Of a stretch of 64,000 nt of DNA, positions 1 to 64,000 are shown in pieces. The DNA is from Tissierellia bacterium. GTDB lineage: Bacteria; Bacillota; Clostridia; Tissierellales; Tepidimicrobiaceae. Numbering within the stretch: the stretch's first letter is position 1; every line of letters begins with the position of its first letter. Below the pieces are notes generated by a model. That model searched no databases, was not told the DNA's origin, and saw only the letters and a list, made by a program, of their open reading frames with translations. The position numbers were made by a program, and so were the translations under genes. Location: the NCBI GenBank assembly GCA_012735215.1, contig JAAYHX010000009.1:1-64000 (forward strand), given 5' to 3'.

Positions 1-8
1 ACCTCCTT
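1..8 (-). promoter_or_regulatory. Ribosome binding site of a gene beyond the left edge
   Basis: Read on the minus strand these bases end in AAGGAGGT, a strong Shine-Dalgarno sequence. The start codon it serves would lie just outside the window, so a minus-strand gene very probably begins there. Its product cannot be seen. Confidence 0.6.
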
Positions 9-70
9 TTTATGTTTTTTTAGCCAATTAACATTTTAGCAGGTTTATTTCACGAGTGCATTTTATTTTT

Positions 71-118
71 AGAAAAAATAAATGTTAGGGTAAATTATTT
101 TCCACCCCAACATTTATT
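71..118 (-). terminator. Hairpin with T-tract in the leader of the left-edge gene
   Basis: Arms AATAAATGTT (77-86) and AACATTTATT (109-118) pair perfectly and are extended by a GGG/CCC block. On the minus strand the hairpin is followed by TTTTTT. It lies between the terminator of the 192-932 gene and the ribosome binding site at the left edge. It may be a second terminator in tandem or a leader attenuator of the off-window gene. Confidence 0.5.
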
Positions 119-128
119 ATAGAACCAT

Positions 129-160
129 AAAAAATAGTGGGATTAATCCCACTATTTTTT
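129..160 (-). terminator. Intrinsic terminator, perfect 32-base palindrome
   Basis: The two 16-base arms AAAAAATAGTGGGATT and AATCCCACTATTTTTT are exact inverted copies. The structure sits just past the stop codon of the minus-strand hydrolase at 192-932 and carries a T-run in both directions. Confidence 0.85.
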
Positions 161-191
161 ATTTGTTTGGCTATTATTAATAATTATTTTG

Positions 192-932
192 CTAAACCAT
201 TAATTGTATTGGTCTATGATCTGATATATCAATGGTCAGTACCCTGCACTTTAATTCATGGGTTGAAAATCCTCTTACAAAGAAAAAATCTATTTTAGGA
301 TTGTTATAATTATCATAGCATTCTATGGTACATATCCCCTTAGGCCCAGCATCAATCATATGGAATCCTTCATCAATCATCATATAATAGGCCTCTGAGC
401 TTTCTTTTGCATTTAGATCTCCACCAAGTATCATTTTTTTATTAAGATAGTTATGATTGTTCAGTACATTTTTTATTTGCTGGGCTTGAATAGTTTGATC
501 TCCTCGTAATCCTAAGTGGAATGTGCCTACATATATAGAAAGATTATTCACATTGATATTTGTAAGAAGAAAACTACGGTCTTCCTTGCCTTTTATCCTT
601 GGCAAAGGGATCTTTAAACAGGCTTTTATAGGATAGCAACTTAGAATTGCATTGCCAAAATATCCTGGCTTCATATTTTTCGAAACAATATATTCAAAAT
701 TCCAAGCTCTTCCTGTTACTAATGAAAGTCTATTAGCAATGTATTCAGCCTGATGAATACTGATACCTGATCGCAAAGTGTATGCATCTACTTCCTGAAG
801 GCATACTATTGAAATCTTGTTGTCTTTAATAACATCTACAATTCTATTCAAATTTTTAGTTTTTATAATTGGATAACTGCCCTCTTTATTTTGTCCTGCT
901 TTAATGTTCCATGTAAGAATACTTATGCACAT
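192..932 (-). CDS. Endonuclease/exonuclease/phosphatase family protein
   Basis: A 246-residue protein of the DNase I-like metal-dependent phosphohydrolase superfamily. The visible motifs are the ones that build its active site: Trp8-Asn9 at the start of the first strand, LQEVD at 45-49 (metal-binding Glu), GGDLNA at 170-175 and SDHRP at 237-241 (catalytic Asp-His). The ATG start follows GAGGTG at a good distance. There is no signal peptide, so it should be cytoplasmic. Members act on DNA, inositol phosphates, sphingolipids or nucleotides, and nothing here fixes the substrate. It is followed by a strong terminator and appears monocistronic. Confidence 0.85.
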   Translation of the reverse strand: MCISILTWNIKAGQNKEGSYPIIKTKNLNRIVDVIKDNKISIVCLQEVDAYTLRSGISIHQAEYIANRLSLVTGRAWNFEYIVSKNMKPGYFGNAILSCYPIKACLKIPLPRIKGKEDRSFLLTNINVNNLSIYVGTFHLGLRGDQTIQAQQIKNVLNNHNYLNKKMILGGDLNAKESSEAYYMMIDEGFHMIDAGPKGICTIECYDNYNNPKIDFFFVRGFSTHELKCRVLTIDISDHRPIQLMV

Positions 933-1137
933 ATTTACACCTCAAAATTATTGCTCTTAGCTTTATTTTATGTTATTAACTGTATGAATGTCACCCTTAT
1001 ATATAGCTGTTTGTATATTCTTTTTAAGTTATATATTAGCCCAGTGGAAAAAGAATTAAAGGAATTACTAGGCTTAAGATTGTTAAACATGAACCATATA
1101 CCCAATATAGAGATAATCAGTTAAGCATCATCCATAA

Positions 1138-1381
1138 AACACCTTTAAAGCCAGTATAGATATTTATGGAGAGCCTACAGGAGGAAAGCCTAGCAATTAT
1201 GGTGAAGCAGGAAATATAAAACTACCTAATTCTAATCTAACCATTAATTATTAAAAAATTTTTTGATTCATCAAATAAGGATGATTCACTATATCCAGAT
1301 GAAATAATTGAAGTTTTTTATTATGAATACATTCAAGAGATAGATCATGTCTTAAACAAAATTTTAGATAAGCTGAATTAG
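1138..1381 (+). pseudogene. Frameshifted C-terminal remnant of an S41 family peptidase
   Basis: The frame open from 1138 reads ...IYGEPTGGKPSNYGEAG, then NIKLPNSNLTINY and a stop at 1252. The frame shifted by +1 continues KKFFDSSNKDDSLYPDEII and ends in DKLN at 1381. Together they match the end of C-terminal-processing-type (S41) peptidases, with the typical GEPTGGxPxxYGE, LPNS and YPDexIE blocks. There is no start codon or N-terminal part carrying the catalytic Ser/Lys. A frameshift near 1250 breaks what is left. I read this as a decayed gene. The family call rests on remembered sequence patterns, not a search. Confidence 0.65.
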
Positions 1382-1395
1382 TTAGGAGCACAAAC

Positions 1396-1420
1396 AAAAA
1401 GGAGCCTAGGCTCCTTTTTT
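1396..1420. terminator. Bidirectional terminator
   Basis: AAAAAGGAGCC and GGCTCCTTTTT form a near-perfect palindrome with T-runs on both strands. It lies between the S41 remnant (plus strand) and the SelW-like gene (minus strand). Confidence 0.8.
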
Positions 1421-1670
1421 AAGACATCTTCTTTATAAGCTCTCTAATCTTATCCTCTACTTCATTTTCCTCAGGGAATCTGTCTAATTCCTTCTTTGAA
1501 AAGATAGACTCTCCATTAACTGCTACCTCAAATACTCCTCCAGATGAAGGAATGATTATGACTTTGTCTATATCATTCTTGTGTTCATCTAGCAGGTTTT
1601 CTGCAAGAGCAACTGCTCTACTTAGGTAGCCTCAAGAAGTACAGTATTCAATACTTATAATCTTATCCAA
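1419..1670 (-). CDS. SelW-like Rdx family selenoprotein (in-frame TGA = Sec)
   Basis: Reading the minus strand through one TGA (1632-1634) gives an 83-residue protein: MDKIISIEYCTS-U-GYL followed by SRAVALAENLLDEH, SSGGVFEVAVNGESIFSKK and ...RFPEE. This is the SelT/SelW/SelH (Rdx) fold pattern: a CxxU redox motif at the end of the first strand and the GGVFEV...NGE..FSKK..GRFPE block. I chose TTG at 1668 because GAGGTG lies six bases upstream; the GTG at 1677 overlaps that site. A SECIS-like hairpin follows the TGA at the right distance (separate entry). In the family the redox Cys-Sec pair is thought to act in thiol chemistry; the partner is unknown. The alternative, a Cys-to-stop mutation, would be TGT/TGC to TGA, but the hairpin argues against decay. 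Confidence 0.8.
1606..1619 (-). promoter_or_regulatory. Putative bacterial SECIS hairpin
   Basis: On the minus strand AGAGC-AGTT-GCTCT forms a five-base-pair stem with a four-base loop that has G among its first two bases. The loop starts 17 bases after the in-frame TGA at 1632-1634. Bacterial SECIS elements are short hairpins just inside the coding region, with this spacing and a G early in the loop; they recruit SelB. The match to that general model is good, but pairing was judged by eye. Confidence 0.6.
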
Positions 1671-1836
1671 GAATATCACCTCATATTTTTTATTGATAAT
1701 GTTTATCAATTACCCAAATATTCATGAGTGGCTACAATAATATTATTAATGAGAAGGCAAAAATCATTTATGGAAAAAAGTTCAATTTTAATATACAATA
1801 TATTTACCATTATCATAGTTGAGGTAGGTGCAGCCA

Positions 1837-2541
1837 ATGGAAAAGTTTATACAGATGGAAAATGTTACAAAGATATATAAGATGGGAGAAGTTGAGATAA
1901 AGGCTTTGGATAATATTTCCTTTTCTATAGATAAGGGTCAATTTGTAGTTATAGTTGGACCCAGTGGTGCAGGTAAAAGTACCATATTAAACATTTTAGG
2001 GGGCATGGATTCCCCCACCAGTGGAAGTCTCTTTGTTCACAATGAGGATATAGGCAAGTATTCTCCGAAAGAGCTTATTACCTATAGAAGATATGATATA
2101 GGCTTTGTATTTCAATTCTATAATCTAGTACAGAACCTAACTGCCCTAGAAAATGTGGAGCTGGCAACAGAGATCTGCAAAAATCCTCTTAATCCTGAAG
2201 AGGTATTGGAGCAAGTAGGTCTTAAGGATAGGAAGAACAACTTTCCAGGACAATTATCTGGAGGCGAACAGCAAAGGGTCTCCATTGCCAGGGCCCTGGC
2301 AAAGAACCCAAAGCTGCTCTTGTGTGATGAGCCTACAGGAGCCTTAGACTATAACACTGGCAAATCAGTTCTAAAGCTATTGCAGGATACTTGTTATAGA
2401 AACAAGATGACTGTAATAGTAGTTACCCACAATTTAGCTATTACTCCAATGGCTGATAAGGTCATAAGGATTAAAAATGGCAGGGTTGAATCTGAAGAGA
2501 TAAACGAAAATCCAGTACCTGTAGAAAGGATAGAATGGTAG
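1837..2541 (+). CDS. ABC transporter ATP-binding protein (MacB/LolD type)
   Basis: A 234-residue nucleotide-binding subunit with Walker [10 protein letters not shown] (about 41-49), signature LSGGEQQRV (about 142), Walker B LLLCDEP (about 162), and the VVTH switch histidine (about 197). The family is the MacB/LolD/FtsE-like group that pairs with FtsX-type permeases and drives export or extraction rather than import. GTG at 1828 is possible, but ATG at 1837 is better spaced from AGGTG. It ends one base before the ATG of the big permease at 2543, so the two are co-transcribed and very likely form one transporter. Confidence 0.9.
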
Positions 2542-2542
2542 T

Positions 2543-5500
2543 ATGAAAAGCTCATTGATGAAGGACACCTTTAGACAAATAAAAAAGAGCTTTAGCAGGT
2601 TTCTATCCATTTTTTTGATAGTTGCCTTGGGAGTAGGTTTCTTTGCTGGTATAAAGGCCACATCTCCAGATATGAAGATAACTGCAGATAAATACTTTGA
2701 TGATTACAATCTAATGGACATGTGGCTCATATCTACCATGGGATTTGATGAAAAGGATATAGAAGCTATAGAAAGGCTTTCGGAACCAGAAGCAGTATCT
2801 CCCGGCTACTCAGTGGATCTTTTAGCCCAATATGAAGAGAATTTCACAGTGGTTAAACTCCTTTCTATTCCTATGGATGATATAGAAGGAGAGGATAAGG
2901 ACTATATAAATCAAGCCATATTGGTGGAAGGAAGATTTCCTGAAAAGCCTGGAGAGATCTTGGCAGAAAGCGGTAATGGAATAAATCCATCTTTTCCTAT
3001 AGGTGCAAAGATTAAACTGTCTACAGGAAAAGATGAGGATATTTCTGACATACTGAAGAGGGAGGAATACACTGTTGTTGGATTGGTGAATAACCCTTAT
3101 TATCTTTCCTTTGAAAGGGGCACTACTAGTATTGGCACAGGAACTATTGATTGTTTTATGATGCTGCCAGAGGAGGAATTCAAGCTTCCAGTATATACTG
3201 ATGTGTATTTAACAGTTAAAGGGGCTAGGAATGTAAATACCTATGGTGATGACTACGATATTATATTAGATCCTGTTAAGGAAAAGCTAGAGGATATAGG
3301 CAAAATACGGGCCAGTGAAAGGTATCAAGAGATATTGGATGAAGCTAATGAGGAGCTCAACAAGGCTAAGGAGGACTTAAGAGAAGCAGAGGAAAAGCTG
3401 CAGGATGAGTTGAACAAGGCTGAAAAGGATTTGGAGGAAGCTAAGAGAAAGCTAGATAAAGGAGAAAAGGAACTATTAGCCAATGAGAGGCAGTTTAGAA
3501 ACCAGATAGAGAGTGCAGAAAAAAGGCTGAAGGAAGAACAAAAGAAACTGCAAGCTGCAGAGGCGGAATATGAAGAGAATTTAAAACTATTTAATGAAAA
3601 CAAATCTAAAGCCTTAAAGGCCATAGAAGCATCAGAAGCTGAGATAAAAGCTGGAGAGTTGGAAATAGCAAACAGGGAAGAACAAATAGAACAGCTTAAG
3701 GCCAGCTTAAACTTTATTAAGGATGAAGCTGAAAGGATAAAAACAATACAGCTTATAGAATATGGGGAACAAGAACTTATAAAGGCTAGGGAGGAAATAG
3801 AAGCTGGAAAGCTAGCCCTTGAAACTGCTAAAAAGGAGCTGTTAGAAGGGGAGAAAAAACTAGAGGCTGCAAAAATGTCCATAGAGGAGGGAAAGGCTCA
3901 ACTTAAGGAAGAATGGAATAAGCTGGAGTCAAATAAAGAAAAGGCTTTGGCTGAATTTGCCAGTGCCCATAGGGAATTATCAGAAGGACGAAAAGAATAC
4001 CAAAAGGGATATGGGGACTACTTAAAGGCCAAGGAGGAAGGATTAGAGGAAATTGGGAAGGCTAAGGAGGAGATAGCTGAGGCAGAGGAAGAGCTAAAGG
4101 AAATAGAAAAGCCTAAATGGTATGTACTAAAGAGAAGCGAAACAAGAGACTATATAGATTTTGAAATGAATGCAGACAGGATAGATGCTGTAGCAAGCGT
4201 ATTTCCTGTATTCTTCTTGGCAGTTGCCCTTTTAGTTTCCCTAACTACTATGACTAGGATGGTAGATGAGGAAAGGAGCCATATTGGAACACTAAAGGCC
4301 TTAGGCTATGACAAGATGGACATTGCTTCTAAATATTTAATCTATGCAGCTTTGGCAAGCATCAGTGGAAGTATAGTTGGCTTGCTTGTTGGTTTTAAGG
4401 TATTGCCTACTGTCATATTTAATGCCTACAGGATCATGTATATTATGCCGGAAGTTATAACCCAATTTAACTTAACCTATGCTACTCTATCCTCTGCAGT
4501 GGCTATATTCTCTACAGTCATTGCTGCATGGTTGGCTATAAGAAGTGAGCTTAAGGAAACTCCTGCCCTGCTCTTAAGGCCAAAGGCTCCTAAGCCGGGC
4601 AAGAGAATCTTTCTAGAGAGGGTAACAATTATTTGGTCAAGAATGAAGTTTACCCATAAGGTTACTGCTAGAAACCTGTTCAGATATAAAAAGAGGTTTA
4701 TAATGACAGTTTTAGGTATCAGTGGATGTACTGCTTTGTTGTTAACAGGCTTTGGCTTAAAGGATTCAATAGTTTCCATAGTCAGCAAGCAGTTTGATGA
4801 ACTGTATAGATATGAACTTGCTGTAGAGTTAAAGGAAAATCAGGAAAAGGAAGAAGTAGATGAAGTTATTGAATTTATGAATACAGACAAGAGGATTAGG
4901 GATTATATATTGGTCAATGAAAAGAGCATGGATATTGGAAAGGGGAATATAGAGAAAACTGTTAGCCTAGTTGTACCAGAGGATTCCAGCAGGATACAGG
5001 ACTTTATTACACTGAGGGAGCGTAAGAGCAAGGAAACCATATCCCTAACAGATGAGGGAGTAATATTATCTGAAAAGATGGCAAAGCTTCTGGAGGCTAA
5101 GGTAGGGGATGAGATCTATATTAAGGATGAAGATGATAATGAACTTAAGGTGAGGATTACAGGTATTACCGAAAACTATGCATGGCACTATATGTACATG
5201 TCAAGGGATCTATATGAAGAGGTGTTTGGTAAAGAAGTAAATTATCAAAAGATACTATGTAAGACAATAAGCACTGAAAAGGAATTTGAAGATAAGCTTT
5301 CAGAAGAACTGCTGAAGATAGACAATATATCATCGGTAAGTTTTACGACTGGTATAAGTGATAGCTACAACGATACCCTTGGAAGCCTTAACTATGTCAT
5401 CATGGTCATCATAATAGCAGCAGGTGCTTTAGCTTTTGTGGTGCTATATAATTTGACCAATATAAACATAGGGGAAAGATATAGGGAAATTGCCACCATA

Positions 5501-5788
5501 AAGGTCTTAGGCTTCTATGATCATGAAGTGGCTAGTTATATATACAGGGAGAACATGATACTTACCATTATAGGAACGGCTTTAGGCCTTGTTTTGGGAC
5601 TGTTCCTCCATAGGTTTGTAATTGTAACCACTGAAATAGAGTCTATCATGTTTGGAAGAGAAATAAGGCCAATAAGCTTTGTATACTCAGCAGCATTAAC
5701 CATCATGTTTTCTGTATTGGTTAGTATAGTTATGTACTATAGGCTAAAGAAAATAGATATGGTAGAATCCCTAAAATCAATAGATTAA
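2543..5788 (+). CDS. FtsX-like ABC transporter permease with long extracytoplasmic coiled coil
   Basis: A 1081-residue permease with the double-FtsX layout. One membrane helix near 18-37 is followed by an extracytoplasmic region, a Glu/Lys/Ala-rich coiled coil of about 270 residues (roughly 250-525), and a first FtsX core with three helices from about 550, containing the VDEERSHIGTLKALGY loop. A second extracytoplasmic domain follows, then a second FtsX core near the C-terminus with the matching GERYREIATIKVLGF loop. It forms an operon with the ATPase upstream. Type VII ABC systems of this kind act mechanically on the envelope or export lipids and peptides. No neighbour names the substrate. 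The coil is long enough to reach well into the cell wall. Confidence 0.88.
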   Translation: MKSSLMKDTFRQIKKSFSRFLSIFLIVALGVGFFAGIKATSPDMKITADKYFDDYNLMDMWLISTMGFDEKDIEAIERLSEPEAVSPGYSVDLLAQYEENFTVVKLLSIPMDDIEGEDKDYINQAILVEGRFPEKPGEILAESGNGINPSFPIGAKIKLSTGKDEDISDILKREEYTVVGLVNNPYYLSFERGTTSIGTGTIDCFMMLPEEEFKLPVYTDVYLTVKGARNVNTYGDDYDIILDPVKEKLEDIGKIRASERYQEILDEANEELNKAKEDLREAEEKLQDELNKAEKDLEEAKRKLDKGEKELLANERQFRNQIESAEKRLKEEQKKLQAAEAEYEENLKLFNENKSKALKAIEASEAEIKAGELEIANREEQIEQLKASLNFIKDEAERIKTIQLIEYGEQELIKAREEIEAGKLALETAKKELLEGEKKLEAAKMSIEEGKAQLKEEWNKLESNKEKALAEFASAHRELSEGRKEYQKGYGDYLKAKEEGLEEIGKAKEEIAEAEEELKEIEKPKWYVLKRSETRDYIDFEMNADRIDAVASVFPVFFLAVALLVSLTTMTRMVDEERSHIGTLKALGYDKMDIASKYLIYAALASISGSIVGLLVGFKVLPTVIFNAYRIMYIMPEVITQFNLTYATLSSAVAIFSTVIAAWLAIRSELKETPALLLRPKAPKPGKRIFLERVTIIWSRMKFTHKVTARNLFRYKKRFIMTVLGISGCTALLLTGFGLKDSIVSIVSKQFDELYRYELAVELKENQEKEEVDEVIEFMNTDKRIRDYILVNEKSMDIGKGNIEKTVSLVVPEDSSRIQDFITLRERKSKETISLTDEGVILSEKMAKLLEAKVGDEIYIKDEDDNELKVRITGITENYAWHYMYMSRDLYEEVFGKEVNYQKILCKTISTEKEFEDKLSEELLKIDNISSVSFTTGISDSYNDTLGSLNYVIMVIIIAAGALAFVVLYNLTNINIGERYREIATIKVLGFYDHEVASYIYRENMILTIIGTALGLVLGLFLHRFVIVTTEIESIMFGREIRPISFVYSAALTIMFSVLVSIVMYYRLKKIDMVESLKSID

Positions 5789-5817
5789 GCTGACCTAATC
5801 TTATAGGTCAGCTTTTT
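5787..5817 (+). terminator. Intrinsic terminator
   Basis: AAGCTGACCT and AGGTCAGCTT pair around an eight-base loop and are followed by a T-run, directly after the stop of the permease gene. Confidence 0.85.
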
Positions 5818-5919
5818 CATACTGGTATTAGGCATATAGGATACTGTAAAAGATCCAACTTTTTGCTTGCCAATATGATGCATATAGCAAAGATCGAGTC
5901 CCCGAACTCCTAGATTTGC

Positions 5920-6004
5920 GAAGTATCAAGGCTTACAAAACCGATTTGCGTAACAGCTTACCCTTTGAGACGTAAATCTTATGGTTTAGCTGCTTGGATA
6001 CTTC
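5920..6004. repeat. Imperfect long hairpin A (non-coding)
   Basis: GAAGTATC-AAG (5920-5930) pairs with CTT-GGATACTTC (5993-6004). Inside it AAACC (5938-5942) pairs with GGTTT (5983-5987), and GATTTGCGT (5943-5951) with ACGTAAATC (5970-5978) through one G-U. The loop is about 18 bases. No open frame crosses it. It sits in the gap between two convergent genes, next to the longer hairpin B. Confidence 0.6.
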
Positions 6005-6070
6005 ATCCATATTTTTTCAATTTGGCTCTCACCTTTGCTGATATACATCACCGCAACTAAGCAAACAGCA

Positions 6071-6236
6071 TAATATATAAAGCGATAAGCCTGACTTTGG
6101 AGAAATTTGGTGAAAGCAACCCACGAAGGAAAATCAAAAAGATTTGCAACCAAAAGCGCAGCGGTTTTGCAAATCGATTTTCCGAGTGGTGATGCTTTCC
6201 AAATTTCGTAAACGGAGGGCTGCGCTTTATATATTA
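6071..6236. repeat. Imperfect long hairpin B, about 166 bases (MITE-like or structured RNA)
   Basis: Nested pairings cover most of the element. TAATATATAAAGCG (6071-6084) pairs with 6223-6236. GAAATTTGG (6102-6110) and AAAGCA (6113-6118) pair with 6193-6207. CCAC and GGAAAATC (6121-6135) pair with 6176-6189. GATTTGCAA (6141-6149) pairs with 6167-6175. It has no coding potential. The shape suits a miniature inverted-repeat element or a repeated palindromic unit, but a structured RNA cannot be excluded. No second copy was noticed in this window. Confidence 0.6.
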
Positions 6237-6294
6237 TTGCTAACTAAATAATACAGTAGTTGAGGCTGGAACTTTGCTGATATTATGTTTGACT

Positions 6295-7317
6295 CTACCT
6301 TTTACTTCTCTCATATTGCACAGGCCAATCTATATCATATCCTAATTTTTTAGCTGCTTGTAGTGGCCAATATGGATTTCTCAACAGTTCTCTTCCCAAG
6401 AATACTAAATCAGCCCTATTGTTGGCTAAGATTTCTTCCGCCATCTCTGGCTCTGATATAAGTCCTCCTGCTATTACGGTTAGATTTGTTTTTTCTTTGA
6501 TTACTTCAGCAAACTTTACCTGATATCCAGGATACACTTTTATTCTTGCTGGTGCAACAGCCCCTGAACTTACATTTACTATATCTACCCCTTCATCCTT
6601 AACTAGATTTAGTATCTCAGCAAGAACTTCTGGATGGTTTCCTTCTTCTACATAGTCCTCAGCAGAAACTCTGACTATAAGAGGCTTGTTTTCAGACCAT
6701 ACCTTTCTAACTTCCCTTATTACTTCCTTTAAGATTCTTGCTCTATTTTCTACACTTCCGCCATACTCATCGGTTCTCTTGTTGGAAAGAGGAGATAGGA
6801 ATTGATTTATCAAATATCCATGGGCAGCATGTATTTCTATGGCATCAAAGCCAGCTAGATGGGCCCTTCTTGCCCCCTCCTTAAAGGCCTGTATAACGGT
6901 ATTAATATCTTCATAAGACATTTCCTTTGGAACTTTATAGTTTCTGTTGTATGCTATAGGACTAGGAGCGATTATGTTTTCAGCTTCTACTTCACATTTT
7001 CTGCCAGCATGGCCTAGCTGTATAGCAACCTTGGCCCCATATTTTTTGCATAGATTTACAATTTTAGAGAGGCCCTCTATATGGGAATCATCCCATATTC
7101 CTAGATCACTGTCAGTTATTCTTCCTCTTTTCTCTACAGCAGTGGCTTCTACTATTATAAGACCAGTGCCACCTACTGCCCTAGTTGCATAGTGTACATA
7201 GTGCCAATCATTGGCATAGCCCCTATCGTCGGTACTATACATGCACATGGGAGGCATTACTATCCTGTTTTTTAACTCCATATCCTTAATCTTTATGCTT
7301 TCAAATAGTTTAACCAT
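6295..7317 (-). CDS. namA: NADH:flavin oxidoreductase, NamA/YqjM-type ene-reductase
   Basis: A 340-residue FMN-dependent TIM-barrel enzyme of the old yellow enzyme family. Diagnostic segments are MVKLFESIKIKDMELKNRI at the N-terminus, PPMCMYS (active-site Cys of the YqjM branch), the HAAHGYLINQFLSPLSN substrate/FMN block near 163-180, YGGSVENRARI, and the FLGRELLRNPYWP phosphate-binding end. The length is normal for YqjM. The enzyme reduces activated C=C bonds with NADPH; physiological substrates are usually electrophilic enones. The ATG is preceded by AAAGGAG. It stands alone, convergent with the hairpin region. Confidence 0.88.
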   Translation of the reverse strand: MVKLFESIKIKDMELKNRIVMPPMCMYSTDDRGYANDWHYVHYATRAVGGTGLIIVEATAVEKRGRITDSDLGIWDDSHIEGLSKIVNLCKKYGAKVAIQLGHAGRKCEVEAENIIAPSPIAYNRNYKVPKEMSYEDINTVIQAFKEGARRAHLAGFDAIEIHAAHGYLINQFLSPLSNKRTDEYGGSVENRARILKEVIREVRKVWSENKPLIVRVSAEDYVEEGNHPEVLAEILNLVKDEGVDIVNVSSGAVAPARIKVYPGYQVKFAEVIKEKTNLTVIAGGLISEPEMAEEILANNRADLVFLGRELLRNPYWPLQAAKKLGYDIDWPVQYERSKR

Positions 7318-7386
7318 ATTCTCAAACTCCTTTCTATGAAATTTAATATACCCATAATATATAAGTTTATCTACATATGCTAGGGT

Positions 7387-7437
7387 ATATCCACAGAAAT
7401 AGTAGAGCAGAATTACAAATGTGGGAGATTATCCACA
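7387..7437. other. Small cluster of DnaA-box-like sites
   Basis: TTATCCACA at 7429-7437 is a perfect DnaA box. ATATCCACA at 7387-7395 has one mismatch, and TGTGGGAGA at 7420-7428 is a poorer site on the other strand. The cluster lies in the divergent space between the ene-reductase and trkA. There are no other signs of a replication origin. Confidence 0.3.
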
Positions 7438-7455
7438 GCATAAATTAATAAAATA

Positions 7456-7483
7456 TTTACTACTTTTTAGTCTTTACTATAAT
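7456..7483 (+). promoter_or_regulatory. Probable vegetative promoter of trkA-trkH
   Basis: TTTACT (7456-7461) and TATAAT (7478-7483) are 16 bases apart, about 57 bases upstream of the trkA start. The -10 box is perfect and the -35 is weaker. Confidence 0.5.
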
Positions 7484-7539
7484 ATTAATAGTGGTATAAT
7501 TACTTAAGTATCATTATTAGTAGAGCAGGTGATGATTAA

Positions 7540-8922
7540 ATGAAAGTGATGATTGTAGGAGCAGGCAAGTTAGGATATAGATTAGCAGAAGCAATGAACA
7601 ATGAAGATATAGATGTAACCATAGTTGACATAGATGGCAGTAAACTAGAGAGAATAAGCGATCATCTTGATGTATTAGCTGTAGAAGCCAATGGAATACA
7701 GATTGGAGCTTTAAAAGAACTTGATATAGAATCCTACGACTTACTTGTTGCTGCTACAGATAGTGATGAAACAAATGCACTTATATGTACTATAGCAAAG
7801 AAGCTTAACTGTAAAAGGACAATTGCAAGAATAAGAAGCCCTGAATTTATTGAAGAATTAGCTTTTATTAAACAACAGCTGGGCATTGATCATATAATCA
7901 ACCCAGACTTAGCCATTGCTATTGAAATAGAAAGGTATATATCAAAAACTTATAATTTTTACTCAGGAGATTTTGCAAAAGGGAAGGTCTCCATGGTTGA
8001 CCTTCATTTAAGCAGTGTTAATGAATTTATAGGCAAGAAGATAAAGGAATTGGAAGGTTTGGAAGGGCTTTTAATTACTGCTATATTGAGAGATGGAGAA
8101 CTTATTATTCCTGATGGCTCTACTGAACTAAAGATAGACGATGTTTTATATGTAATAGGGAAGAGTAAGATTATAAATAAGCTTGGAGAGCGCCTTGGAA
8201 TAAATATGAACAAGAAAGAATCTAAAAAGGTCATGATCTTAGGCGGAGGGAAAATTGGATACTATTTAGCAAAGAGATTGGAAAAGCTAGGAATTAACGT
8301 GACTATAATGGAAATTGATAAAGAAAGGTGCGAGTATCTAGCGGAAAAGCTTGATCATACCTTAGTGATCTGCGGAGATGGCACCGATGTTGACATATTA
8401 AATGAGGAGGACTTAGCATCCTACGATGCCTTTGTAGGTGCTACAGGAATAGATGAGGAAAATCTCTTGATGGCACTGGTAGCAAAGCAATCTGGAGTAA
8501 ATAAGACTATTGCTAAGATAAGCAGGCCTAATTATGTTCGTATAGTGGATAAGCTGGATATAGATGTAGCTCTAAATCCTGTGGATATAACCGTAAGCAA
8601 TGTGTTAAAGTATATTAAAGGTGGCAAGGTATTATCAGTCTCTTTACTTCTAGGAGGAGAAGGAGAAGTAACAGAAATGATTGTCAGCGAGAACTCTCCT
8701 ATGGTTGGCAAACCCTTATCTAAGTTAGGACTTCCAAAAGGCATAATTGTAGGAGCAATCATTCATGATGGAGAAGTAATAATACCAAATGGAAATAGTG
8801 TAATACAAGCTAATGATAGGATAATCGTATTTTCACTTAACTCCGATATACCTATGCTGAATAAATTAATAAGCCCTGATAATAAAGGAGGCATTTTTAA
8901 TGGATTTTGGGGTAATCATTAA
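7540..8922 (+). CDS. trkA: Trk system potassium transporter regulatory subunit TrkA
   Basis: A 460-residue cytoplasmic protein made of two RCK units, each an NAD-binding RCK_N (Rossmann) plus RCK_C domain. The first dinucleotide-binding loop is VGAGKLG (about 6-12), and the second is LGGGKIG (about 231-237). Acidic strand ends (IVDID and IMEID) follow each. The duplicated form is typical of TrkA; KtrA has a single unit. It binds the membrane subunit and gates K+ uptake according to nucleotide state. The last 23 bases overlap the trkH gene in another frame, so the two are translationally coupled. Confidence 0.93.
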   Translation: MKVMIVGAGKLGYRLAEAMNNEDIDVTIVDIDGSKLERISDHLDVLAVEANGIQIGALKELDIESYDLLVAATDSDETNALICTIAKKLNCKRTIARIRSPEFIEELAFIKQQLGIDHIINPDLAIAIEIERYISKTYNFYSGDFAKGKVSMVDLHLSSVNEFIGKKIKELEGLEGLLITAILRDGELIIPDGSTELKIDDVLYVIGKSKIINKLGERLGINMNKKESKKVMILGGGKIGYYLAKRLEKLGINVTIMEIDKERCEYLAEKLDHTLVICGDGTDVDILNEEDLASYDAFVGATGIDEENLLMALVAKQSGVNKTIAKISRPNYVRIVDKLDIDVALNPVDITVSNVLKYIKGGKVLSVSLLLGGEGEVTEMIVSENSPMVGKPLSKLGLPKGIIVGAIIHDGEVIIPNGNSVIQANDRIIVFSLNSDIPMLNKLISPDNKGGIFNGFWGNH

Positions 8923-10375
8923 CGTATTGGGATATCTGCTAATAATAGAAGCTGGGCTAATGGTTCCCTCCCTATTGGTTGCTCTTTATTATGGTAGCTA
9001 TGACTGGAAGGCAATACTCTTAAGTATTATAGTAACTGGTGTAGTAGGGTTTGTGATGAGTAGGATCTTTAAGTATAAAGATGATATTCAGTCAAAAGAT
9101 GGCCTAGCAATAGTTGGGTTTGGATGGATTCTAGTATCCATATTTGGGGCATTACCTTTCATATTTTCGGATACTATTCCTTCATGGATTGATGCATTCT
9201 TTGAAACGGTGTCAGGATTTACAACTACGGGGGCCTCAATAGTTGATAATATTGAGGCATTTCCTAAAGGAGTACTGTTTTGGAGGTCCTTTACCCACTG
9301 GATTGGTGGAATGGGTATATTAGTTTTTACAGTTGCCCTATTACCAATGTTTGGCATAGGGGGTTTTCAAATGTATAAAATGGAAAGCCCTGGTCCAGCG
9401 CCAGATAGGATTGTACCTAGAGTTAGAGATACTGCTAAGATTCTATATACCATATACACTGTAATAACCCTTATAGAGATTGTTTTACTCGTTTTAGGAG
9501 GAATGTCTCTTTATGATTCAGTTCTTCATACCTTTGGTACAGTAGGTACAGGAGGTTTTGGAATTAAGGCAAATAGCGTAGGTTATTACCAAAGTACCTA
9601 TATACACTTGGTAATTGCAATATTCATGACATTATCTGGGGTAAACTTTTCCTTATATTATTTACTTATTAAAGGAAAATGGAGAGAGGTTCTAAGAAAT
9701 AGTGAGTTGAGGTTTTATTTGGGAACTATACTTTTTTCAGTATTATTTATTTCATTAAATGTTTATAGCCAAATGAAGTACAACAATTTTGGCACAGCAT
9801 TAAGGGATTCCTTTTTTCAGACATCATCCATTATAACTACTACCGGCTATGCTACAGTGGATTTTGATAAATGGCCAACCTTTAGTAAGGTAATATTGTT
9901 TGCCCTTATGTTTATAGGTGGGTGTGCTGGTTCTACGGCAGGTGGAATTAAGAACATCAGAATTGTGGTCTTGTTAAAGTCAATTAGAAGGGAGTTTTAT
10001 AGGATATTACATCCTAGAGCTGTATTACCCATAAAGATAGATGGCAGAGTTATATCCAGCAATACAGTTGCTGCCATATCAAGTTTTTTTGCTCTATTCA
10101 TACTTATATTTATAGTAAGTACTATGATAATTTCCCTAGATGGAGTTGATTTTGAAAGTGCTTCAAGTGCTGTAGCTGCTACTTTGGGGAATATTGGTCC
10201 TGCTTTTGGATTTGCAGGTCCAGCCAGAAGCTATAGTGGATTCAGTAATTTATCAAAATTGGTTATGTCTGCTTGTATGTTATTAGGGAGACTAGAAGTA
10301 TTTACACTAATGATACTATTTAATCCAAGTATTTGGAAATATGAAGCCTTTTCTAGAAATGGTAAGCATTATTAA
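8900..10375 (+). CDS. trkH: Trk/Ktr potassium uptake membrane subunit, TrkH family
   Basis: A 491-residue polytopic membrane protein with the four pore-loop repeats of the SKT superfamily. Filter segments are seen as TVSGFTTTGAS (about 108-118), GTVGTGGFG (about 214-222), SSIITTTGYAT (about 312-322) and AATLGNIGPAFG (about 430-441). The GGMGILVF and GGCAGSTAGGIKN motifs are classic for TrkH. The start overlaps the end of trkA and has GGAGG at a good distance. Together with TrkA it makes a complete potassium uptake system. Confidence 0.93.
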   Translation: MDFGVIINVLGYLLIIEAGLMVPSLLVALYYGSYDWKAILLSIIVTGVVGFVMSRIFKYKDDIQSKDGLAIVGFGWILVSIFGALPFIFSDTIPSWIDAFFETVSGFTTTGASIVDNIEAFPKGVLFWRSFTHWIGGMGILVFTVALLPMFGIGGFQMYKMESPGPAPDRIVPRVRDTAKILYTIYTVITLIEIVLLVLGGMSLYDSVLHTFGTVGTGGFGIKANSVGYYQSTYIHLVIAIFMTLSGVNFSLYYLLIKGKWREVLRNSELRFYLGTILFSVLFISLNVYSQMKYNNFGTALRDSFFQTSSIITTTGYATVDFDKWPTFSKVILFALMFIGGCAGSTAGGIKNIRIVVLLKSIRREFYRILHPRAVLPIKIDGRVISSNTVAAISSFFALFILIFIVSTMIISLDGVDFESASSAVAATLGNIGPAFGFAGPARSYSGFSNLSKLVMSACMLLGRLEVFTLMILFNPSIWKYEAFSRNGKHY

Positions 10376-10380
10376 TAATC

Positions 10381-10407
10381 AAAACACCAGTACATACTGG
10401 TGTTTTT
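10381..10407. terminator. Bidirectional terminator
   Basis: AAAACACCAGTA (10381-10392) and TACTGGTGTTTT pair around CA and are followed by T-runs. It separates trkH from the convergent nucleoid-associated protein gene. Confidence 0.85.
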
Positions 10408-11416
10408 ATTTTCCCTGCAATTCCTTAATATTCTTCAGGATAATAGAAATAGTTCCATCAGGATTGTTTATGAACTCCACATGGTTGCTTTCGGTTAAGT
10501 AGGATACGGGGATCTTTATTTCTATGCCATTGTTTGCTACAAGCTTTTGAGTTTTAGGAACTTTCTTCTCCAGACTTTCGCTTACTGGTATTACCCTTTC
10601 AGTTAAACCTCTTTTAGCTATTTCCTCATCATACTTATCATATAGTTCTACATTGTTTTTAAATACTTTAGATTTTATATGGTCTATATCTATTGAATTA
10701 GTGTCCTCAATACTTTCAACTATAGCCTTTTTCATTTCTGCTAGCTTTTCAATATCGTTCTCATAGTATTCTTTAATCATCTTCTTAGATACCTTGTTCA
10801 CTATATCTATTTTTTCCTTATCCGATAGTATAGGTTCTAATTTTAATATGTGTTTTGATATATAGTAATCCTTTTCTCCATTGATCTCATATTTTTTCTC
10901 TTTTAATAATAGGGAATAATCCTCTAAGTTGATAATTATGAATTCATCTACTTTTTGATTTTCATTGGGCAGGGCTGTTTTTTGCTTTGTAATGATATTT
11001 AGCCTGCCTTCAGAAGATTCATCTACATAATGCATGTAGGACGATTTATAGTTGAATATGAAGAATCCTAAATATCTTATTCCTTCTCTTAAAAAGAGTG
11101 AGCAAACCAAATCACAGGCAGGTATTGTTGTATTTTCAGCCATTACATCATACATTATCTGAGCAAACTCTATAGTTTTTTCTCTAAAGGTGAGGCTGTT
11201 TTCTGAAACTTCTATTGCTAGTTCTCCGATTGGGTTGTTGTTTATGTCAAAAGCTACTTTTCTAATGTCAATATCATTGAAGGCCTTTTCTATATGATTT
11301 GCAATAAAATCCATTATTTCTCCCTTAAAGGGATGTTCTTTTTCTGAGAATAAAGGAAGGCCTGTTGAATTATCCAAGACATGAAGTATCATCTTCTCAA
11401 CACTTATACTGCTCAA
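10406..11416 (-). CDS. Nucleoid-associated protein, NdpA/YejK (NA37) family
   Basis: A 336-residue cytoplasmic protein matching the 37-kDa nucleoid-associated protein family. Recognisable points are the N-terminal ...VEKMILHVLDN segment, the ACDLVCSLF...YLGFFIFNYKSSYMHYVD block (about 100-130), and the C-terminal ...IPVSYLTESNHVEFINNPDGTISIILKNI. The start is TTG at 11414-11416 with AAAGGAG upstream. Homologs bind DNA or copurify with the nucleoid; their exact role is poorly known. It lies downstream of the CssRS-like pair but after a terminator, so it is probably a separate unit. Confidence 0.8.
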   Translation of the reverse strand: MSSISVEKMILHVLDNSTGLPLFSEKEHPFKGEIMDFIANHIEKAFNDIDIRKVAFDINNNPIGELAIEVSENSLTFREKTIEFAQIMYDVMAENTTIPACDLVCSLFLREGIRYLGFFIFNYKSSYMHYVDESSEGRLNIITKQKTALPNENQKVDEFIIINLEDYSLLLKEKKYEINGEKDYYISKHILKLEPILSDKEKIDIVNKVSKKMIKEYYENDIEKLAEMKKAIVESIEDTNSIDIDHIKSKVFKNNVELYDKYDEEIAKRGLTERVIPVSESLEKKVPKTQKLVANNGIEIKIPVSYLTESNHVEFINNPDGTISIILKNIKELQGK

Positions 11417-11480
11417 TTAAACTTCTCCTTTCATAAAGACATATACTAATTATAATTTGTAAAATTTTAATATACAAGCA

Positions 11481-11507
11481 AAAAAGGCTAGCTTTTATAC
11501 TAGCCTT
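11481..11507 (-). terminator. Terminator overlapping the histidine kinase stop codon
   Basis: On the minus strand AAGGCTAG and CTAGCCTT pair around eight bases and are followed by TTTT. The stop codon of the kinase gene (11500-11502) lies inside the stem. Confidence 0.75.
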
Positions 11508-12879
11508 GATTATTATTATCTTTAGGTATCTCCACATAGAAGGATACCCCTTCTTCTTCATTTTGGGCCCATACTCTTGCATTATACATGTTCACAATCC
11601 TTTGAACAATTGCCAATCCCAATCCAAATTGTCCCTTCTGTCCCTTGTTGAATCTAGTAAACAGGGTCTCCAATACTTCAGCTTCTATATTGGGTCCGTC
11701 ATTCCAAATCTTTAGTAATGCTTTCTTATCTTCCTCATGGGTTAAAGATATGAGGACAGTGTTATTTGCATATCTGATTTGATTATCCAATAGGTTCTCT
11801 ATTACTAGCCTCCACTGTTCTATATCTCCCTTTATGTTCATAGGGGAAAGCTCCAACTGCCAATCTATATCCTTTCTATTCCAGGCTAATCTTTCCACCA
11901 CATCCTTTATCAGCTCATCCAAGGAAAAGTCCTGCATGGTTATGCCCTTCAGATCTATATTATCCAGTTTGGTAATATAGAGTATATTTTTAATACGCTT
12001 TTCTAGCCTTTCAGCTTCCTCATCTATGACCTTTACCGAACAGTCCAGATCACCTTTTGGATAAATTCCATCACTAATTGCCTGGGCATAGCTGCGAATT
12101 ACCATTACTGGGGTTTTCAACTCATGGGAGATGTTTTGCAGAAAGGATTGCTGCATTTCTTTTTGATTTATAAGCTGATTTCTCAGCCATTCTATGGATT
12201 TGCCCAGCCTTCCTATTTCATCCTCCCTATCCACATCTATAGGTTCATTCCATTCGTAATTGGCCAGCTTATTTACCTTTTTCTCCAAGCTAACTAGTGG
12301 CCTAGATAGGTATTTGGCAAGCAAGATGGCAGGGATCCAACCTAATAGAAAAACTGCTGTAGTCACTAGTGCTAACCGTTTAAACAGGTTTTGAACCATA
12401 TCCTGCCTATAGGAATCCCACATATAGGATACCAAATATACATCTTGATTGGCGGCTTTTCCCTTAGTGATCACATAGAAGATCTTTTCATCTCCGACTG
12501 TTCCCCTATATCTCTGGCTGTTGTCCAGTTGAAGCTGAGCTTGTAGCTTAACCTGTTCAACAAAATTTGTTTCCAAGGGGGAAGTGAAGAAGATCTGATA
12601 GTCATCCATTAGGAAAAAGTGGTTTACCGTTCGGATACTCTCTAGAGCCTGCCTTGTATCCCCTAAATCATCGGATTGAAGAAATTCCCTAAGGGAGGGC
12701 AGATCATATCGATTGAACATTAAGTTTTGTGCAGATTCTATTGTAACGTATATTTCCTCAGTGAAAAAGCTTCTTAAGGTTAGGGGTAGGATTATGGTCA
12801 AAACTAGTGACATGAACAGGGTAATTGCGGCAAAGACCATCCAGATTTGAACTGATAAGGGTTTGTTTTTTATCCTCAT
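11500..12879 (-). CDS. cssS: Sensor histidine kinase, CssS-like (secretion/heat stress)
   Basis: A 459-residue membrane kinase. Two membrane segments (about 10-33 and 165-190) flank an extracytoplasmic sensor. HAMP follows at about 185-240, HisKA with FLQNISHELKTPVMVIRSYAQ (phospho-His near 250), and an ATPase domain with N-box ENLLDNQIRYANN, NDGPNI and GQFGLGLAIVQRI. The segments IKNKPLSVQIW, GWIPAILLAKYLSRPLVS and DGIYPKGDL resemble B. subtilis CssS closely as I remember it. CssS senses misfolded secreted protein and induces htrA-type proteases. An HtrA gene lies divergently just beyond its partner regulator, which supports the call. It overlaps the regulator by four bases. Confidence 0.82.
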   Translation of the reverse strand: MRIKNKPLSVQIWMVFAAITLFMSLVLTIILPLTLRSFFTEEIYVTIESAQNLMFNRYDLPSLREFLQSDDLGDTRQALESIRTVNHFFLMDDYQIFFTSPLETNFVEQVKLQAQLQLDNSQRYRGTVGDEKIFYVITKGKAANQDVYLVSYMWDSYRQDMVQNLFKRLALVTTAVFLLGWIPAILLAKYLSRPLVSLEKKVNKLANYEWNEPIDVDREDEIGRLGKSIEWLRNQLINQKEMQQSFLQNISHELKTPVMVIRSYAQAISDGIYPKGDLDCSVKVIDEEAERLEKRIKNILYITKLDNIDLKGITMQDFSLDELIKDVVERLAWNRKDIDWQLELSPMNIKGDIEQWRLVIENLLDNQIRYANNTVLISLTHEEDKKALLKIWNDGPNIEAEVLETLFTRFNKGQKGQFGLGLAIVQRIVNMYNARVWAQNEEEGVSFYVEIPKDNNNQG

Positions 12880-13538
12880 ATGACAATCATCCTATATCCA
12901 TGGCCGTAAATGGTTTCAATATTTAAATCAGGCATCTTTTTTCTAAGCCTCCTTACCAAATCATCTACTACCCTATCTGTACCGAAGTAATCTTCTCCCC
13001 ATAAGGCCTTGAGAATCTGTTCCCTAGATAAAGCCTGATTCCTATTTTTAATAAGGTATTCTAGCAAATCAAATTCCTTGGAAGTAAGATTTATTACCTT
13101 TTCACCTTTTCTTACCCTCCTGCTTCTTTCATCAATACTATAAGGAGGAAAGTTTACAATCTCCAAGGGCATCTTATATACCCTTTCCAACAATTTTTTT
13201 GTGCGAATAACCAGCTCCCTTGGCAGGAAGGGCTTAGATAGGTAGTCGTCACTGCCCAATTCTAATCCTAGGATTCTATCGATATCTGCATCCCTTGCTG
13301 AAATGAATATGACTGGTATATGAGGGGTAGCAGATTTTATCTCCTTTATTATCTGATATCCGTCTATATCTGGCAGCATTATATCCAATATCCATATATC
13401 AGGAGGATTATTTATTGAGTTTAAGGCCTCTTCCCCTGTGAAGAAGGATGTCACAATCCAACCTTCCTTTTTCAAGTAGGTGGATAAAATCAAATTTAAG
13501 TTTTTATCATCCTCTACTAAATATATCTTATAGCCCAC
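12876..13538 (-). CDS. cssR: OmpR-family response regulator, CssR-like
   Basis: A 220-residue regulator with an N-terminal receiver domain (phospho-acceptor Asp in WILDIMLPDIDGY near 54; VIFISARDAD; Lys in DYLSKPFLPRE near 102) and a C-terminal winged helix (LTSKEFDLLEYLIKNRNQALSREQIL; GTDRVVDDLVRRLRKKM; IETIYGHGYRMI). Its stop overlaps the kinase start by four bases, so the two form a coupled pair. The divergent HtrA gene is the expected target, as in the CssRS system of Bacillus. It is transcribed away from htrA through a shared 205-base control region. Confidence 0.85.
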   Translation of the reverse strand: MGYKIYLVEDDKNLNLILSTYLKKEGWIVTSFFTGEEALNSINNPPDIWILDIMLPDIDGYQIIKEIKSATPHIPVIFISARDADIDRILGLELGSDDYLSKPFLPRELVIRTKKLLERVYKMPLEIVNFPPYSIDERSRRVRKGEKVINLTSKEFDLLEYLIKNRNQALSREQILKALWGEDYFGTDRVVDDLVRRLRKKMPDLNIETIYGHGYRMIVI

Positions 13539-13698
13539 TTATATCTACTCCTTAAACCTGTGAATAATACTTTTGTTAAAATATTATATCAAAATGGGTA
13601 ATATATTTCATGGCAACTTCTTGTAATAATTATGGTAAATTGTGAAAAGGAAAGAGGCTATTTATTACAAAAAACCGTATTTTATTTATATTTATTTT

Positions 13699-13722
13699 AC
13701 ATTTATTTAATATGATAAATGT
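13699..13722. promoter_or_regulatory. Inverted repeat upstream of htrA, candidate CssR operator
   Basis: ACATTTAT (13699-13706) and ATAAATGT (13715-13722) are perfect inverted copies eight bases apart, with partial extension by TTT/AAA. The repeat sits in the cssR-htrA divergent gap, just before the htrA ribosome binding site. It could be an operator or a 5' UTR hairpin. Confidence 0.4.
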
Positions 13723-13743
13723 GAAATGGAAGGAGGCATGTGT

Positions 13744-14976
13744 ATGGATAATGACAAAAGGGATTTAGATAGGACCTTGGAAATAATTGAAGGTATAAAT
13801 AGAGAAATAGTAGAAAGTGATAAGACAGGTTTACAAGATAAGGATAACTTAGCAAATAACAAGGATAAGAATTCAAGGAAAAACAGCATATTGAAATATA
13901 TAGCTATAGCAGTAATTTCTTCACTGATAGGAGGCATAATATCTCCCTTTATAGTATTAAAGTATATGGATATGAACCAAGAGGAAGTAGAGATTAATAA
14001 TCCTAATGGGACTATAAACATAGAAAGCATACTAGAAAAAAGTGAAGGCGGAAGTAATGTAGCCTTGGTTGCTGAAAGTGCAATGGAAAGTGTTGTAGGC
14101 ATTACTACTGTAAGGATTCAACAATATGGATTCTTTCAGCAGGAGGTAGATGGGGTAGGTTCTGGTGTCATAGTAGATAGCAATGGTTATATACTTACCA
14201 ATGCCCATGTTATTGATAATGGTAAAGCAGGCAACATAAAGGTGCTTTTGAATAATGGAGATGAAAAGGAAGCTAAGGTGTTATGGTATGATTCCCTATT
14301 GGACTTAGCCATGATAAAGGTTGAAGCTAGTGGGCTGCCAGCAGCTAAGCTAGGGGATTCAGATAACCTAGTAATAGGGGAGACAGTAGTTGCCATCGGC
14401 AACCCCTTGGGTTTAGAATTTCAGAGTACTGTAACATCAGGAATAATAAGCGGTCTTCATAGATCCATAAATGTTGATGGGAATGTAATTGAGGATTTGA
14501 TACAAACTGATGCCTCTATCAATCCTGGGAACAGCGGTGGACCCTTATTAAATGCAAGGGGAGAGGTAATTGGAATAAACACTGCTAAGATTACTTCTGG
14601 AGAAGGTTTAGGTTTTGCTATTCCAATTAATTTAGTAAAACCTGTTATAGAACAGATAATAAAAACTGGAAACTTCAGGTCAGTATACATTGGTATTGTA
14701 GGTACAGAAGTTGAACTATATGAAAGGCAGTTGGGAGTAGATCTACCAGCAGATAAGGGAGTAATTATAATCAATGTGGAAAGCAATTCACCAGCAGATA
14801 AGGCTGGCTTAACTAATGGAGATATAATTATCAAGATAGATGATAAGGAGATTCAAACCATGAGCCAGTTGAAAAAATCCCTTTTCAATTATGGAAAGGG
14901 TGATAAGGCTAAACTATCCATACTGAGAAATGGAAGCGAAAGGACAATAGAAATAGAGTTTACCCAAGTTAAATAA
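13744..14976 (+). CDS. htrA: Membrane-anchored HtrA/DegP-type serine protease (S1C) with PDZ domain
   Basis: A 410-residue quality-control protease. After a charged cytoplasmic tail of about 45 residues there is one membrane helix (about 50-73), then the trypsin-like domain with His in LTNAHVI, Asp in LLDLAMIKV and Ser in INPGNSGGPL. A single PDZ domain follows (VINVESNSPADKAGLTNGDIII). The catalytic triad is complete. An ATG at 13726 lies on the Shine-Dalgarno, so ATG at 13744 is the better start. It degrades damaged proteins on the outer face of the membrane. The divergent CssRS-like pair probably induces it under secretion stress. Confidence 0.92.
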   Translation: MDNDKRDLDRTLEIIEGINREIVESDKTGLQDKDNLANNKDKNSRKNSILKYIAIAVISSLIGGIISPFIVLKYMDMNQEEVEINNPNGTINIESILEKSEGGSNVALVAESAMESVVGITTVRIQQYGFFQQEVDGVGSGVIVDSNGYILTNAHVIDNGKAGNIKVLLNNGDEKEAKVLWYDSLLDLAMIKVEASGLPAAKLGDSDNLVIGETVVAIGNPLGLEFQSTVTSGIISGLHRSINVDGNVIEDLIQTDASINPGNSGGPLLNARGEVIGINTAKITSGEGLGFAIPINLVKPVIEQIIKTGNFRSVYIGIVGTEVELYERQLGVDLPADKGVIIINVESNSPADKAGLTNGDIIIKIDDKEIQTMSQLKKSLFNYGKGDKAKLSILRNGSERTIEIEFTQVK

Positions 14977-15035
14977 TATCTATAAAAATTATTAATACCC
15001 CCCTTATTTATTATAGATATATTTAATTGGTAAAT

Positions 15036-15084
15036 TAGCCTCCTTTAGATTAAAATTATTTTTGAAAAAATCTAAAGGGGGCTA
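15036..15084 (+). promoter_or_regulatory. 16-base-pair hairpin that sequesters the next gene's ribosome binding site
   Basis: TAGCCTCCTTTAGATT (15036-15051) pairs along its whole length with AATCTAAAGGGGGCTA (15069-15084), with one G-U pair in RNA. The right arm contains the AAGGGGG Shine-Dalgarno of the gene starting at 15090. It might double as the htrA terminator, but no T-run follows. A translational switch or RNA thermometer is possible. Confidence 0.5.
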
Positions 15085-15089
15085 CTTTC

Positions 15090-15554
15090 ATGACAAAGGA
15101 ACAATTGATAGAATCAGTAAGAGAAGAAGCTGAAGGCTATTTTAGAAGAGGTGAATTTTTCTGCTCAGAAGCAGTTGCTCAAACTATAAACCATTTACTT
15201 GGAAAACCCTATGATGACAATATAGTTCGAATGGCATCTGGATTCCCAATTGGAATGGGCAAAGCCGGCTGCTTATGTGGAGCAGTAAGTGGAGGCCAAA
15301 TGGCTCTTGGTATGGCTTATGGAAGAGTTCATGGAGAACCAATGAATGAGAAGATGTTCCCTATATCAAAGGCTCTACATGACTTTATTAAAGAAGAATA
15401 TGGTTCCACTTGCTGTAGAGTTATAACTAGACAATGGGCAGGAGATAACTTCCAAAGTCCAGAAAGAAAGCAACACTGTATAGCCATAACTGGAAAAGTA
15501 GCAGCTTGGGTAGCTGAAAAACTTATAGAAGATGGTGTTGTTAAAGTAGACTAG
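15090..15554 (+). CDS. C_GCAxxG_C_C family protein
   Basis: A 154-residue cysteine-rich protein. The family signature is plain: FFCSEAVAQ near 24, KAGCLCGAVSGGQMALG (the GCAxxG core appears as CLCGAVSGG) near 57-70, and STCCRVI near 109, with a later HC pair near 133. Spaced cysteines suggest binding of a metal or redox centre. The function is not established for the family, which is common in anaerobes. Its ribosome binding site is buried in a strong hairpin, which suggests control at translation. Confidence 0.82.
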   Translation: MTKEQLIESVREEAEGYFRRGEFFCSEAVAQTINHLLGKPYDDNIVRMASGFPIGMGKAGCLCGAVSGGQMALGMAYGRVHGEPMNEKMFPISKALHDFIKEEYGSTCCRVITRQWAGDNFQSPERKQHCIAITGKVAAWVAEKLIEDGVVKVD

Positions 15555-15570
15555 ATGTATATACTTATTA

Positions 15571-15600
15571 AAAGGCCCCTCGTGAATGAGGGGCCTTACT
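15571..15600. terminator. Bidirectional terminator
   Basis: AAGGCCCCTC (15572-15581) and GAGGGGCCTT (15588-15597) are perfect arms around six bases. It lies between two convergent genes. Confidence 0.8.
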
Positions 15601-15614
15601 CTTGTTATTATCAT

Positions 15615-16826
15615 CTATTTTGCATTGTTTTCAACAATCTTCACGATTAACTGAGAGGCAAGTTTCATGGATTCTGTTGGTATTAGCTCAAATCTTCCAT
15701 GGTAGTTGTACCCACCTGAGAATAGGTTTGGACAGGGAAGTCCCATATAGGAAAGCCTTGCTCCATCTGTACCACCTCTAATTGGCTTGATAATTGGTTT
15801 GATGTTAAGCTCTTCCATGGATTTCTTGGCTAGTTCAATTATTTCCATATGGGGTTCAATCTTTTCCTTCATGTTATAGTAGCTATCCTTAATCTCAAGG
15901 TCTATTATATTTCCATACTTATTGTTCAGGAAGTCTACAACCTTTTGCATATATTCCTTCTTGTACTCAAATTTTTCCTTAGAGTGATCCCTGATGATAT
16001 ATCTCATTACAGTGTGGTCTACACTTCCTGATAGGTCTACTAATAAGTAAAATCCTTCATATCCTTCAGTATATTCGGGCTTTTCATTTACGGGCAGCAT
16101 ATTTTCAATTTCCATAGCTACTCTTAAGGAGTTGATCATAACATTTTTTGCAGTACCTGGATGGACATTTTTACCCTGGATTTCTATTTTTGCGCTTGCA
16201 GCATTGAAGTTTTCATATTCTAGTTCTCCTAGAGGACCACCATCTATAGTGTAGGCAAAATCTGCCCCAAAACCTTCTACATCAAATAGGTCTGCTCCCC
16301 TACCAATTTCCTCATCTGGTGTAAATGCTATTTTTATATCTCCATGCTTGATTTCTGGATGTGAAACTAGGTATTCAACTGCATCCATGATGGCAGCGAT
16401 TCCCGCCTTGTCGTCAGCTCCTAGAAGAGTTGTTCCATCAGTGGTAATTAGCTCTTTACCTACCAAATCCTTTAGGGAAGGAAACTCTTCAACTGTCATG
16501 CTGTATTCATCATTAAGTTTAATGTCTCCACCTTGATAGATAAAAATTTGTGGATTTGTACATTTTCCGTCCATGTCAGGGCTAGTATCCAAATGGGCAA
16601 TAAAGCCAATTGTTGGTACTTCTTTATCAATGTTTGATTTTAGGGTGGCATATACATAGCCGTTTTTATCCTGTCTTGCATCCTCTAAGCCTAGCTCCTT
16701 TAATTCCTCTACTAATAGAGCCCCTAGTTCCAATTGGCCTTTTGTACTAGGGCAGCTTTGGCTATTCTCATCAGCCTTAGTGTCTATGGCTATGTACTTT
16801 TTGAATCTTTCTACAATCTTTTCCAT
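15615..16826 (-). CDS. pepT: Peptidase T (tripeptide aminopeptidase, M20B)
   Basis: A 403-residue cytoplasmic dizinc exopeptidase. Metal and catalytic motifs are in order: FIAHLDTSPD (about 76-85), LLGADDKAGIAAI (about 137-149), FTPDEEIGRGADLFD (about 175-189, with catalytic Glu-Glu), FAYTIDGGPLGELEYE, the bridging-domain GKNVHPGTAK, and PIRGGTDGARLSYMGLPCPNLFSGG at the C-terminus. The length equals that of E. coli PepT. It removes N-terminal residues from tripeptides in peptide catabolism, fitting the several other peptidases in this window. It appears monocistronic. Confidence 0.95.
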   Translation of the reverse strand: MEKIVERFKKYIAIDTKADENSQSCPSTKGQLELGALLVEELKELGLEDARQDKNGYVYATLKSNIDKEVPTIGFIAHLDTSPDMDGKCTNPQIFIYQGGDIKLNDEYSMTVEEFPSLKDLVGKELITTDGTTLLGADDKAGIAAIMDAVEYLVSHPEIKHGDIKIAFTPDEEIGRGADLFDVEGFGADFAYTIDGGPLGELEYENFNAASAKIEIQGKNVHPGTAKNVMINSLRVAMEIENMLPVNEKPEYTEGYEGFYLLVDLSGSVDHTVMRYIIRDHSKEKFEYKKEYMQKVVDFLNNKYGNIIDLEIKDSYYNMKEKIEPHMEIIELAKKSMEELNIKPIIKPIRGGTDGARLSYMGLPCPNLFSGGYNYHGRFELIPTESMKLASQLIVKIVENNAK

Positions 16827-16921
16827 TCTATCATCCTTTTCTATTAATTTTGATATTTTAATTTTATATTAAAGCTTTTTTATACACAAGTACAGTCCTT
16901 TAAATATTTATAGAGGGGTAT

Positions 16922-16958
16922 AAAAAGAGGGCACCTATTCTATATAGATGCCCCTTTT
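16922..16958. terminator. Terminator between TDT transporter and pepT
   Basis: AAAAGAGGGCA and TGCCCCTTTT form an imperfect stem followed by T-rich sequence on the plus strand and preceded by an A-run, so it can serve the minus-strand transporter gene ending at 16961. Confidence 0.55.
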
Positions 16959-16960
16959 AT

Positions 16961-17890
16961 CTATCCTTTAACCTTTTCTTTTGAAAACAAAAATCCAATA
17001 TACCTAAACAATACATATAGGACCATTACTACTGCAACTACCTCTTCAAGCTTTACCAAGTATTTGAGCAATTCAATAGTATGGCCAGCATTTATAAGGA
17101 ATCCATTAGTAACCTTTAGTGCTATTCCACTAATAACCAGTGGGAAAGTAAAGGCAGAATAGCTGGGGTAGAACTTTAACTTTAAAAGCTTTGGCAATGT
17201 AAGCAATATATAAATATAGGTTGCCTGAGATAGGGCAAGAAGTAAGTAAACTATTGCCATATTCTTTTCCTGAAAGGCATTCATATATCCTGTAAGACAA
17301 AGGCTTGCAGGTGCTGAAAATATAACTATTGTAGGAAGTGCTGGTTCTGGTATATTCTTTACCTTTAATACCCTATAAAGTACTATAGGGAATAATACTA
17401 AATAGGAAATAAATCCAAACCAAAAGGCTATCTGCCCAACACCTGTCATGTTAAAGGCAGGAGAAGTAATACTTGATACGGCAATTCCCACATATACTAT
17501 AAACCAGCTTGGAAATACTTTTTTTATATTAAAGTTCACTAAATAGTTTTTTGAAAAGATGATCATAAGTAAAATATGGAGTATAAGTCCAATAATCCAC
17601 ATGCCAAAGGCCAAGGCGCCAGCATAAGGTTTTAAATAGGTAGCAAGCAACATAATTCCCATGGATAAGGTGGGGAATACGCTAGCTACAACAGGATTAT
17701 CTAAGCTCTCTTTAACCTCCTTTGGATACATGACAATTTTAATCAATACTAATAACAATAAGATAGCTGATAAGCAGCCAAAAATATTTCTATAGGTGTC
17801 GCCATAGGATAAAACCAAATTACCAGTAGCTGCTAGACCTAGCATTAGGCCAACTATTGGTATAGGCAACTTCTTAATAATTCCACCCAT
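16961..17890 (-). CDS. TDT/SLAC1-type transporter (TehA-like)
   Basis: A 309-residue integral membrane protein with about ten hydrophobic helices, matching the tellurite-resistance/dicarboxylate transporter family. Typical elements are the N-terminal KKLPIPIVGLMLGLAATGNL, the central SPAFNMTGVGQIAFWFG and PTIVIFSAPASLCLTGYMNAF. ATG at 17890 is preferred, because the earlier GTG lies within AGGAGGTG. Members export C4-dicarboxylates, sulfite or other anions; the substrate here is unknown. Confidence 0.8.
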   Translation of the reverse strand: MGGIIKKLPIPIVGLMLGLAATGNLVLSYGDTYRNIFGCLSAILLLLVLIKIVMYPKEVKESLDNPVVASVFPTLSMGIMLLATYLKPYAGALAFGMWIIGLILHILLMIIFSKNYLVNFNIKKVFPSWFIVYVGIAVSSITSPAFNMTGVGQIAFWFGFISYLVLFPIVLYRVLKVKNIPEPALPTIVIFSAPASLCLTGYMNAFQEKNMAIVYLLLALSQATYIYILLTLPKLLKLKFYPSYSAFTFPLVISGIALKVTNGFLINAGHTIELLKYLVKLEEVVAVVMVLYVLFRYIGFLFSKEKVKG

Positions 17891-18225
17891 TAATATCACC
17901 TCCTATTTTTTTACACATTTTAAAATAACATGTATACATAAACAAATCCAATTGATAATATTTATTGAACAACTTTTATCTATTAGAAAATCTTATGGAT
18001 AAGTCTGTAAATAGATTAAGGATATTTGTGTAGACTTTTCTTATAGATTAATTATTACACAATTGTTATAATCTAGTTAAGCCAATGGATAAATTTTCTA
18101 TATAGCAAAAAATCTATACTTAAAAAGCTGTCTGTTTTTAGCATAATATGAATATCTTATGGGTAATATTATTCAATAGACAAGTTGCTTACAGTATTAT
18201 ATATGAGCTACTAGGAGGTTGTTAT
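17891..18225. other. 335-base divergent intergenic region
   Basis: No gene or RNA seen. It is AT-rich and should hold the promoters of the TDT transporter (minus) and the M16C peptidase (plus). A perfect TATAAT at 18068-18073 is a candidate -10 box for the peptidase, without a convincing -35. Nearby TATGGATAA (17994-18002) resembles a weak DnaA box. Confidence 0.4.
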
Positions 18226-21147
18226 ATGAATTTTGAAATCTATAAAACTTACCACGGGTTTAAGCTTATAGAAGAAAGAGATGTACCAGAAATACAATCT
18301 AAGGCAAGGATATTTTACCATGAAAAGAGTGGAGCCAAACTACTCCAGTTGGAAAATGATGACGATAATAAGGTGTTTTCTATAGGATTTAGAACCCCTC
18401 CTTCAGATGATACAGGAGTACCCCATATAATAGAACACTGCGTTCTTTCGGGCTCAAGAAAGTATATAACCAAAGAGCCTTTCATGGATATGGCCAAGGG
18501 CTCACTGCAGACCTTCATGAATGCCATAACCTTCAGCGACAAGACCTTATTTCCAATTGCCAGCAGAAACGAAAAGGACTTTTTCAATCTAATGGATGTT
18601 TACTTAGATGCAGTATTCTATCCTAAGATATATGAGATACCTGAAATATTTATGCAGGAAGGCTGGCACCATGAAATATTTGGAGAAGATGAGCCCATTA
18701 TATATAAGGGTGTAGTATACAATGAAATGCTGGGAGCCTACTCCTCACCAGAGAGAATTCTAAGTGATAGTATTAGCAAATCCCTATTTCCAGATACTTG
18801 TTACAAGTATTCCTCTGGGGGAAATCCTGAAGCAATTCCAGACCTATCCTATGAGGAATTTCTAAACTTCCATAGAAGGTATTATCATCCTTCTAACAGC
18901 TACATCTTTTTATATGGAAATGGAGATTTAGAAAAACAGCTGAGACATATAGATCAACACTATCTGTCTCACTTCGATAAAAGGGATGTTGATTCAACTA
19001 TAAGGGAGCAAAAGCCATTTATATCCAGAAATCAAGTGGTTGATTATTATCCCATATCTAAGGATGAACCCGAGGAAGACCGTTCTTACTTGAGTCTAAA
19101 CTTTGTGCTAGGTAAAAGCACTGACCCAAAAACCTACTTAATGTCTAATATATTAAGCCAGCTCTTAATAGTATCGGAAGCAGCTCCCCTTAAGAAGGCC
19201 CTCCTTGAAGAGGGAATAGGAGAGGATGTATTCCAAATCTTGGTAGATGGGTTGCAGTTGGGATTTGGAATAGTAGCAAAGAACACTTCCCAGGACAAAA
19301 AGGATCAGTTCAAAAAAATAGTATTTGATACCTTAAACAAAATTGTAAAGGAAGGCATTGACAGGGAGCTAATTGAAGCCTCCATAAACGTTATTGAATA
19401 CGATTTAAGAGAAGCTTCCAATTTCCCTACAAAGGGCATAGTATACAATATGCTTTCTCTTGATAGCTGGCTATATGATGGAGATCCTCTAGCCCATATT
19501 CAATATGATGAGTCTTTAAAGGAAATTAGGGAGCAAATTGACACAGGATACTTTGAAGATTTTATTGAAGAGAGGATAATTAATAATCCTCATAGCTCTT
19601 TAGTTATAGTAAATCCTAAAAAGGGCCTAGGGGAAGAGAAGGAAAAGCTAGTAAGGGAAAGCTTGGATAAGTATAAGGAATCCTTATCAAAAGAGGAAAT
19701 TGATGCATTAATTGAGAAGAACAATAAGCTTAAGGATATGCAGATGACTGATGACTCCCCAGAGGCAAAGGCTACGATACCCAAGCTATCCATATCCGAC
19801 GTAAATCCAAAATCAGAACATATCCCTCAGGAGGTAATCAAGGAAGAGGATTATACAATACTAAATCACAATATATTCACTAGCAAGATTGCCTATGTGG
19901 ACCTATACTTTGATACTAGCATGGTGGATGAAAGCCTGATTCCCTATGTAAGCTTGCTTGCAGGAATACTGGGGAAAATAGATACAAAGAAAAAATCCTA
20001 TGGTGAATTGTCCAATGACATATATGTAAATACAGGAGGTATCAACTTTAGCTCTAATGCATATGTTGAAAAGGATGACGACAATATATACTATCCTAAA
20101 TTTATAGTACAAGGTAAGGCTATAGGAAAGAACATACCAAAGCTAATGGAGCTTATTTCTGAACTGATAACAGAATCAAAGATTGAAGATACAAAGAGGA
20201 TTAAGGAGCTGTTACAGCAGATTAAATCTAGAATTGAAATGTCTATATTCAATAACGGTCATTCAGTAGCTATGAGAAGGGTAGCATCCTACTTTTCACC
20301 CTCAGGCAAATATGCCGAAAGGCTGCAGGGATTGGACTTCTACTGGTTCCTTAGTGACATCTTGAAGGACTTTGATGAAAACAGCCAGAAAATCCTGTAT
20401 AATTTGAAAAAAGTATATGATACCATATTCAATAAAAACAACTTAATAATAAGCTTTACTGGAGATCAGGATGACTTTGCAGTGGTTAAAGACAATATGA
20501 AGATAGTAATAGATAGTATAAGGAAGGATAAATTTGAATCTCAAGTATACCAGTTCAAGGAGGAGAAGTTAAATGAAGGGATACTATCATCAGCAAATGT
20601 TCAATATGTATCCAAGGGCTACAATTATAAAAAATTAGGTCATGATTACCACGGCAGCCTACTAGTTCTATCCACCATATTGAGTAGGGAATATCTTCAC
20701 AACAAGATCAGGGCCCAAGGAGGGGCTTATGGAGCAGGTATAAGCATTGATAGATCAGGAAGTTTGATTACCTATTCCTATAGGGACCCTAACCTTAAGG
20801 AGACCCTAGAAGCCTATGATAGTATGGCTAATTATATAGAAAACTTGAACTTAACCAAAAATGACTTAACTACCTTTATAATAGGTACCATAAGCCGCAT
20901 AGATCCAGCTACAACACCTCATATGAAGGGGCAAATTGCTACAAGCAGATATATATCTAATGTAAGCCAGGATGATGTTCAGAAGAATAGGGATGAGATA
21001 TTGGGTACTAGAGTAAAGGACATTAAGAATGCTGCAGATCTTCTAAAAGGGTCCATGGAAGAAAACTATATGTGTGCCTTAGGAAATGAAAACAAGTTAA
21101 GAGAAAACCAGGATCTATTCAATAAGCTAGTCCAGTTAAAGAAGTAA
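18226..21147 (+). CDS. M16C family zinc metallopeptidase (insulinase/presequence protease type)
   Basis: A 973-residue protein of the PreP/Cym1-like M16C group: two M16 halves joined by the M16C-associated domain (about 450-700). The inverted zinc motif HxxEH is seen as VPHIIEHCVLSGS near 70, with the distal Glu in NEMLGAYSSPE near 170. The second half retains the RAQGGAYGAG structural motif. ATG at 18226 follows AGGAGG; an upstream ATG at 18148 has no such site. The family degrades unstructured peptides in a closed chamber. There is no signal peptide, so it should act in the cytoplasm. Confidence 0.92.
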   Translation: MNFEIYKTYHGFKLIEERDVPEIQSKARIFYHEKSGAKLLQLENDDDNKVFSIGFRTPPSDDTGVPHIIEHCVLSGSRKYITKEPFMDMAKGSLQTFMNAITFSDKTLFPIASRNEKDFFNLMDVYLDAVFYPKIYEIPEIFMQEGWHHEIFGEDEPIIYKGVVYNEMLGAYSSPERILSDSISKSLFPDTCYKYSSGGNPEAIPDLSYEEFLNFHRRYYHPSNSYIFLYGNGDLEKQLRHIDQHYLSHFDKRDVDSTIREQKPFISRNQVVDYYPISKDEPEEDRSYLSLNFVLGKSTDPKTYLMSNILSQLLIVSEAAPLKKALLEEGIGEDVFQILVDGLQLGFGIVAKNTSQDKKDQFKKIVFDTLNKIVKEGIDRELIEASINVIEYDLREASNFPTKGIVYNMLSLDSWLYDGDPLAHIQYDESLKEIREQIDTGYFEDFIEERIINNPHSSLVIVNPKKGLGEEKEKLVRESLDKYKESLSKEEIDALIEKNNKLKDMQMTDDSPEAKATIPKLSISDVNPKSEHIPQEVIKEEDYTILNHNIFTSKIAYVDLYFDTSMVDESLIPYVSLLAGILGKIDTKKKSYGELSNDIYVNTGGINFSSNAYVEKDDDNIYYPKFIVQGKAIGKNIPKLMELISELITESKIEDTKRIKELLQQIKSRIEMSIFNNGHSVAMRRVASYFSPSGKYAERLQGLDFYWFLSDILKDFDENSQKILYNLKKVYDTIFNKNNLIISFTGDQDDFAVVKDNMKIVIDSIRKDKFESQVYQFKEEKLNEGILSSANVQYVSKGYNYKKLGHDYHGSLLVLSTILSREYLHNKIRAQGGAYGAGISIDRSGSLITYSYRDPNLKETLEAYDSMANYIENLNLTKNDLTTFIIGTISRIDPATTPHMKGQIATSRYISNVSQDDVQKNRDEILGTRVKDIKNAADLLKGSMEENYMCALGNENKLRENQDLFNKLVQLKK

Positions 21148-21153
21148 ACTAAC

Positions 21154-21187
21154 AAGACCTTTCCCCTGCATAAGGGAAAGGTCTTTA
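21154..21187. terminator. Bidirectional terminator
   Basis: AAGACCTTTCCC and GGGAAAGGTCTT are perfect 12-base arms around eight bases, between the convergent M16C and murF genes. Confidence 0.85.
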
Positions 21188-22594
21188 TTATTTCATCTCC
21201 TCTTGGGAAAAGGATACTTCTCTACTTAAAGCCTCTACTACTTCTTCTAAGCCTAGGGATCTAGAGGCTTTAACTAGCATCAAGGAATTTCCTTGTATGA
21301 CCTCTTTAACTTTATTAATCAATTCCTTCTTATCTTCACAATGGATTATTCTGTCTTTACCAAACCTATCCTTTGCAGCCTCTCCTATATGTTTGGCAAG
21401 GGGACCTATGGTCAATAGATAATCCACCTCCTTTTCATCAATAGTTAAACCTATTTTTTCATGGGCTCTGACCTCATCTTTTCCTAATCCCAGCATATCT
21501 CCAATGACTGCAATTTTTTGATTAAAGCCCTTCATACTGTAGAGGGTATTTAAGGCAGCTTGAAGGCTATCTGGGTTTGATTTGTATGAATCGTTTAAGA
21601 TGGCAAAGCCTTTAGCATAGATTAGTTCATCCCTCATACCTGTCTTATCCACTTGGTATAAGCCTTCTTGTATTAGATCTAAAGGTATATTAAAATACCT
21701 AGCTACTGCTATAGCAGCAGTGGCATTATACATATTATGTTCTCCTAATATAGGAAGGATAAAGTCCTTGTGGGTGGGGGCTTCCAAGGTAAAGGATAAT
21801 CCCCTTTGGTCCATGCTATTTAGTCTACAGCGATAGTGATTGTGTTCCTCTGTACCATAGGATAGGGCTTTGTGTTTTATAGGATAGTCTTTTAATACCT
21901 TCTTAAGAGTCGGATCATCTCCAAAGTATATGAACAATCCTTCTGGGTCTAGCCCTTCTAGTATCTCAAGCTTTGCCTTTGCTACATTCTCTTTGTTAAG
22001 CAGATGTTCTAAATGGGCTTCTCCTATGCTTGTTATTATAGCTACATCTGGCTTTACAATAGCGGTTAGGGTAGATAGCTCCCCAAACATTTCAGTGCCC
22101 ATTTCAACAACAGCCATTTCAGTGTCTTCATCTAGACTTAGAAGTGTAAGGGGAACTCCAATAAAGTTGTTGTAATTGCCCATGGTTTTTTTAGTTTTAT
22201 ATTTTGTGCTAAGTAAGCTGGCAGTAATGTCCTTGGTAGTGGTTTTACCATTGCTGCCCGTTATTCCAATTACTTTTACCTTTAGCTGCTGCCTATATTC
22301 CTTTGCCAATTGCTGAAGGGCAAGCAAGGTATCATCTACTAGTATAAAGGGAAAGTCTAAGTTTGGAATAGGCTCATTCTTGCTCCAAAGGGAAGCTCTG
22401 GCTCCCCCTTCAATGGCTTGGTTAATGAACTTATGGCCATTAAACTTATCCCCTACTAAGGGGACAAAAAGCTGTCCCTCTTTTATAGTTCGTGTGTCAG
22501 TTGAAACACCTTCTATAAGTATATCCTTGTCTTCTTTCTTTATCCCTGTACCCTTGGACATGAGCTGTATTTCTTGCAGAGTACGCTTTATCAT
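21188..22594 (-). CDS. murF: UDP-N-acetylmuramoyl-tripeptide--D-alanyl-D-alanine ligase (MurF)
   Basis: A 468-residue Mur ligase. The ATP loop is GITGSNGKTTTKDI (about 116-129). The central domain carries ...MGNYNNFIGVPLTLLSLDEDTEMAVVEMGTE and the TSIGEAHLEHL metal/substrate block. The C-terminal domain holds NDSYKSNPDSLQAAL and VIGDMLGLG, which are MurF-type rather than MurE. It adds D-Ala-D-Ala to the UDP-MurNAc tripeptide, the last cytoplasmic step of the peptidoglycan stem. Ddl, which makes D-Ala-D-Ala, lies immediately upstream, so the pair makes and attaches the same dipeptide. Confidence 0.95.
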   Translation of the reverse strand: MIKRTLQEIQLMSKGTGIKKEDKDILIEGVSTDTRTIKEGQLFVPLVGDKFNGHKFINQAIEGGARASLWSKNEPIPNLDFPFILVDDTLLALQQLAKEYRQQLKVKVIGITGSNGKTTTKDITASLLSTKYKTKKTMGNYNNFIGVPLTLLSLDEDTEMAVVEMGTEMFGELSTLTAIVKPDVAIITSIGEAHLEHLLNKENVAKAKLEILEGLDPEGLFIYFGDDPTLKKVLKDYPIKHKALSYGTEEHNHYRCRLNSMDQRGLSFTLEAPTHKDFILPILGEHNMYNATAAIAVARYFNIPLDLIQEGLYQVDKTGMRDELIYAKGFAILNDSYKSNPDSLQAALNTLYSMKGFNQKIAVIGDMLGLGKDEVRAHEKIGLTIDEKEVDYLLTIGPLAKHIGEAAKDRFGKDRIIHCEDKKELINKVKEVIQGNSLMLVKASRSLGLEEVVEALSREVSFSQEEMK

Positions 22595-22599
22595 CTATT

Positions 22600-23673
22600 T
22601 CACCTCGTTCTTCTAAGACTATTTTTCTGTTCATATCTTTCAAAGGCAAATGCGATCAATTTTTCCACTAGCTCTGGATATGTAGTTCCATCAGTAGCCT
22701 TCCACAATACAGGTGTCATACTTAAGGCTGTAAATCCAGGCATTGTATTTATTTCATTTAGGATAACTTCATTGTCATCAGTAACGAATATATCCACCCT
22801 AGCAAGGCCATAGCAATTTAGAACCTTGAAAGCTTCAACAGCCAATTCTCTAACCTTTTCAGTTACTTCTGGTGTTAGTCTGGCAGGAACCACTGGAGTA
22901 GTGCTCTTATCGTTATATTTTGCCTCATAATCGAAGAAGGGCCTATGAATGATGAATTCTCCTGGGAGAGAAGCTTTAGGATTGTCATTTCCTATAACAG
23001 AAACCTGCATTTCCCTACCAACAACTTCTTCTTCTATTATTACCTTTGTATCATAAATAAAGGCTTCATCTATGGCTTTTCTTAGTTCTTCCCTATTTTC
23101 TACCCTGTTTATTGCTACACTAGAGCCTAGGTTAGCAGGCTTTACAAAATAAGCATATGCTAACTTTTCTTCAATCTCATCTAATACTTTTTCCTGATCC
23201 TCTTTCCAAAGATGTAATTTGGTTGAAGAGTATTTTGTTATTGGTAGATTGTGCTTTGCACATATATCTTTCATTATCACCTTGTCCATGCCTACTGCTG
23301 AAGATAATACTTCATTGCCTACATAGGGAATATTTAGAATCTCCAATAGGCCTTGCAATGTACCATCCTCACCGAAGGTTCCATGGATAGCAGGGAAAAC
23401 CACATTCCTTTGTTTTTCATCTAGCACTTGGGTTAAGAACTTCCCTACAGAACTGGATACGGAATCCTTAGTCTCTACCTGTAACTGCTCCACACTTTCA
23501 ATTTGTTCCTTTAATAAACCTAGACAGGACCAAACCCCTTCTTTGCTTATATATACTGGGTATACATTATATTTATCCTTATCTAAAGCATTCAGTATAG
23601 CAGAAGCACTTTTTAAAGATACTTCATGTTCTGCTGATTTGCCTCCATAAAGTACGTAAACATTTGTCTTCAT
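22600..23673 (-). CDS. ddl: D-alanine--D-alanine ligase
   Basis: A 357-residue ATP-grasp enzyme. The N-terminal YVLYGGKSAEHEVSLKSA, the central FPAIHGTFGEDGTLQGLLE (serine/glycine loop), VKPANLGSSVAINRV, and the Mg-binding FVTDDNEVILNEINTMPGFTALSMTP segment are typical. The length suits the VanA/Ddl family, and GxxG residues point to normal D-Ala-D-Ala production, though D-Ala-D-Lac activity cannot be excluded by eye. The ATG follows GGAGGG. It leads the murF operon, with only five bases between the genes. Confidence 0.93.
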   Translation of the reverse strand: MKTNVYVLYGGKSAEHEVSLKSASAILNALDKDKYNVYPVYISKEGVWSCLGLLKEQIESVEQLQVETKDSVSSSVGKFLTQVLDEKQRNVVFPAIHGTFGEDGTLQGLLEILNIPYVGNEVLSSAVGMDKVIMKDICAKHNLPITKYSSTKLHLWKEDQEKVLDEIEEKLAYAYFVKPANLGSSVAINRVENREELRKAIDEAFIYDTKVIIEEEVVGREMQVSVIGNDNPKASLPGEFIIHRPFFDYEAKYNDKSTTPVVPARLTPEVTEKVRELAVEAFKVLNCYGLARVDIFVTDDNEVILNEINTMPGFTALSMTPVLWKATDGTTYPELVEKLIAFAFERYEQKNSLRRTR

Positions 23674-23908
23674 ATTATTCCCTCCAAAAATAAGGTTATT
23701 TTTATTGTTGTTGTAAAAACTATAGTTGTTTGTATATACTTATAATAATATAATAAAAATCACAATATGCAAAGTTTTAATTATTAATAAGTGTTTGCTG
23801 CTTATTACTATTTTTCAACAAATTTACTTAAGTATATTCTACAAATATTCATTTTATGAAATATCTGGTATAATATTCATATTACTAAAAAAGGAGAATT
23901 ATGATTCC

Positions 23909-24982
23909 ATGGTAAAGGATAAGCATTTAAGAAATTTGATAATGATCAGCTTAGTGCTGCTCATATTGCTATTGATGACTAAGTTAAAAGACCTCTTTTC
24001 TCCTATAATAGAGATACTTAACATAATCATAGTACCAATAATAATATCCATATTTCTATACTATATGATTAGGCCTATTATTAGGAGGCTGGAAAGGGGA
24101 AAGATACATAGGGGACTGATGATTGTATCCGTATTACTTGGTCTCATCTTATTGATAGGGATATTCTTAGCCTATGGAGGAACTGTTCTAAAGAGTCAAT
24201 TTGAAAGTGCTTTTGTAAGCTTAAGCAAGGATATTGATATTAAGGGCTTTGTAGATGGGGTATTAGACTTTATACCTGATGGCTTAATTCCCAAAAACGT
24301 GAATATGACAAATGTAGTATTAAACAGATTAAGGCAATTCATGTTAGATATTAGCCAAAACCTATTAGGCCTGATATCTAAAGTAGGGAACTTTGGTACT
24401 CAGGTAGCCCTGGTGCCATTTATACTGTTTTATTTCTTGAAGGATGATAGAAGGTTCTATCAGACATTTTTATCCCTAATGCCAAAGAGATATAACAAGA
24501 ACATAGATAAAGCCATGAGGGAAATTGATGAAGTCCTTTCCACCTATATATCCAGCCAACTGCTGGTGAGTTTCATCCTTGGAGTCATCATGTATATAGG
24601 TTATTTGATTATAGGACTGCCTAATGCCCTTATTATGGCCTTCTTTGCAATGATAACCAATATTATACCTTTTATTGGACCCTTTTTAGGAGCACTACCA
24701 GCTGTACTTATTGCCTTAACAATAGACTGGAAGATGATTTTAAAAGTGGCGGTACTGGCGGTCATTGTCCAGCAGGCTGAAGGGGACCTTATAACTCCAA
24801 GGATAGTAGGGAACAAGCTGAAGATTCATCCACTGGCTGTTATATTCATAGTGCTAATAAGTGTTCATTTGTTTGGTATATTTGGAGCCTTCATAGGAGT
24901 TCCTTTATATTTAATACTAAATATTATCTTAAAGGCTTTAACTCATATTAGAGATGACAAGAAGAAGGAGAAATTTGAGTAA
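23909..24982 (+). CDS. AI-2E family transporter (TqsA/PerM type)
   Basis: A 357-residue membrane protein of the former UPF0118 family. It has two helix pairs at the N-terminus, a central soluble stretch (about 90-150), and five or more helices in the second half, including the hallmark ALIMAFFAMITNIIPFIGPFLGALPAVLIAL and the C-terminal LIGVPLYLILNIILK-like end (here FIGVPLYLI). ATG at 23909 follows AAGGAG at 12 bases; the long upstream extension has no ribosome binding site. Members include quorum-signal exporters and sodium/proton antiporters, so the substrate is open. Confidence 0.85.
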   Translation: MVKDKHLRNLIMISLVLLILLLMTKLKDLFSPIIEILNIIIVPIIISIFLYYMIRPIIRRLERGKIHRGLMIVSVLLGLILLIGIFLAYGGTVLKSQFESAFVSLSKDIDIKGFVDGVLDFIPDGLIPKNVNMTNVVLNRLRQFMLDISQNLLGLISKVGNFGTQVALVPFILFYFLKDDRRFYQTFLSLMPKRYNKNIDKAMREIDEVLSTYISSQLLVSFILGVIMYIGYLIIGLPNALIMAFFAMITNIIPFIGPFLGALPAVLIALTIDWKMILKVAVLAVIVQQAEGDLITPRIVGNKLKIHPLAVIFIVLISVHLFGIFGAFIGVPLYLILNIILKALTHIRDDKKKEKFE

Positions 24983-24988
24983 TAAAAG

Positions 24989-25024
24989 AGACCCTAAGGC
25001 CTATACAGGTCTTAGGGTCTTCTT
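24989..25024. terminator. Bidirectional terminator
   Basis: AGACCCTAAG (24989-24998) and CTTAGGGTCT (25011-25020) are perfect arms, with flanking A and T tracts, between two convergent genes. Confidence 0.85.
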
Positions 25025-25025
25025 A

Positions 25026-25427
25026 TTACTCTGCTGTTTCCAATTCCTCTTGTATTTCTTTTTCAACTTCCTTGGTCATGGTACATTTCCCTTGGAAGAA
25101 GCCATTATCGTATATAACAAGGTTTGCTACCTTAATATCCCCTTTCAGTATTCCACTAGGGAATAGGGTCAACTTATCCTTTGCATTAACATTTCCATTT
25201 ACTGTTCCAGATATGTAAATATTAACGCCGCTAAGATTGCCATATACTACTCCTGTTTCACTTATGGTTATATCACCTTTACAGTCTACATCTCCTTTTA
25301 TTTCTCCATCAATCCTTATATTTCCCTCTCCTTGAACCTTACCTGTAATCCTTAGCTTTTCTCCTATTAGAGAGTCTATTTCTTGAGAAGGAGCAGTATC
25401 CATTTTGCTTTCTTTTTTACCAAACAT
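25026..25427 (-). CDS. Bactofilin (polymer-forming cytoskeletal protein)
   Basis: A 133-residue protein whose core (about 22-112) is a right-handed beta-helix of short repeats: GEKLRITGKVQGEGNIRIDGEIKG, DVDCKGDITISETG, NLSGVNIYISGTVNG, NVNAKDKLTLFPSG. Flanking tails are polar. Bactofilins form nucleotide-free filaments that position cell-wall enzymes. The gene lies 18 bases downstream of a membrane-anchored M23 peptidase gene, a pairing widespread in bacteria, and the two probably work together in wall shaping. Confidence 0.9.
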   Translation of the reverse strand: MFGKKESKMDTAPSQEIDSLIGEKLRITGKVQGEGNIRIDGEIKGDVDCKGDITISETGVVYGNLSGVNIYISGTVNGNVNAKDKLTLFPSGILKGDIKVANLVIYDNGFFQGKCTMTKEVEKEIQEELETAE

Positions 25428-25445
25428 AATTTCCCTCCTTCTTCA

Positions 25446-26327
25446 CTATTTTAGAATAGTCAGAGGATCTACCGGATCGCCCTTGTAGTGTATTTCAAAA
25501 TGAAGATGTGTTCCAGTACTTCGTCCAGTGCTGCCCATCTTTGCAATAATTTGCCCCTTATCCACCAGATCTCCTACATTGACCAGCAGTTTGCTGTTGT
25601 GAGCGTATAGGCTTTTATAGCTGTTTTGATGATCAATTATTATAAGCCTTCCGTATCCGCTTTTGTAGCCTGAAAACACAACCTTTCCCTTTCCAGCAGC
25701 ATAGATACTTGTTCCTCTTGAGTTAGCTATATCAATTCCCCAATGAAAGTCTGTTCTTCTGGTTATGGGGTGCCTTCTACTGCCAAAGGTAGAAGTCAGC
25801 CTGCCTTGGGCTGGCCACTGATCTGGAACTGTTTCCAAGTATTCAAACCTTTCCTCTATTTCCTCAACAAAGGCCTTAAATTCCTTTTCCTTAGCCTCTA
25901 GTTTTTTTTCTAAGGCTTCAACATCACGTAAGCTTTCTTTAGATGTAGATCTATTTCTATCGGTTAAGGAAGTTCCTCTAGAGGAGCTGTTTATTCCCGC
26001 CATCTTTTCCAGCTGCCTCTTTAGATTTTCCAACTCTGTTATCTTATCTTGGATTTCTGATGATTTTTCATCTACTAGGGCTATTTGCTCCTCTAGATTT
26101 TTGTTTTCTTCTACTAAGCTGTCCATCTCCGAAACTTTGGCCTTGTACTTTGCTTTAAGTTTTCCATGGGATATTAAAATGCTGCTGAAAATCAGGATGG
26201 CTACTAATCCTACAGCAATAGCTGCTTTAAGGAATCTTACAGGAACTGTAAGCCTTCTTACCTTATCAGTAGGAGGAATTATTACAACACAAATATTGTG
26301 ATCCTTACTCTTGTCCTTAGTACTCAT
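25446..26327 (-). CDS. Membrane-anchored M23 (LytM) metallopeptidase with coiled coil
   Basis: A 293-residue protein with a short cytoplasmic tail, one membrane helix (about 30-52), a coiled coil (about 60-165) and a C-terminal LytM domain. Zinc ligands are visible in SRRHPITRRTDFHWGIDIA (His and Asp) and THLHFEIHYKG (HxH). The domain cleaves peptidoglycan cross-bridges when the ligand set is complete, as here. ATG at 26327 is preferred over an upstream TTG that has no Shine-Dalgarno. It is in an operon with the bactofilin downstream. Confidence 0.9.
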   Translation of the reverse strand: MSTKDKSKDHNICVVIIPPTDKVRRLTVPVRFLKAAIAVGLVAILIFSSILISHGKLKAKYKAKVSEMDSLVEENKNLEEQIALVDEKSSEIQDKITELENLKRQLEKMAGINSSSRGTSLTDRNRSTSKESLRDVEALEKKLEAKEKEFKAFVEEIEERFEYLETVPDQWPAQGRLTSTFGSRRHPITRRTDFHWGIDIANSRGTSIYAAGKGKVVFSGYKSGYGRLIIIDHQNSYKSLYAHNSKLLVNVGDLVDKGQIIAKMGSTGRSTGTHLHFEIHYKGDPVDPLTILK

Positions 26328-26401
26328 TGCTGTTTCTACCTCTTTCTTATACAAGTGTTTCCATATATTTTCATATTCTACAAGAAATCAAAAAAACCTT
26401 C

Positions 26402-28183
26402 TTATTTTCCTGTTGCCCTATCTGCCAGTTCAATAAATTTTTCTATATCCTTTTCAATCAGTTTTAGTGAGCTTCTATAGAAATCTACAGAATAAATATC
26501 TATATCCATAATATGGGCTACATCTGCTATATTATTCTTTCCTGTTTCTCTTAGGAATTTATCATATCTTTCCACGAAGGCTTCCCTATTATCCAGGTAT
26601 TTGACATATAGTCCCTTGGAGAACAGCTGACCAAAGGCATAAGGGAAGTTATAATAGTTTCTTCCAGCACTATAGTAATGGGATTTGTTGATCCACATGT
26701 ATGGGTGAAGGTATCTTTCATCCAGCCCGCTGCCATAGGCTTTCTTTTGAGCATCTATCATCATTTCCTTCAGCTCCTTAACAGGCAGTGAATGGTCCCT
26801 TCTCCTCCTAAATAGCTCATCTTCAAAGAGGAATCTGCTATAGATATCAACTATTACCTGGCCTGCATCTTGAAGGGAAGATTCAAGTATGCTCAACTGC
26901 TCCTCTTCACTAGCCTCCTCTAGGGCCCCGTTTACTACTATAGTCTCACAGAATATGGAGGCAGTTTCTGCTAGAGGCATGGGATAGTCACTATTTAAAA
27001 TGGACTCATCTATCAAACAGGAACCATGATAACCATGGCCTAGCTCATGGGCAAGGGTGATTACATTGCTGAAGCTGCCATCAAAGTTTGCCATAATCCT
27101 GCTTTCCTTAATAGGATGAATATTTGAGCAGAAGGCTCCACCGCTTTTACCTTCTCTAGGCTCTGCATCTATCCACCTGTTTTCAAATGCCTTATCAGCG
27201 AAATCTGCCAACCTATTACTAAAGCTTCTAAAATTGCTTACAATATATTGCCTTGCTTCTTCATAGGTGAACCTTTTATTCATCTTACCCACTGGGGCAA
27301 ACAAGTCGTAGAAGGGAAGGCCGCCTTCATGACCTAATAGCTGGGCCTTCTTTTTATAATATTTATGAAATACTGGCAAGTATTCCTCGATTGCTGTAAA
27401 CATGGTTTTTAAGATCTCTTCATCCATTTTGGATTTTATCAGAGTCTCTTCCAAAGGGGAAGAATATCCCCTTAAATCACAGATGGTTATAACCTCTCCC
27501 TTAATTCCATTTAAACAGGCAGCAGAAGTCTCTTCAATTTTCTTGTAGGCCTTAAGCTCTGCCTCATAGGCTTTTTTCCTTAAAGCCTTATCAGGGCTGT
27601 AAGCCATATTTCTAACTATTGGTAGAGGTACCTTTTTCATCTGGCCATCTATCTCTAGATCTACTAATAGGGTAGAAGTAACCTTGTTTTGCAGCTTGGT
27701 CCAAGCTTTAGAACCAGTATTTTTCATCTTTGAAATCAATATTTCTTCTGCCTGGCTCAGGAGATAATTTGTACTTAATTTGATTTCATTTAGATAAAAT
27801 CTATGCTCCTTTAAGAAGTCTGAAGACTCAATTATCTCATCTAAGTTATCAATAGAATGGATAAATTTTTTGAACTGATAAAAAGGCTTGGTGGTTTCTG
27901 TGTACTTCATATGCAATATGTCTAGATATTTATGTGCCAGTTCATCCTTGGCATTAACTGATGATCTTAAACTAGCAAAGGTAATCAGTTTTACAAAGGG
28001 AAGGGAAAAATCTATTAGCTTATTTAAATATGTTTCTATTTTGGTTGCTGGGTTTTCTGGAGACTTAAGATTTTTATCTGACCAGTCCATCAAGTCCTGT
28101 AAATACTTATCAACTCTTTCTAGATCCTCCATATACTCTTCTGATTCAAATGACGAATACAGCTCATCTAAACTCCATCTCAT
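26402..28183 (-). CDS. pepF: Oligoendopeptidase F (M3B)
   Basis: A 593-residue cytoplasmic zinc endopeptidase. The HExxH motif is in NVITLAHELGHGYHGSCL (about 383-400), with the third ligand Glu in ...PLAETASIFCE about 25 residues later. The N-terminal M3B domain and the C-terminal HYYSAGRNYYNFPYAFGQLFSKGLY substrate block are typical of PepF. It cuts oligopeptides of about 7-20 residues. With PepT, the M29 and M16C enzymes, it suggests active peptide use. It is the only gene of its unit. Confidence 0.94.
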   Translation of the reverse strand: MRWSLDELYSSFESEEYMEDLERVDKYLQDLMDWSDKNLKSPENPATKIETYLNKLIDFSLPFVKLITFASLRSSVNAKDELAHKYLDILHMKYTETTKPFYQFKKFIHSIDNLDEIIESSDFLKEHRFYLNEIKLSTNYLLSQAEEILISKMKNTGSKAWTKLQNKVTSTLLVDLEIDGQMKKVPLPIVRNMAYSPDKALRKKAYEAELKAYKKIEETSAACLNGIKGEVITICDLRGYSSPLEETLIKSKMDEEILKTMFTAIEEYLPVFHKYYKKKAQLLGHEGGLPFYDLFAPVGKMNKRFTYEEARQYIVSNFRSFSNRLADFADKAFENRWIDAEPREGKSGGAFCSNIHPIKESRIMANFDGSFSNVITLAHELGHGYHGSCLIDESILNSDYPMPLAETASIFCETIVVNGALEEASEEEQLSILESSLQDAGQVIVDIYSRFLFEDELFRRRRDHSLPVKELKEMMIDAQKKAYGSGLDERYLHPYMWINKSHYYSAGRNYYNFPYAFGQLFSKGLYVKYLDNREAFVERYDKFLRETGKNNIADVAHIMDIDIYSVDFYRSSLKLIEKDIEKFIELADRATGK

Positions 28184-28294
28184 CTACTAACACCCCCCTT
28201 TATTTTCTTAATACTATGATACCTACACCAAGATAACAATTCAACTTAATTTTTCCAAACAGTAAATATTAAGTAAATTTTTTTAATATTTTCC

Positions 28295-28323
28295 TTGTAA
28301 ATGGTACATATTACATATATACT
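28295..28323 (+). promoter_or_regulatory. Probable promoter of the DEAD-box helicase gene
   Basis: TTGTAA (28295-28300) and TATACT (28318-28323) are exactly 17 bases apart, 30 bases before the start codon. Confidence 0.6.
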
Positions 28324-28353
28324 TGTAAGTACTTATAAGAAGAAAGGATGCAT

Positions 28354-29940
28354 ATGATTAAGATGAGATTTGATGAAATAAGCCTATCAGATGAAATATA
28401 TAGGGCTGTTGAAGACATGGGCTTTGAGGAGATGACTCCTATACAGGCGGAAGCAATACCAGAAATACTAGAGGGCAGTGATGTAACCGGCCAAGCACGA
28501 ACTGGAACAGGCAAAACTGCTTCTTTTGGCATACCCATTGTTGAAATGATAAATGTAGGAGAAAGGCAAGTTCAGGCCATGATCCTCTGTCCAACCAGGG
28601 AGCTATCAATACAGGTAGCTGAAGAAATAAACAGGATTGCAAAGTATAAGAAGGATATACTGGTACTTCCTATATACGGAGGTCAGCCTATAGAAAGGCA
28701 GATAAAGGGCCTAAAGAAAGGGGTTCACATAATTGTAGGAACTCCTGGCAGGGTTATTGACCATATTAATAGAAAGACCCTTAAGGTTGACCATGTTAAG
28801 ATGTTAGTCTTAGATGAAGCAGATGAGATGTTTGACATGGGCTTTAGGGAAGACATAGAATTTATTATAGAAAAACTGCCTCAGTCAAGGCAGACCATAT
28901 TCTTCTCTGCTACGATGCCTAAGGCCATATTGGATTTTGCAAAGAAATATCAAAAAGACCCTAAGTTTATAAAGGTAGTGCCTAAAGAGCTTACTGTGCC
29001 CAAGATAGAACAGTATTATTTAGAGCTAGAAGAAAACATGAAGACTGAGATATTGTCTAGATTTATAGACATATACAACCCAAAGCTTTCTTTGGTCTTC
29101 TGTAACACCAAGAAGAAGGTAGATGAGCTTACTCTCCAGCTGCAGGCAAGGGGATACTTTGTGGATGGACTTCATGGAGACTTAAAGCAAAGCCAAAGGG
29201 ATAAGGTGATGAACAAGTTCAGAAATGGAAATATAGATATCCTAGTGGCCACAGATGTAGCTGCCAGAGGCATAGATGTAGAAAATGTGGATATGGTGTT
29301 CAATTATGACATACCCCAGGATGTAGAGTACTATGTTCACCGAATTGGTAGGACAGCTAGGGCAGGAAGAGAAGGAATAGCTATAAGTTTTGTGGTAGGA
29401 AGAGACAGATATAGAATCAAGGATATAGAAAGGTATACCCATTCAAAAATAGAAAAGATAGCCATCCCTACCCTGAAGGACATAGAGGATAAGCAAAGGG
29501 ATATACTGTTGCTAAACTTAAAAGAAGAAATGGAAAAGGGTAAGTTGGATAAATATGAGAAGATGATAAACATATTGCTGGAGGAAGGATACAGCATTTA
29601 TGACACAGCCGCAGCCCTATTAAAATTCTATCTGAAGGCCAATAAGCTTAGCGAACATGAGGAGCTGGAAGCTGTTGATTTTGGTGAAATAACAGTTAAG
29701 AATAATAGCAGGATATATATAAATGCAGGTAAGAAAAAGGGCATAAGGCCAAGACATATAGTGGCAGCCATTGTTGAAGAAACAGGGGTACCTAGAAAGT
29801 ATATAGGGGATATTGATGTTTATGACAAGTTTACATTTATAGATGTCAATAAGAAATATGCTAGTCAAATAGTTAAGAATCTAAACAATAAGAGGGTAAA
29901 AGGCGTAAAAATAATAGTTGAAATGGCTAATATGAAATAA
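28354..29940 (+). CDS. DEAD-box ATP-dependent RNA helicase with DbpA-type RNA-binding domain
   Basis: A 528-residue helicase. Motifs in order: Q motif MTPIQAEAIP, I ARTGTGKT, Ia PTRELSIQV, II VLDEADEMFDMGF, III FSATMP, IV VFCNTKKKVDEL, V ATDVAARGIDVENV and VI HRIGRTARAGREG. The C-terminal 75 residues (ITVKNNSRIYINAGKKKGIRPRHIVAAI...) are a DbpA/CsdA RNA-binding domain of RRM shape. It resembles CshA/DeaD proteins that help ribosome assembly and mRNA turnover, often in the cold. ATG at 28354 is better spaced from AAAGG than ATG at 28348. Confidence 0.93.
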   Translation: MIKMRFDEISLSDEIYRAVEDMGFEEMTPIQAEAIPEILEGSDVTGQARTGTGKTASFGIPIVEMINVGERQVQAMILCPTRELSIQVAEEINRIAKYKKDILVLPIYGGQPIERQIKGLKKGVHIIVGTPGRVIDHINRKTLKVDHVKMLVLDEADEMFDMGFREDIEFIIEKLPQSRQTIFFSATMPKAILDFAKKYQKDPKFIKVVPKELTVPKIEQYYLELEENMKTEILSRFIDIYNPKLSLVFCNTKKKVDELTLQLQARGYFVDGLHGDLKQSQRDKVMNKFRNGNIDILVATDVAARGIDVENVDMVFNYDIPQDVEYYVHRIGRTARAGREGIAISFVVGRDRYRIKDIERYTHSKIEKIAIPTLKDIEDKQRDILLLNLKEEMEKGKLDKYEKMINILLEEGYSIYDTAAALLKFYLKANKLSEHEELEAVDFGEITVKNNSRIYINAGKKKGIRPRHIVAAIVEETGVPRKYIGDIDVYDKFTFIDVNKKYASQIVKNLNNKRVKGVKIIVEMANMK

Positions 29941-29963
29941 AAAAGCTTCTTTGAAGCTTTTTT
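29939..29963 (+). terminator. Intrinsic terminator
   Basis: AAAAAGCTTC and GAAGCTTTTTT pair around TTT immediately after the helicase stop codon. Confidence 0.85.
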
Positions 29964-29971
29964 ATTTGTTT

Positions 29972-29987
29972 TTTGACCTAGGTCAAA
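29972..29987. promoter_or_regulatory. FNR-type operator (TTTGACC TA GGTCAAA)
   Basis: A perfect 16-base palindrome that reads TTGAC-N4-GTCAA, one base per half-site different from the E. coli FNR consensus TTGAT-N4-ATCAA. Its centre (29979.5) lies 41.5 bases before the start point predicted from the TATAGT box at 30009-30014. That is the standard class II activator position of the Crp/Fnr family. Confidence 0.65.
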
Positions 29988-30008
29988 GCAATAATTGTTG
30001 ATATTTTG

Positions 30009-30014
30009 TATAGT
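30009..30014 (+). promoter_or_regulatory. -10 box of the hemerythrin promoter
   Basis: TATAGT preceded by TTG. There is no recognisable -35 hexamer at the right distance, as expected for a promoter that needs the activator bound just upstream. Transcription would begin near 30021, 52 bases before the GTG start. Confidence 0.5.
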
Positions 30015-30072
30015 TAAAGTAAACAATAATTGGGGAATAAATAAGTCAAACAACTAATTAGGAGGTTATTTA

Positions 30073-30630
30073 GTGAAATCTATAGAAATAATGATAAAGG
30101 AACATGAAAATGTAATCAGAATGGTGGAGGTTATCAGGAAATATTGCTACAAGGTATTAAAGGATGAAAGGATAGATTATAAGGACTTCTTCAAAATAAT
30201 TGATTTTATAAGGAACTATACAGATGCCCATCACCATGCTAAGGAAGAAGATATCCTCTTTAAGATAATGGGGGAAGAGATACCAAAGCTAGCAAACAAT
30301 GGAGCCATAACAGGCATGCTAATTGAACATGACATGGCAAGGCTTTATATCTCCAATCTGGAAAAGGCCCTAGAAGAATATGAAAAGGGAAAGGATGAAG
30401 CTAGACTTGATATAATTGCCAATGCCATTTCCTATGGTGATCTATTAACAAGACATATTGACAAGGAAAACAATATTATATATAAGTTTGCGGAAAAGAT
30501 GTTGGCTGATGATGTAAAAGAGCAGATAGATAGACAATCTGAGGAGATTGAAGAAAAAGCAGAGGGAAGGGGAACCCAAGAGAAATATATAAGCTTATTG
30601 GAGGAATTAGAAAATAAGATCAACAAATAA
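30073..30630 (+). CDS. Hemerythrin domain-containing protein
   Basis: A 185-residue cytoplasmic protein with a four-helix hemerythrin domain (about 1-150). The likely di-iron ligands are His11 (KEHENV), His53-His54 with Glu58 (DAHHHAKEEDILF), His93 (LIEHDMA) and His134 with Glu137 (LTRHIDKENNIIY). The GTG start follows AGGAGG. Such proteins bind O2 or NO, or store or repair iron centres. It leads a unit with the DUF438 protein 62 bases downstream and is preceded by an FNR-type operator, which suggests induction by oxygen, NO or redox change. Confidence 0.88.
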   Translation: MKSIEIMIKEHENVIRMVEVIRKYCYKVLKDERIDYKDFFKIIDFIRNYTDAHHHAKEEDILFKIMGEEIPKLANNGAITGMLIEHDMARLYISNLEKALEEYEKGKDEARLDIIANAISYGDLLTRHIDKENNIIYKFAEKMLADDVKEQIDRQSEEIEEKAEGRGTQEKYISLLEELENKINK

Positions 30631-30692
30631 ATCTAATTTACCCTTCTTTTTGTGGGTATGATATTAATAATAAAGGCAAAGAGGTGATAAAG

Positions 30693-31922
30693 GTGAGTGA
30701 ATTAATAAACAATAGGGAGCACAGGAAAAAAATAGTTAAGGATGTAATTAGACAGCTTCACGAAGGAGCCAGTGTAGATGATGTAAAAGATAAATTTGCA
30801 AAGGTTCTAAAAGGTGTGTCTCCAACAGAAATTACAGTAATAGAAGGGGAATTGGTAAAAGAAGGTCTGCCAGTAGAGGAGATACAGCGTCTATGCAATG
30901 TTCACGCAGAAGTGTTTAAGGGCTCCCTTGACGAGATCCATCATCCTGACCAGATTCCTGGCCATCCAGTATATACCTTTAAGCAGGAAAACAGAGCTAT
31001 AGAAAGGCATATTGAAGAGGACCTTAACCCTTACTTAGAGAAGTTTAAAGAGGATGACAGCAAGGAGAATATAGAAAATCTATTAAGCAGTATTAACCTA
31101 TTATGGGACTTAGACAAACACTACAGCAGGAAGGAAAACCTAGTATTCCCATACCTTGAAAAATATAATATAACTGCTCCTCCTCAAGTCATGTGGGGAG
31201 TGGATGACGAGATAAGAGCCATGTTAAAGGATATCAAATTGTCCCTAGTAAATTATAAGGGCAATAAGGATGAAATAGTTGAAAAGGTAAATAAGGCTGT
31301 TAATGAAATAAATGAAATGATATTTAAAGAGGAAAAAATACTGTTCCCAATGGCCCTTGATACCTTAACTGAAGATGAATGGATAAGCATATATGATGAT
31401 AGTGATGAAATAGGTTTTTGCCTAATAGAACCTGAATCTGAATGGAGAAAGAAAAGGGCAGAGGCAAAAAAAGAAGTTGTTGAAGAAGTTGAGGAAAAAG
31501 AGGTAGAGGCCTCTGAAGGCTATATTAAGTTTGAAACTGGGTACTTTACTAAAGAAGAATTAGAGAGCATGTTAAACAGCATGCCCGTAGATATAACCTT
31601 TGTAGATAAAAACGATAATGTTAAGTACTTCTCCCAAGGCAAAGAGAGGATATTTGCTCGTACTAGGGCAGTAATAGGCAGGACAGTACACAATTGCCAT
31701 CCACCAGCAAGTGTTCATGTTGTTGAAAAGATAGTGGAAGACTTTAAATCGGGCAAGAAGGACCATGAAGATTTCTGGATTAAAATGGGAGATAAATACG
31801 TATTAATTAGGTATTTTGCAGTAAGGAATAAGGACGGCCAATATCTTGGTACATTAGAATTTACACAGGACATAGCTCCAATTCAAGCCCTTGAAGGGGA
31901 AAAGAGATTATTATCTGACTAA
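30693..31922 (+). CDS. DUF438 protein: DUF438 + hemerythrin + PAS domains
   Basis: A 409-residue cytoplasmic protein with three parts. The N-terminal DUF438 helical domain spans about 1-85. The hemerythrin-like domain spans about 90-235, with HHPDQIPGHPVYTFKQENRAIERHIE and DKHYSRKENLVFPYLEK. A C-terminal PAS domain spans about 285-400 and contains VDITFVDKNDNVKYFSQGKERIFARTRAVIG and NCHPPASVHVVEKI. GTG at 30693 has GAGGTG six bases upstream. The family occurs mostly in anaerobes, and sensing of gas or redox state is inferred. No output domain (kinase, HTH) is present, so how it signals is unknown. Confidence 0.87.
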   Translation: MSELINNREHRKKIVKDVIRQLHEGASVDDVKDKFAKVLKGVSPTEITVIEGELVKEGLPVEEIQRLCNVHAEVFKGSLDEIHHPDQIPGHPVYTFKQENRAIERHIEEDLNPYLEKFKEDDSKENIENLLSSINLLWDLDKHYSRKENLVFPYLEKYNITAPPQVMWGVDDEIRAMLKDIKLSLVNYKGNKDEIVEKVNKAVNEINEMIFKEEKILFPMALDTLTEDEWISIYDDSDEIGFCLIEPESEWRKKRAEAKKEVVEEVEEKEVEASEGYIKFETGYFTKEELESMLNSMPVDITFVDKNDNVKYFSQGKERIFARTRAVIGRTVHNCHPPASVHVVEKIVEDFKSGKKDHEDFWIKMGDKYVLIRYFAVRNKDGQYLGTLEFTQDIAPIQALEGEKRLLSD

Positions 31923-31938
31923 GATAGAAACTGATCAT

Positions 31939-31972
31939 AAGGAAGCTAGAAAGACTTCTAGCTTCCTTTTTT
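31939..31972. terminator. Bidirectional terminator
   Basis: AAGGAAGCTAGAA and TTCTAGCTTCCTT are perfect 13-base arms around four bases with a following T-run, between two convergent genes. Confidence 0.88.
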
Positions 31973-33167
31973 ATGTTTCTTCATGATTACCCATTTCCTT
32001 TGAGTATTTGTTTTTATATATAAAGCGCATTAAGACCGATTCAAGTTTGTTAATAGGTTTAACCTTGCCAAATAGGGAAGCTGCTACCCAAGCCTTACAG
32101 CATTTAATAGTCACTAGTTCAGCTGCATAGGCATCTTCTCTACTAGGGCCACAACAGAAGGCTCCATTATCCTTCAGGAAGACTCCGTTATTTTTCTTCA
32201 AGGCCTTAACTATATCTCCATCAGTTTTAGCTGTGCTCATAGAAGGGCCGATAATCTGTGCAAAATCATCCAGTAGGGGATATACTGTTTTGCCCACTTT
32301 TGATACAGTAAGAATATCCTCTTGTTTGGTATGAGCAATTGACCTAATATCCTGCCTGCTATTGTATATTAATCTATGGAGTTCTCCTTCTGGCACCCCT
32401 TCTCCAGAGACAAGCTCTCCACTTACTAGGTCAATTTTGCTGGTTACCTGGCCTTTGCTGTAGAGATATATGGTATTTCCTATTCTTTCACTATCATAGG
32501 CATTGACTTCAGTAGCGAGAGACATATTTCTACTGTTTTTTTCCAGATACAGATCATTAAGTTCAGATAAGATCCTGTAGGATTTCCTGTAAAGCCTATT
32601 GCAGTAGTTCAAGAGAAAATCTTCACAGGCCTTTTCCAGCTCACTGGCTACCATAAAAGCTTCTTTAAGATCCTCTCCCAAGCATAGGGCTCCATGTTTA
32701 GCCATAATTATGGCCTTGCTATTAGTGCTTGTTAGCTCATGGCTAATGTTTTTTCTAAGCTTCTTTGTGCCAGGAAGGGCATACTTGGCAATGGGGATGT
32801 CAGATCCAATGATAGAATACTTTTCATTAAGCGGTAGGGCTCCTAGGTCTAGGGTGCTCACTATAGAAGCATTAACCTGATGGGTATGGATTACAAAATT
32901 TATATCAGGTCGGTGCTTGTATGCCTCAGCATGGATTCCCTTTTCTGAAGAAGGTTTCACATCCCCAGGGTAGCTTAAGTCTTCAATATTAACAAGCACA
33001 ATATCATTTAATCTTAATGTGTCATAGGCCTTGCCACTAGGGGTGATAACAAATTGCTTATCACTTACACGGCAGCTTATATTTCCCCAAGTCCGGGCAA
33101 TCAAGCCTCTTTCAATGAGCATTTTACCGGCCTTGACAACTTGATCCTTGGCTATTTCTATATCCAT
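31971..33167 (-). CDS. Tandem class II aldolase/adducin-type protein, second half degenerate
   Basis: A 398-residue protein, twice the usual 215. Domain 1 (about 1-190) has the full metal site of fuculose-phosphate-type aldolases: Glu75, His94 and His96 in VIHTHQ, and His158 in MAKHG. Domain 2 (about 205-375) aligns to it (Glu260 and His279 kept) but has Lys281 for the second His and Asn334 for the third. So one active zinc site per chain is expected, and the second half is probably structural or regulatory. It should split or epimerise a sugar phosphate. It lies 16 bases downstream of the aminotransferase gene, in one operon. Confidence 0.82.
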   Translation of the reverse strand: MDIEIAKDQVVKAGKMLIERGLIARTWGNISCRVSDKQFVITPSGKAYDTLRLNDIVLVNIEDLSYPGDVKPSSEKGIHAEAYKHRPDINFVIHTHQVNASIVSTLDLGALPLNEKYSIIGSDIPIAKYALPGTKKLRKNISHELTSTNSKAIIMAKHGALCLGEDLKEAFMVASELEKACEDFLLNYCNRLYRKSYRILSELNDLYLEKNSRNMSLATEVNAYDSERIGNTIYLYSKGQVTSKIDLVSGELVSGEGVPEGELHRLIYNSRQDIRSIAHTKQEDILTVSKVGKTVYPLLDDFAQIIGPSMSTAKTDGDIVKALKKNNGVFLKDNGAFCCGPSREDAYAAELVTIKCCKAWVAASLFGKVKPINKLESVLMRFIYKNKYSKEMGNHEET

Positions 33168-33183
33168 GAGAAGGCCTCCTTAA

Positions 33184-34659
33184 TTATTCCTTTATTCCTA
33201 CATTGGCAAATACCCTATCAAAGCATTTTAAAGCCTCATTTATCATATCTTCATCATAGGCAGCACTTGTATAGAGCCTGCTTCCAGCCAAGGTAACCAA
33301 TCCTTCTGCCATATAGGCTGCCCCCATATGCTCCATTTCCTTCTTGCGTATAGATGTTTCTTTGATGACACTAGGAATTGTCCAGGGTTTTTTCCAGTTG
33401 ATAGAGAAGTGCATTGTTCCAACAGTTTCAAGATGGCAAATTGAACCTTGATTAAAGGCTACAAAGGGCAGATTATATTTCTTAATAAGCTCCTTAAGTC
33501 CCTTGACTAATAAGTCCCCCATCCTTCCTGCCCTTTCACAGGCATTAGTTCGTTCAATTTCTTCCAAGGTGTAGTAGCCAGCTACACAGCTAATGGGAGT
33601 TGCTGCCATAGTTCCTCCCACAAGGGCCTTCTTGACCTTATCTCCTGTTTGAATTCCTGCAGCAAGATATTTCATGACCTCTTTTTTGCCTCCCAGCCCT
33701 CCAGCTCCTGGATAGCCACCTGCAATAGTTTTTCCAAATACAGTCAAATCAGGGGATACATCAAAATAGCCCTGTGCTCCTGACATGCCTATACGGAAAC
33801 CAGTAACTACCTCATCAAATATTAGTAGGGCATCGTATTTGCGGCAAAGATATTCCACATTTTTATTGAAGTCATAATCTAAGGGCCAGGTACCGCTTTC
33901 AGGACCTACTGGCTCTATTAGGACAGCTGCAGTTCCTCCCTTAAGCTTATTGATCTTTAGCTTTCTTTCCAAATCATTTAAATCATTGGGGAAAAACTCC
34001 TGGACATGTCTGAATATGAAGCGGGGAACCCCATGGGCCTGGGTCCACTTGGAGCCGGGTATCCTAATGCCGTAGGCTAGCTGATCGCTCCAGCCGTGAT
34101 AAGCTCCCCCCATTTTTATAATATTCTTCTTTCCTGTAGCCAACCGGGCTACCCTAATAGCTGCCATACAGGCCTCAGTACCTGAATTAAACATCCTAAA
34201 CATCTCTACACTGGGCATACTATCGCAGATTTTTTTGGCAAGCTTGTATTCGTATTCATGAAAAAGTCCTGTAGAGGGGCTTCCGTTGTTGAGTAGGTTA
34301 ATTACTTTTTCTCTAACTGAAGGGGGATTAGAACCTAATACTGTAGGGCCTCCTGCTTGTAGAAAATCGAAATACCGGTTACCATCGATATCATATAGAT
34401 AAGCACCTTCTGCTTTAGTGAATACTAGTGGAAAGGGGTGGTTAAAGGCAAGATTGTGCTGTACTCCACCAGGTATGATCTCTTTAGCCTTGCCTATCAT
34501 TTCTTTAGATTTAGCACATTTTTTATCAAAGTATTCTGTTTCGTATCTTTTAAGGGCCTCGGCCTTAATAGTATAGATGGGCATTTTTATAAGTTCATCC
34601 AGCTGTTGATTAATGGTTTTAGCATCAAGATATTCTGTGATTGCAAAGGAGCTGCTCAT
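33184..34659 (-). CDS. Class III aminotransferase, glutamate-1-semialdehyde-aminomutase-like
   Basis: A 491-residue PLP enzyme. Visible are the SGTEACMAAIRVAR phosphate loop (159-172), AYHGW (187-191), FDEVVTGFR (281-289, Asp282 contacts the pyridine N) and the Schiff-base Lys310 in VFGKTIAGGYPGAGG. It has about 45 extra N-terminal residues compared with HemL. HemL itself is unlikely, because no haem genes are near and the neighbours are an aldolase, a TetR regulator and an FGGY kinase. An amino sugar, amino polyol or beta-amino acid could be the substrate; this is inference. It is the first gene of the minus-strand operon, divergent from the TetR gene. Confidence 0.82.
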   Translation of the reverse strand: MSSSFAITEYLDAKTINQQLDELIKMPIYTIKAEALKRYETEYFDKKCAKSKEMIGKAKEIIPGGVQHNLAFNHPFPLVFTKAEGAYLYDIDGNRYFDFLQAGGPTVLGSNPPSVREKVINLLNNGSPSTGLFHEYEYKLAKKICDSMPSVEMFRMFNSGTEACMAAIRVARLATGKKNIIKMGGAYHGWSDQLAYGIRIPGSKWTQAHGVPRFIFRHVQEFFPNDLNDLERKLKINKLKGGTAAVLIEPVGPESGTWPLDYDFNKNVEYLCRKYDALLIFDEVVTGFRIGMSGAQGYFDVSPDLTVFGKTIAGGYPGAGGLGGKKEVMKYLAAGIQTGDKVKKALVGGTMAATPISCVAGYYTLEEIERTNACERAGRMGDLLVKGLKELIKKYNLPFVAFNQGSICHLETVGTMHFSINWKKPWTIPSVIKETSIRKKEMEHMGAAYMAEGLVTLAGSRLYTSAAYDEDMINEALKCFDRVFANVGIKE

Positions 34660-34772
34660 ATACTTTACCTCCCAAAGAATTTATTGGATGTGAAAAAGAA
34701 AGGCGGTGAATCGCTACTCACTTATACTTTACCATAAATAAAAACTCCTGTAAATATTTTCCTGATAAATTG

Positions 34773-34800
34773 TTGAAAGATTCAAAATATATGATAAAAT
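34773..34800 (+). promoter_or_regulatory. Promoter of the TetR regulator gene
   Basis: TTGAAA (34773-34778) and TAAAAT (34795-34800) are 16 bases apart. The predicted start point (about 34807) falls inside the palindromic operator at 34805-34820. Confidence 0.55.
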
Positions 34801-34804
34801 TAAT

Positions 34805-34820
34805 GTGAGTGAACACTCAC
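34805..34820. promoter_or_regulatory. Palindromic operator, probably of the adjacent TetR regulator
   Basis: GTGAGTG-AA-CACTCAC is a perfect inverted repeat in the divergent space between the aminotransferase and TetR genes, covering the predicted TetR start point. A weaker related site, GTGAATCGCTACTCAC at 34706-34721, lies closer to the aminotransferase gene. Autorepression and joint control of both directions is the simplest reading. Confidence 0.6.
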
Positions 34821-34854
34821 TATTCTTTAAATCTATAAAAATACAGGAGGGAAT

Positions 34855-35535
34855 ATGAGCCAGATACCAATTGATTTAAATAGGGAAAGAAAGTTCTATA
34901 AGAATACCTTTGCCAATATTTCAGAAGATAAAAGAAGGCACATATTGGAGACAGCTATCAAGGAATTTGCTGACAAGGGATACAATGGGACCAATATTAA
35001 TGTGGTGGCTAAAAAGGCTGGCATAAGTGTTGGGGCCATGTACAAGTATTTTGAGTCTAAAGAGGACTTGTTTTTGATGATTATAGATATTTGCATGCAG
35101 TTTCTAGAGGATACCTTAAGGAGGGTAATGGAATCTGATGACAGTATAATGAAGAAGGTTGAAAGGATTTTTAGGGAGATTCAAAAGACTTCCCGGGAAA
35201 GCAAGGACCTGATTTGCCTCTATAACGAGATGACTACCATAGGGAATAAGGATCTAGTAGAGAGGGTTTCTAGGGACATTGAATCCATATCAGCAAAAAC
35301 CTATGCAGAACTCATATCCAAGGGGCAGGCAAGTGGAGTGATTAGACAGGATATAGATCCAAAGTTGGGGGCCTTCTTCCTAGACAACTTGTTTATGTCA
35401 CTTCAGTTCTCCTACTCCTGTGATTATTATATGGAGAGATTTAGGACCTATTGTGGAGATGATATTGAAGAAAAGGATGAGCTTGTAATTGAAGAGATGT
35501 GCAAACTGGTAAAATCAGCTTTTTGCCCTAGCTAG
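34855..35535 (+). CDS. TetR/AcrR family transcriptional regulator
   Basis: A 226-residue repressor. The N-terminal HTH (about 25-70) reads ILETAIKEFADKGYNGTNINVV and AKKAGISVGAMYKYFESKEDLF, with the usual recognition helix and YKYF sequence. The C-terminal ligand domain is all-helical and unassigned. The ATG follows AGGAGG. It is divergent from the aminotransferase-aldolase operon and 42 bases upstream of the FGGY kinase gene in the same direction. It therefore probably controls the whole catabolic cluster from the palindrome at 34805. Confidence 0.9.
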   Translation: MSQIPIDLNRERKFYKNTFANISEDKRRHILETAIKEFADKGYNGTNINVVAKKAGISVGAMYKYFESKEDLFLMIIDICMQFLEDTLRRVMESDDSIMKKVERIFREIQKTSRESKDLICLYNEMTTIGNKDLVERVSRDIESISAKTYAELISKGQASGVIRQDIDPKLGAFFLDNLFMSLQFSYSCDYYMERFRTYCGDDIEEKDELVIEEMCKLVKSAFCPS

Positions 35536-35577
35536 GCTTATCTTTACTAGGGCAGAGAGGCTTAAAGGGGGATAATT

Positions 35578-37233
35578 ATGAATGGTAATTGGCTTGTTAT
35601 TACCTATGATGTAGGTACTACGGGAGTTAAAACCTGCCTATTTGAAATTGGTAAAACCATTAAAATGCTTTCATCTACCATGCAAGGCTATTCCCTAAAG
35701 GTCCTTGACAATGAAGGAGTAGAGCAGGACCCTAAGGAATGGTGGCAAGCCATGTGCTCTACAACCCAAAGGCTGCTAAAGGAAACAGGTCTAGACCCTT
35801 CAGAGATAAAAGGGGTCTCCTTTTGTTCCCAAATGCAGGGCTTGGTTTTAGTAGATCAGGAGGGAGAAGCTGTAAGACCTGCCATGAGCTATATGGATCA
35901 AAGGGCGCGAAAAGAGTTACAAGAAGGGCTAGCCTATGGTATACAGGTAGCTGGAAGCAATATTTTTAAGCTGATTAAGGCCTTGAGGATAACTGGTGCT
36001 GTAGCAGCCAGTGTTAAAGATCCAGTATGGAAATACAAATGGGTGGAAAAGAATGAACCAGAAAACTTCAAAAGGGTTTACAAATGGCTTGATGTTAAAG
36101 AATATCTTATCTGTAAGCTGACGGGAGAGTTTGTAATGACTGAGGATTCAGCCTTTGCAACCTTGCTCTATGATATCAGAAAGGGGAAAGAGGGATGGAG
36201 TAATGAAATTTGCAAAATGTATGGAGTAAATATTGAACACTTGCCAAGGATTATCAAATCAACAGATAAAGTGGGAGGGATTACTAAAGAAGCGGCAGCC
36301 CAGATAGGATTAAAGGAAGGAACTCCTGTATTTGGGGGAGGAGGGGATGCTTCCCTAATTGGAGTGGGTGCTGGAGCTACTGAGCTTGGAGACACCCATG
36401 TTTATCTAGGTACTTCTGGCTGGGTATCAACTGTTGTTGATAGGAGCATGGTAGATACTTCTGCTAGAATAGCTGCCATTGTAGGAGCTCAGTCTGGAAA
36501 ATACAATTACTTTACCGAACTGGAAACTGCAGGCAAATGCCTTGAATGGGTAAAGGATCATCTTGCCCTAGATGAAATAAACATTTATCTTGAAAAAATA
36601 GATGTTGTCCAGTCCAAGGAAAGCGTGTATACTAGCCTATACGATTACATGTCAGAAGTTATCGATTCCATACCTGCGGGTTCGGGTGGGGTTATATTTA
36701 CTCCTTGGCTACATGGCAATAGATGTCCCTTTGAAGATCCCAATGCAAGAGGAATTTTCTTTAATATTAGTCTAGAGACTGGGAAAACAGAGCTGATAAG
36801 AGCAGTAGTAGAGGGAGTATGCTTTCACATACGCTGGTTTTTGGAAACCCAAGAAAAGAAAGTAAGGACCTCTAAGGTTATCCGCTTGGTTGGGGGAGGG
36901 GCCTTATCTGAGGTTACCTGTCAAATACTATCTGATTGTACTGGTAGAATAATTGAAACTGTAGACAGTCCACAGAATGTTGGTGCCGTAGGAGCCTGTG
37001 CAGTTGTAGCAGTAGGCCTTGGAATAATAGATGACCTTAGTGTGGCAAAGAAACTAATATTGCCTAATAAAACCTTTAAACCTAATGTGTACAATAAGCC
37101 TGTATACGATAAAAACTACCATGTCTTTAAAAGGCTCTATAAGTCAAACAAGAAGAATTTTGCCCTTTTAAATGGTAATATAATATCCCAGCAATCACAA
37201 ATACCTAAACAGGGAGTCTTGACAGGAAATTAA
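35578..37233 (+). CDS. FGGY-family carbohydrate kinase (xylulokinase-like)
   Basis: A 551-residue sugar kinase of the FGGY type, with two actin-like halves. The first phosphate loop is TYDVGTTGVKTCLF (about 9-22), followed by GVSFCSQMQGLVLVD and SYMDQRA (catalytic Asp near 112). The second half has GGGGDASLIGVGAG (about 257), YLGTSGW and VRLVGGGALSEVTCQILSD. Xylulokinase, or a kinase for a related ketose or polyol, is the best guess. It follows tetR closely. A kinase making a ketose phosphate would feed the class II aldolase encoded across the divergent promoter. Confidence 0.85.
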   Translation: MNGNWLVITYDVGTTGVKTCLFEIGKTIKMLSSTMQGYSLKVLDNEGVEQDPKEWWQAMCSTTQRLLKETGLDPSEIKGVSFCSQMQGLVLVDQEGEAVRPAMSYMDQRARKELQEGLAYGIQVAGSNIFKLIKALRITGAVAASVKDPVWKYKWVEKNEPENFKRVYKWLDVKEYLICKLTGEFVMTEDSAFATLLYDIRKGKEGWSNEICKMYGVNIEHLPRIIKSTDKVGGITKEAAAQIGLKEGTPVFGGGGDASLIGVGAGATELGDTHVYLGTSGWVSTVVDRSMVDTSARIAAIVGAQSGKYNYFTELETAGKCLEWVKDHLALDEINIYLEKIDVVQSKESVYTSLYDYMSEVIDSIPAGSGGVIFTPWLHGNRCPFEDPNARGIFFNISLETGKTELIRAVVEGVCFHIRWFLETQEKKVRTSKVIRLVGGGALSEVTCQILSDCTGRIIETVDSPQNVGAVGACAVVAVGLGIIDDLSVAKKLILPNKTFKPNVYNKPVYDKNYHVFKRLYKSNKKNFALLNGNIISQQSQIPKQGVLTGN

Positions 37234-37380
37234 AAGACTAAAAAAAACAGTTGGAAATTAGTTATGCTTATAAATAATAACCATATAATATTGGAAATAA
37301 TGATAAAATATAATTACTAGTTGTTTCATGCTTGTAGATTTATCTGAAACAAATAAATATTATTTTCAAGGAGGGGAAAA

Positions 37381-37866
37381 ATGAAAAACAAAATATTAGC
37401 ATTAATATTAGTAATTGGAATCATTTTTTTCCTAACAGCATGTAAACAGGACAAAAATGTATTATTACCTCCAGAAGAGGATGAAACCTTAACTTTCAAA
37501 TTTACAAATTTAATTTACCAAAATGATGAAAGTACATCATATTCTATCGGGGGAGTTGGTTCTCAATTTACTTTTTCTAAGGACACCCTTATTGTCGAAG
37601 ACGATGGAGAAGTTAAAACCTATGAAATATCTTATGATGAGGTACCTTTAACAATAGAAGAATTTACAAAGCAATTTACTAAAAATAACCAAATCCCTGA
37701 TATATCCTCTTATGATAATACTGTCCAGTACAATCTATGTACATCTACTAATGATTCACCAGGATATAGACTATACATATTAGATGATCAATATTGGATT
37801 GGTACATTATATAAAAACTATATATGGAGGATTGTTTCTGTAGATTTAGTTAATGAAGAACTTTAA
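37381..37866 (+). CDS. Small lipoprotein of unknown function
   Basis: A 161-residue protein with a clear lipoprotein signal: Met-Lys-Asn-Lys, a hydrophobic stretch ILALILVIGIIFF, and lipobox LTAC with Cys at 21. The mature part is acidic and has no motif I recognise; it contains a YSIGGVGSQFTFSKDTLIVEDDGEVKTYEISY segment suggestive of a small beta-rich domain. The ATG follows AAGGAGG. It is probably anchored to the outer face of the membrane and appears monocistronic. Confidence 0.75.
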   Translation: MKNKILALILVIGIIFFLTACKQDKNVLLPPEEDETLTFKFTNLIYQNDESTSYSIGGVGSQFTFSKDTLIVEDDGEVKTYEISYDEVPLTIEEFTKQFTKNNQIPDISSYDNTVQYNLCTSTNDSPGYRLYILDDQYWIGTLYKNYIWRIVSVDLVNEEL

Positions 37867-37898
37867 TATGGCAGTTTACTACCATTGACCATAACATG

Positions 37899-37925
37899 GA
37901 AGGGGCTGTTTCAAAATAGTAAACC
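37899..37925. mobile_element. Sequence resembling a lone insertion-sequence end
   Basis: GGGGCTGTTTCAAAATAG and the following bases resemble the terminal inverted repeats of IS1182-type elements as I remember them. No matching opposite end or transposase is present nearby, so at most this is a scar. Confidence 0.25.
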
Positions 37926-37932
37926 TATAAAG

Positions 37933-37971
37933 AAAAACAGGTCATAGAGCGCTAGCTCAAAGACCTGTTTT
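37933..37971 (+). terminator. Intrinsic terminator or structured hairpin
   Basis: AAAACAGGTC (37934-37943) and GACCTGTTTT (37962-37971) are perfect arms. A second small stem, GAGC-GCTA-GCTC, lies inside. It is downstream of the lipoprotein gene. Confidence 0.65.
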
Positions 37972-38083
37972 CTAGTATAATTTAACTACCATGAATAACT
38001 AAACTAGAGTAAATCGTAAATAAAGATCAAAAAAATGCAACTAACTTTTAGTTTTTCATAGTAAGAAGATTCTTATTGGTTGC

Positions 38084-38743
38084 TTAAATATATTTCTCTA
38101 AACTTTCCCTATCCAATATGACAATCTTTCTATGGCCAATTTGCTTAATTAAGCCTCTATCCTGAAAATAGGATAGCTTTCTGCTTAAGGTTTCCTGACT
38201 CATGCCCATATAGGAGGCCAGATCCCTCTTGCTGATATCCAGATTGATTTCCCCCTTTTCATCAGCTAAGTCCAAGAGGGTTTGTACAATTCTTGTTTCC
38301 ACATCACTAGCCCCTAGCTTCTCTATTAGGTTTTCAGCCTTTTTCAGCCTGGTACTAAGTTCTTCCAATACCTTAAAGGCTATAGTGGGATATTTTCCCA
38401 TGATTTCCTTAAGCTTATCCCCATCTATAATGCAGACAGTGGTATCTTCCAAGGCTTCTGCATTGTTGGTTATGGGTTCGTCGTTGAAAAGGGATAGCTC
38501 TCCCATAAAGTCTCCAGGGCCTATTATGCTTATGACCTGCTCCTTGCCGGAAGCTGATATTCTAGTTATTTTAACCTTGCCCTTATGGATTACATAGAGC
38601 TTCTTTTGCTTTTCTCCAGCTATATAGACCATTTCTCCTTTTTGGTAGGTTTTGCTGATGGTTATGCTCGCTACCTCCATCATCTCATCATAGGTTAAGG
38701 TACTGAATATGGGAACCATTTGAATGCATGTTTTAGCTGACAT
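38084..38743 (-). CDS. Crp/Fnr family transcriptional regulator
   Basis: A 219-residue regulator with a cyclic-nucleotide-binding-like barrel (about 12-125: EKQKKLYVIHKGKVKITRI, GPGDFMGELSLFNDEPITNNAEAL), a dimer helix, and a winged HTH (about 150-219). The recognition helix is SQETLSRKLSYFQ, with Glu184, Ser187 and Arg188 in the same spacing as the FNR residues that read TTGA. There is no N-terminal cysteine cluster (only Cys6 and Cys104), so it is not an Fe-S FNR; it may sense haem, NO or a small ligand. The TTGAC-N4-GTCAA site at 29972 is a plausible target. It is divergent from the radical SAM gene. Confidence 0.88.
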   Translation of the reverse strand: MSAKTCIQMVPIFSTLTYDEMMEVASITISKTYQKGEMVYIAGEKQKKLYVIHKGKVKITRISASGKEQVISIIGPGDFMGELSLFNDEPITNNAEALEDTTVCIIDGDKLKEIMGKYPTIAFKVLEELSTRLKKAENLIEKLGASDVETRIVQTLLDLADEKGEINLDISKRDLASYMGMSQETLSRKLSYFQDRGLIKQIGHRKIVILDRESLEKYI

Positions 38744-38843
38744 ATCTCCACTCCGTTTCTTAGGTAAATACTATTATTATATTACCCACTTACTAGACCA
38801 TATTGTATAATATTATATAAGATTTTTATGAAGGAGCCAATCT

Positions 38844-39770
38844 ATGTGGGGAAATAAAAGATATCATACTTTGAACTATGAAATGAGAAAGACCTTTGGA
38901 CAAAAGGTAATTAAATTGTCCTTAGACGGTGGGTTTACATGTCCTAACAGGGATGGTAGGGTTGGAAGTAGGGGCTGTATATTTTGCGGAGAAGAAGGTT
39001 CAGGAGAGTTTGCTGCCTCCAGGTGTTTGAGTATAAGGGAACAGATAGATGAGCAAAAACGTCTCCTGTCACCAAAGTGGAATACAGATAAGCATATAGC
39101 CTATTTCCAGAACTTCACCAACACCTACTCTTCCTATACGGATTTGAAGGATAAGTACTATGAAGCCCTATCACAAGAAGGAATAGTGGGTTTAGCCATA
39201 GCAACAAGGCCTGATTGTCTTCCAGAGGACATTTTAGATTTGTTGGAGGAGCTAAACCAAAAGACCTACCTATGGGTAGAGCTAGGCCTTCAAACCATAC
39301 ATGAAAGGACTTCTAAGTTCATTAGAAGGGGCTATCCCCTGGAAACCTATGATAAGGCTGTAGAGGAACTTAAGAAGAGAAAAATAAAGGTGGTTACCCA
39401 TCTGATCTTTGGGCTGCCTAATGAGTCTAGAGAGGATATGCTTGAGTCAGTTAAATATGTGGCCAATACCAAGACCTGGGGTATAAAATTCCATCTTCTA
39501 TATATACAAAAGGGAACGGACCTGTATCATTACTATTTAAAAAATCCCTTTCCCCTATTGTCTAGGGATGAATATATATCTTTGGTAGTAGATGGATTAG
39601 AGTATCTTCCTCCTAATATGGTGGTCCACAGGGTAACGGGAGATGGAAAGAAGGAGTTACTATATGAACCAAAATGGAGCTTGGATAAGCTGAGGGTACT
39701 ATCAGGCATTGATAGGGAACTTATGATGAGGAATTCATATCAGGGAAAGAAATGGGGCTTATCCTATTAA
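38844..39770 (+). CDS. TIGR01212-family radical SAM protein (YhcC-like)
   Basis: A 308-residue radical SAM enzyme. The cluster motif has the elongated form typical of this family: FTCPNRDGRVGSRGCIFCGEEG (Cys near 32, 43 and 46). Other landmarks are YFQNFTNTYSSY, LAIATRPDCLPEDILDLL, WVELGLQTIHERT and HLIFGLPNESREDML. The reaction is unknown; Elp3-like relatives suggest tRNA or small-molecule modification. It is monocistronic, and its stop codon overlaps the proposed -35 region of the first LysM gene. Confidence 0.9.
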   Translation: MWGNKRYHTLNYEMRKTFGQKVIKLSLDGGFTCPNRDGRVGSRGCIFCGEEGSGEFAASRCLSIREQIDEQKRLLSPKWNTDKHIAYFQNFTNTYSSYTDLKDKYYEALSQEGIVGLAIATRPDCLPEDILDLLEELNQKTYLWVELGLQTIHERTSKFIRRGYPLETYDKAVEELKKRKIKVVTHLIFGLPNESREDMLESVKYVANTKTWGIKFHLLYIQKGTDLYHYYLKNPFPLLSRDEYISLVVDGLEYLPPNMVVHRVTGDGKKELLYEPKWSLDKLRVLSGIDRELMMRNSYQGKKWGLSY

Positions 39771-39797
39771 CAAATGATCTCCTTTCTGCATATTATG
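39770..39797 (+). promoter_or_regulatory. Candidate sigma-K-type promoter of LysM gene 1
   Basis: AC (39770-39771), exactly 17 bases, then CATATTATG (39789-39797) match the sigma-K pattern AC-N17-CATANNNTA except for the last base. The second LysM gene has the same arrangement. Confidence 0.5.
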
Positions 39798-39833
39798 TAG
39801 TGCAAACAAAATATGTATGAAAGGAGATTAATT

Positions 39834-40376
39834 ATGCAAGAAGAATATAGAGTAGAACAACGCTGCCCACAAGGTAGCTTTGCTTATACTATAAGACCAG
39901 GAGATACCCTATTTTTGCTTGCCCAAAGATTCAATACTACAGTGGCAGCAATTCAAAGACTAAATCCAGGAATAGACCCAAACAACTTAAGAATTGGTCA
40001 GGTAATATGTATACCAGGAGCAATTCCACCACCATTGCCACCCTGTGAAAATGGATTTTACTATACAATAGTGGCAGGAGATACCCTCTTCTTACTAGCT
40101 CAGAGGTTTGGAGTAAGTGTAGATGCAATCATCAGAGCAAATCCAGGTATTGATCCAAACAATTTAAGAATAGGTCAAACAATTTGCATCCCAAGAGCTG
40201 TTACTCCAATTCCACCTTGTCCAAATGGATTCTACTATTCTGTAAGGCAAGGGGATACCCTATTCCTAATAGCACAACGATATAATGTAAGCTTACAGGC
40301 CCTAATAAATGCAAACCCAGGAATAGACCCAAACAACTTAAGAATTGGTCAGATAATCTGTGTACCAACTTTCTAG
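39834..40376 (+). CDS. Protein of three LysM domains, probable spore-layer protein
   Basis: A 180-residue protein made almost wholly of three LysM repeats of about 55 residues joined by Pro-rich links. Each reads like YTIRPGDTLFLLAQRFNTTVAAI then NPGIDPNNLRIGQVICIP. LysM binds N-acetylglucosamine in peptidoglycan. There is no signal peptide or catalytic domain. ATG at 39834 follows AAAGGAG. A cytoplasmic LysM protein makes sense in the mother cell of a sporulating bacterium, as with SafA-type coat/cortex proteins, and the promoter looks like sigma-K. Confidence 0.85.
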   Translation: MQEEYRVEQRCPQGSFAYTIRPGDTLFLLAQRFNTTVAAIQRLNPGIDPNNLRIGQVICIPGAIPPPLPPCENGFYYTIVAGDTLFLLAQRFGVSVDAIIRANPGIDPNNLRIGQTICIPRAVTPIPPCPNGFYYSVRQGDTLFLIAQRYNVSLQALINANPGIDPNNLRIGQIICVPTF

Positions 40377-40379
40377 TAT

Positions 40380-40408
40380 AAGAGAGCTGTTTTGCTCTCT
40401 TTTTTTTA
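40380..40408 (+). terminator. Intrinsic terminator between the LysM twins
   Basis: AGAGAGC (40381-40387) and GCTCTCT (40394-40400) pair around six bases and are followed by TTTTTTT. Confidence 0.88.
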
Positions 40409-40436
40409 ACATAAGGACCACCTTCTGCATATTATA
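40409..40436 (+). promoter_or_regulatory. Candidate sigma-K-type promoter of LysM gene 2
   Basis: AC (40409-40410), 17 bases, then CATATTATA (40428-40436) is a full match to AC-N17-CATANNNTA. Confidence 0.55.
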
Positions 40437-40471
40437 TATTGCAAAATATAGTATAAAGGAAGGTGAAAGAT

Positions 40472-41047
40472 GTGACAGACAAACATCATGACAAACATCC
40501 AGATAGTAAAAGATGCCCTGCTGGTAGTTTCCCATATACCATTCAGTCAGGAGATACCCTATACTTCCTAGCTATTAGATACAATACTACCGTTGAGGCA
40601 ATAATGAAGTTAAATCCAGGAATAGATCCAAACAACCTACAAATTGGTCAGGTAATATGTATTCCAGACAAAGGAGTTTCACCAATGCCACCATGTCCTA
40701 ATGGCTTCTACTATACCATAAGGGCAGGAGATACCCTATTTTTACTTTCCCAGAGATTTGGAGTAAGTGTAGATGCAATCATCAGAGCAAATCCGGGCAT
40801 TGAGCCAAACAACCTACAAATTGGTCAGGTAATATGCATACCTGTGCATCAAAGACCAGAAATGCCACCATGCCCCTATGGAGTTTACTACACTATTAAG
40901 CCAGGAGATACCTTCTATCTAATAGCCCAAAGATTCTGTATAAGTGTTCAGGAATTAATGAGTGCAAATCCTGGAGTGGATCCAAATAACCTTATGATTG
41001 GTCAGGTAATCTGTATACCAAAGAGGTGTGTAATATACTGCTATTAG
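40472..41047 (+). CDS. Protein of three LysM domains, paralog of the upstream gene
   Basis: A 191-residue protein with a His/Asp-rich N-terminus (TDKHHDKHPDSKRCP) followed by three LysM repeats (YTIQSGDTLYFLAIRYNTTVEAI, YTIRAGDTLFLLSQRFGVSVDAI, YTIKPGDTFYLIAQRFCISVQEL), each ending in NPGxxPNNLxIGQVICIP. GTG at 40472 is best spaced from GGAAGG. It is a tandem duplicate of the gene at 39834, separated by a terminator, and has its own sigma-K-like promoter. The role in the spore layer is inferred. Confidence 0.83.
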   Translation: MTDKHHDKHPDSKRCPAGSFPYTIQSGDTLYFLAIRYNTTVEAIMKLNPGIDPNNLQIGQVICIPDKGVSPMPPCPNGFYYTIRAGDTLFLLSQRFGVSVDAIIRANPGIEPNNLQIGQVICIPVHQRPEMPPCPYGVYYTIKPGDTFYLIAQRFCISVQELMSANPGVDPNNLMIGQVICIPKRCVIYCY

Positions 41048-41048
41048 A

Positions 41049-41076
41049 AAAAAGGCCCATGAAAATGGGCTTTTGT
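41049..41076 (+). terminator. Intrinsic terminator
   Basis: AAAGGCCCAT and ATGGGCTTTT pair around GAAA with one bulge and are followed by a T-rich run, just after the second LysM gene. Confidence 0.75.
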
Positions 41077-41270
41077 TTTTCTTGTGACCTATAAGTTAGT
41101 TTAAGAAATTAATAAAAGTTCATCAAGTGGAATAAATATATTTAAGTCCACTATTAAGACAGATTTTTATCATTAAATAAATATGTAGTATAATATACAT
41201 AAAGCAAGGGTGTAAATCTATTAATGAGTATTTTACAGAACAATAGGGCTATTGTTGGTATTTGCAGCAT

Positions 41271-41299
41271 TTGTAATTAATATTCAACTGTGCTATAAT
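41271..41299 (+). promoter_or_regulatory. Probable vegetative promoter of the activase gene
   Basis: TTGTAA (41271-41276) and TATAAT (41294-41299) are exactly 17 bases apart, about 82 bases before the start. The rest of the 41077-41381 gap shows no gene. Confidence 0.6.
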
Positions 41300-41352
41300 T
41301 CTTTTAATCTAGTTAGTTTAGTGTATAGAATAAAGTTAGTCTATAAAAAGAT

Positions 41353-41381
41353 GAGGGGGAAAGCAGTTTTTCTGCACTGAT
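41353..41381 (+). promoter_or_regulatory. Ribosome binding site set back by a small hairpin
   Basis: GAGGGGG (41353-41359) lies 22 bases before the ATG at 41382, too far for normal use. GCAG-TTTTT-CTGC (41363-41375) between them can fold and bring the effective distance to about nine bases. Confidence 0.45.
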
Positions 41382-44300
41382 ATGATTAACATACGTTTAG
41401 GATTAGATGTAGGTTCTACTACAGTTAAACTAGTAGCTTTAAATTCATACCATAAAATAGTGCACAGTGTTTACAGAAGACATTACTCTGATGTAAAAAA
41501 CTGTGTTAAGGAAGTACTGGCTGAAGCCTATAAGAGATTCAAAAATGAAGTTGTAACCATCATGGTTACTGGTTCAGGAGGGCTAGCTGTTCATAAATGG
41601 TTGAGAATACCCTTTATACAGGAAGTAGTAGCTTCCACCACTGCCATAAGAAAGTTTATACCTGAAACAGATGTAGCCATTGAGCTAGGTGGAGAAGATG
41701 CTAAGATAACCTATCTAGCAGGAAATGTGGAGCAGAGGATGAATAGCATCTGTGCAGGAGGTACTGGAGCTTTTATTGATCAAATGGCTTCTTTACTTGA
41801 AACGGATGCTGAGGGGCTAAATAAGCTGGCTCTAAAACATGAATCCATATATTCAATAGCTTCAAGATGTGGTGTATTTGCAAAAACAGATGTACAAGCT
41901 CTAATAAATCAAGGAGTTTCCAAGGAGGATATAGCGGCCTCGGTTTTCCAATCTGTAGTTAACCAAACTATATCTAATCTAGCCTGTGGAAGGCCAATAA
42001 GGGGAAAGATTGCCTTCTTAGGTGGTCCTTTGTACTTCCTATCAGGCCTAAGGGACAGATTTATAAAAACCCTCCGATTGAAGGAGGATGAAATAATATT
42101 TCCTGAAAACTCTCAACTATATGTGGCTATAGGTGCAGCAATTGCATCAGAAGAAGAAAAGCCCATAAGGTTTGAGGAGTTAAAAAATAGGGTGGAAGAC
42201 TTTAAGAGGCCTATAGAGTCAGAAATAGAAAAAATAAGGCCCTTATTTTACAACCAAGAAGAATTGGATGAGTTTAAGAGAGAACATGAAACCAACAAGA
42301 TGTCCTACAAGGATATATCTATACATAAAGGTAAGGCCTTTCTTGGAATTGATGCAGGCTCAACTACCACTAAGGTAGTTTTGATAGATGAGGATAACAA
42401 TATACTATATACTTACTATGGGAACAACAAGGGGAAACCCTTAGATTTAACTGTGAAGATTTTAAAGGATATTTATGATAAGCTGCCAGAGGGACAGAGA
42501 ATAACCTATTCTGCAATTACTGGATATGGAGAGGAATTTATAAAAGCTGCCCTTCGCATTGATACAGGGGAAGTGGAAACTATTGCCCACTATAAGGCAG
42601 CACTGTTTTTCCAACCGGAAGTGGACTTCATCCTCGATATTGGCGGGCAGGATATGAAGTGTATGAAGATAAAGGATGGAGTAATTGACAGTATATTCTT
42701 AAATGAGGCTTGCTCATCAGGCTGTGGCTCCTTTTTAGAGACCTTTGCCCATTCGGTAAACATGACAGTGGAAGAGTTTCAAAACAAGGGACTTTTGGCT
42801 GATAATCCTGTAGATTTAGGTTCCCGCTGTACTGTATTTATGAATTCAAAGGTAAAGCAGGCCCAAAAGGAAGGGGCTACTGTTGGAGATATAGCGGCAG
42901 GTCTGTCCTATTCTGTAATAAGGAATGCACTGCAAAAGGTAATAAAGATAAGGGACCCTAAGGAATTAGGTGAAAATATAGTAGTTCAGGGTGGTACCTT
43001 CCATGGAGATGCCATAGTAAGAAGCTTTGAGCTTCTTTCAGGTAGGAAGGTGGTAAGGCCAGAGATTCCTGGACTTATGGGAGCCCTAGGAGCGGCACTA
43101 ATAGCCAAGGAAAGATATGAAGAAGGGAAAGAATCCACCATCCTTACTAAGGGGGACTTGGATAACTTCTCCTATACTACTAAAAAAGCTAGGTGTGGCC
43201 GCTGTGGCAACAACTGTTTATTGACCATCAATATATTTGAGGATAATAAAAGATATATTACTGGAAACAGATGCGAAAAGGGGGCAGGAATAGACAAGGA
43301 TAGGGAAGAGATTCCCAACCTGTTTGAATATAAATATAGAAGGCTTTTTGATTATGAACCTTTAAGGGCAGAAGAGGCTAAAAGAGGGACAGTAGGGATA
43401 CCAAGGGTCCTTAACATGTATGAACACTACCCCTTTTGGCATACCTTCTTTACTGAATTAGGATTTAGGGTAGAGCTGTCTTCTGAGTCCACCAGAGAAA
43501 CTTATGAAAAGGGAATTAGCTCCATACCTAGTGAAACAGCATGCTATCCAGCTAAGATTTCCCATGGCCATATAATGAGCCTGATTGAGAGGGGAGTTAA
43601 ATTCATATTCTATCCATCCATATTCTTTGACAAGAAGGAGGACCAAGAAGCGGATAACCATCTAAACTGTCCTGTAGTAATAGGCTATCCTGATGTTCTG
43701 AAGTTGAATATAGAAGAAATAGAAAAGAATAATATCACTTACATGAATCCCTTCTTAAGCTTTGACGATAAAGAGGGATTGAAAAAGAGGCTGTATGATG
43801 AGTTTAAGGAGTTTGGCATTACTCAGAAAGAAATCAGGGAGGCAGTAGACAAGGCCTGGGCTGAGAGGATGAGGTTTAAGGAGGATATAGAGAAAAAGGG
43901 AGAAGAAACCCTAAGATATATTGAGGAAAAGGGAATAAAGGGAATTGTGGTGGCAGGTAGGCCCTATCATCTGGATAAGGCTATAAACCACGGCATTCCC
44001 CAACTGATTGCTTCTCTGGGCATGGCTGTCTTAACTGAGGACTCAATAGCCCACCTAGGTAAGACAGAAAGACCTATTAGAGCCTTAGACCAGTGGGTAT
44101 ACCATGCAAGGCTATATAGGGCAGCTAACTTTGTTGCCAAGAATGAGAATCTAGAGTTAGTACAGCTCAACTCCTTTGGTTGTGGATTAGATGCCATAAC
44201 CACAGATCAGGTGGAGGAGATTTTAAACAGGTACGGGAAGATATATACTGTGCTTAAGATAGATGAAGTTAGCAACTTAGGGGCTGCAAAGATAAGGTTA

Positions 44301-45638
44301 AGATCCCTAAAGGCCGCATTAGATGAAAGGGATAGGCAGGGCTATAGAATAGGTGCAAGGTATCCATTGTCAAAGAGACAGGTATTTACAAAAGCTATGA
44401 GAAAGGCCCACACCATATTGATGCCTCAGATGGCACCTATACATTTTGAAATCCTTAAGTCAGCCTTAAGTTCATGTAACTATAATTTAGAAGTACTACC
44501 TTCGGTGGATGCCCATGCGGTTAATGAAGGCCTTAAGTATGTAAACAATGACGCCTGTCATCCTTCTATTGTAGTTATAGGTCAGTTCATATCTGCCTTG
44601 AAGTCAGGAAAATATGACTTGGATAATGTATCTGTAATGATATCCCAAACAGGGGGAGTATGTAGGGCTTCTAACTATGTGGCTTTTATGAGGAAAGCCT
44701 TCAAGGATGCAGGGTTTGGTCATGTACCAATTATTGCAGTATCTGCTCAAGGTATAGAAACTAATCCAGGCTTTACAATAACCCCTAAGCTAGTAAAAAG
44801 GGGTATCATGGCAGTGCTATATGGGGACTTGATCATGACAATGCTTCATAAGACAAGACCCTATGAGAAGATCAAAGGCTCTGCCAATATGCTGGCACAA
44901 AATTGGATTAAGAAGTGTTCAAAGGCTGTTAGAAATGGAAGTACCAAGGAATTTATAGAAAATGTAAATCACATGGTCAAGGATTTTGATGATATAGAAA
45001 TTGATGAGAATATGGTGAAGCCTAAAGTAGGAATAGTAGGGGAGATATTGGTTAAATACCATCCTGAGGCAAACAATCAAGTAGTAGACTTGCTGGAAAG
45101 GGAAGGGGCAGAGGCGGTAGTCACTGATCTGACAGACTTTTTACTTTACTCTTCCTACAATGCAACTTTTAAGTATGAATACCTATCCAAGGGCTTGCTG
45201 CCTAAGCTAGGAGGAGATTTAATAATAAAATATATAGAACATTATAGAAAGTACTGCAGAGAGGCTTTGAGAAACAGCAGAAGGTTTGAAGAACCACAAA
45301 CTATAGAACAATTGGCAGAAAAAGCCCAGGAGTTAATATCAATAGGTCATCAGTATGGAGAAGGATGGTTGCTGACAGCTGATATGATAGAACTGATTCA
45401 TAGGGGAGTAGATAATATAGTCTGCCTTCAGCCCTTTGGATGTCTGCCCAATCACATAACAGGAAAAGGTGTCATTAAGGTAATAAGGGATAGATATCCT
45501 AAAGCCAACATAGTGCCCATAGACTATGATGCAAGTGCCAGCGAAGTAAACCAGCTAAACAGAATTAAGTTGATGCTTTCAACAGCATATGATAATATAG
45601 AAAAAGAAAGGGACATGACACTAAAAGCACTGCAGTAA
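41382..45638 (+). CDS. Giant acyl-CoA dehydratase activase-related fusion protein (BcrAD/BadFG + DUF2229 + HgdB-like)
   Basis: A 1418-residue protein. Two ASKHA ATPase modules open it: [11 protein letters not shown] near residue 7 and [17 protein letters not shown] near 323. Each has the Fe-S cysteines of activases ([11 protein letters not shown] with [20 protein letters not shown] with [12 protein letters not shown]). A four-Cys region follows (RCGRCGNNC...GNRCEKG, about 605-630), then DUF2229 and an HgdB-like C-terminus. Activases use ATP to inject one electron into 2-hydroxyacyl-CoA dehydratases or benzoyl-CoA reductases. Here activator and dehydratase-like parts are on one chain, and no separate dehydratase gene is adjacent. 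The true substrate of these common anaerobe proteins is unknown. Confidence 0.85.
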
Positions 45639-45653
45639 CTAAGATGAATCAAT

Positions 45654-45696
45654 AAGGCTAACAGGCTATAGAATTAGTTTGTTAGTCTTTGTTTTG
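45654..45696 (+). terminator. Probable intrinsic terminator
   Basis: AAGGCTAACA and TGTTAGTCTT pair with one G-U over a loop of about 16 bases and are followed by a T-rich stretch, after the activase gene. Confidence 0.55.
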
Positions 45697-45808
45697 TAAC
45701 CTCTTTGTAACGACTTTTTATAGGATAACTGATATATTTAATACAAAACAGCATACCAAAATAGTAGTGGAGTAAGGATCACAACTAATTTATGAGAGAG
45801 GTATACCT

Positions 45809-46759
45809 ATGAATAAAAAACTATTAACTATAATATTATCCTTCATCCTATTGACGGTGGGATGTACTGCAGATATGAAGCAAAACGAAAAAACCTTATA
45901 TGAAAGCCTGGAAAAGGACTCCTATAGTCCAGATGATAATAGTGTAGATAAGCTAATAAAACAATATAAAGAAATAGCCAAAAGTGACAATGAACCCTTT
46001 ACCCTCGTAAAGTTCATTGATGATAATATTAAAAATGCCACTGAACATGAAGCTGTAGCAATGGTATTAATACTAGAAGAAGTACAAAAAGATTATATAC
46101 AAAGATATACTGATGAACTATTTGTGGACAACAACCAGCAGGAACTATTGAACCTGTCACCAGAGGACCTGTTCTTTAATGAGGAAAAAATAGAAGACAT
46201 AAAGAATGCAGATTTAAAAGAACTTATTTCTAAGATAGTTGACGGTAAATATAAGCTAATAAATATTGGAGGAGTATTTTATCCAGTTGTAGATTATGAA
46301 GGACTGAAGGCTTATGCTGATTATCTGCCAAAGGAAATAAATGATTACTTGGATATTAAATCACACAGCTATAACAAGCCTACGGTAATCGATGGTGAAA
46401 TGGTTGTTTCTCATGAGGAATTGGGACAAAGGTTAATAGATATAGAAAAGTACCTAGCTAAATATCCAAACAGCATAAAGCGAGAGGATGCCTTAAGGTG
46501 TTATGGAGAATGTTTGAAACTATACTTAGAAGGAACGGTCAATTCTCCAATATTTGATGTTGAAACAGGAAGGATAAAGGAAGACATAATGTCTAGCTAC
46601 ATCAAACTAAGTTCAACAAGGGATCTGGCTACTTCTAACATGATTTCAAAATATATTGAAATAATACAGGACAACCAAAATACGATTGATGAAAGCGTAT
46701 TTTCCCATGTCCCAGAAATATACAGCAGCGCTATTGCAGCTCTAGAAAATGTTCAATAA
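45809..46759 (+). CDS. Lipoprotein of unknown function
   Basis: A 316-residue protein with a lipoprotein signal (MNKKLLTIILSFILLTVGC, lipobox TVGC, Cys19). The mature part is acidic and mostly helical. A segment around LGQRLIDIEKYLAKYPNSIKREDALRCYGECLKLYLEG looks like a TPR-type helical pair, and I recognise no catalytic motif. It probably sits on the outer face of the membrane. It is monocistronic, between two terminators. Confidence 0.75.
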   Translation: MNKKLLTIILSFILLTVGCTADMKQNEKTLYESLEKDSYSPDDNSVDKLIKQYKEIAKSDNEPFTLVKFIDDNIKNATEHEAVAMVLILEEVQKDYIQRYTDELFVDNNQQELLNLSPEDLFFNEEKIEDIKNADLKELISKIVDGKYKLINIGGVFYPVVDYEGLKAYADYLPKEINDYLDIKSHSYNKPTVIDGEMVVSHEELGQRLIDIEKYLAKYPNSIKREDALRCYGECLKLYLEGTVNSPIFDVETGRIKEDIMSSYIKLSSTRDLATSNMISKYIEIIQDNQNTIDESVFSHVPEIYSSAIAALENVQ

Positions 46760-46763
46760 GGCT

Positions 46764-46802
46764 AAAAAACATAGTTCCAATAAATTTGGAGCTATGTTTT
46801 TT
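46764..46802 (+). terminator. Intrinsic terminator
   Basis: AAAAAACATAG and CTATGTTTTTT pair, with an inner TCCAA/TTGGA stem, and a T-run follows. Confidence 0.85.
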
Positions 46803-46880
46803 ATTGTTGATGATTGTAATATAATTTATGTAGATAAGACGTATAATAGTTATATGACTAAGGATGAAAGGAGATAAAGT

Positions 46881-47489
46881 GTGAAGCTTGGCAGAGAATT
46901 TTACAATAGGGATACTATAACAGTAGCAAAGGATCTTTTAGGAAAGGTACTGGTTCACAATAACAAGGGCAACATAATGAAGGGGAAGATTGTTGAAACG
47001 GAAGCATACTTAGGCTTAAGGGATAAGGCGGCTCATGCTTATGGAGGCAGAAGGACCAAAAGGGTTGAGGTTATGTACGGCCCGCCAGGAGTAGCCTATG
47101 TATATTTTATATATGGAATGTATTATTGCTTCAATATAGTAGCCCAGGAAGAAGGTGTCCCAGAAGCAGTCTTGGTAAGGGCAATTGAACCTATAGAGAG
47201 TATTGACCAAATGGCTATCAATAGATTTAAAAAACCCTATGAGGAGCTTACCAGATATCAAAAGAGGAATTTAACCAATGGACCTGGGAAGCTATGTATG
47301 GCCCTAAATATTACCAAGGAACATAATGGTTTAGACCTATGTGAAGATACCCTATATGTAGAGGAAGGGGAAGAGGAAGATTTTAATATTATTACTAGCA
47401 AGAGAATAGGCATAGACTATGCAGAGGAGGCTAAAGACTTTCCCTACAGGTTCTATATAGAGGGCAATCCTTATGTTTCTGCAAAGTAG
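46881..47489 (+). CDS. 3-methyladenine DNA glycosylase (AAG/MPG family)
   Basis: A 202-residue base-excision repair enzyme. Family marks: LGREFYNRDTITVAKDLLGKVLV at the start, KIVETEAYLGLRDKAAHAYGGRRTKRVEVMYGPPGVAYVYFIYGMYYCFNIV (general base Glu in VETEAY; Tyr intercalation region), ...LVRAIEP and NGPGKLCMALNI. It removes alkylated purines and hypoxanthine. The GTG start follows AAAGGAG. The length is normal for bacterial MPG. Confidence 0.94.
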   Translation: MKLGREFYNRDTITVAKDLLGKVLVHNNKGNIMKGKIVETEAYLGLRDKAAHAYGGRRTKRVEVMYGPPGVAYVYFIYGMYYCFNIVAQEEGVPEAVLVRAIEPIESIDQMAINRFKKPYEELTRYQKRNLTNGPGKLCMALNITKEHNGLDLCEDTLYVEEGEEEDFNIITSKRIGIDYAEEAKDFPYRFYIEGNPYVSAK

Positions 47490-47626
47490 TCTGGCAAGCT
47501 GTTGGCCTATTAGTATTAGATTATATTTCCAAAATTGTAACCGTATTTTAATTGAAATCTGCATATAAATTTAGTATTATTTAACTTAAAGACTTGCACT
47601 TTTGGATGCATATTTGGGAGGTAAAA

Positions 47627-48607
47627 ATGAAAAAGAAATTTTGGACTACATTTCTTATATCTTTAATAGTTTTTTCAACTATTTATGGTTTTATAGGTAA
47701 TTATATATTGAAAAAGGATCTAAGCTATTCAGCAGATAATAGCCAAGAAGACCAAGAGCAGGTTGAAGAGGAAGAAGCAAAAGGAGAGATATTGTTTCTG
47801 TTGATAGGTATAGATGACATGGAAGGTGTCGGTGGGGTAAAGAGAGTCAAGGAACTAGAAGAGGATGAAAATGGCTACAAGAGTACAGGCATGAGATCTG
47901 ACACCATTATTCTATGCAAGTTTAACTATGAAACTGGTGAGATATCAATGCTTTCCATACCTAGAGATACTAGGACCAACATAAGGGGCAGAAGGTATCA
48001 AGAAAAGATCAACCATGCCTATTCCTATGGGGGACCACAGCTCTTAGTTCAAACTGTAAAGGACTTGCTAAAGGTGGATCTTGAATACTATGTAACTGTA
48101 GACTATCAAGCTGTAAGTGAAATAGTTGATGCTATTGGTGGTGTTGAGATAGAGGTACCTCAAAGAATGAGATATAAGGACCTGGCAGCCAAGCCACCAT
48201 TGATAATTGATTTACAGCCTGGATTACAAACCCTTACTGGGGCTAAATCCTTGGAATTTTTGAGATTTAGATCTTATCCCGATGGGGACTTAGGAAGAAT
48301 AGCGGCCCAACAATATTTCCTAAAGGAATTTATAAAGCAAGCCCTAACCCCTAAAAATATAATCAAGATTCCTAAGATGATAAAGACATATTTCGACTAT
48401 GTGGATACAAATATTCCATTATCTGCAGCTTTAAAGGTGGTACCTAGCCTTGATAATATTAGTATGGACAACTTAAATGTTGTTAGGTTGGAAGGGGAAA
48501 CTCCAATTATCAATGGACAATCCTATTTCATACCCTATGAAGATCAAAAAGAACAGTTGGTAATGGAGGTCTTTGGAAACTTTGTATTAGGTACAGATAG
48601 AGAGTGA
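47627..48607 (+). CDS. LCP (LytR-CpsA-Psr) family protein
   Basis: A 326-residue protein with an N-terminal membrane anchor (about 5-28), an acidic linker, and the LCP domain (about 50-300). Key parts are LFLLIGIDDMEG, GMRSDTIILCKFNYETGEISMLSIPRDTRTNI (conserved Arg/Asp of the pyrophosphate site), KINHAYSYGGPQLLVQTV, VGGVEIEVP-like IGGVEIEVP, and FLRFRSYPDGDLGRIAAQQ. LCP enzymes transfer lipid-linked wall polymers to peptidoglycan. ATG at 47627 follows GGGAGG. It is four bases from the IPP isomerase gene, suggesting co-transcription with an isoprenoid gene that supports lipid-carrier synthesis. Confidence 0.92.
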   Translation: MKKKFWTTFLISLIVFSTIYGFIGNYILKKDLSYSADNSQEDQEQVEEEEAKGEILFLLIGIDDMEGVGGVKRVKELEEDENGYKSTGMRSDTIILCKFNYETGEISMLSIPRDTRTNIRGRRYQEKINHAYSYGGPQLLVQTVKDLLKVDLEYYVTVDYQAVSEIVDAIGGVEIEVPQRMRYKDLAAKPPLIIDLQPGLQTLTGAKSLEFLRFRSYPDGDLGRIAAQQYFLKEFIKQALTPKNIIKIPKMIKTYFDYVDTNIPLSAALKVVPSLDNISMDNLNVVRLEGETPIINGQSYFIPYEDQKEQLVMEVFGNFVLGTDRE

Positions 48608-48611
48608 TTAT

Positions 48612-49646
48612 ATGATTGAGAATATGAGGAAGGACAGAAAACAGCAGCATATTGATGAGTATATGAAATCCACCCATAAGAATTCGACCTTGTTGGAGGA
48701 TGTTTTTATAGAACACAATGCCCTGCCTGAGCTCGATTTTGATGAAATAGATACAAGAATCAACTTTTTAGGCAAGGGGATTGACTATCCACTAATGATA
48801 AATGCTATAACGGGAGGAACGGAATTTTCCCGGGAAATAAATAGAAACTTGTCAAAAATAGCTAAATCCTTTAATATTCCCATGGCTGTAGGATCTCAAA
48901 CCATAGCCCTAAGGGATGAGGAAAGCCATAGCTCCTTTAGCATTGTAAGGGAAATAATGGGGAAGGATGGAGTAGTACTGTCAAATCTGAATGCCCATGC
49001 TACTATAGAGGATGTAAAACTGGCAATGGAAATAATAGATGCAGATGGCATCCAACTCCACTTAAACCCTGCCCAGGAGCTGGCCATGCAAGAAGGGGAC
49101 AGGCACTTTAAAGGTATACTAAAAAACATAGAAAACATAGTTAAGGTCAGTCCTAAGCCAGTTATTGTAAAGGAAGTAGGCTTTGGCATATCCAAGGATG
49201 TGGCAAAAAGGCTATATGATATAGGTGTAAGCTATATAGACATTTCTGGTAAAGGTGGCACAAACTTCATTGAAATAGAAGATAGAAGAAATGATGATGT
49301 GGATTTTACAGATATGTATGCCTGGGGCATACCTACCGCTTTAAGCCTAATTCAGTGTAGACAAGTAGGGGACAAGCTCAATTTAATTGCAAGCGGTGGC
49401 ATAGAAAAAAGCACAGACATAGCTAAGGCCTTGTGCTTAGGAGCTGATATGGTAGCCATTAGTGGAACTCTACTGAGGGTTCTTTTAGAGGATGGCTATG
49501 ATAAGGCTTATAAGTACATGGATGATTTAACATATAAGTTGAAGATGATCATGCTCCTTACAGGCAGCAAAAATGTTGAGGAGTTAAAAAAGGTACCCTA
49601 TAGGGTACAAGGACAACTAAGGGATTTATTACAAGAATTGGGTTAA
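48612..49646 (+). CDS. fni: Type 2 isopentenyl-diphosphate delta-isomerase
   Basis: A 344-residue FMN-dependent TIM-barrel enzyme. Landmarks: RKDRKQQHIDEYMKS at the N-terminus, MINAITGGTEFSREINRNL, PMAVGSQTIALRD, NLNAHATIEDVKLAMEIIDADGIQLHLNPAQELAMQEGDRHF (Gln and Glu for metal and substrate), PVIVKEVGFGISKDVAKRL and ISGKGGTNFIEIEDRRN, then IASGGI for the FMN phosphate. It interconverts isopentenyl and dimethylallyl diphosphate. Stop codon and terminator overlap. The upstream LCP gene probably shares its transcript. Confidence 0.95.
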   Translation: MIENMRKDRKQQHIDEYMKSTHKNSTLLEDVFIEHNALPELDFDEIDTRINFLGKGIDYPLMINAITGGTEFSREINRNLSKIAKSFNIPMAVGSQTIALRDEESHSSFSIVREIMGKDGVVLSNLNAHATIEDVKLAMEIIDADGIQLHLNPAQELAMQEGDRHFKGILKNIENIVKVSPKPVIVKEVGFGISKDVAKRLYDIGVSYIDISGKGGTNFIEIEDRRNDDVDFTDMYAWGIPTALSLIQCRQVGDKLNLIASGGIEKSTDIAKALCLGADMVAISGTLLRVLLEDGYDKAYKYMDDLTYKLKMIMLLTGSKNVEELKKVPYRVQGQLRDLLQELG

Positions 49647-49667
49647 AGAACCCAATTCTTGTTTTTA
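49631..49667. terminator. Perfect 14-base-pair terminator overlapping the fni stop
   Basis: ACAAGAATTGGGTT (49631-49644) and AACCCAATTCTTGT (49649-49662) are perfect arms followed by T's on the plus strand. The last sense codons and the stop codon of fni are part of the stem. It can also serve the convergent DUF2207 gene. Confidence 0.88.
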
Positions 49668-49668
49668 T

Positions 49669-51486
49669 TTAGAAGCCTCCAGCTCCGCCACCGCCGGCTC
49701 CACCGCCGCCACCTGCAGAGAAGCCTCCTCCTGAACCAATAGATGAGCCTGTGCTAGTAAAGGATTGATTAAAATTCTTTTCAAATACATTTTCTCCATT
49801 AGAATTGCTGAGGAACATCCAGTACATCCAATAATTTGGCATATAGCTATCCTTGACTAAGGGCTTAAATCTCTTAAGTTTATCAAAACCTATACCCAAG
49901 GCCAGCCCATATATTAAGGCTTTGTCTAGGGATAGGAATAGGTCTCCTATATTCAGGGAGCTGCTCATCTTTCTCAGGTCCCTCATGAAAATTCTCCACC
50001 TTTTAATCTGAACATACCCATAGTCGGATTTTCTTCCAAATATTGTGATGCTGTATATAAATGATGGAAGGGCTGTTAATAGCAGTAGAAGACCAAACAT
50101 GCTTTCATGAGCTAAGGAGGTTATTGCTATAACAAAGCCTATTATGGATAGTATAAGGAGGAGAATGCCAAAGGGTCTTGAAGCCTCATCATAGTAGCCT
50201 CTTTTCCTTGCCTCTTCCTTAATGGCCTTAACCCAATTAGTATGGTCTTTATAAAAGTCCATTACTTGATCCTTGCTATAGCGCTTGATATCCCTTGACT
50301 CTACTGCCTTTCCGTCTCCCATCTTGTCAAAAAGCCAATTTATGAGAAATCTTTCATGTTCTAATAGTTCAGATTCATCCTTTTTTAGTCTAACTAACTT
50401 AAAGTTGTTTATCCTTTTCGTATCTTCAGCCTCTATGGATATATATCCTTTTCTTGCAAGATCGAATATAGTAGCCATTAGTGCTGGAGTAGATACTGTG
50501 GAATTTAAGAGGTAGCTTACTTCAGCCGGGGATGTATCGTCAGGATATGGACTGTCCATGGAGCCTTCATAGAAATCTAAATTTCTTCTCAACTTCCTGA
50601 TTACCATAACTAAGGATACTATAAGTACTCCAGATAGGGTTTTGGATATGTTGTTGAAGAGGACTTTTCTCTTCTCCCTTCTTATTTCCCTGTCCTTGAT
50701 TTCCTGTATATAGGACAATTCTTCTTCAATTATTTCATCATAGGCATTTTTATCTACCAGCTTAGATGACATGGGGATGAAGTCTGCTGGGAAAAGAACT
50801 CTTACTTCAACAAAGGTGTCTGTAGGCACTCCTTCTACTTCAGCCCTAACCATATTATTTCCGCTAAAGTTTATGGTTCCATTGGTTGGGCCATGGGCAA
50901 AAATCTTAACTTGATCGTTAATATTTTGTGGCAGCTTAATATTTATTCCTAGAAAACCTATAGGAGTTTCATTTTCATCACCTAGGAATTTATAATATAG
51001 CTCACCTGTATCCATATATTTTACAGCTACGTTCTTAACAGTATATCCAATCCGGAAGGTTTTCTCTTCATCTTCAGAAGGAGAGAAGATCTGTAATACC
51101 AGCCTATCCCCTTCATCCTTTACCATAAATACTTGCTTATCTCCCTTTTCTGCCTCATCAACTTGAAGATAAGCCACTTCCCTTCCTTGGTCCAATTCTG
51201 AAACCTTGATATTATCCAAACCATCAGTTTTATCCAGTACAAGCTCTCTAAATACACCATTGTACTCATCGTTGAACCTAAATGTAATATCTTCAACTAT
51301 TTTTAAATCTCCATTTTTTAAAAGTTCAGCTTCTATTAGCCAACGGGGAATGGTTAGACTCTCTTCTGCCTTAGTATTCCTGGGAAAAGCAATTATTATT
51401 GAAAATGCTAGTAGGAAACTGATAACAAGCTTAAATGATCTTTTTATAAGGTCCACCTCCATTCTATTGTAAAAAAGGACTATCAA
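49669..51486 (-). CDS. DUF2207 domain membrane protein with Gly-rich tail
   Basis: A protein of up to 605 residues: an N-terminal hydrophobic signal (about 14-36), an extracytoplasmic DUF2207 domain (about 40-260: LLKNGDLKIVEDITFRFNDEYNGVFREL...), a helix near 290, a cytoplasmic winged-helix-like part (SPAEVSYLLNSTVSTPALMATIFDLARKGYISI), two more helices (about 440-485) and a C-terminal tail rich in Gly and Ser ending GGGGAGGF. The start is uncertain: GGAGGTG at about 51456 is the only good ribosome binding site, but no ATG, GTG or TTG follows at a proper distance. The function is unknown for the family. Confidence 0.82.
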   Translation of the reverse strand: MIVLFYNRMEVDLIKRSFKLVISFLLAFSIIIAFPRNTKAEESLTIPRWLIEAELLKNGDLKIVEDITFRFNDEYNGVFRELVLDKTDGLDNIKVSELDQGREVAYLQVDEAEKGDKQVFMVKDEGDRLVLQIFSPSEDEEKTFRIGYTVKNVAVKYMDTGELYYKFLGDENETPIGFLGINIKLPQNINDQVKIFAHGPTNGTINFSGNNMVRAEVEGVPTDTFVEVRVLFPADFIPMSSKLVDKNAYDEIIEEELSYIQEIKDREIRREKRKVLFNNISKTLSGVLIVSLVMVIRKLRRNLDFYEGSMDSPYPDDTSPAEVSYLLNSTVSTPALMATIFDLARKGYISIEAEDTKRINNFKLVRLKKDESELLEHERFLINWLFDKMGDGKAVESRDIKRYSKDQVMDFYKDHTNWVKAIKEEARKRGYYDEASRPFGILLLILSIIGFVIAITSLAHESMFGLLLLLTALPSFIYSITIFGRKSDYGYVQIKRWRIFMRDLRKMSSSLNIGDLFLSLDKALIYGLALGIGFDKLKRFKPLVKDSYMPNYWMYWMFLSNSNGENVFEKNFNQSFTSTGSSIGSGGGFSAGGGGGAGGGGAGGF

Positions 51487-51578
51487 GAAATATTTTTATG
51501 AGAACATCTAATATTATTATAAGTTATTATCTATGGCAATGGTATAATAAACATAAATTAAATTTAGGATGTGATTTA

Positions 51579-52376
51579 ATGCTGGATATGAATAGTATTG
51601 AAAGGCATTTAAATACAAGCTTTATTGGTAGATATATGGAGTATCATGAAAGCATAGCCTCTACAAACAGCAGAGCAAAGGACTTGGCCCATCAAAAGCA
51701 AGAAGGCACAGTCATAATAGCTGAGGAGCAGACCCAGGGGAAGGGCAGGTTGAGCAGGAAGTGGCTATCTCCAAAGGGAAAGGGGCTGTGGTTTAGCATT
51801 TTATTGAAACCAGATCTGGAAGCTGATAAGGTGTATAAGACCACCCTGATTGGTGCAGCAGCAGTTAATGAGGCCTTAAAGGATATGGGAATTAAGTCTT
51901 ATATAAAATGGCCCAATGACATCATAGTAGAAGGCAAGAAGGTATGTGGAATCCTTACGGAGATGAGTTGGGGAAGGGATAGGGTAAACTACGTGGTAAT
52001 GGGTATTGGGATAAATGTGAATCTGGAAGCAGAGGATTTTGATGATGAAATAAGGGAAAAGGCAACTTCTTTAAAGATAGTTACAGGCAAGGAAATAGAA
52101 AGAAATCGGCTTTTAGCCAGTATATTAAACCAAGTAGAAAAGCTCTATACTCCCTTTAAGGAAAGGGGTGACCTAAAGGAAACCATTCAAATATGCAGAA
52201 GGGAGTCCATACTAATAGGAAAGGATGTTAGGCTTATAAGAGGAGATAGTGAGGAAATTGGCAAGGTCTTGGATATAGATGAACAAGGCCAGCTAGTGGT
52301 GGAATATGCAGATGGTAAAATAGAAAAAGTCCTGTCAGGAGAGGTATCCATAAGAGGTAGGGAAGGATATATATAA
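51579..52376 (+). CDS. birA: Biotin--[acetyl-CoA-carboxylase] ligase without DNA-binding domain
   Basis: A 265-residue group I biotin protein ligase. It starts directly at the catalytic domain (YHESIASTNSRAKDLAHQ, EEQTQGKGRLSRKW for biotinyl-AMP, GLWFSILLKP, YIKWPNDIIVEGKKVCGILTE) and ends with the small SH3-like C-terminal domain. The N-terminal winged helix of bifunctional BirA is absent, so it should not act as a repressor. An upstream in-frame ATG at 51498 adds only an unrelated tail with no ribosome binding site. It attaches biotin to carboxylases and lies near bioY. Confidence 0.92.
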   Translation: MLDMNSIERHLNTSFIGRYMEYHESIASTNSRAKDLAHQKQEGTVIIAEEQTQGKGRLSRKWLSPKGKGLWFSILLKPDLEADKVYKTTLIGAAAVNEALKDMGIKSYIKWPNDIIVEGKKVCGILTEMSWGRDRVNYVVMGIGINVNLEAEDFDDEIREKATSLKIVTGKEIERNRLLASILNQVEKLYTPFKERGDLKETIQICRRESILIGKDVRLIRGDSEEIGKVLDIDEQGQLVVEYADGKIEKVLSGEVSIRGREGYI

Positions 52377-52402
52377 CCCCAGCATGAGCTGGGGTTATTT
52401 TA
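52373..52402. terminator. Bidirectional terminator
   Basis: ATAACCCCAGC (52373-52383) and GCTGGGGTTAT (52388-52398) are perfect arms followed by T's, between birA and the convergent epimerase gene. Confidence 0.88.
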
Positions 52403-53060
52403 TGTTCAAGATGCTATCAATGGCTACCTTGGGCATTCCTATTGCTTCCACAATCACCTGACCAGTGTATTGGGAGTTGTTAATGAGACCTTTCTTCATA
52501 AGCTGCATGGTTACTGTTTTATTGGCCTTTACAGAGACTCCAAGAACTTCTCCCGTATCTGAGTGCATACCAGAAGGTATATCTATGGACAGGATGTAAT
52601 TGCTGTTGGCGTTAATAGATGTGATGACATCCTTGTATAAGCCTTCTACCTTCCTTGAAAGGCCTGTTCCAAATAGGGCATCTATGGTCATGCCAGTAGA
52701 TTTTAAGGAGTGGTTAAGTGTCTTCAAGTCCTCTTGAGAATTTATGTGGACCAGGTCCAGCCCTATATTTTTTAGTATTTTATAGTTTATGTCAAAATCC
52801 CTGCTCCCCTTACCTATATTTCCTATAAGAAAGACTTTAACCTCTTTACCTAATACATACAGATGTCTGGCTACTGCCAAGCCATCCCCACCATTGTTTC
52901 CAACTCCACATACTATGGTAAAGGAAGTAAACTCATCCAAGTCTATATTCTTAACTACCTTCAATGCTGCATTTTCCATGAGAACAATGCCGGGAATTCC
53001 TAGTTTTTCTATGCAATAGTTGTCTATTGCCTTCATTTGATTACCAGTTACACTAATCAT
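52395..53060 (-). CDS. nnrE: NAD(P)H-hydrate epimerase (YjeF N-terminal domain only)
   Basis: A 221-residue epimerase: VTGNQMKAIDNYCIEKLGIPGIVLMENAA, CGVGNNGGDGLAVARHL (nucleotide loop near 50-66), ALFGTGLSRKVEGLY (catalytic Asp preceding) and SIDIPSGMHSDTGEVLG. It repairs R-NADHX to S-NADHX for the ADP-dependent dehydratase. The usual fused dehydratase half (NnrD) is missing, so it must be elsewhere in the genome. ATG at 53060 follows a G-rich Shine-Dalgarno. It is 15 bases downstream of bioY in the same direction. Confidence 0.9.
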   Translation of the reverse strand: MISVTGNQMKAIDNYCIEKLGIPGIVLMENAALKVVKNIDLDEFTSFTIVCGVGNNGGDGLAVARHLYVLGKEVKVFLIGNIGKGSRDFDINYKILKNIGLDLVHINSQEDLKTLNHSLKSTGMTIDALFGTGLSRKVEGLYKDVITSINANSNYILSIDIPSGMHSDTGEVLGVSVKANKTVTMQLMKKGLINNSQYTGQVIVEAIGMPKVAIDSILNIK

Positions 53061-53075
53061 CAAATTCCCCCCCTC

Positions 53076-53627
53076 TTAGCTATTGTACCATACCCTTTTG
53101 GCAAGTTTAGATGCAACAAAGGAAGCTACTATAGCCTTTATTATATCTCCAGGAATGAATATTAAACATCCAATCTTAAGTACTGTTAATAGTCCAAGCT
53201 CTTTTCCTACTACATAGTTAAAAATAAAGTACATGTAGGGAATGCCAATTAGATATATGATAAAGGTCCCAAGAAGGCTAGCTATAAATATCCTTTTAAA
53301 GCCTAAGGAAGCTCTTTTATAGGTCATCTTTCCAACTACATAGGAAGCAATGATAAAGCCTATTAGAAATCCAAAGCTTGGTTTAAAAATATGCTGAGGA
53401 CCTCCTGAAAAATTTGAGAAGATTCTAACCCCTAAAAGGCCTAACAATATATACAGGCCTTGGGATAGGCTTCCCAGTTTAGGACCTAAAAGCATTCCTG
53501 ATAACAAGCTAAACATGCTTTGTAGGGTAATGGGAACTTCCCCAAGGGGAATGCTCAAAAATGCACCAATTGCAGTTAATGATGTAAATAAGGATACCAG
53601 TATCATTTCCTTGGTCTTCACCTTCAT
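53076..53627 (-). CDS. bioY: Biotin transporter BioY (ECF S component)
   Basis: A 183-residue membrane protein with six helices. The BioY pattern is clear: LGEVPITLQSMFSLLSGMLLGPKLGSLSQGLYILLGLLGVRIFSNFSGG (about 30-78), then KPSFGFLIGFIIASYVVGK and FIPGDIIKAIVASFVASKL at the end. It imports biotin with a shared energising module that is not in this window. It is close to birA and preceded by a perfect palindrome that may be its operator. Confidence 0.94.
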   Translation of the reverse strand: MKVKTKEMILVSLFTSLTAIGAFLSIPLGEVPITLQSMFSLLSGMLLGPKLGSLSQGLYILLGLLGVRIFSNFSGGPQHIFKPSFGFLIGFIIASYVVGKMTYKRASLGFKRIFIASLLGTFIIYLIGIPYMYFIFNYVVGKELGLLTVLKIGCLIFIPGDIIKAIVASFVASKLAKRVWYNS

Positions 53628-53634
53628 AACCCCC

Positions 53635-53658
53635 TTAATATAATTGGAATTATATTAA
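53635..53658. promoter_or_regulatory. Perfect palindrome upstream of bioY, candidate operator
   Basis: TTAATATAATT (53635-53645), GG, then AATTATATTAA (53648-53658), an 11-base perfect inverted repeat that touches the bioY ribosome binding site. It is unlike the BirA operator of Bacillus as I know it, which fits a BirA with no DNA-binding domain here. Confidence 0.4.
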
Positions 53659-53760
53659 TACAAATTATTTTTGTCAATAAGGTCAAAAATGGTATTGACA
53701 TAAATATGATATGGGTATAAACTGTTAATAAGACATATATACAGTATAAACATGATATAC

Positions 53761-53774
53761 ATAGTACACACTAT
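53761..53774. promoter_or_regulatory. Inverted repeat upstream of the GntR gene
   Basis: ATAGT-ACAC-ACTAT lies 40 bases before the GntR start codon. YtrA-type regulators bind TAGTnnnnACTA-like sites near their own promoters in general, so autoregulation is plausible. Confidence 0.35.
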
Positions 53775-53813
53775 AGCATCCAGTATAAATAAGTGGTAAA
53801 TAGGAGGATTTAT

Positions 53814-54188
53814 ATGAGGATAATCATATCGAATTCCTCAGATGAGCCTATATATGAACAGATATCCAAACAGATAAAAGGAGCAATTTTAAGGGGAGAA
53901 TTAAAGGAAGGGGATTTACTTCCTTCCATTAGAGGGTTGGCAAGGGATCTTCAGATATCTGTCATAACTACTAAAAGGGCCTATGAGGAATTGGAAAGAG
54001 AAGGTTATATTGAAACAGTACAGGGGAAGGGTTCCTATGTGGCAAGACAAAACAAGGAACTTATGAAGGAGAAGAAGCTAAACATAATAGAAGAAAAGCT
54101 TGCTCAAATAGTTGAGGAAAGCAGGGCCTTAGGAATAAGCTACAGGGAAATAGAAGAGATGTTAAAGATTTTATTTGAGGAGGTATAA
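53814..54188 (+). CDS. GntR-family regulator, YtrA subfamily
   Basis: A 124-residue protein. A GntR winged helix (about 10-78: PIYEQISKQIKGAILRGELKEGDLLPSIRGLARDLQISVITTKRAYEELEREGYIETVQGKGSYV) is followed by a short helical tail of about 45 residues, the compact form of YtrA regulators that control adjacent ABC operons. ATG at 53814 follows AGGAGG. It ends one base before the ATPase start, so it is the first gene of a GntR-ATPase-permease-permease operon that it probably represses. Confidence 0.92.
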   Translation: MRIIISNSSDEPIYEQISKQIKGAILRGELKEGDLLPSIRGLARDLQISVITTKRAYEELEREGYIETVQGKGSYVARQNKELMKEKKLNIIEEKLAQIVEESRALGISYREIEEMLKILFEEV

Positions 54189-54189
54189 T

Positions 54190-55044
54190 ATGGACTATAT
54201 TCTTGAAGTTGAGAAATTGAGAAAGGAATTTAAAAATTTCACCCTAGATAACATAAGCTTTAAATTGGAGCCAGGTTATATTATGGGCTTTATTGGACCA
54301 AATGGAGCAGGGAAAAGTACTACCATTAAGCTTATAATGAACCTTTTGAAGAAGGACGGAGGAAGCATTAAGATATTTGGAAAGGATCATGTAAAGTACG
54401 AAAAGGAGATTAAGAATAGGATTGGATTTGTATACGATGAAAACTACTACTACGAAGACTTGACAATTAACAGCATGAAAAGCATAGTAGCTTCCTTTTA
54501 TTCTAACTGGGATGACAACCAGTTCAATAAGTATATGAAGGAATTTGATCTCAACCCAAAGGCAAAGATCAAAACCTTGTCAAAGGGAATGAAGATGAAG
54601 TTTTCATTGGCTGTAGCCCTATCACACAATGCAGACTTTATAATCATGGATGAGCCTACATCAGGGTTGGATCCAGTATTTAGGAGGGAAATATTAGATA
54701 TCCTCTACAGCGTCATCCAGGATGAAAGGAGGAGCATCCTATTCTCTACCCATATAACTACAGATTTAGAAAAGATAGCAGATTATATAACCTTCATAAA
54801 CAAAGGGAAAATAGTATTCTCCCAATCCAAGGACGAGATACTACAAAACTACGCCATAGTAAAGGGAGGCCTAGATATACTAGATCAGGACAAGAGAAGG
54901 GAATTCATAGGCTTAAGGGAAACAAAGGTGGGCTTTGAGGCCTTAACAGATAATATGGATAAGATGAGAAGAATGTTTGGGAACAAGGTGTTGATTGAAA
55001 GAGCAACACTGGAAGATATAATGGTCTATAGTGTAAGGGGGTAG
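54190..55044 (+). CDS. ABC transporter ATP-binding protein (YtrB/DrrA type)
   Basis: A 284-residue ATPase with Walker A GPNGAGKST (about 36-44), signature LSKGMKMKFSLA (about 130), Walker B FIIMDEPTSGLDP (about 152) and switch His in FSTHITTDL. The C-terminal extension of about 70 residues is typical of ABC-2 exporters. ATG at 54190 follows GAGGAGG. It is four bases from the first permease gene. It works with the two permeases at 55049 and 55692; such systems often answer to cell-wall antibiotics. Confidence 0.9.
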   Translation: MDYILEVEKLRKEFKNFTLDNISFKLEPGYIMGFIGPNGAGKSTTIKLIMNLLKKDGGSIKIFGKDHVKYEKEIKNRIGFVYDENYYYEDLTINSMKSIVASFYSNWDDNQFNKYMKEFDLNPKAKIKTLSKGMKMKFSLAVALSHNADFIIMDEPTSGLDPVFRREILDILYSVIQDERRSILFSTHITTDLEKIADYITFINKGKIVFSQSKDEILQNYAIVKGGLDILDQDKRREFIGLRETKVGFEALTDNMDKMRRMFGNKVLIERATLEDIMVYSVRG

Positions 55045-55048
55045 TGAT

Positions 55049-55681
55049 ATGTTAGGAACATTAAAAAGGGATTTATTGCTCATGGTCTCCAGCAAGCAGG
55101 TGATCATTCTATGGCTTTTTTATATTCCCCTTCTCATATTTGTTGTAGATTCCTTTGTGCCAGAAGTATTGTACTATATGATAATCGTCTTCTATACCTA
55201 TTTAGCCAGCATAACATCCTTTTCCTATGACATAACTGGTAAGTCAAAATACATTATGAATTCTTTACCCATTAGTAGGAGGGAAGTGGTTTTATATAGG
55301 TATCTGTCCACCTTCATATATTTTGCCATTACCATTGTGTATGCTGGGATTTATTTGTGGATAATTAATGCTTTAAAATTGGCTCATGTGGATTATTTTA
55401 ATCTAAGGGCTATAGTAAATGCTATACCAGCAGTTATGATATCTACATCCTTGGTATATCCAGCCTTTTTTAGGTTTGAGCCTAGAATAGCCCGGATAGT
55501 CCATATGGTAGTATTTATGACCTTCTTTGTAGGACTAAGCAACATATCCATGACGGGAGAAAAGGGGATACTCAAGTATGTAAGCTTGTTAAAGTGGGAG
55601 CATGTAATGATAATAGCCCTAGTCATGTATATTCTGTCCTTAATACTATCCATGCAGATATACAAGAACAGGGATATTTAG
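55049..55681 (+). CDS. ABC-2 type transporter permease, subunit 1
   Basis: A 210-residue protein with six predicted membrane helices. The loop after helix 2 (FSYDITGKSKYIMNSLPISRREVVLYRYL) is the conserved cytoplasmic segment of this permease family and matches that of the next gene. It probably forms a heterodimer with the paralog at 55692 on the ATPase at 54190. No substrate can be inferred. Confidence 0.82.
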   Translation: MLGTLKRDLLLMVSSKQVIILWLFYIPLLIFVVDSFVPEVLYYMIIVFYTYLASITSFSYDITGKSKYIMNSLPISRREVVLYRYLSTFIYFAITIVYAGIYLWIINALKLAHVDYFNLRAIVNAIPAVMISTSLVYPAFFRFEPRIARIVHMVVFMTFFVGLSNISMTGEKGILKYVSLLKWEHVMIIALVMYILSLILSMQIYKNRDI

Positions 55682-55691
55682 GGGTGATACT

Positions 55692-56351
55692 GTGGTTAAC
55701 TTGGTAAAGAAGGACCTTAGGCTGTCATTTAAGGTGAACATTTTTGCTGTACTATATGCCTTGTTTATCTCTGCTGGGGGTTTAGTGAGGGATGATGTGG
55801 TATTAGCAAACCTCCTCTATACATTAGGCATATTGATACTTACATTTATTACAGTCATATATACAAATGGATACGATGACAAGTATAAAAGTGAAATAGT
55901 GTTAAACAGCTTTCCTATAGATAGAAGGGATATTGTAAGGGCCAAATATTTAACCCTTATGATCTTCATCCTTCTATTCTCTGGAACCATACTTGTATTT
56001 ACAAATGTATTACCAGTAATCATTTTTATAGAAGGGGCAGTAGGGGCAAGTATCCACACTGCCATCCTTGCAATAAATATCTTGCTCATATTTTATTCCC
56101 TTTACTATCCCGTTTACTTTAAGGTAGGGGAAGGCCTAAGAAGCTTCAATACAATATTATGGTTACTGTTACTGATTGCACCAGCAATTATGAAAAGAGG
56201 AGTTGAGTTTTTAGCCAAAAGAGGACTATTGGAGAAACTAGCCCAAGTGGACTTAAGCAGGATAAATCTATATCTCTTAGGAATATCCCTTATAATCTAT
56301 TATATATCCTTACAGATTTCAAAAAAGATCTACATGGGAAGGGAATTTTAG
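55692..56351 (+). CDS. ABC-2 type transporter permease, subunit 2
   Basis: A 219-residue protein with six predicted helices and the same family loop (NGYDDKYKSEIVLNSFPIDRRDIVRAKYL), hence a paralog of the preceding permease. GTG at 55692 follows GGGGTGA; the gap to the upstream gene is ten bases. It is the last gene of the GntR-ABC operon. Confidence 0.82.
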   Translation: MVNLVKKDLRLSFKVNIFAVLYALFISAGGLVRDDVVLANLLYTLGILILTFITVIYTNGYDDKYKSEIVLNSFPIDRRDIVRAKYLTLMIFILLFSGTILVFTNVLPVIIFIEGAVGASIHTAILAINILLIFYSLYYPVYFKVGEGLRSFNTILWLLLLIAPAIMKRGVEFLAKRGLLEKLAQVDLSRINLYLLGISLIIYYISLQISKKIYMGREF

Positions 56352-56391
56352 GAGCCAATGTATAAAGGAATAATAGAGAAAAGGGACTCAT

Positions 56392-56868
56392 TTAGATGAA
56401 TAGTTGAATATTGGACTCCAATGCATCCTTTAGATAGTCTTCTGCTGTGACTATTTCCACATTATCAAGTAGTTCATTTTGTTTAAAACCCATTATTTCA
56501 CAGGACAGCTTGCAGGCCTGCATCCTTATTCCTTTTTCAATAGCTCCATTTAGAAAGTCTGTAAGAGTTGGTGCCTCCTTATCCTCCATCATCTCTTTCA
56601 GCATTTTCTTACCCATGCCTGCAAAATTCATCTTGGACAGAGGAAGATCTTCCAGGTACCTTGGTGTCATGTTAGCAAACATCTTTTCATAGGCAGTCTT
56701 ATCTTCCTCTGACATGCTATTGGGATTTCTCACAAGGAGCAGTCCCCAAAAGGCAAAAAAAATAGTCACCTCTATATCCATCTCCTTTGCCGTATTGGCT
56801 AAAATCAAGGCAGTTAGTGCCTTATCGTAGTCTCCGCTAAACATAAGTATATTCATCTTTTTGTTCAT
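56392..56868 (-). CDS. DsrE/DsrF/DrsH-like family protein
   Basis: A 158-residue protein with the Rossmann-like DsrE fold: KMNILMFSGDYDKALTALILANTAKEMDIEVTIFFAFWGLLLV at the start and IEKGIRMQACKLSCEIMGFKQNELLDNVEIVTAEDYL at the end. Cys118-type cysteine in MQACKLSCEIMG is the position used for sulfur transfer in the DrsE2 branch. It lies 24 bases downstream of a cysteine-desulfurase-like gene, so it may accept persulfide sulfur from it. Confidence 0.85.
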   Translation of the reverse strand: MNKKMNILMFSGDYDKALTALILANTAKEMDIEVTIFFAFWGLLLVRNPNSMSEEDKTAYEKMFANMTPRYLEDLPLSKMNFAGMGKKMLKEMMEDKEAPTLTDFLNGAIEKGIRMQACKLSCEIMGFKQNELLDNVEIVTAEDYLKDALESNIQLFI

Positions 56869-56892
56869 AACAAACCCTCCTTACCATTAGTC

Positions 56893-58206
56893 TTAGTAAG
56901 GAGGGAGGGATTTATACTTTTTATTATAAAAATCTATCTTGTTTCCAATATGCTTTAACAACTCTATCAACACATTTATTTCTTTATAATCATTATACAT
57001 TCCATAGCTTATCCTAACGGTTCCAGGTCTTTGAAGGTTTTTGTCCCTCTTGTACTTTTCTATCTGATCCTTTGATACTTTTAGAAGCCTTTGAACATAG
57101 GGTTGGGCACAGAAACATCCATTTCTTACTCCTATGCCGCCTTCCAGGGAAAGGATAGATGCTACTGTTCCATGATAGATTCCATCAAGATTGAAGGATA
57201 CAATGGATACCTTATTGTCTACATCCCCATCATCATACAGTATTATATTTGGAACTGTTTTAAGCCTTTCTAGTGTATATCTGGTTAGGCTCTTTTCGTA
57301 GTTGGATATTTTCTTCATATCTAGTTTTTTCAAAACTTCTATGCTTTCAATTAGAGCTACTACTCCTAGAAGGTTTGGTGTTCCACCTTCTTCTTTATCA
57401 GGGGGAGGAGACCAGATAACTTCCTTCGGGGTTACCAGATCTACTGTGCCCCCTCCTACTATATCTGAAAATCCTTCTGTGAAGGTATCCTTTGGAGCAA
57501 TCAGCACCCCTATTCCAAAGGGGGCATACATCTTATGGGCTGAAAAACATAAAAAGTCAATGTGGCCGGGATCATCTACTGATTTCATATCTACAGGATG
57601 GTGGGGCACTAGTTGGGCTCCATCCACCAGTATCTTGCTTCCGTATCTATGGGCAATTTTTGCTATATCATGAATAGGATTTACATATCCTGTTACATTA
57701 GAAGCACCAGTTACAGCTACTAGCTTCACCTTACCCTTATATTTCCTAAGCAGGTATTCCAAATGATCTAAGGACAACCTTCCTTTTTCATCCACATCTA
57801 CATAGTCTACATTGTACTTGGTTCTCCAAGGTAAATCGTTGGAATGGTGTTCCATATAAGTGGATAGGACTATACCGTCCTTTATATAGTCTTTAAGCCT
57901 ATAGGATATTTTGTTTATGGCTTCTGTTGTATTCTTTACAAATATGGCTGTGTAGTGTCTAGGATCTGCATTGACAAAATCCAGTACAATATTTCTGGAC
58001 CTATCATAAAATAGGGATGATATTATGGATTTGTAGCCGGTGCCTCTATGAATAGAAGAATAAAAGTAGGAAAAGCCATTGATCTTATCCATAACAGACA
58101 CTAGAGGAGGAGTAGTGGCAGCATTGTCAAAATTTATATATGGAACCTTGTTGCCATCTTCTAAAGGGACAAGAGTATTTAAACCGTGTATGTATTTCCT
58201 AAACAT
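56893..58206 (-). CDS. Class V aminotransferase fold enzyme, cysteine-desulfurase-like
   Basis: A 437-residue PLP enzyme. Visible are YINFDNAATTPPL at the start, FVKNTTEAINKI, TYMEHHSNDLPW, LVDGAQLVPHHPVDM (PLP Asp and Gln), the Schiff-base Lys in FLCFSAHKMYAPFGIGVLIAP and a Cys in RNGCFCAQPYVQRL where SufS-type desulfurases carry the catalytic Cys. ATG at 58206 follows AAGGTGG. It probably releases sulfur from cysteine and passes it to the DsrE-like protein downstream. It is longer than SufS by about 30 residues, and no scaffold genes (sufB/U) are adjacent. Confidence 0.85.
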   Translation of the reverse strand: MFRKYIHGLNTLVPLEDGNKVPYINFDNAATTPPLVSVMDKINGFSYFYSSIHRGTGYKSIISSLFYDRSRNIVLDFVNADPRHYTAIFVKNTTEAINKISYRLKDYIKDGIVLSTYMEHHSNDLPWRTKYNVDYVDVDEKGRLSLDHLEYLLRKYKGKVKLVAVTGASNVTGYVNPIHDIAKIAHRYGSKILVDGAQLVPHHPVDMKSVDDPGHIDFLCFSAHKMYAPFGIGVLIAPKDTFTEGFSDIVGGGTVDLVTPKEVIWSPPPDKEEGGTPNLLGVVALIESIEVLKKLDMKKISNYEKSLTRYTLERLKTVPNIILYDDGDVDNKVSIVSFNLDGIYHGTVASILSLEGGIGVRNGCFCAQPYVQRLLKVSKDQIEKYKRDKNLQRPGTVRISYGMYNDYKEINVLIELLKHIGNKIDFYNKKYKSLPPY

Positions 58207-58278
58207 ATAACCACCTTTTTGCCATATTATAATAACATTATATTCTCCCATAGCAAAAAGGTGATTATATTTGATCTG

Positions 58279-58947
58279 TTATTTTCTTTGCCTGTATTGT
58301 TCCATTATTGCTGAAAATATTTCTCCAGTGGATGGAGGAGTATAAGTAATGGCATTTGCTCCTGCTTCAATAGTCTCAAGAATGGTTTCGTCGGTTGGCC
58401 CTCCCGTAGCAATTATTGGAAGCTCTTTACCGTACTCATCTCTTATCTTCTTGACTAAATATGCAGTCTTAGAGCCACCAGATATGTTCAAAATCCTAGC
58501 TCCTGCTTCAAGCTTACCCTTGTAATCGTCATTTTCTGATACTACAGTTGCAATGATAGGTATATCTATGGTTTCGTATATCTCCTTAATTACATCATTG
58601 GGAGTTGGAGCGTTTACCACTACACCGTAGGCACCCATAAGCTCTGCCTGAAGGGCTATATTTACAGATCTTGTTCCTGTAGTAAGACCTCCGCCAACTC
58701 CTACAAATACTGGAACAGGTGCAACTTCTAAAATAGCTTGAGTAATAGATAGTTGGGGTGTAAAGGGATAAACAGCTATAATAGAGTTAGCATTAGTATT
58801 TTTAATTACTGCCACATCTGTTGAAAAAAGTAAAGACTTAATTCTGGTACCCAAAATCTTTATACCTGTAGCCTTGTAGATTACAGAAGGAACCTCTATT
58901 ATCCTAGTTCTTAAATGTGACTTAATTTCAGGAACATACCTTTCCAT
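58279..58947 (-). CDS. TIM-barrel protein of unknown function (annotated hydrolase-like family)
   Basis: A 222-residue protein built of alternating strands and helices: PVPVFVGVGGGLTTGTRSV, GAYGVVVNAPTPNDVIKEI, DIPIIATVVSENDDYKGKLEAGARILNISGG, ELPIIATGGPTDETILETIEAGANAITYTPPS. The last two look like a phosphate-binding barrel end. I do not know a reaction for this family. The ATG follows AAGGAGG. It is the first gene of a minus-strand group with the desulfurase-like and DsrE-like genes, 72 bases away, so it may be co-transcribed. Confidence 0.75.
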   Translation of the reverse strand: MERYVPEIKSHLRTRIIEVPSVIYKATGIKILGTRIKSLLFSTDVAVIKNTNANSIIAVYPFTPQLSITQAILEVAPVPVFVGVGGGLTTGTRSVNIALQAELMGAYGVVVNAPTPNDVIKEIYETIDIPIIATVVSENDDYKGKLEAGARILNISGGSKTAYLVKKIRDEYGKELPIIATGGPTDETILETIEAGANAITYTPPSTGEIFSAIMEQYRQRK

Positions 58948-59109
58948 CTTCTACCTCCTTATTATTAGTATCATAAAAACTATACCCATCAAAACTAACT
59001 TAAAATAGAAATCTTCAACAATTAGAGTTTAAATCTTATTTGTTGAGATATAAGTATAGTATAATATATTGTGATACAAGTAGTAAAATATTATTTTAGG
59101 GGGTATATT

Positions 59110-59523
59110 ATGTTTAAATGGAGAGAGGATTTTAATGTAAATGTGTCCAAAATAGATGAACAGCATAAGGAATTATTCAATATTGGCAATTTCCTCTATG
59201 ACCTAATGTCTATAAAAGATGACATAGACAGATACGATGAGATAATGACAGCATTACATAAGTTAAGGGACTATGCTATATACCATTTTGAAACAGAAGA
59301 AAAGCTAATGCTTGAGCATGGCTACCCTAAATATGAAGAACATAAATCTCAGCATGACGCATTCATAGCAAAGATCAATTCCCTAGATGATGATCTGATA
59401 GATATGGATCAGAGAACAGTAGAAATGGACTTGCTAATCTTTGTTGCCAATTGGATAGAGCAGCATATACTCAGAACAGATATGGAATACAAGGAATTCT
59501 TTAATGGGAAAGGTGTATATTAA
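59110..59523 (+). CDS. Bacteriohemerythrin
   Basis: A 137-residue single-domain hemerythrin with the full ligand set: HK in DEQHKELFNIGN, His in YHFETEEKLM (HxxxE), HxxxH in YEEHKSQHDAF and the final HxxxxD in EQHILRTDMEYKEF. It starts with the canonical FKWREDFNVNVSKID. It binds O2 at a di-iron site and may store, buffer or detoxify it in an anaerobe. ATG at 59110 follows AGGGGG. It is separate from the 30-kb hemerythrin pair. Confidence 0.93.
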   Translation: MFKWREDFNVNVSKIDEQHKELFNIGNFLYDLMSIKDDIDRYDEIMTALHKLRDYAIYHFETEEKLMLEHGYPKYEEHKSQHDAFIAKINSLDDDLIDMDQRTVEMDLLIFVANWIEQHILRTDMEYKEFFNGKGVY

Positions 59524-59540
59524 GGGTTATGGTAAAACAG

Positions 59541-59566
59541 GTGGAGAAAAATTCTCCACTTTTTTA
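59541..59566 (+). terminator. Intrinsic terminator
   Basis: GTGGAGAA and TTCTCCAC pair around a three-base loop and are followed by TTTTTT, after the bacteriohemerythrin gene. Confidence 0.88.
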
Positions 59567-59710
59567 CGTTTAGGGACAATTTGAAAGGTATTCTTGGGTC
59601 TATATAAAATAAATTGAAAATCTATTTCACAAGTGTTATTATAAAAGTAGATACACTTTTGAGATATTACAAAACTGTACCCATACACATGTAGAACGGG
59701 AGGGATTTCT

Positions 59711-60202
59711 ATGGCAAATTCAGATCTAAAGACCTTGATAAGGTATTCGGTACTCATAGCATTAACTACAGTAATGACCATGGTAATTCATATACCTACC
59801 CTTGGAACTAATGGGTATTTGAACTTAGGAGACATGGTTGTATTTATTGCAGCTTTAACAATGGGGAAAAGGGCTGGCTTGATAGTTGGAGGTGTAGGCT
59901 CTGCCCTAGCTGATTTGCTTTTAGGATATACTCACTATGCACCTATTACCCTTGTAGTTAAGGGCTTAGAAGGATATATAGCAGGAAGAATACTAGAAAC
60001 CAAGATAGGCAGACAAAAACCGCTAATAGCTACAGCAGCAGGTGGTATTTTTATGGCCCTTGGATACTTTGTGCCTGAAATATTCATGTATGGAAAGGGG
60101 GCAATAGCCTCCATACCAGGGAATATAGCCCAAGGACTCCTAGGAGCTTTTTCATCCGTAATCCTGTTTATGGCTTTAAGGAGGGCTAGATATTTAAAAT
60201 AA
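59711..60202 (+). CDS. ECF transporter S component
   Basis: A 163-residue membrane protein with five or six helices, of the small S-component type that binds a vitamin or precursor and docks on a shared ECF module. Segments such as GYLNLGDMVVFIAALTMGKRAGLIVGGVGSALADLLLGYTHYAPITLVVKGLEGYIAG fit the ECF-type riboflavin-transporter-S/HmpT-like family. Specificity cannot be assigned. The 140-base leader after the previous terminator shows no riboswitch I recognise. It is monocistronic. Confidence 0.83.
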   Translation: MANSDLKTLIRYSVLIALTTVMTMVIHIPTLGTNGYLNLGDMVVFIAALTMGKRAGLIVGGVGSALADLLLGYTHYAPITLVVKGLEGYIAGRILETKIGRQKPLIATAAGGIFMALGYFVPEIFMYGKGAIASIPGNIAQGLLGAFSSVILFMALRRARYLK

Positions 60203-60236
60203 AAATAGTGGAGAATTCATCTCCACTATTTTTGTC
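60201..60236. terminator. Bidirectional terminator
   Basis: AAAAATAGTGGAGA (60201-60214) and TCTCCACTATTTTT (60220-60233) are perfect 14-base arms, between two convergent genes. Confidence 0.9.
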
Positions 60237-60237
60237 T

Positions 60238-61473
60238 TTAAAATGCCCAATTTCCATTTTCAAATATTTGAAACTTTTCTCCTTCTCTGGTTTCTCCAAC
60301 TATGCTCAAATCCTCTGTGCCTATCATAAAGTCCACATGGGTTAAGGAATCATTTACTCCAGCCTTATCTAACTCTTCCTCCTTCATATCAGTACCGCCC
60401 TTTAGGTTAGTTGGATAAGCCTTGCCTAGGGCGAAGTGGCAGGAAGCATTCTCGTCAAACAAGGTATTGTAGAATATAATGTTGGAGTTTGAAATTGGAG
60501 AATCATAGGGTACTAATGCAACTTCTCCTAATCTCTTAGCGCCTTCATCTAAATCCAACAGATCTTTTAACACCTCATAGCCTTCCTCAGCTGTAAAGTC
60601 TACAACTTTTCCTTCCTTGAAGGTTAGGCTGAAGTTGTTGATTAGATTGCCTCCATAGTTTAGGGGTTTGGAGCTGTAAACTATGCCATTAACTCCGTAT
60701 TTGTGGGGCATAGTAAATACTTCCTCTGTAGGCATGTTGGCTACAAAATATATGTCCTTTGAATTCTTGCCCCCACCGCCAGCCCAGAGGTGGCCTTCGG
60801 GTAGTTCCACTTCTAAATCGGTGCCCTTTGAGGACTTATAGTATAGCTTTTTAAAGTTCTTTTCATTGAGGAAGTTAACCTTATCCTCGATATTCTTAAG
60901 ATGTTTTCTCCAAGCTTCAACAGGATCATCTTCATATATACGCAAGGCCTTAAATATAGCATCCCATAGCTTTTCTACTGCTTCCTCTTCACTAACATCA
61001 GGGAAAACTCTCTTAGCCCATTTCCTTGTAGGGATGGATATAACGCACCAAGCGTTAATATCGTTCATGGTGTAATTTCTAAACTTCATCAAGCCTATAG
61101 ATGTGGCCTTGTTGTTTGCAGCTATCTTTTTAGGATCTATTCCTTTAAGTAAATAAGGGTCCTGCGCTGAAATAGATAGGAAACCAGCTCCCTTTTCTGC
61201 ATAATCCTCCAAGCCATCTGCATACCATTTTGGGAAGTTTTCAAAGACTTCCATAGGAGCATATTCATATTTCATTCTAGTTAAGTCCCCATCATTCCAA
61301 TTAACATGAACTTCTTTGGCCCCAGCTTCATAGGCGTGTTTGGCTAGTAGCCTTACAAACTCAGCCCCTTCTACAGGTGCATTTATTACTAAGGGCTGAT
61401 CTTTTTGAATATTGATACCTACCTTAATACATAAGTTGGCATACTTCTCCAATAGTATATTGAAATTTTCCAA
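60238..61473 (-). CDS. M29 family aminopeptidase (AmpS/PepS type)
   Basis: A 411-residue dimetal exopeptidase. Metal-site regions are in the C-terminal half: GKVVDFTAEEGYEVL, VALVPYDSPISNSNIIFYNTLFDENASCHFALGKAY and THVDFMIGTEDLSIVGETREGEK. The N-terminal half has LEKYANLCIKVGINIQKDQPLVINAP as in AmpS. TTG at 61471-61473 is the start, with GAGGTG five bases upstream. It is a cytoplasmic peptide-degrading enzyme with broad N-terminal preference. Confidence 0.93.
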   Translation of the reverse strand: MENFNILLEKYANLCIKVGINIQKDQPLVINAPVEGAEFVRLLAKHAYEAGAKEVHVNWNDGDLTRMKYEYAPMEVFENFPKWYADGLEDYAEKGAGFLSISAQDPYLLKGIDPKKIAANNKATSIGLMKFRNYTMNDINAWCVISIPTRKWAKRVFPDVSEEEAVEKLWDAIFKALRIYEDDPVEAWRKHLKNIEDKVNFLNEKNFKKLYYKSSKGTDLEVELPEGHLWAGGGGKNSKDIYFVANMPTEEVFTMPHKYGVNGIVYSSKPLNYGGNLINNFSLTFKEGKVVDFTAEEGYEVLKDLLDLDEGAKRLGEVALVPYDSPISNSNIIFYNTLFDENASCHFALGKAYPTNLKGGTDMKEEELDKAGVNDSLTHVDFMIGTEDLSIVGETREGEKFQIFENGNWAF

Positions 61474-61690
61474 AGTATCACCTCACAGTTTATCAATACT
61501 AGGTTATAGATATAGTTTACATGATTGGCAATGGCTTGTAAATGGATTCTACAGCTTTAGAGATTTATTAAAATAATCTTAAGAAAATTAGGACTTTGGG
61601 AGGAAATTTGAGATGTTTATAGAAGTAGTATATATCCATTTTATTGTTCCTATGAAAATTTATTTGATTATTTTTATAGGGGGAGCAAAA

Positions 61691-62638
61691 ATGTCTAGGG
61701 TCTCAAATGCTCTTAAAATGTATATGCTGTTACAAGGAAGGCAGCTTATAAAAGCTGAGGAATTAGCTTATATATTAGAGGTATCTACAAGAATGATACA
61801 AGAGTATAAAAATGATCTAGAAAAGGCTGGTATATATATTGGCTCAAAACGGGGAAGGAATGGAGGTTACTATTTAGAAAACACCTTTGACCTTAAGGGT
61901 ATAGAATTTGGGGAAAATGAAATTGAAGCACTAAAAATGGCTACAGAAGTTATAAAGAGTGGTAATTATCCGTATTCAGTTGATTTTCAATTGTTTTCCA
62001 GCAAGATACTTAATGCAGCAAAGGATTATGATTTTACATCGTACTATAGCAAACCAGCATTTAAGCATAAAAGTATGAATGACAAAGAGAAAAGAATATG
62101 GCAAGATATCAACAAGGCTATAATGAATAAAAAGAAGGTAAAAATGAATTATACTTCTATGAAAGAAGATAAAAGAAGCACGAAAGTAAGGATAGTTCAT
62201 CCTTATGGAGTTTTTGATTATGAAGGTTCTACATATTTTTACGGGTATTGTGAGTTAAGAAAAGAGGTTAGATTTTTTAAGATCCCTAGAATACATGATT
62301 ATGAAATATTGGATGAAAATTTCTGTATAAATATCAAATATGATATAAGAGAAGTTGTAAGTAAATCCTTCGGTATATACAATGATGAACTAATAGATAT
62401 AATAATTAAAATACATTATCCAATGAGCGAGATAGTAAAAGAAAAGCAGTATGCAGTAGAACAGTTTATAGAAGAGATAGATGAAGATACTATAATGTTC
62501 AAAGCAAGGATGAAGGGTTATAAGGAAATAAAATCTTGGGTTTTAAGCATGGGAAGTTTAGCAGAAGTAATTGCACCTAAAAAGCTTAAAGATGATATTC
62601 TAGCTGAAGTGAAAACTATGATTGAATTATATGAATAA
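61691..62638 (+). CDS. HTH/WYL-domain transcriptional regulator next to the cas operon
   Basis: A 315-residue regulator. The N-terminal DeoR-like helix-turn-helix (about 5-60: LLQGRQLIKAEELAYILEVSTRMIQEYKNDLEKAGIYIGSKRGRNGGYYL) is followed by a WYL domain (about 135-230; core VRIVHPYGVFDYEGSTYFYGYCELRKEVRFFKIPRIHDYEIL) and the WCX C-terminal part. WYL domains bind nucleic acid or nucleotide ligands, and WYL regulators are frequent beside CRISPR-Cas and other defence loci. ATG at 61691 follows AGGGGGA. It is transcribed toward cas6 but ends in a strong terminator, so it is a separate unit. Confidence 0.9.
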   Translation: MSRVSNALKMYMLLQGRQLIKAEELAYILEVSTRMIQEYKNDLEKAGIYIGSKRGRNGGYYLENTFDLKGIEFGENEIEALKMATEVIKSGNYPYSVDFQLFSSKILNAAKDYDFTSYYSKPAFKHKSMNDKEKRIWQDINKAIMNKKKVKMNYTSMKEDKRSTKVRIVHPYGVFDYEGSTYFYGYCELRKEVRFFKIPRIHDYEILDENFCINIKYDIREVVSKSFGIYNDELIDIIIKIHYPMSEIVKEKQYAVEQFIEEIDEDTIMFKARMKGYKEIKSWVLSMGSLAEVIAPKKLKDDILAEVKTMIELYE

Positions 62639-62663
62639 AAGGTTATTGCTAACCTTTTATTCA
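62632..62663 (+). terminator. Perfect 14-base-pair terminator overlapping the WYL gene stop
   Basis: TGAATAAAAGGTTA (62632-62645) and TAACCTTTTATTCA (62650-62663) pair around TTGC. The stop codon lies in the left arm. Confidence 0.75.
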
Positions 62664-62728
62664 TATTACACCAAATATTTCCTATTTGTTTGATATAGTT
62701 ATTTTAAGTACAAATCTTTTCTAATTTA

Positions 62729-62803
62729 GTTCTATTAAATAACTTTTCTAACAAATCACAAATATAAATTTACATTCCATATAGACAACTGGTTCTATTA
62801 AAT
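62729..62803 (-). repeat. Degenerate CRISPR-repeat-like pair in the cas6 leader
   Basis: ATTTACATTCCATATAG (62768-62784) equals, on the minus strand, the last 17 bases of the C. difficile type I-B repeat as I remember it, including the 8-base crRNA handle ATGTAAAT. The block continues to GTTCTATTAAAT (62792-62803), and that 12-mer recurs at 62729-62740. So on the minus strand there is a repeat-like unit, a 27-base spacer-like stretch (62741-62767), and a partial second unit. The array repeat of this organism is not in the window, so the match is provisional. Confidence 0.45.
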
Positions 62804-62860
62804 TTAAATACAATAAACATTATACTACGACAAGAGTAAAAAATAAATAGCAAAAATTAT

Positions 62861-62889
62861 TTGACAATTCAATTTATTTATTTTACAAT
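62861..62889 (+). promoter_or_regulatory. Promoter of the cas operon
   Basis: TTGACA (62861-62866) is a perfect -35; TACAAT (62884-62889) is a good -10, with exactly 17 bases between. It lies 55 bases before the cas6 start and is the only strong promoter in the 300-base gap. Confidence 0.7.
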
Positions 62890-62944
62890 ATAAACAAGAC
62901 ATTCACAAAGCACAATTATAATGGAGATAAAGGGAGGTGAATTA

Positions 62945-63670
62945 ATGAGATTTAGTGTAGAACTACTTTTAGACAATGAGAAAATCCCAAAAGATAAGAA
63001 CAGGATGATTCTCTCACTATTAAAACACAGCTATATGTCCTATGACCAGAACTATTACTATGAATTGTATGAGAAAATGCAAAACAAAATGAAAAGTTTT
63101 ACCTTTTCAATGTATATGGGGAACTGTGAATTTTTGAGAGAAGAAATATCTATACCAAACAAGAAAATTATTTTAAACTATTCTACTTATGACACAAAAG
63201 ATGGGATCTTATTTTATAATTCTTTTCTAAATATCAAAGGCACAAGATATCCAATAAAAAATAATGCAATAACAATAAATAATATAAGATTAGTTAGAGA
63301 AAAACACATAGTAGACAATGTGGTAATGTTTTCAACCCTTAGTCCGATTTCAGTGAGGGAGCATCAAGGCAACAATAAACAAACTTGGTATCATTCCTTA
63401 AATGATACTAAAGGTCAAGAAGTGTTTATGAACAATCTTAAATTTCAGTTAATTAGTTATTTTGGAGAGGAAAGAGATTTAGATATTGACGAGGTTGAAT
63501 TTGAAGTATTGAGAAATAAAGAAGTAAAAGTAAAACATTATGGAATAGAGATTTTAGCAAATATATGCAATTTGAGAATAAAGGCAAAGCCATATATTTT
63601 AGATTTTTTATATAAAGGGGGAATCGGAAGTCAACGAAGCACTGGATTCGGAATGGTTGACTTGGTATAA
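62945..63670 (+). CDS. cas6: CRISPR-associated endoribonuclease Cas6
   Basis: A 241-residue protein of the RAMP superfamily with two ferredoxin-like halves. It starts MRFSVELLLDNEKIPKDKNRMILSLLKHS and ends in the glycine-rich loop YKGGIGSQRSTGFGMVDLV that is diagnostic of Cas6. A likely catalytic His lies in the first half (KHSYMSYDQNYY region near 28). It cuts the CRISPR transcript within each repeat, leaving an 8-base 5' handle. ATG at 62945 follows GGGAGG. It is 12 bases upstream of cas8b1, the first two genes of a type I-B operon that runs off the window. Confidence 0.92.
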   Translation: MRFSVELLLDNEKIPKDKNRMILSLLKHSYMSYDQNYYYELYEKMQNKMKSFTFSMYMGNCEFLREEISIPNKKIILNYSTYDTKDGILFYNSFLNIKGTRYPIKNNAITINNIRLVREKHIVDNVVMFSTLSPISVREHQGNNKQTWYHSLNDTKGQEVFMNNLKFQLISYFGEERDLDIDEVEFEVLRNKEVKVKHYGIEILANICNLRIKAKPYILDFLYKGGIGSQRSTGFGMVDLV

Positions 63671-63682
63671 GGAGGTGAGGAA

Positions 63683-64000
63683 GTGTCTGAAAAGATTAGA
63701 GTAAGTTTAGCTGACTGGCAGTTTAATGCTGGGGTAGTGGGACTATTTAATATTCTAAAACATGCTGGAGATCAAGTAGTTGTTAAAAAGAATTATTTAG
63801 AGTTTGAATCAGAATGTCTAGAAAAATTTGAAATAAAATATTTTAATTATCTTATAGATAAATACTGGGAAGTATTATCAATCAATAAGATAATTTCAAT
63901 CGAAAAATTTATATCATATTATGAGGAAAATGATTTTGAAGAATTTGATGACGATAGTTTAGAAGCTATAAACAAATATATTAATGATGTAAAAAGATAT
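63683..64000 (+). CDS. cas8b1: Cas8b1/Cst1 large subunit of type I-B Cascade (partial, N-terminal 106 residues)
   Basis: The frame opens with GTG at 63683, six bases after GGAGGTG, and stays open to the window end. It reads SEKIRVSLADWQFNAGVVGLFNILKHAG, the typical N-terminus of Cst1-type Cas8b1 proteins (short beta strand, then DWxxNAGxxGxxxIL). Large subunits recognise the PAM and hold the target. The position right after cas6 fits type I-B order (cas6-cas8b-cas7-cas5-cas3...). The remainder is outside the window. Confidence 0.82.
   Translation, partial: MSEKIRVSLADWQFNAGVVGLFNILKHAGDQVVVKKNYLEFESECLEKFEIKYFNYLIDKYWEVLSINKIISIEKFISYYEENDFEEFDDDSLEAINKYINDVKRY

Follow-up and report, generated by a model that had tools for sequence, protein, structure and literature searches.

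A two-repeat mini-CRISPR upstream of cas6 as a probable CreR-type guide for autorepression of a type I-B cas operon in Tissierellales

The DNA analyzed here (herein referred to as the window) comprises the first 64 kb (64,000 nucleotides) of a 71.6-kb contig from a Tissierellia bacterium, and genes beyond its end were read on the same contig. A small repeat-like unit, the subject of this study, adjoins a complete type I-B operon (cas6-cas8b-cas7-cas5-cas3-cas4-cas1-cas2) with a CRISPR array beyond cas2. The first gene of the operon, cas6 (62945..63670, plus strand; TIGR01877), is preceded by the promoter TTGACA-17-TACAAT (62861..62889, plus strand), which agrees with the consensus at 11 of 12 positions. 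On the other side of the unit lies a gene for a WYL-domain regulator (61613..62638, plus strand; WYL and WCX domains; coordinates of the open reading frame as listed, with the start likely further in), and between this gene and the unit is a strong palindrome (62629..62666; 17-bp stem; 70-nt fold of -23.3 kcal/mol) that is a possible two-way terminator. The ordinary array is located 3' of cas2 at 71.2 kb, 8.5 kb from the unit, and consists of the repeat CCATTAATAGAACTACAGTAGAATGTAAA followed by G, T or C; further copies lie on contig C22, and the repeat pattern occurs nine times genome-wide, on two contigs. The last repeat base varies along the array (G000:C23:71224 to the contig end; C22:1-300), the five complete leader-proximal repeats ending in G and the distal repeats of C22 in T or C.

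The unit is a two-repeat mini-CRISPR on the minus strand (62802-62712), in the order psiR1, psiS, psiR2. A preliminary description of this DNA had recognized a lone, degenerate element between the WYL gene and the cas6 promoter, comprising a 36-base block with the type I-B handle ATGTAAAT at its end and a 12-base piece of its other end that recurs after a 27-base spacer-like stretch. The position and the block (62803-62768, with the repeat-like part starting at 62802) proved correct, and the spacer-like stretch is the 27-nt psiS; the 12-base piece does recur, but it is in fact part of a second degenerate repeat, psiR2 (TTAATAGAACTAaAtTAGA), which up to the Cas6 cut has two mismatches to the genomic repeat. 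The same description had proposed an alignment of 62768-62803 to the organism's own repeat, and the resemblance is indeed present: the array repeat begins and ends with TTAATAGAAC and GAATGTAAA, and both ends recur unchanged in psiR1 (62768..62802, minus strand). The middle of psiR1 is an enlarged loop of 14 nt as opposed to 7 nt in the genomic repeat, and the 3-bp stem has changed from CTA/TAG to CCA/TGG (in RNA, CUA/UAG to CCA/UGG) and is hence still paired. The second repeat (62712..62740, minus strand; ATTTAATAGAACTAAATTAGA aligned to the genomic repeat), which has the same form in 13 units, follows the genomic repeat, apart from two changes, as far as the predicted Cas6 cut (62720|62719), and its divergence is confined to the sequence 3' of that cut. 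The changes in psiR1 and psiR2 therefore spare the parts that would become the 5' and 3' handles and not the parts that would be discarded, a pattern also described for creA genes (PMC8501985).

Between the repeats, psiS (62741..62767, minus strand; TTATATTTGTGATTTGTTAGAAAAGTT) provides a 27-nt guide that is shorter than array spacers; when both are counted by the same measure, psiS is 29 nt and the array spacers are 39-41 nt. From the Cas6 cut positions of the genomic repeat and of published creA genes (PMC8501985), a mature crRNA-like RNA of about 56 nt (62720..62775, minus strand) is predicted, beginning with the 5' handle AUGUAAAU from psiR1 (62775-62768, minus strand). A putative -10 box of the unit's own promoter, an exact TATAAT (62819..62824, minus strand), lies 23 nt before psiR1 and is accompanied by a weak -35, and TATAAT-like hexamers (5-6 of 6 positions) occur 9-27 nt before psiR1 in all 13 tabulated units. 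This -10 box is tentative, because the promoter was missed by a two-hexamer promoter scan and AT-rich DNA contains many hexamers of this kind. A search of 60000-64000 against Rfam returned sub-threshold matches only.

In type I crRNAs, positions 6 and 12 are unread. We scanned the locus with psiS while ignoring every sixth position, without using the PAM for ranking, and obtained one outstanding site, TTATAaTTGTGcTTTGT (62905..62921, minus strand). All 15 read positions of psiS through position 17 (1-5, 7-11 and 13-17) match 62921-62905 of the minus strand, the only mismatches fall exactly at positions 6 and 12, and pairing extends only through position 17. The site is flanked by a 5'-CCA-3' PAM (62922..62924, minus strand), CCN being present in all 12 units with a target (here and in relatives), and is located between the cas6 promoter and the cas6 Shine-Dalgarno/ATG (62945), 24 bp before cas6. 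Mutational tests of CreA found seed positions 1-5 and 7-11 to be needed (PMC8501985), and CCN is a functional PAM of the Clostridioides difficile type I-B system (PMC8406132). A search for CCN plus the psiS seed gave one perfect site in the 1.885-Mb genome, namely that in the cas6 leader, and the next site outside the locus has two mismatches; among 20,000 Markov shuffles of the leader, a run of 16 was never obtained and a run of 14 was obtained once. The shuffles and the genome-wide scan exclude chance as the source of the psiS-target match. A first target candidate, TTTATATT (62894-62887), an 8-nt run overlapping the -10 box, was dropped in favor of the 16-position match with its CCA PAM.

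Across 249 genomes of the order, a Cas7 search identified 42 related loci, of which 33 were fetched and placed by tblastn; a Cas6-based search of genome contigs for related loci gave no match. In most arrays of these relatives, the repeats belong to the same family as those of this genome. Including the present one, 13 units were found, 12 of them in Tissierellales: ten lie upstream of cas6, and the others belong to G020 (1.5 kb upstream), G009 and Acetoanaerobium pronyense. Unit-bearing species in the all-genome scan, which added Acetoanaerobium, include Tissierella praeacuta, T. pigra, T. creatinophila and Anaerosalibacter massiliensis; one further match of that scan (L123, T. pigra) proved to be an ordinary array. 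A pattern scan of 391 sampled genomes at class level detected no unit outside the order, and the unit in this form is hence narrow in distribution. Guides across all units are 20-32 nt, as opposed to 37-42 nt for array spacers by the same measure (with a few outliers among the arrays).

The guides differ among genomes, yet in 12 of 13 units the seed matches a nearby CCN-flanked site (CCA in eight, CCC in two and CCT in two), with seed runs of 12-18 in eleven units and a run of 10 in Acetoanaerobium, where 18 of 20 positions match. When guides and leaders were swapped among the ten leader units, runs next to a CC PAM did not exceed 7 in 88 of 90 non-cognate pairs, and the remaining two pairs come from the sister genomes L060 and L073. 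AT-richness does not explain this guide-target covariation. The preliminary description had allowed that part of the repeat similarity might be chance in AT-rich DNA, a caveat that fails given 12 more genomes with the unit, mostly upstream of cas6, and a spacer with a specific target; its expectation that the unit would be conserved in related strains was borne out, and conservation extends to the covarying spacer-target match.

Several individual loci deserve separate description. In G009, a member of the same family as the window's genome, the unit and a CCC-flanked target are intact (L091, positions 1-330) beside an M29 aminopeptidase gene, as in the window; cas6 and cas7 were not found in this genome, whose contig ends about 120 bp past the target, leaving the cas operon side unassembled. 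The sister locus of T. creatinophila (L079, G240) retains the unit with changes in both repeats, but no recognizable target was found nearby and a genome-wide search gave no convincing match, so that this unit is probably a guide in decay. In L060 and L073, the 3' part of psiS is the inverted complement of the psiR2 start (GTTCTATTAAA...TTTAATAGAAC in L060, with a shorter version in L073), and the precursor could therefore fold on itself. Finally, in L057 (G037; oriented positions about 1840-2360) a unit lies on the plus strand, upstream of the WYL gene. It matches, more weakly, a CCA-flanked site that immediately precedes a gene of about 90 codons, whose small protein product may be controlled by the guide (CrePA-like).

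Ordinary type I-B arrays of Tissierella and Clostridioides share with the unit a ATGTAAAT-type handle and, in C. difficile, the CCN PAM (PMC8406132); however, they consist of many near-identical repeats and full-length spacers, whereas the unit is solitary, its two repeats diverge from one another and psiS is short. Two described kinds of mini-CRISPR are closer. The cas-regulating RNAs (CreR), mini-CRISPRs reported in 2023 for types I-B, I-E and V-A, are outlined in reviews (PMC12737573, PMC13131331) as degenerate-repeat units beside cas genes whose guide has limited complementarity to the cognate cas promoter region and which need no toxin. The present locus shares these traits: repeat-derived psiR1 and psiR2 ends stand next to a type I-B operon, and the guide has a limited, PAM-flanked match to its own cas6 leader that is unique in the genome and covaries in relatives. 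It differs from CreR, as outlined there, in having its target a short way downstream of the predicted promoter, and repression with a response to crRNA load and anti-CRISPRs, a feature of CreR, would apply here by analogy. The type I-B CRISPR-regulated toxin-antitoxin modules (CreTA) (PMC8501985, PMC9458426) have in common with the unit a two-psiR anatomy with conserved 5'-handle parts in psiR1 and 3'-handle parts in psiR2, a seed at positions 1-5 and 7-11 and a PAM-flanked target. The two degenerate repeats with preserved handle-forming parts are present here as well; however, no toxin gene was found at the locus and the target precedes cas6, although some related loci are CreTA-like. Because no toxin was found between the unit and cas6, the locus falls outside the definition of CreTA.

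We hypothesize, with considerable confidence, that the unit is a CreR-type guide through which Cascade represses the adjacent I-B cas operon. The sequence itself establishes how the unit is built, how it relates to the genomic repeat, that its guide has a seed match beside a PAM, that no second perfect site exists in the genome and that guide and target covary in relatives; transcription, Cas6 processing, Cascade binding, repression and feedback would follow by analogy with work on CreTA and CreR. A promoter of the unit's own, near 62824, would drive transcription to the left along the minus strand, and Cas6 would cut both degenerate repeats to release the crRNA-like RNA of about 56 nt (62775-62720) with its AUGUAAAU handle, 27-nt guide and 3' handle. 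Cascade loaded with this RNA would bind the cas6 leader at 62921-62905 via the CCA PAM and seed positions 1-5, 7-11 and 13-17; since pairing ends after position 17 and the guide is short, we propose that no cutting by Cas3 would ensue, and in other I-B systems Cascade with shortened guides does repress without cutting (PMC10551041, PMC10989794). The bound complex would block transcription of the cas6-cas2 operon; because the target is downstream of the -10 box, it would do so as a roadblock or by occupying the start site, without masking the entire promoter. The result would be a negative feedback: a shortage of Cascade, its occupation by ordinary crRNAs or its inhibition by an anti-CRISPR would relax repression. 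Points against autorepression are the poor -35, pairing only to position 17, a target 3' of the -10 box and the unit at L079, for which no target was detected. The CreR- or CreA-like guide RNA suggested in the preliminary description is thus supported by the resemblance of the unit to the genomic repeat and by the conservation of the unit and its covarying target; that description had left open whether the RNA is a regulator or a guard, and a regulator of the CreR kind is favored here over a toxin guard of the CreTA kind, as the protospacer falls within the cas6 5' leader and the interval from the unit to cas6 yielded no toxin gene.

It is improbable that the guide instead, or additionally, represses a small toxin RNA or mini-ORF in a CreTA-type addiction module. 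Five relatives (L051, L054, L055, L060 and L073) do combine a distal target, candidate short ORFs and a strong hairpin, as expected of creT; here, however, the cas6 promoter lies between unit and target, and a search between target and cas6 found no toxin-like ORF or terminator-like hairpin, only a 12-codon frame that runs into cas6, with the cas6 Shine-Dalgarno and ATG directly next. Less probable still is a dead array relic devoid of present function: the degenerate repeats, the single spacer and the apparently decaying unit at L079 would suit a relic, but degeneration spares exactly the handle-forming parts, and guide-target pairs are matched at read positions despite their differing sequences among genomes. 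Equally remote is regulation by the WYL protein, with the repeat-like DNA as its operator or a chance AT-rich similarity, since, although the gene adjoins the unit here and in L051, L054, L055, L060 and L073, fetched loci that combine a unit with an intact target (L061, L062, L077, L080 and L127) yielded no detectable WYL homologue, WYL genes occur without a unit in L053 and L069-L071, and the shuffles together with the genome-wide scan exclude chance. Both the relic and the WYL-only readings fall short because they leave the preserved seed-PAM match unaccounted for; WYL control could nonetheless act in addition to the guide.

Beyond CreR-type autorepression at this locus, the targets fall into two layouts. 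Five loci (this genome, L061, L062, L080 and L127) have the target 20-27 bp before the cas6 ATG, one of them served by a unit 1.5 kb away, whereas in five others (L051, L054, L055, L060 and L073) the target is about 200-270 bp before cas6, with candidate short ORFs 3' of it, the majority of which have a strong Shine-Dalgarno, and with a strong hairpin immediately ahead of the cas6 Shine-Dalgarno. In L077, a plus-strand unit has its target at -106. The candidate mini-ORFs ahead of cas6 (about 270 to 10 bp upstream) are often hydrophobic, for example MYFLLLFTLIRKVTISLYIGLSL in T. praeacuta, and the loci that combine mini-ORF and hairpin could encode CreT-like toxins or a leader peptide with an attenuator. 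On a Cas6+Cas7 tree, whose branch support is uneven, the two layouts are interspersed, and this interspersion suggests that the job of the unit changed repeatedly, with gene transfer as an alternative. We tentatively entertain, at slightly less than even odds, the reading that the mini-CRISPR slot beside cas6 in Tissierellales has repeatedly changed its job, serving repression of cas6 in some species and repression of a toxin-like mini-ORF promoter in others. Under this reading, cas6 would be repressed directly in this species, T. creatinophila, UBA8386, G020 and, outside the sampled order, Acetoanaerobium, and a promoter with a toxin-like mini-ORF and hairpin, situated ahead of cas6, would be repressed in T. 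pigra, T. praeacuta, Anaerosalibacter, G175 and G210.

CreR is a known kind of element and, as far as the kind is defined in the reviews (PMC12737573, PMC13131331), the unit and its comparative set are a strongly supported new example of it. They provide natural guide-target pairs, testable by sequence, for RNA-guided autorepression of type I-B systems; the 12 pairs vary in sequence but share the PAM and the seed reading frame, with a cas6-proximal target position in five loci, and so lend themselves to comparisons of Cascade repression without cutting. Since some related loci have targets in the cas operon and others have seemingly toxin-like targets, the evolutionary route between CreTA and CreR becomes directly testable. 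If the repeated change of job is true, CreR and CreTA would be interconvertible states of one element within one order.
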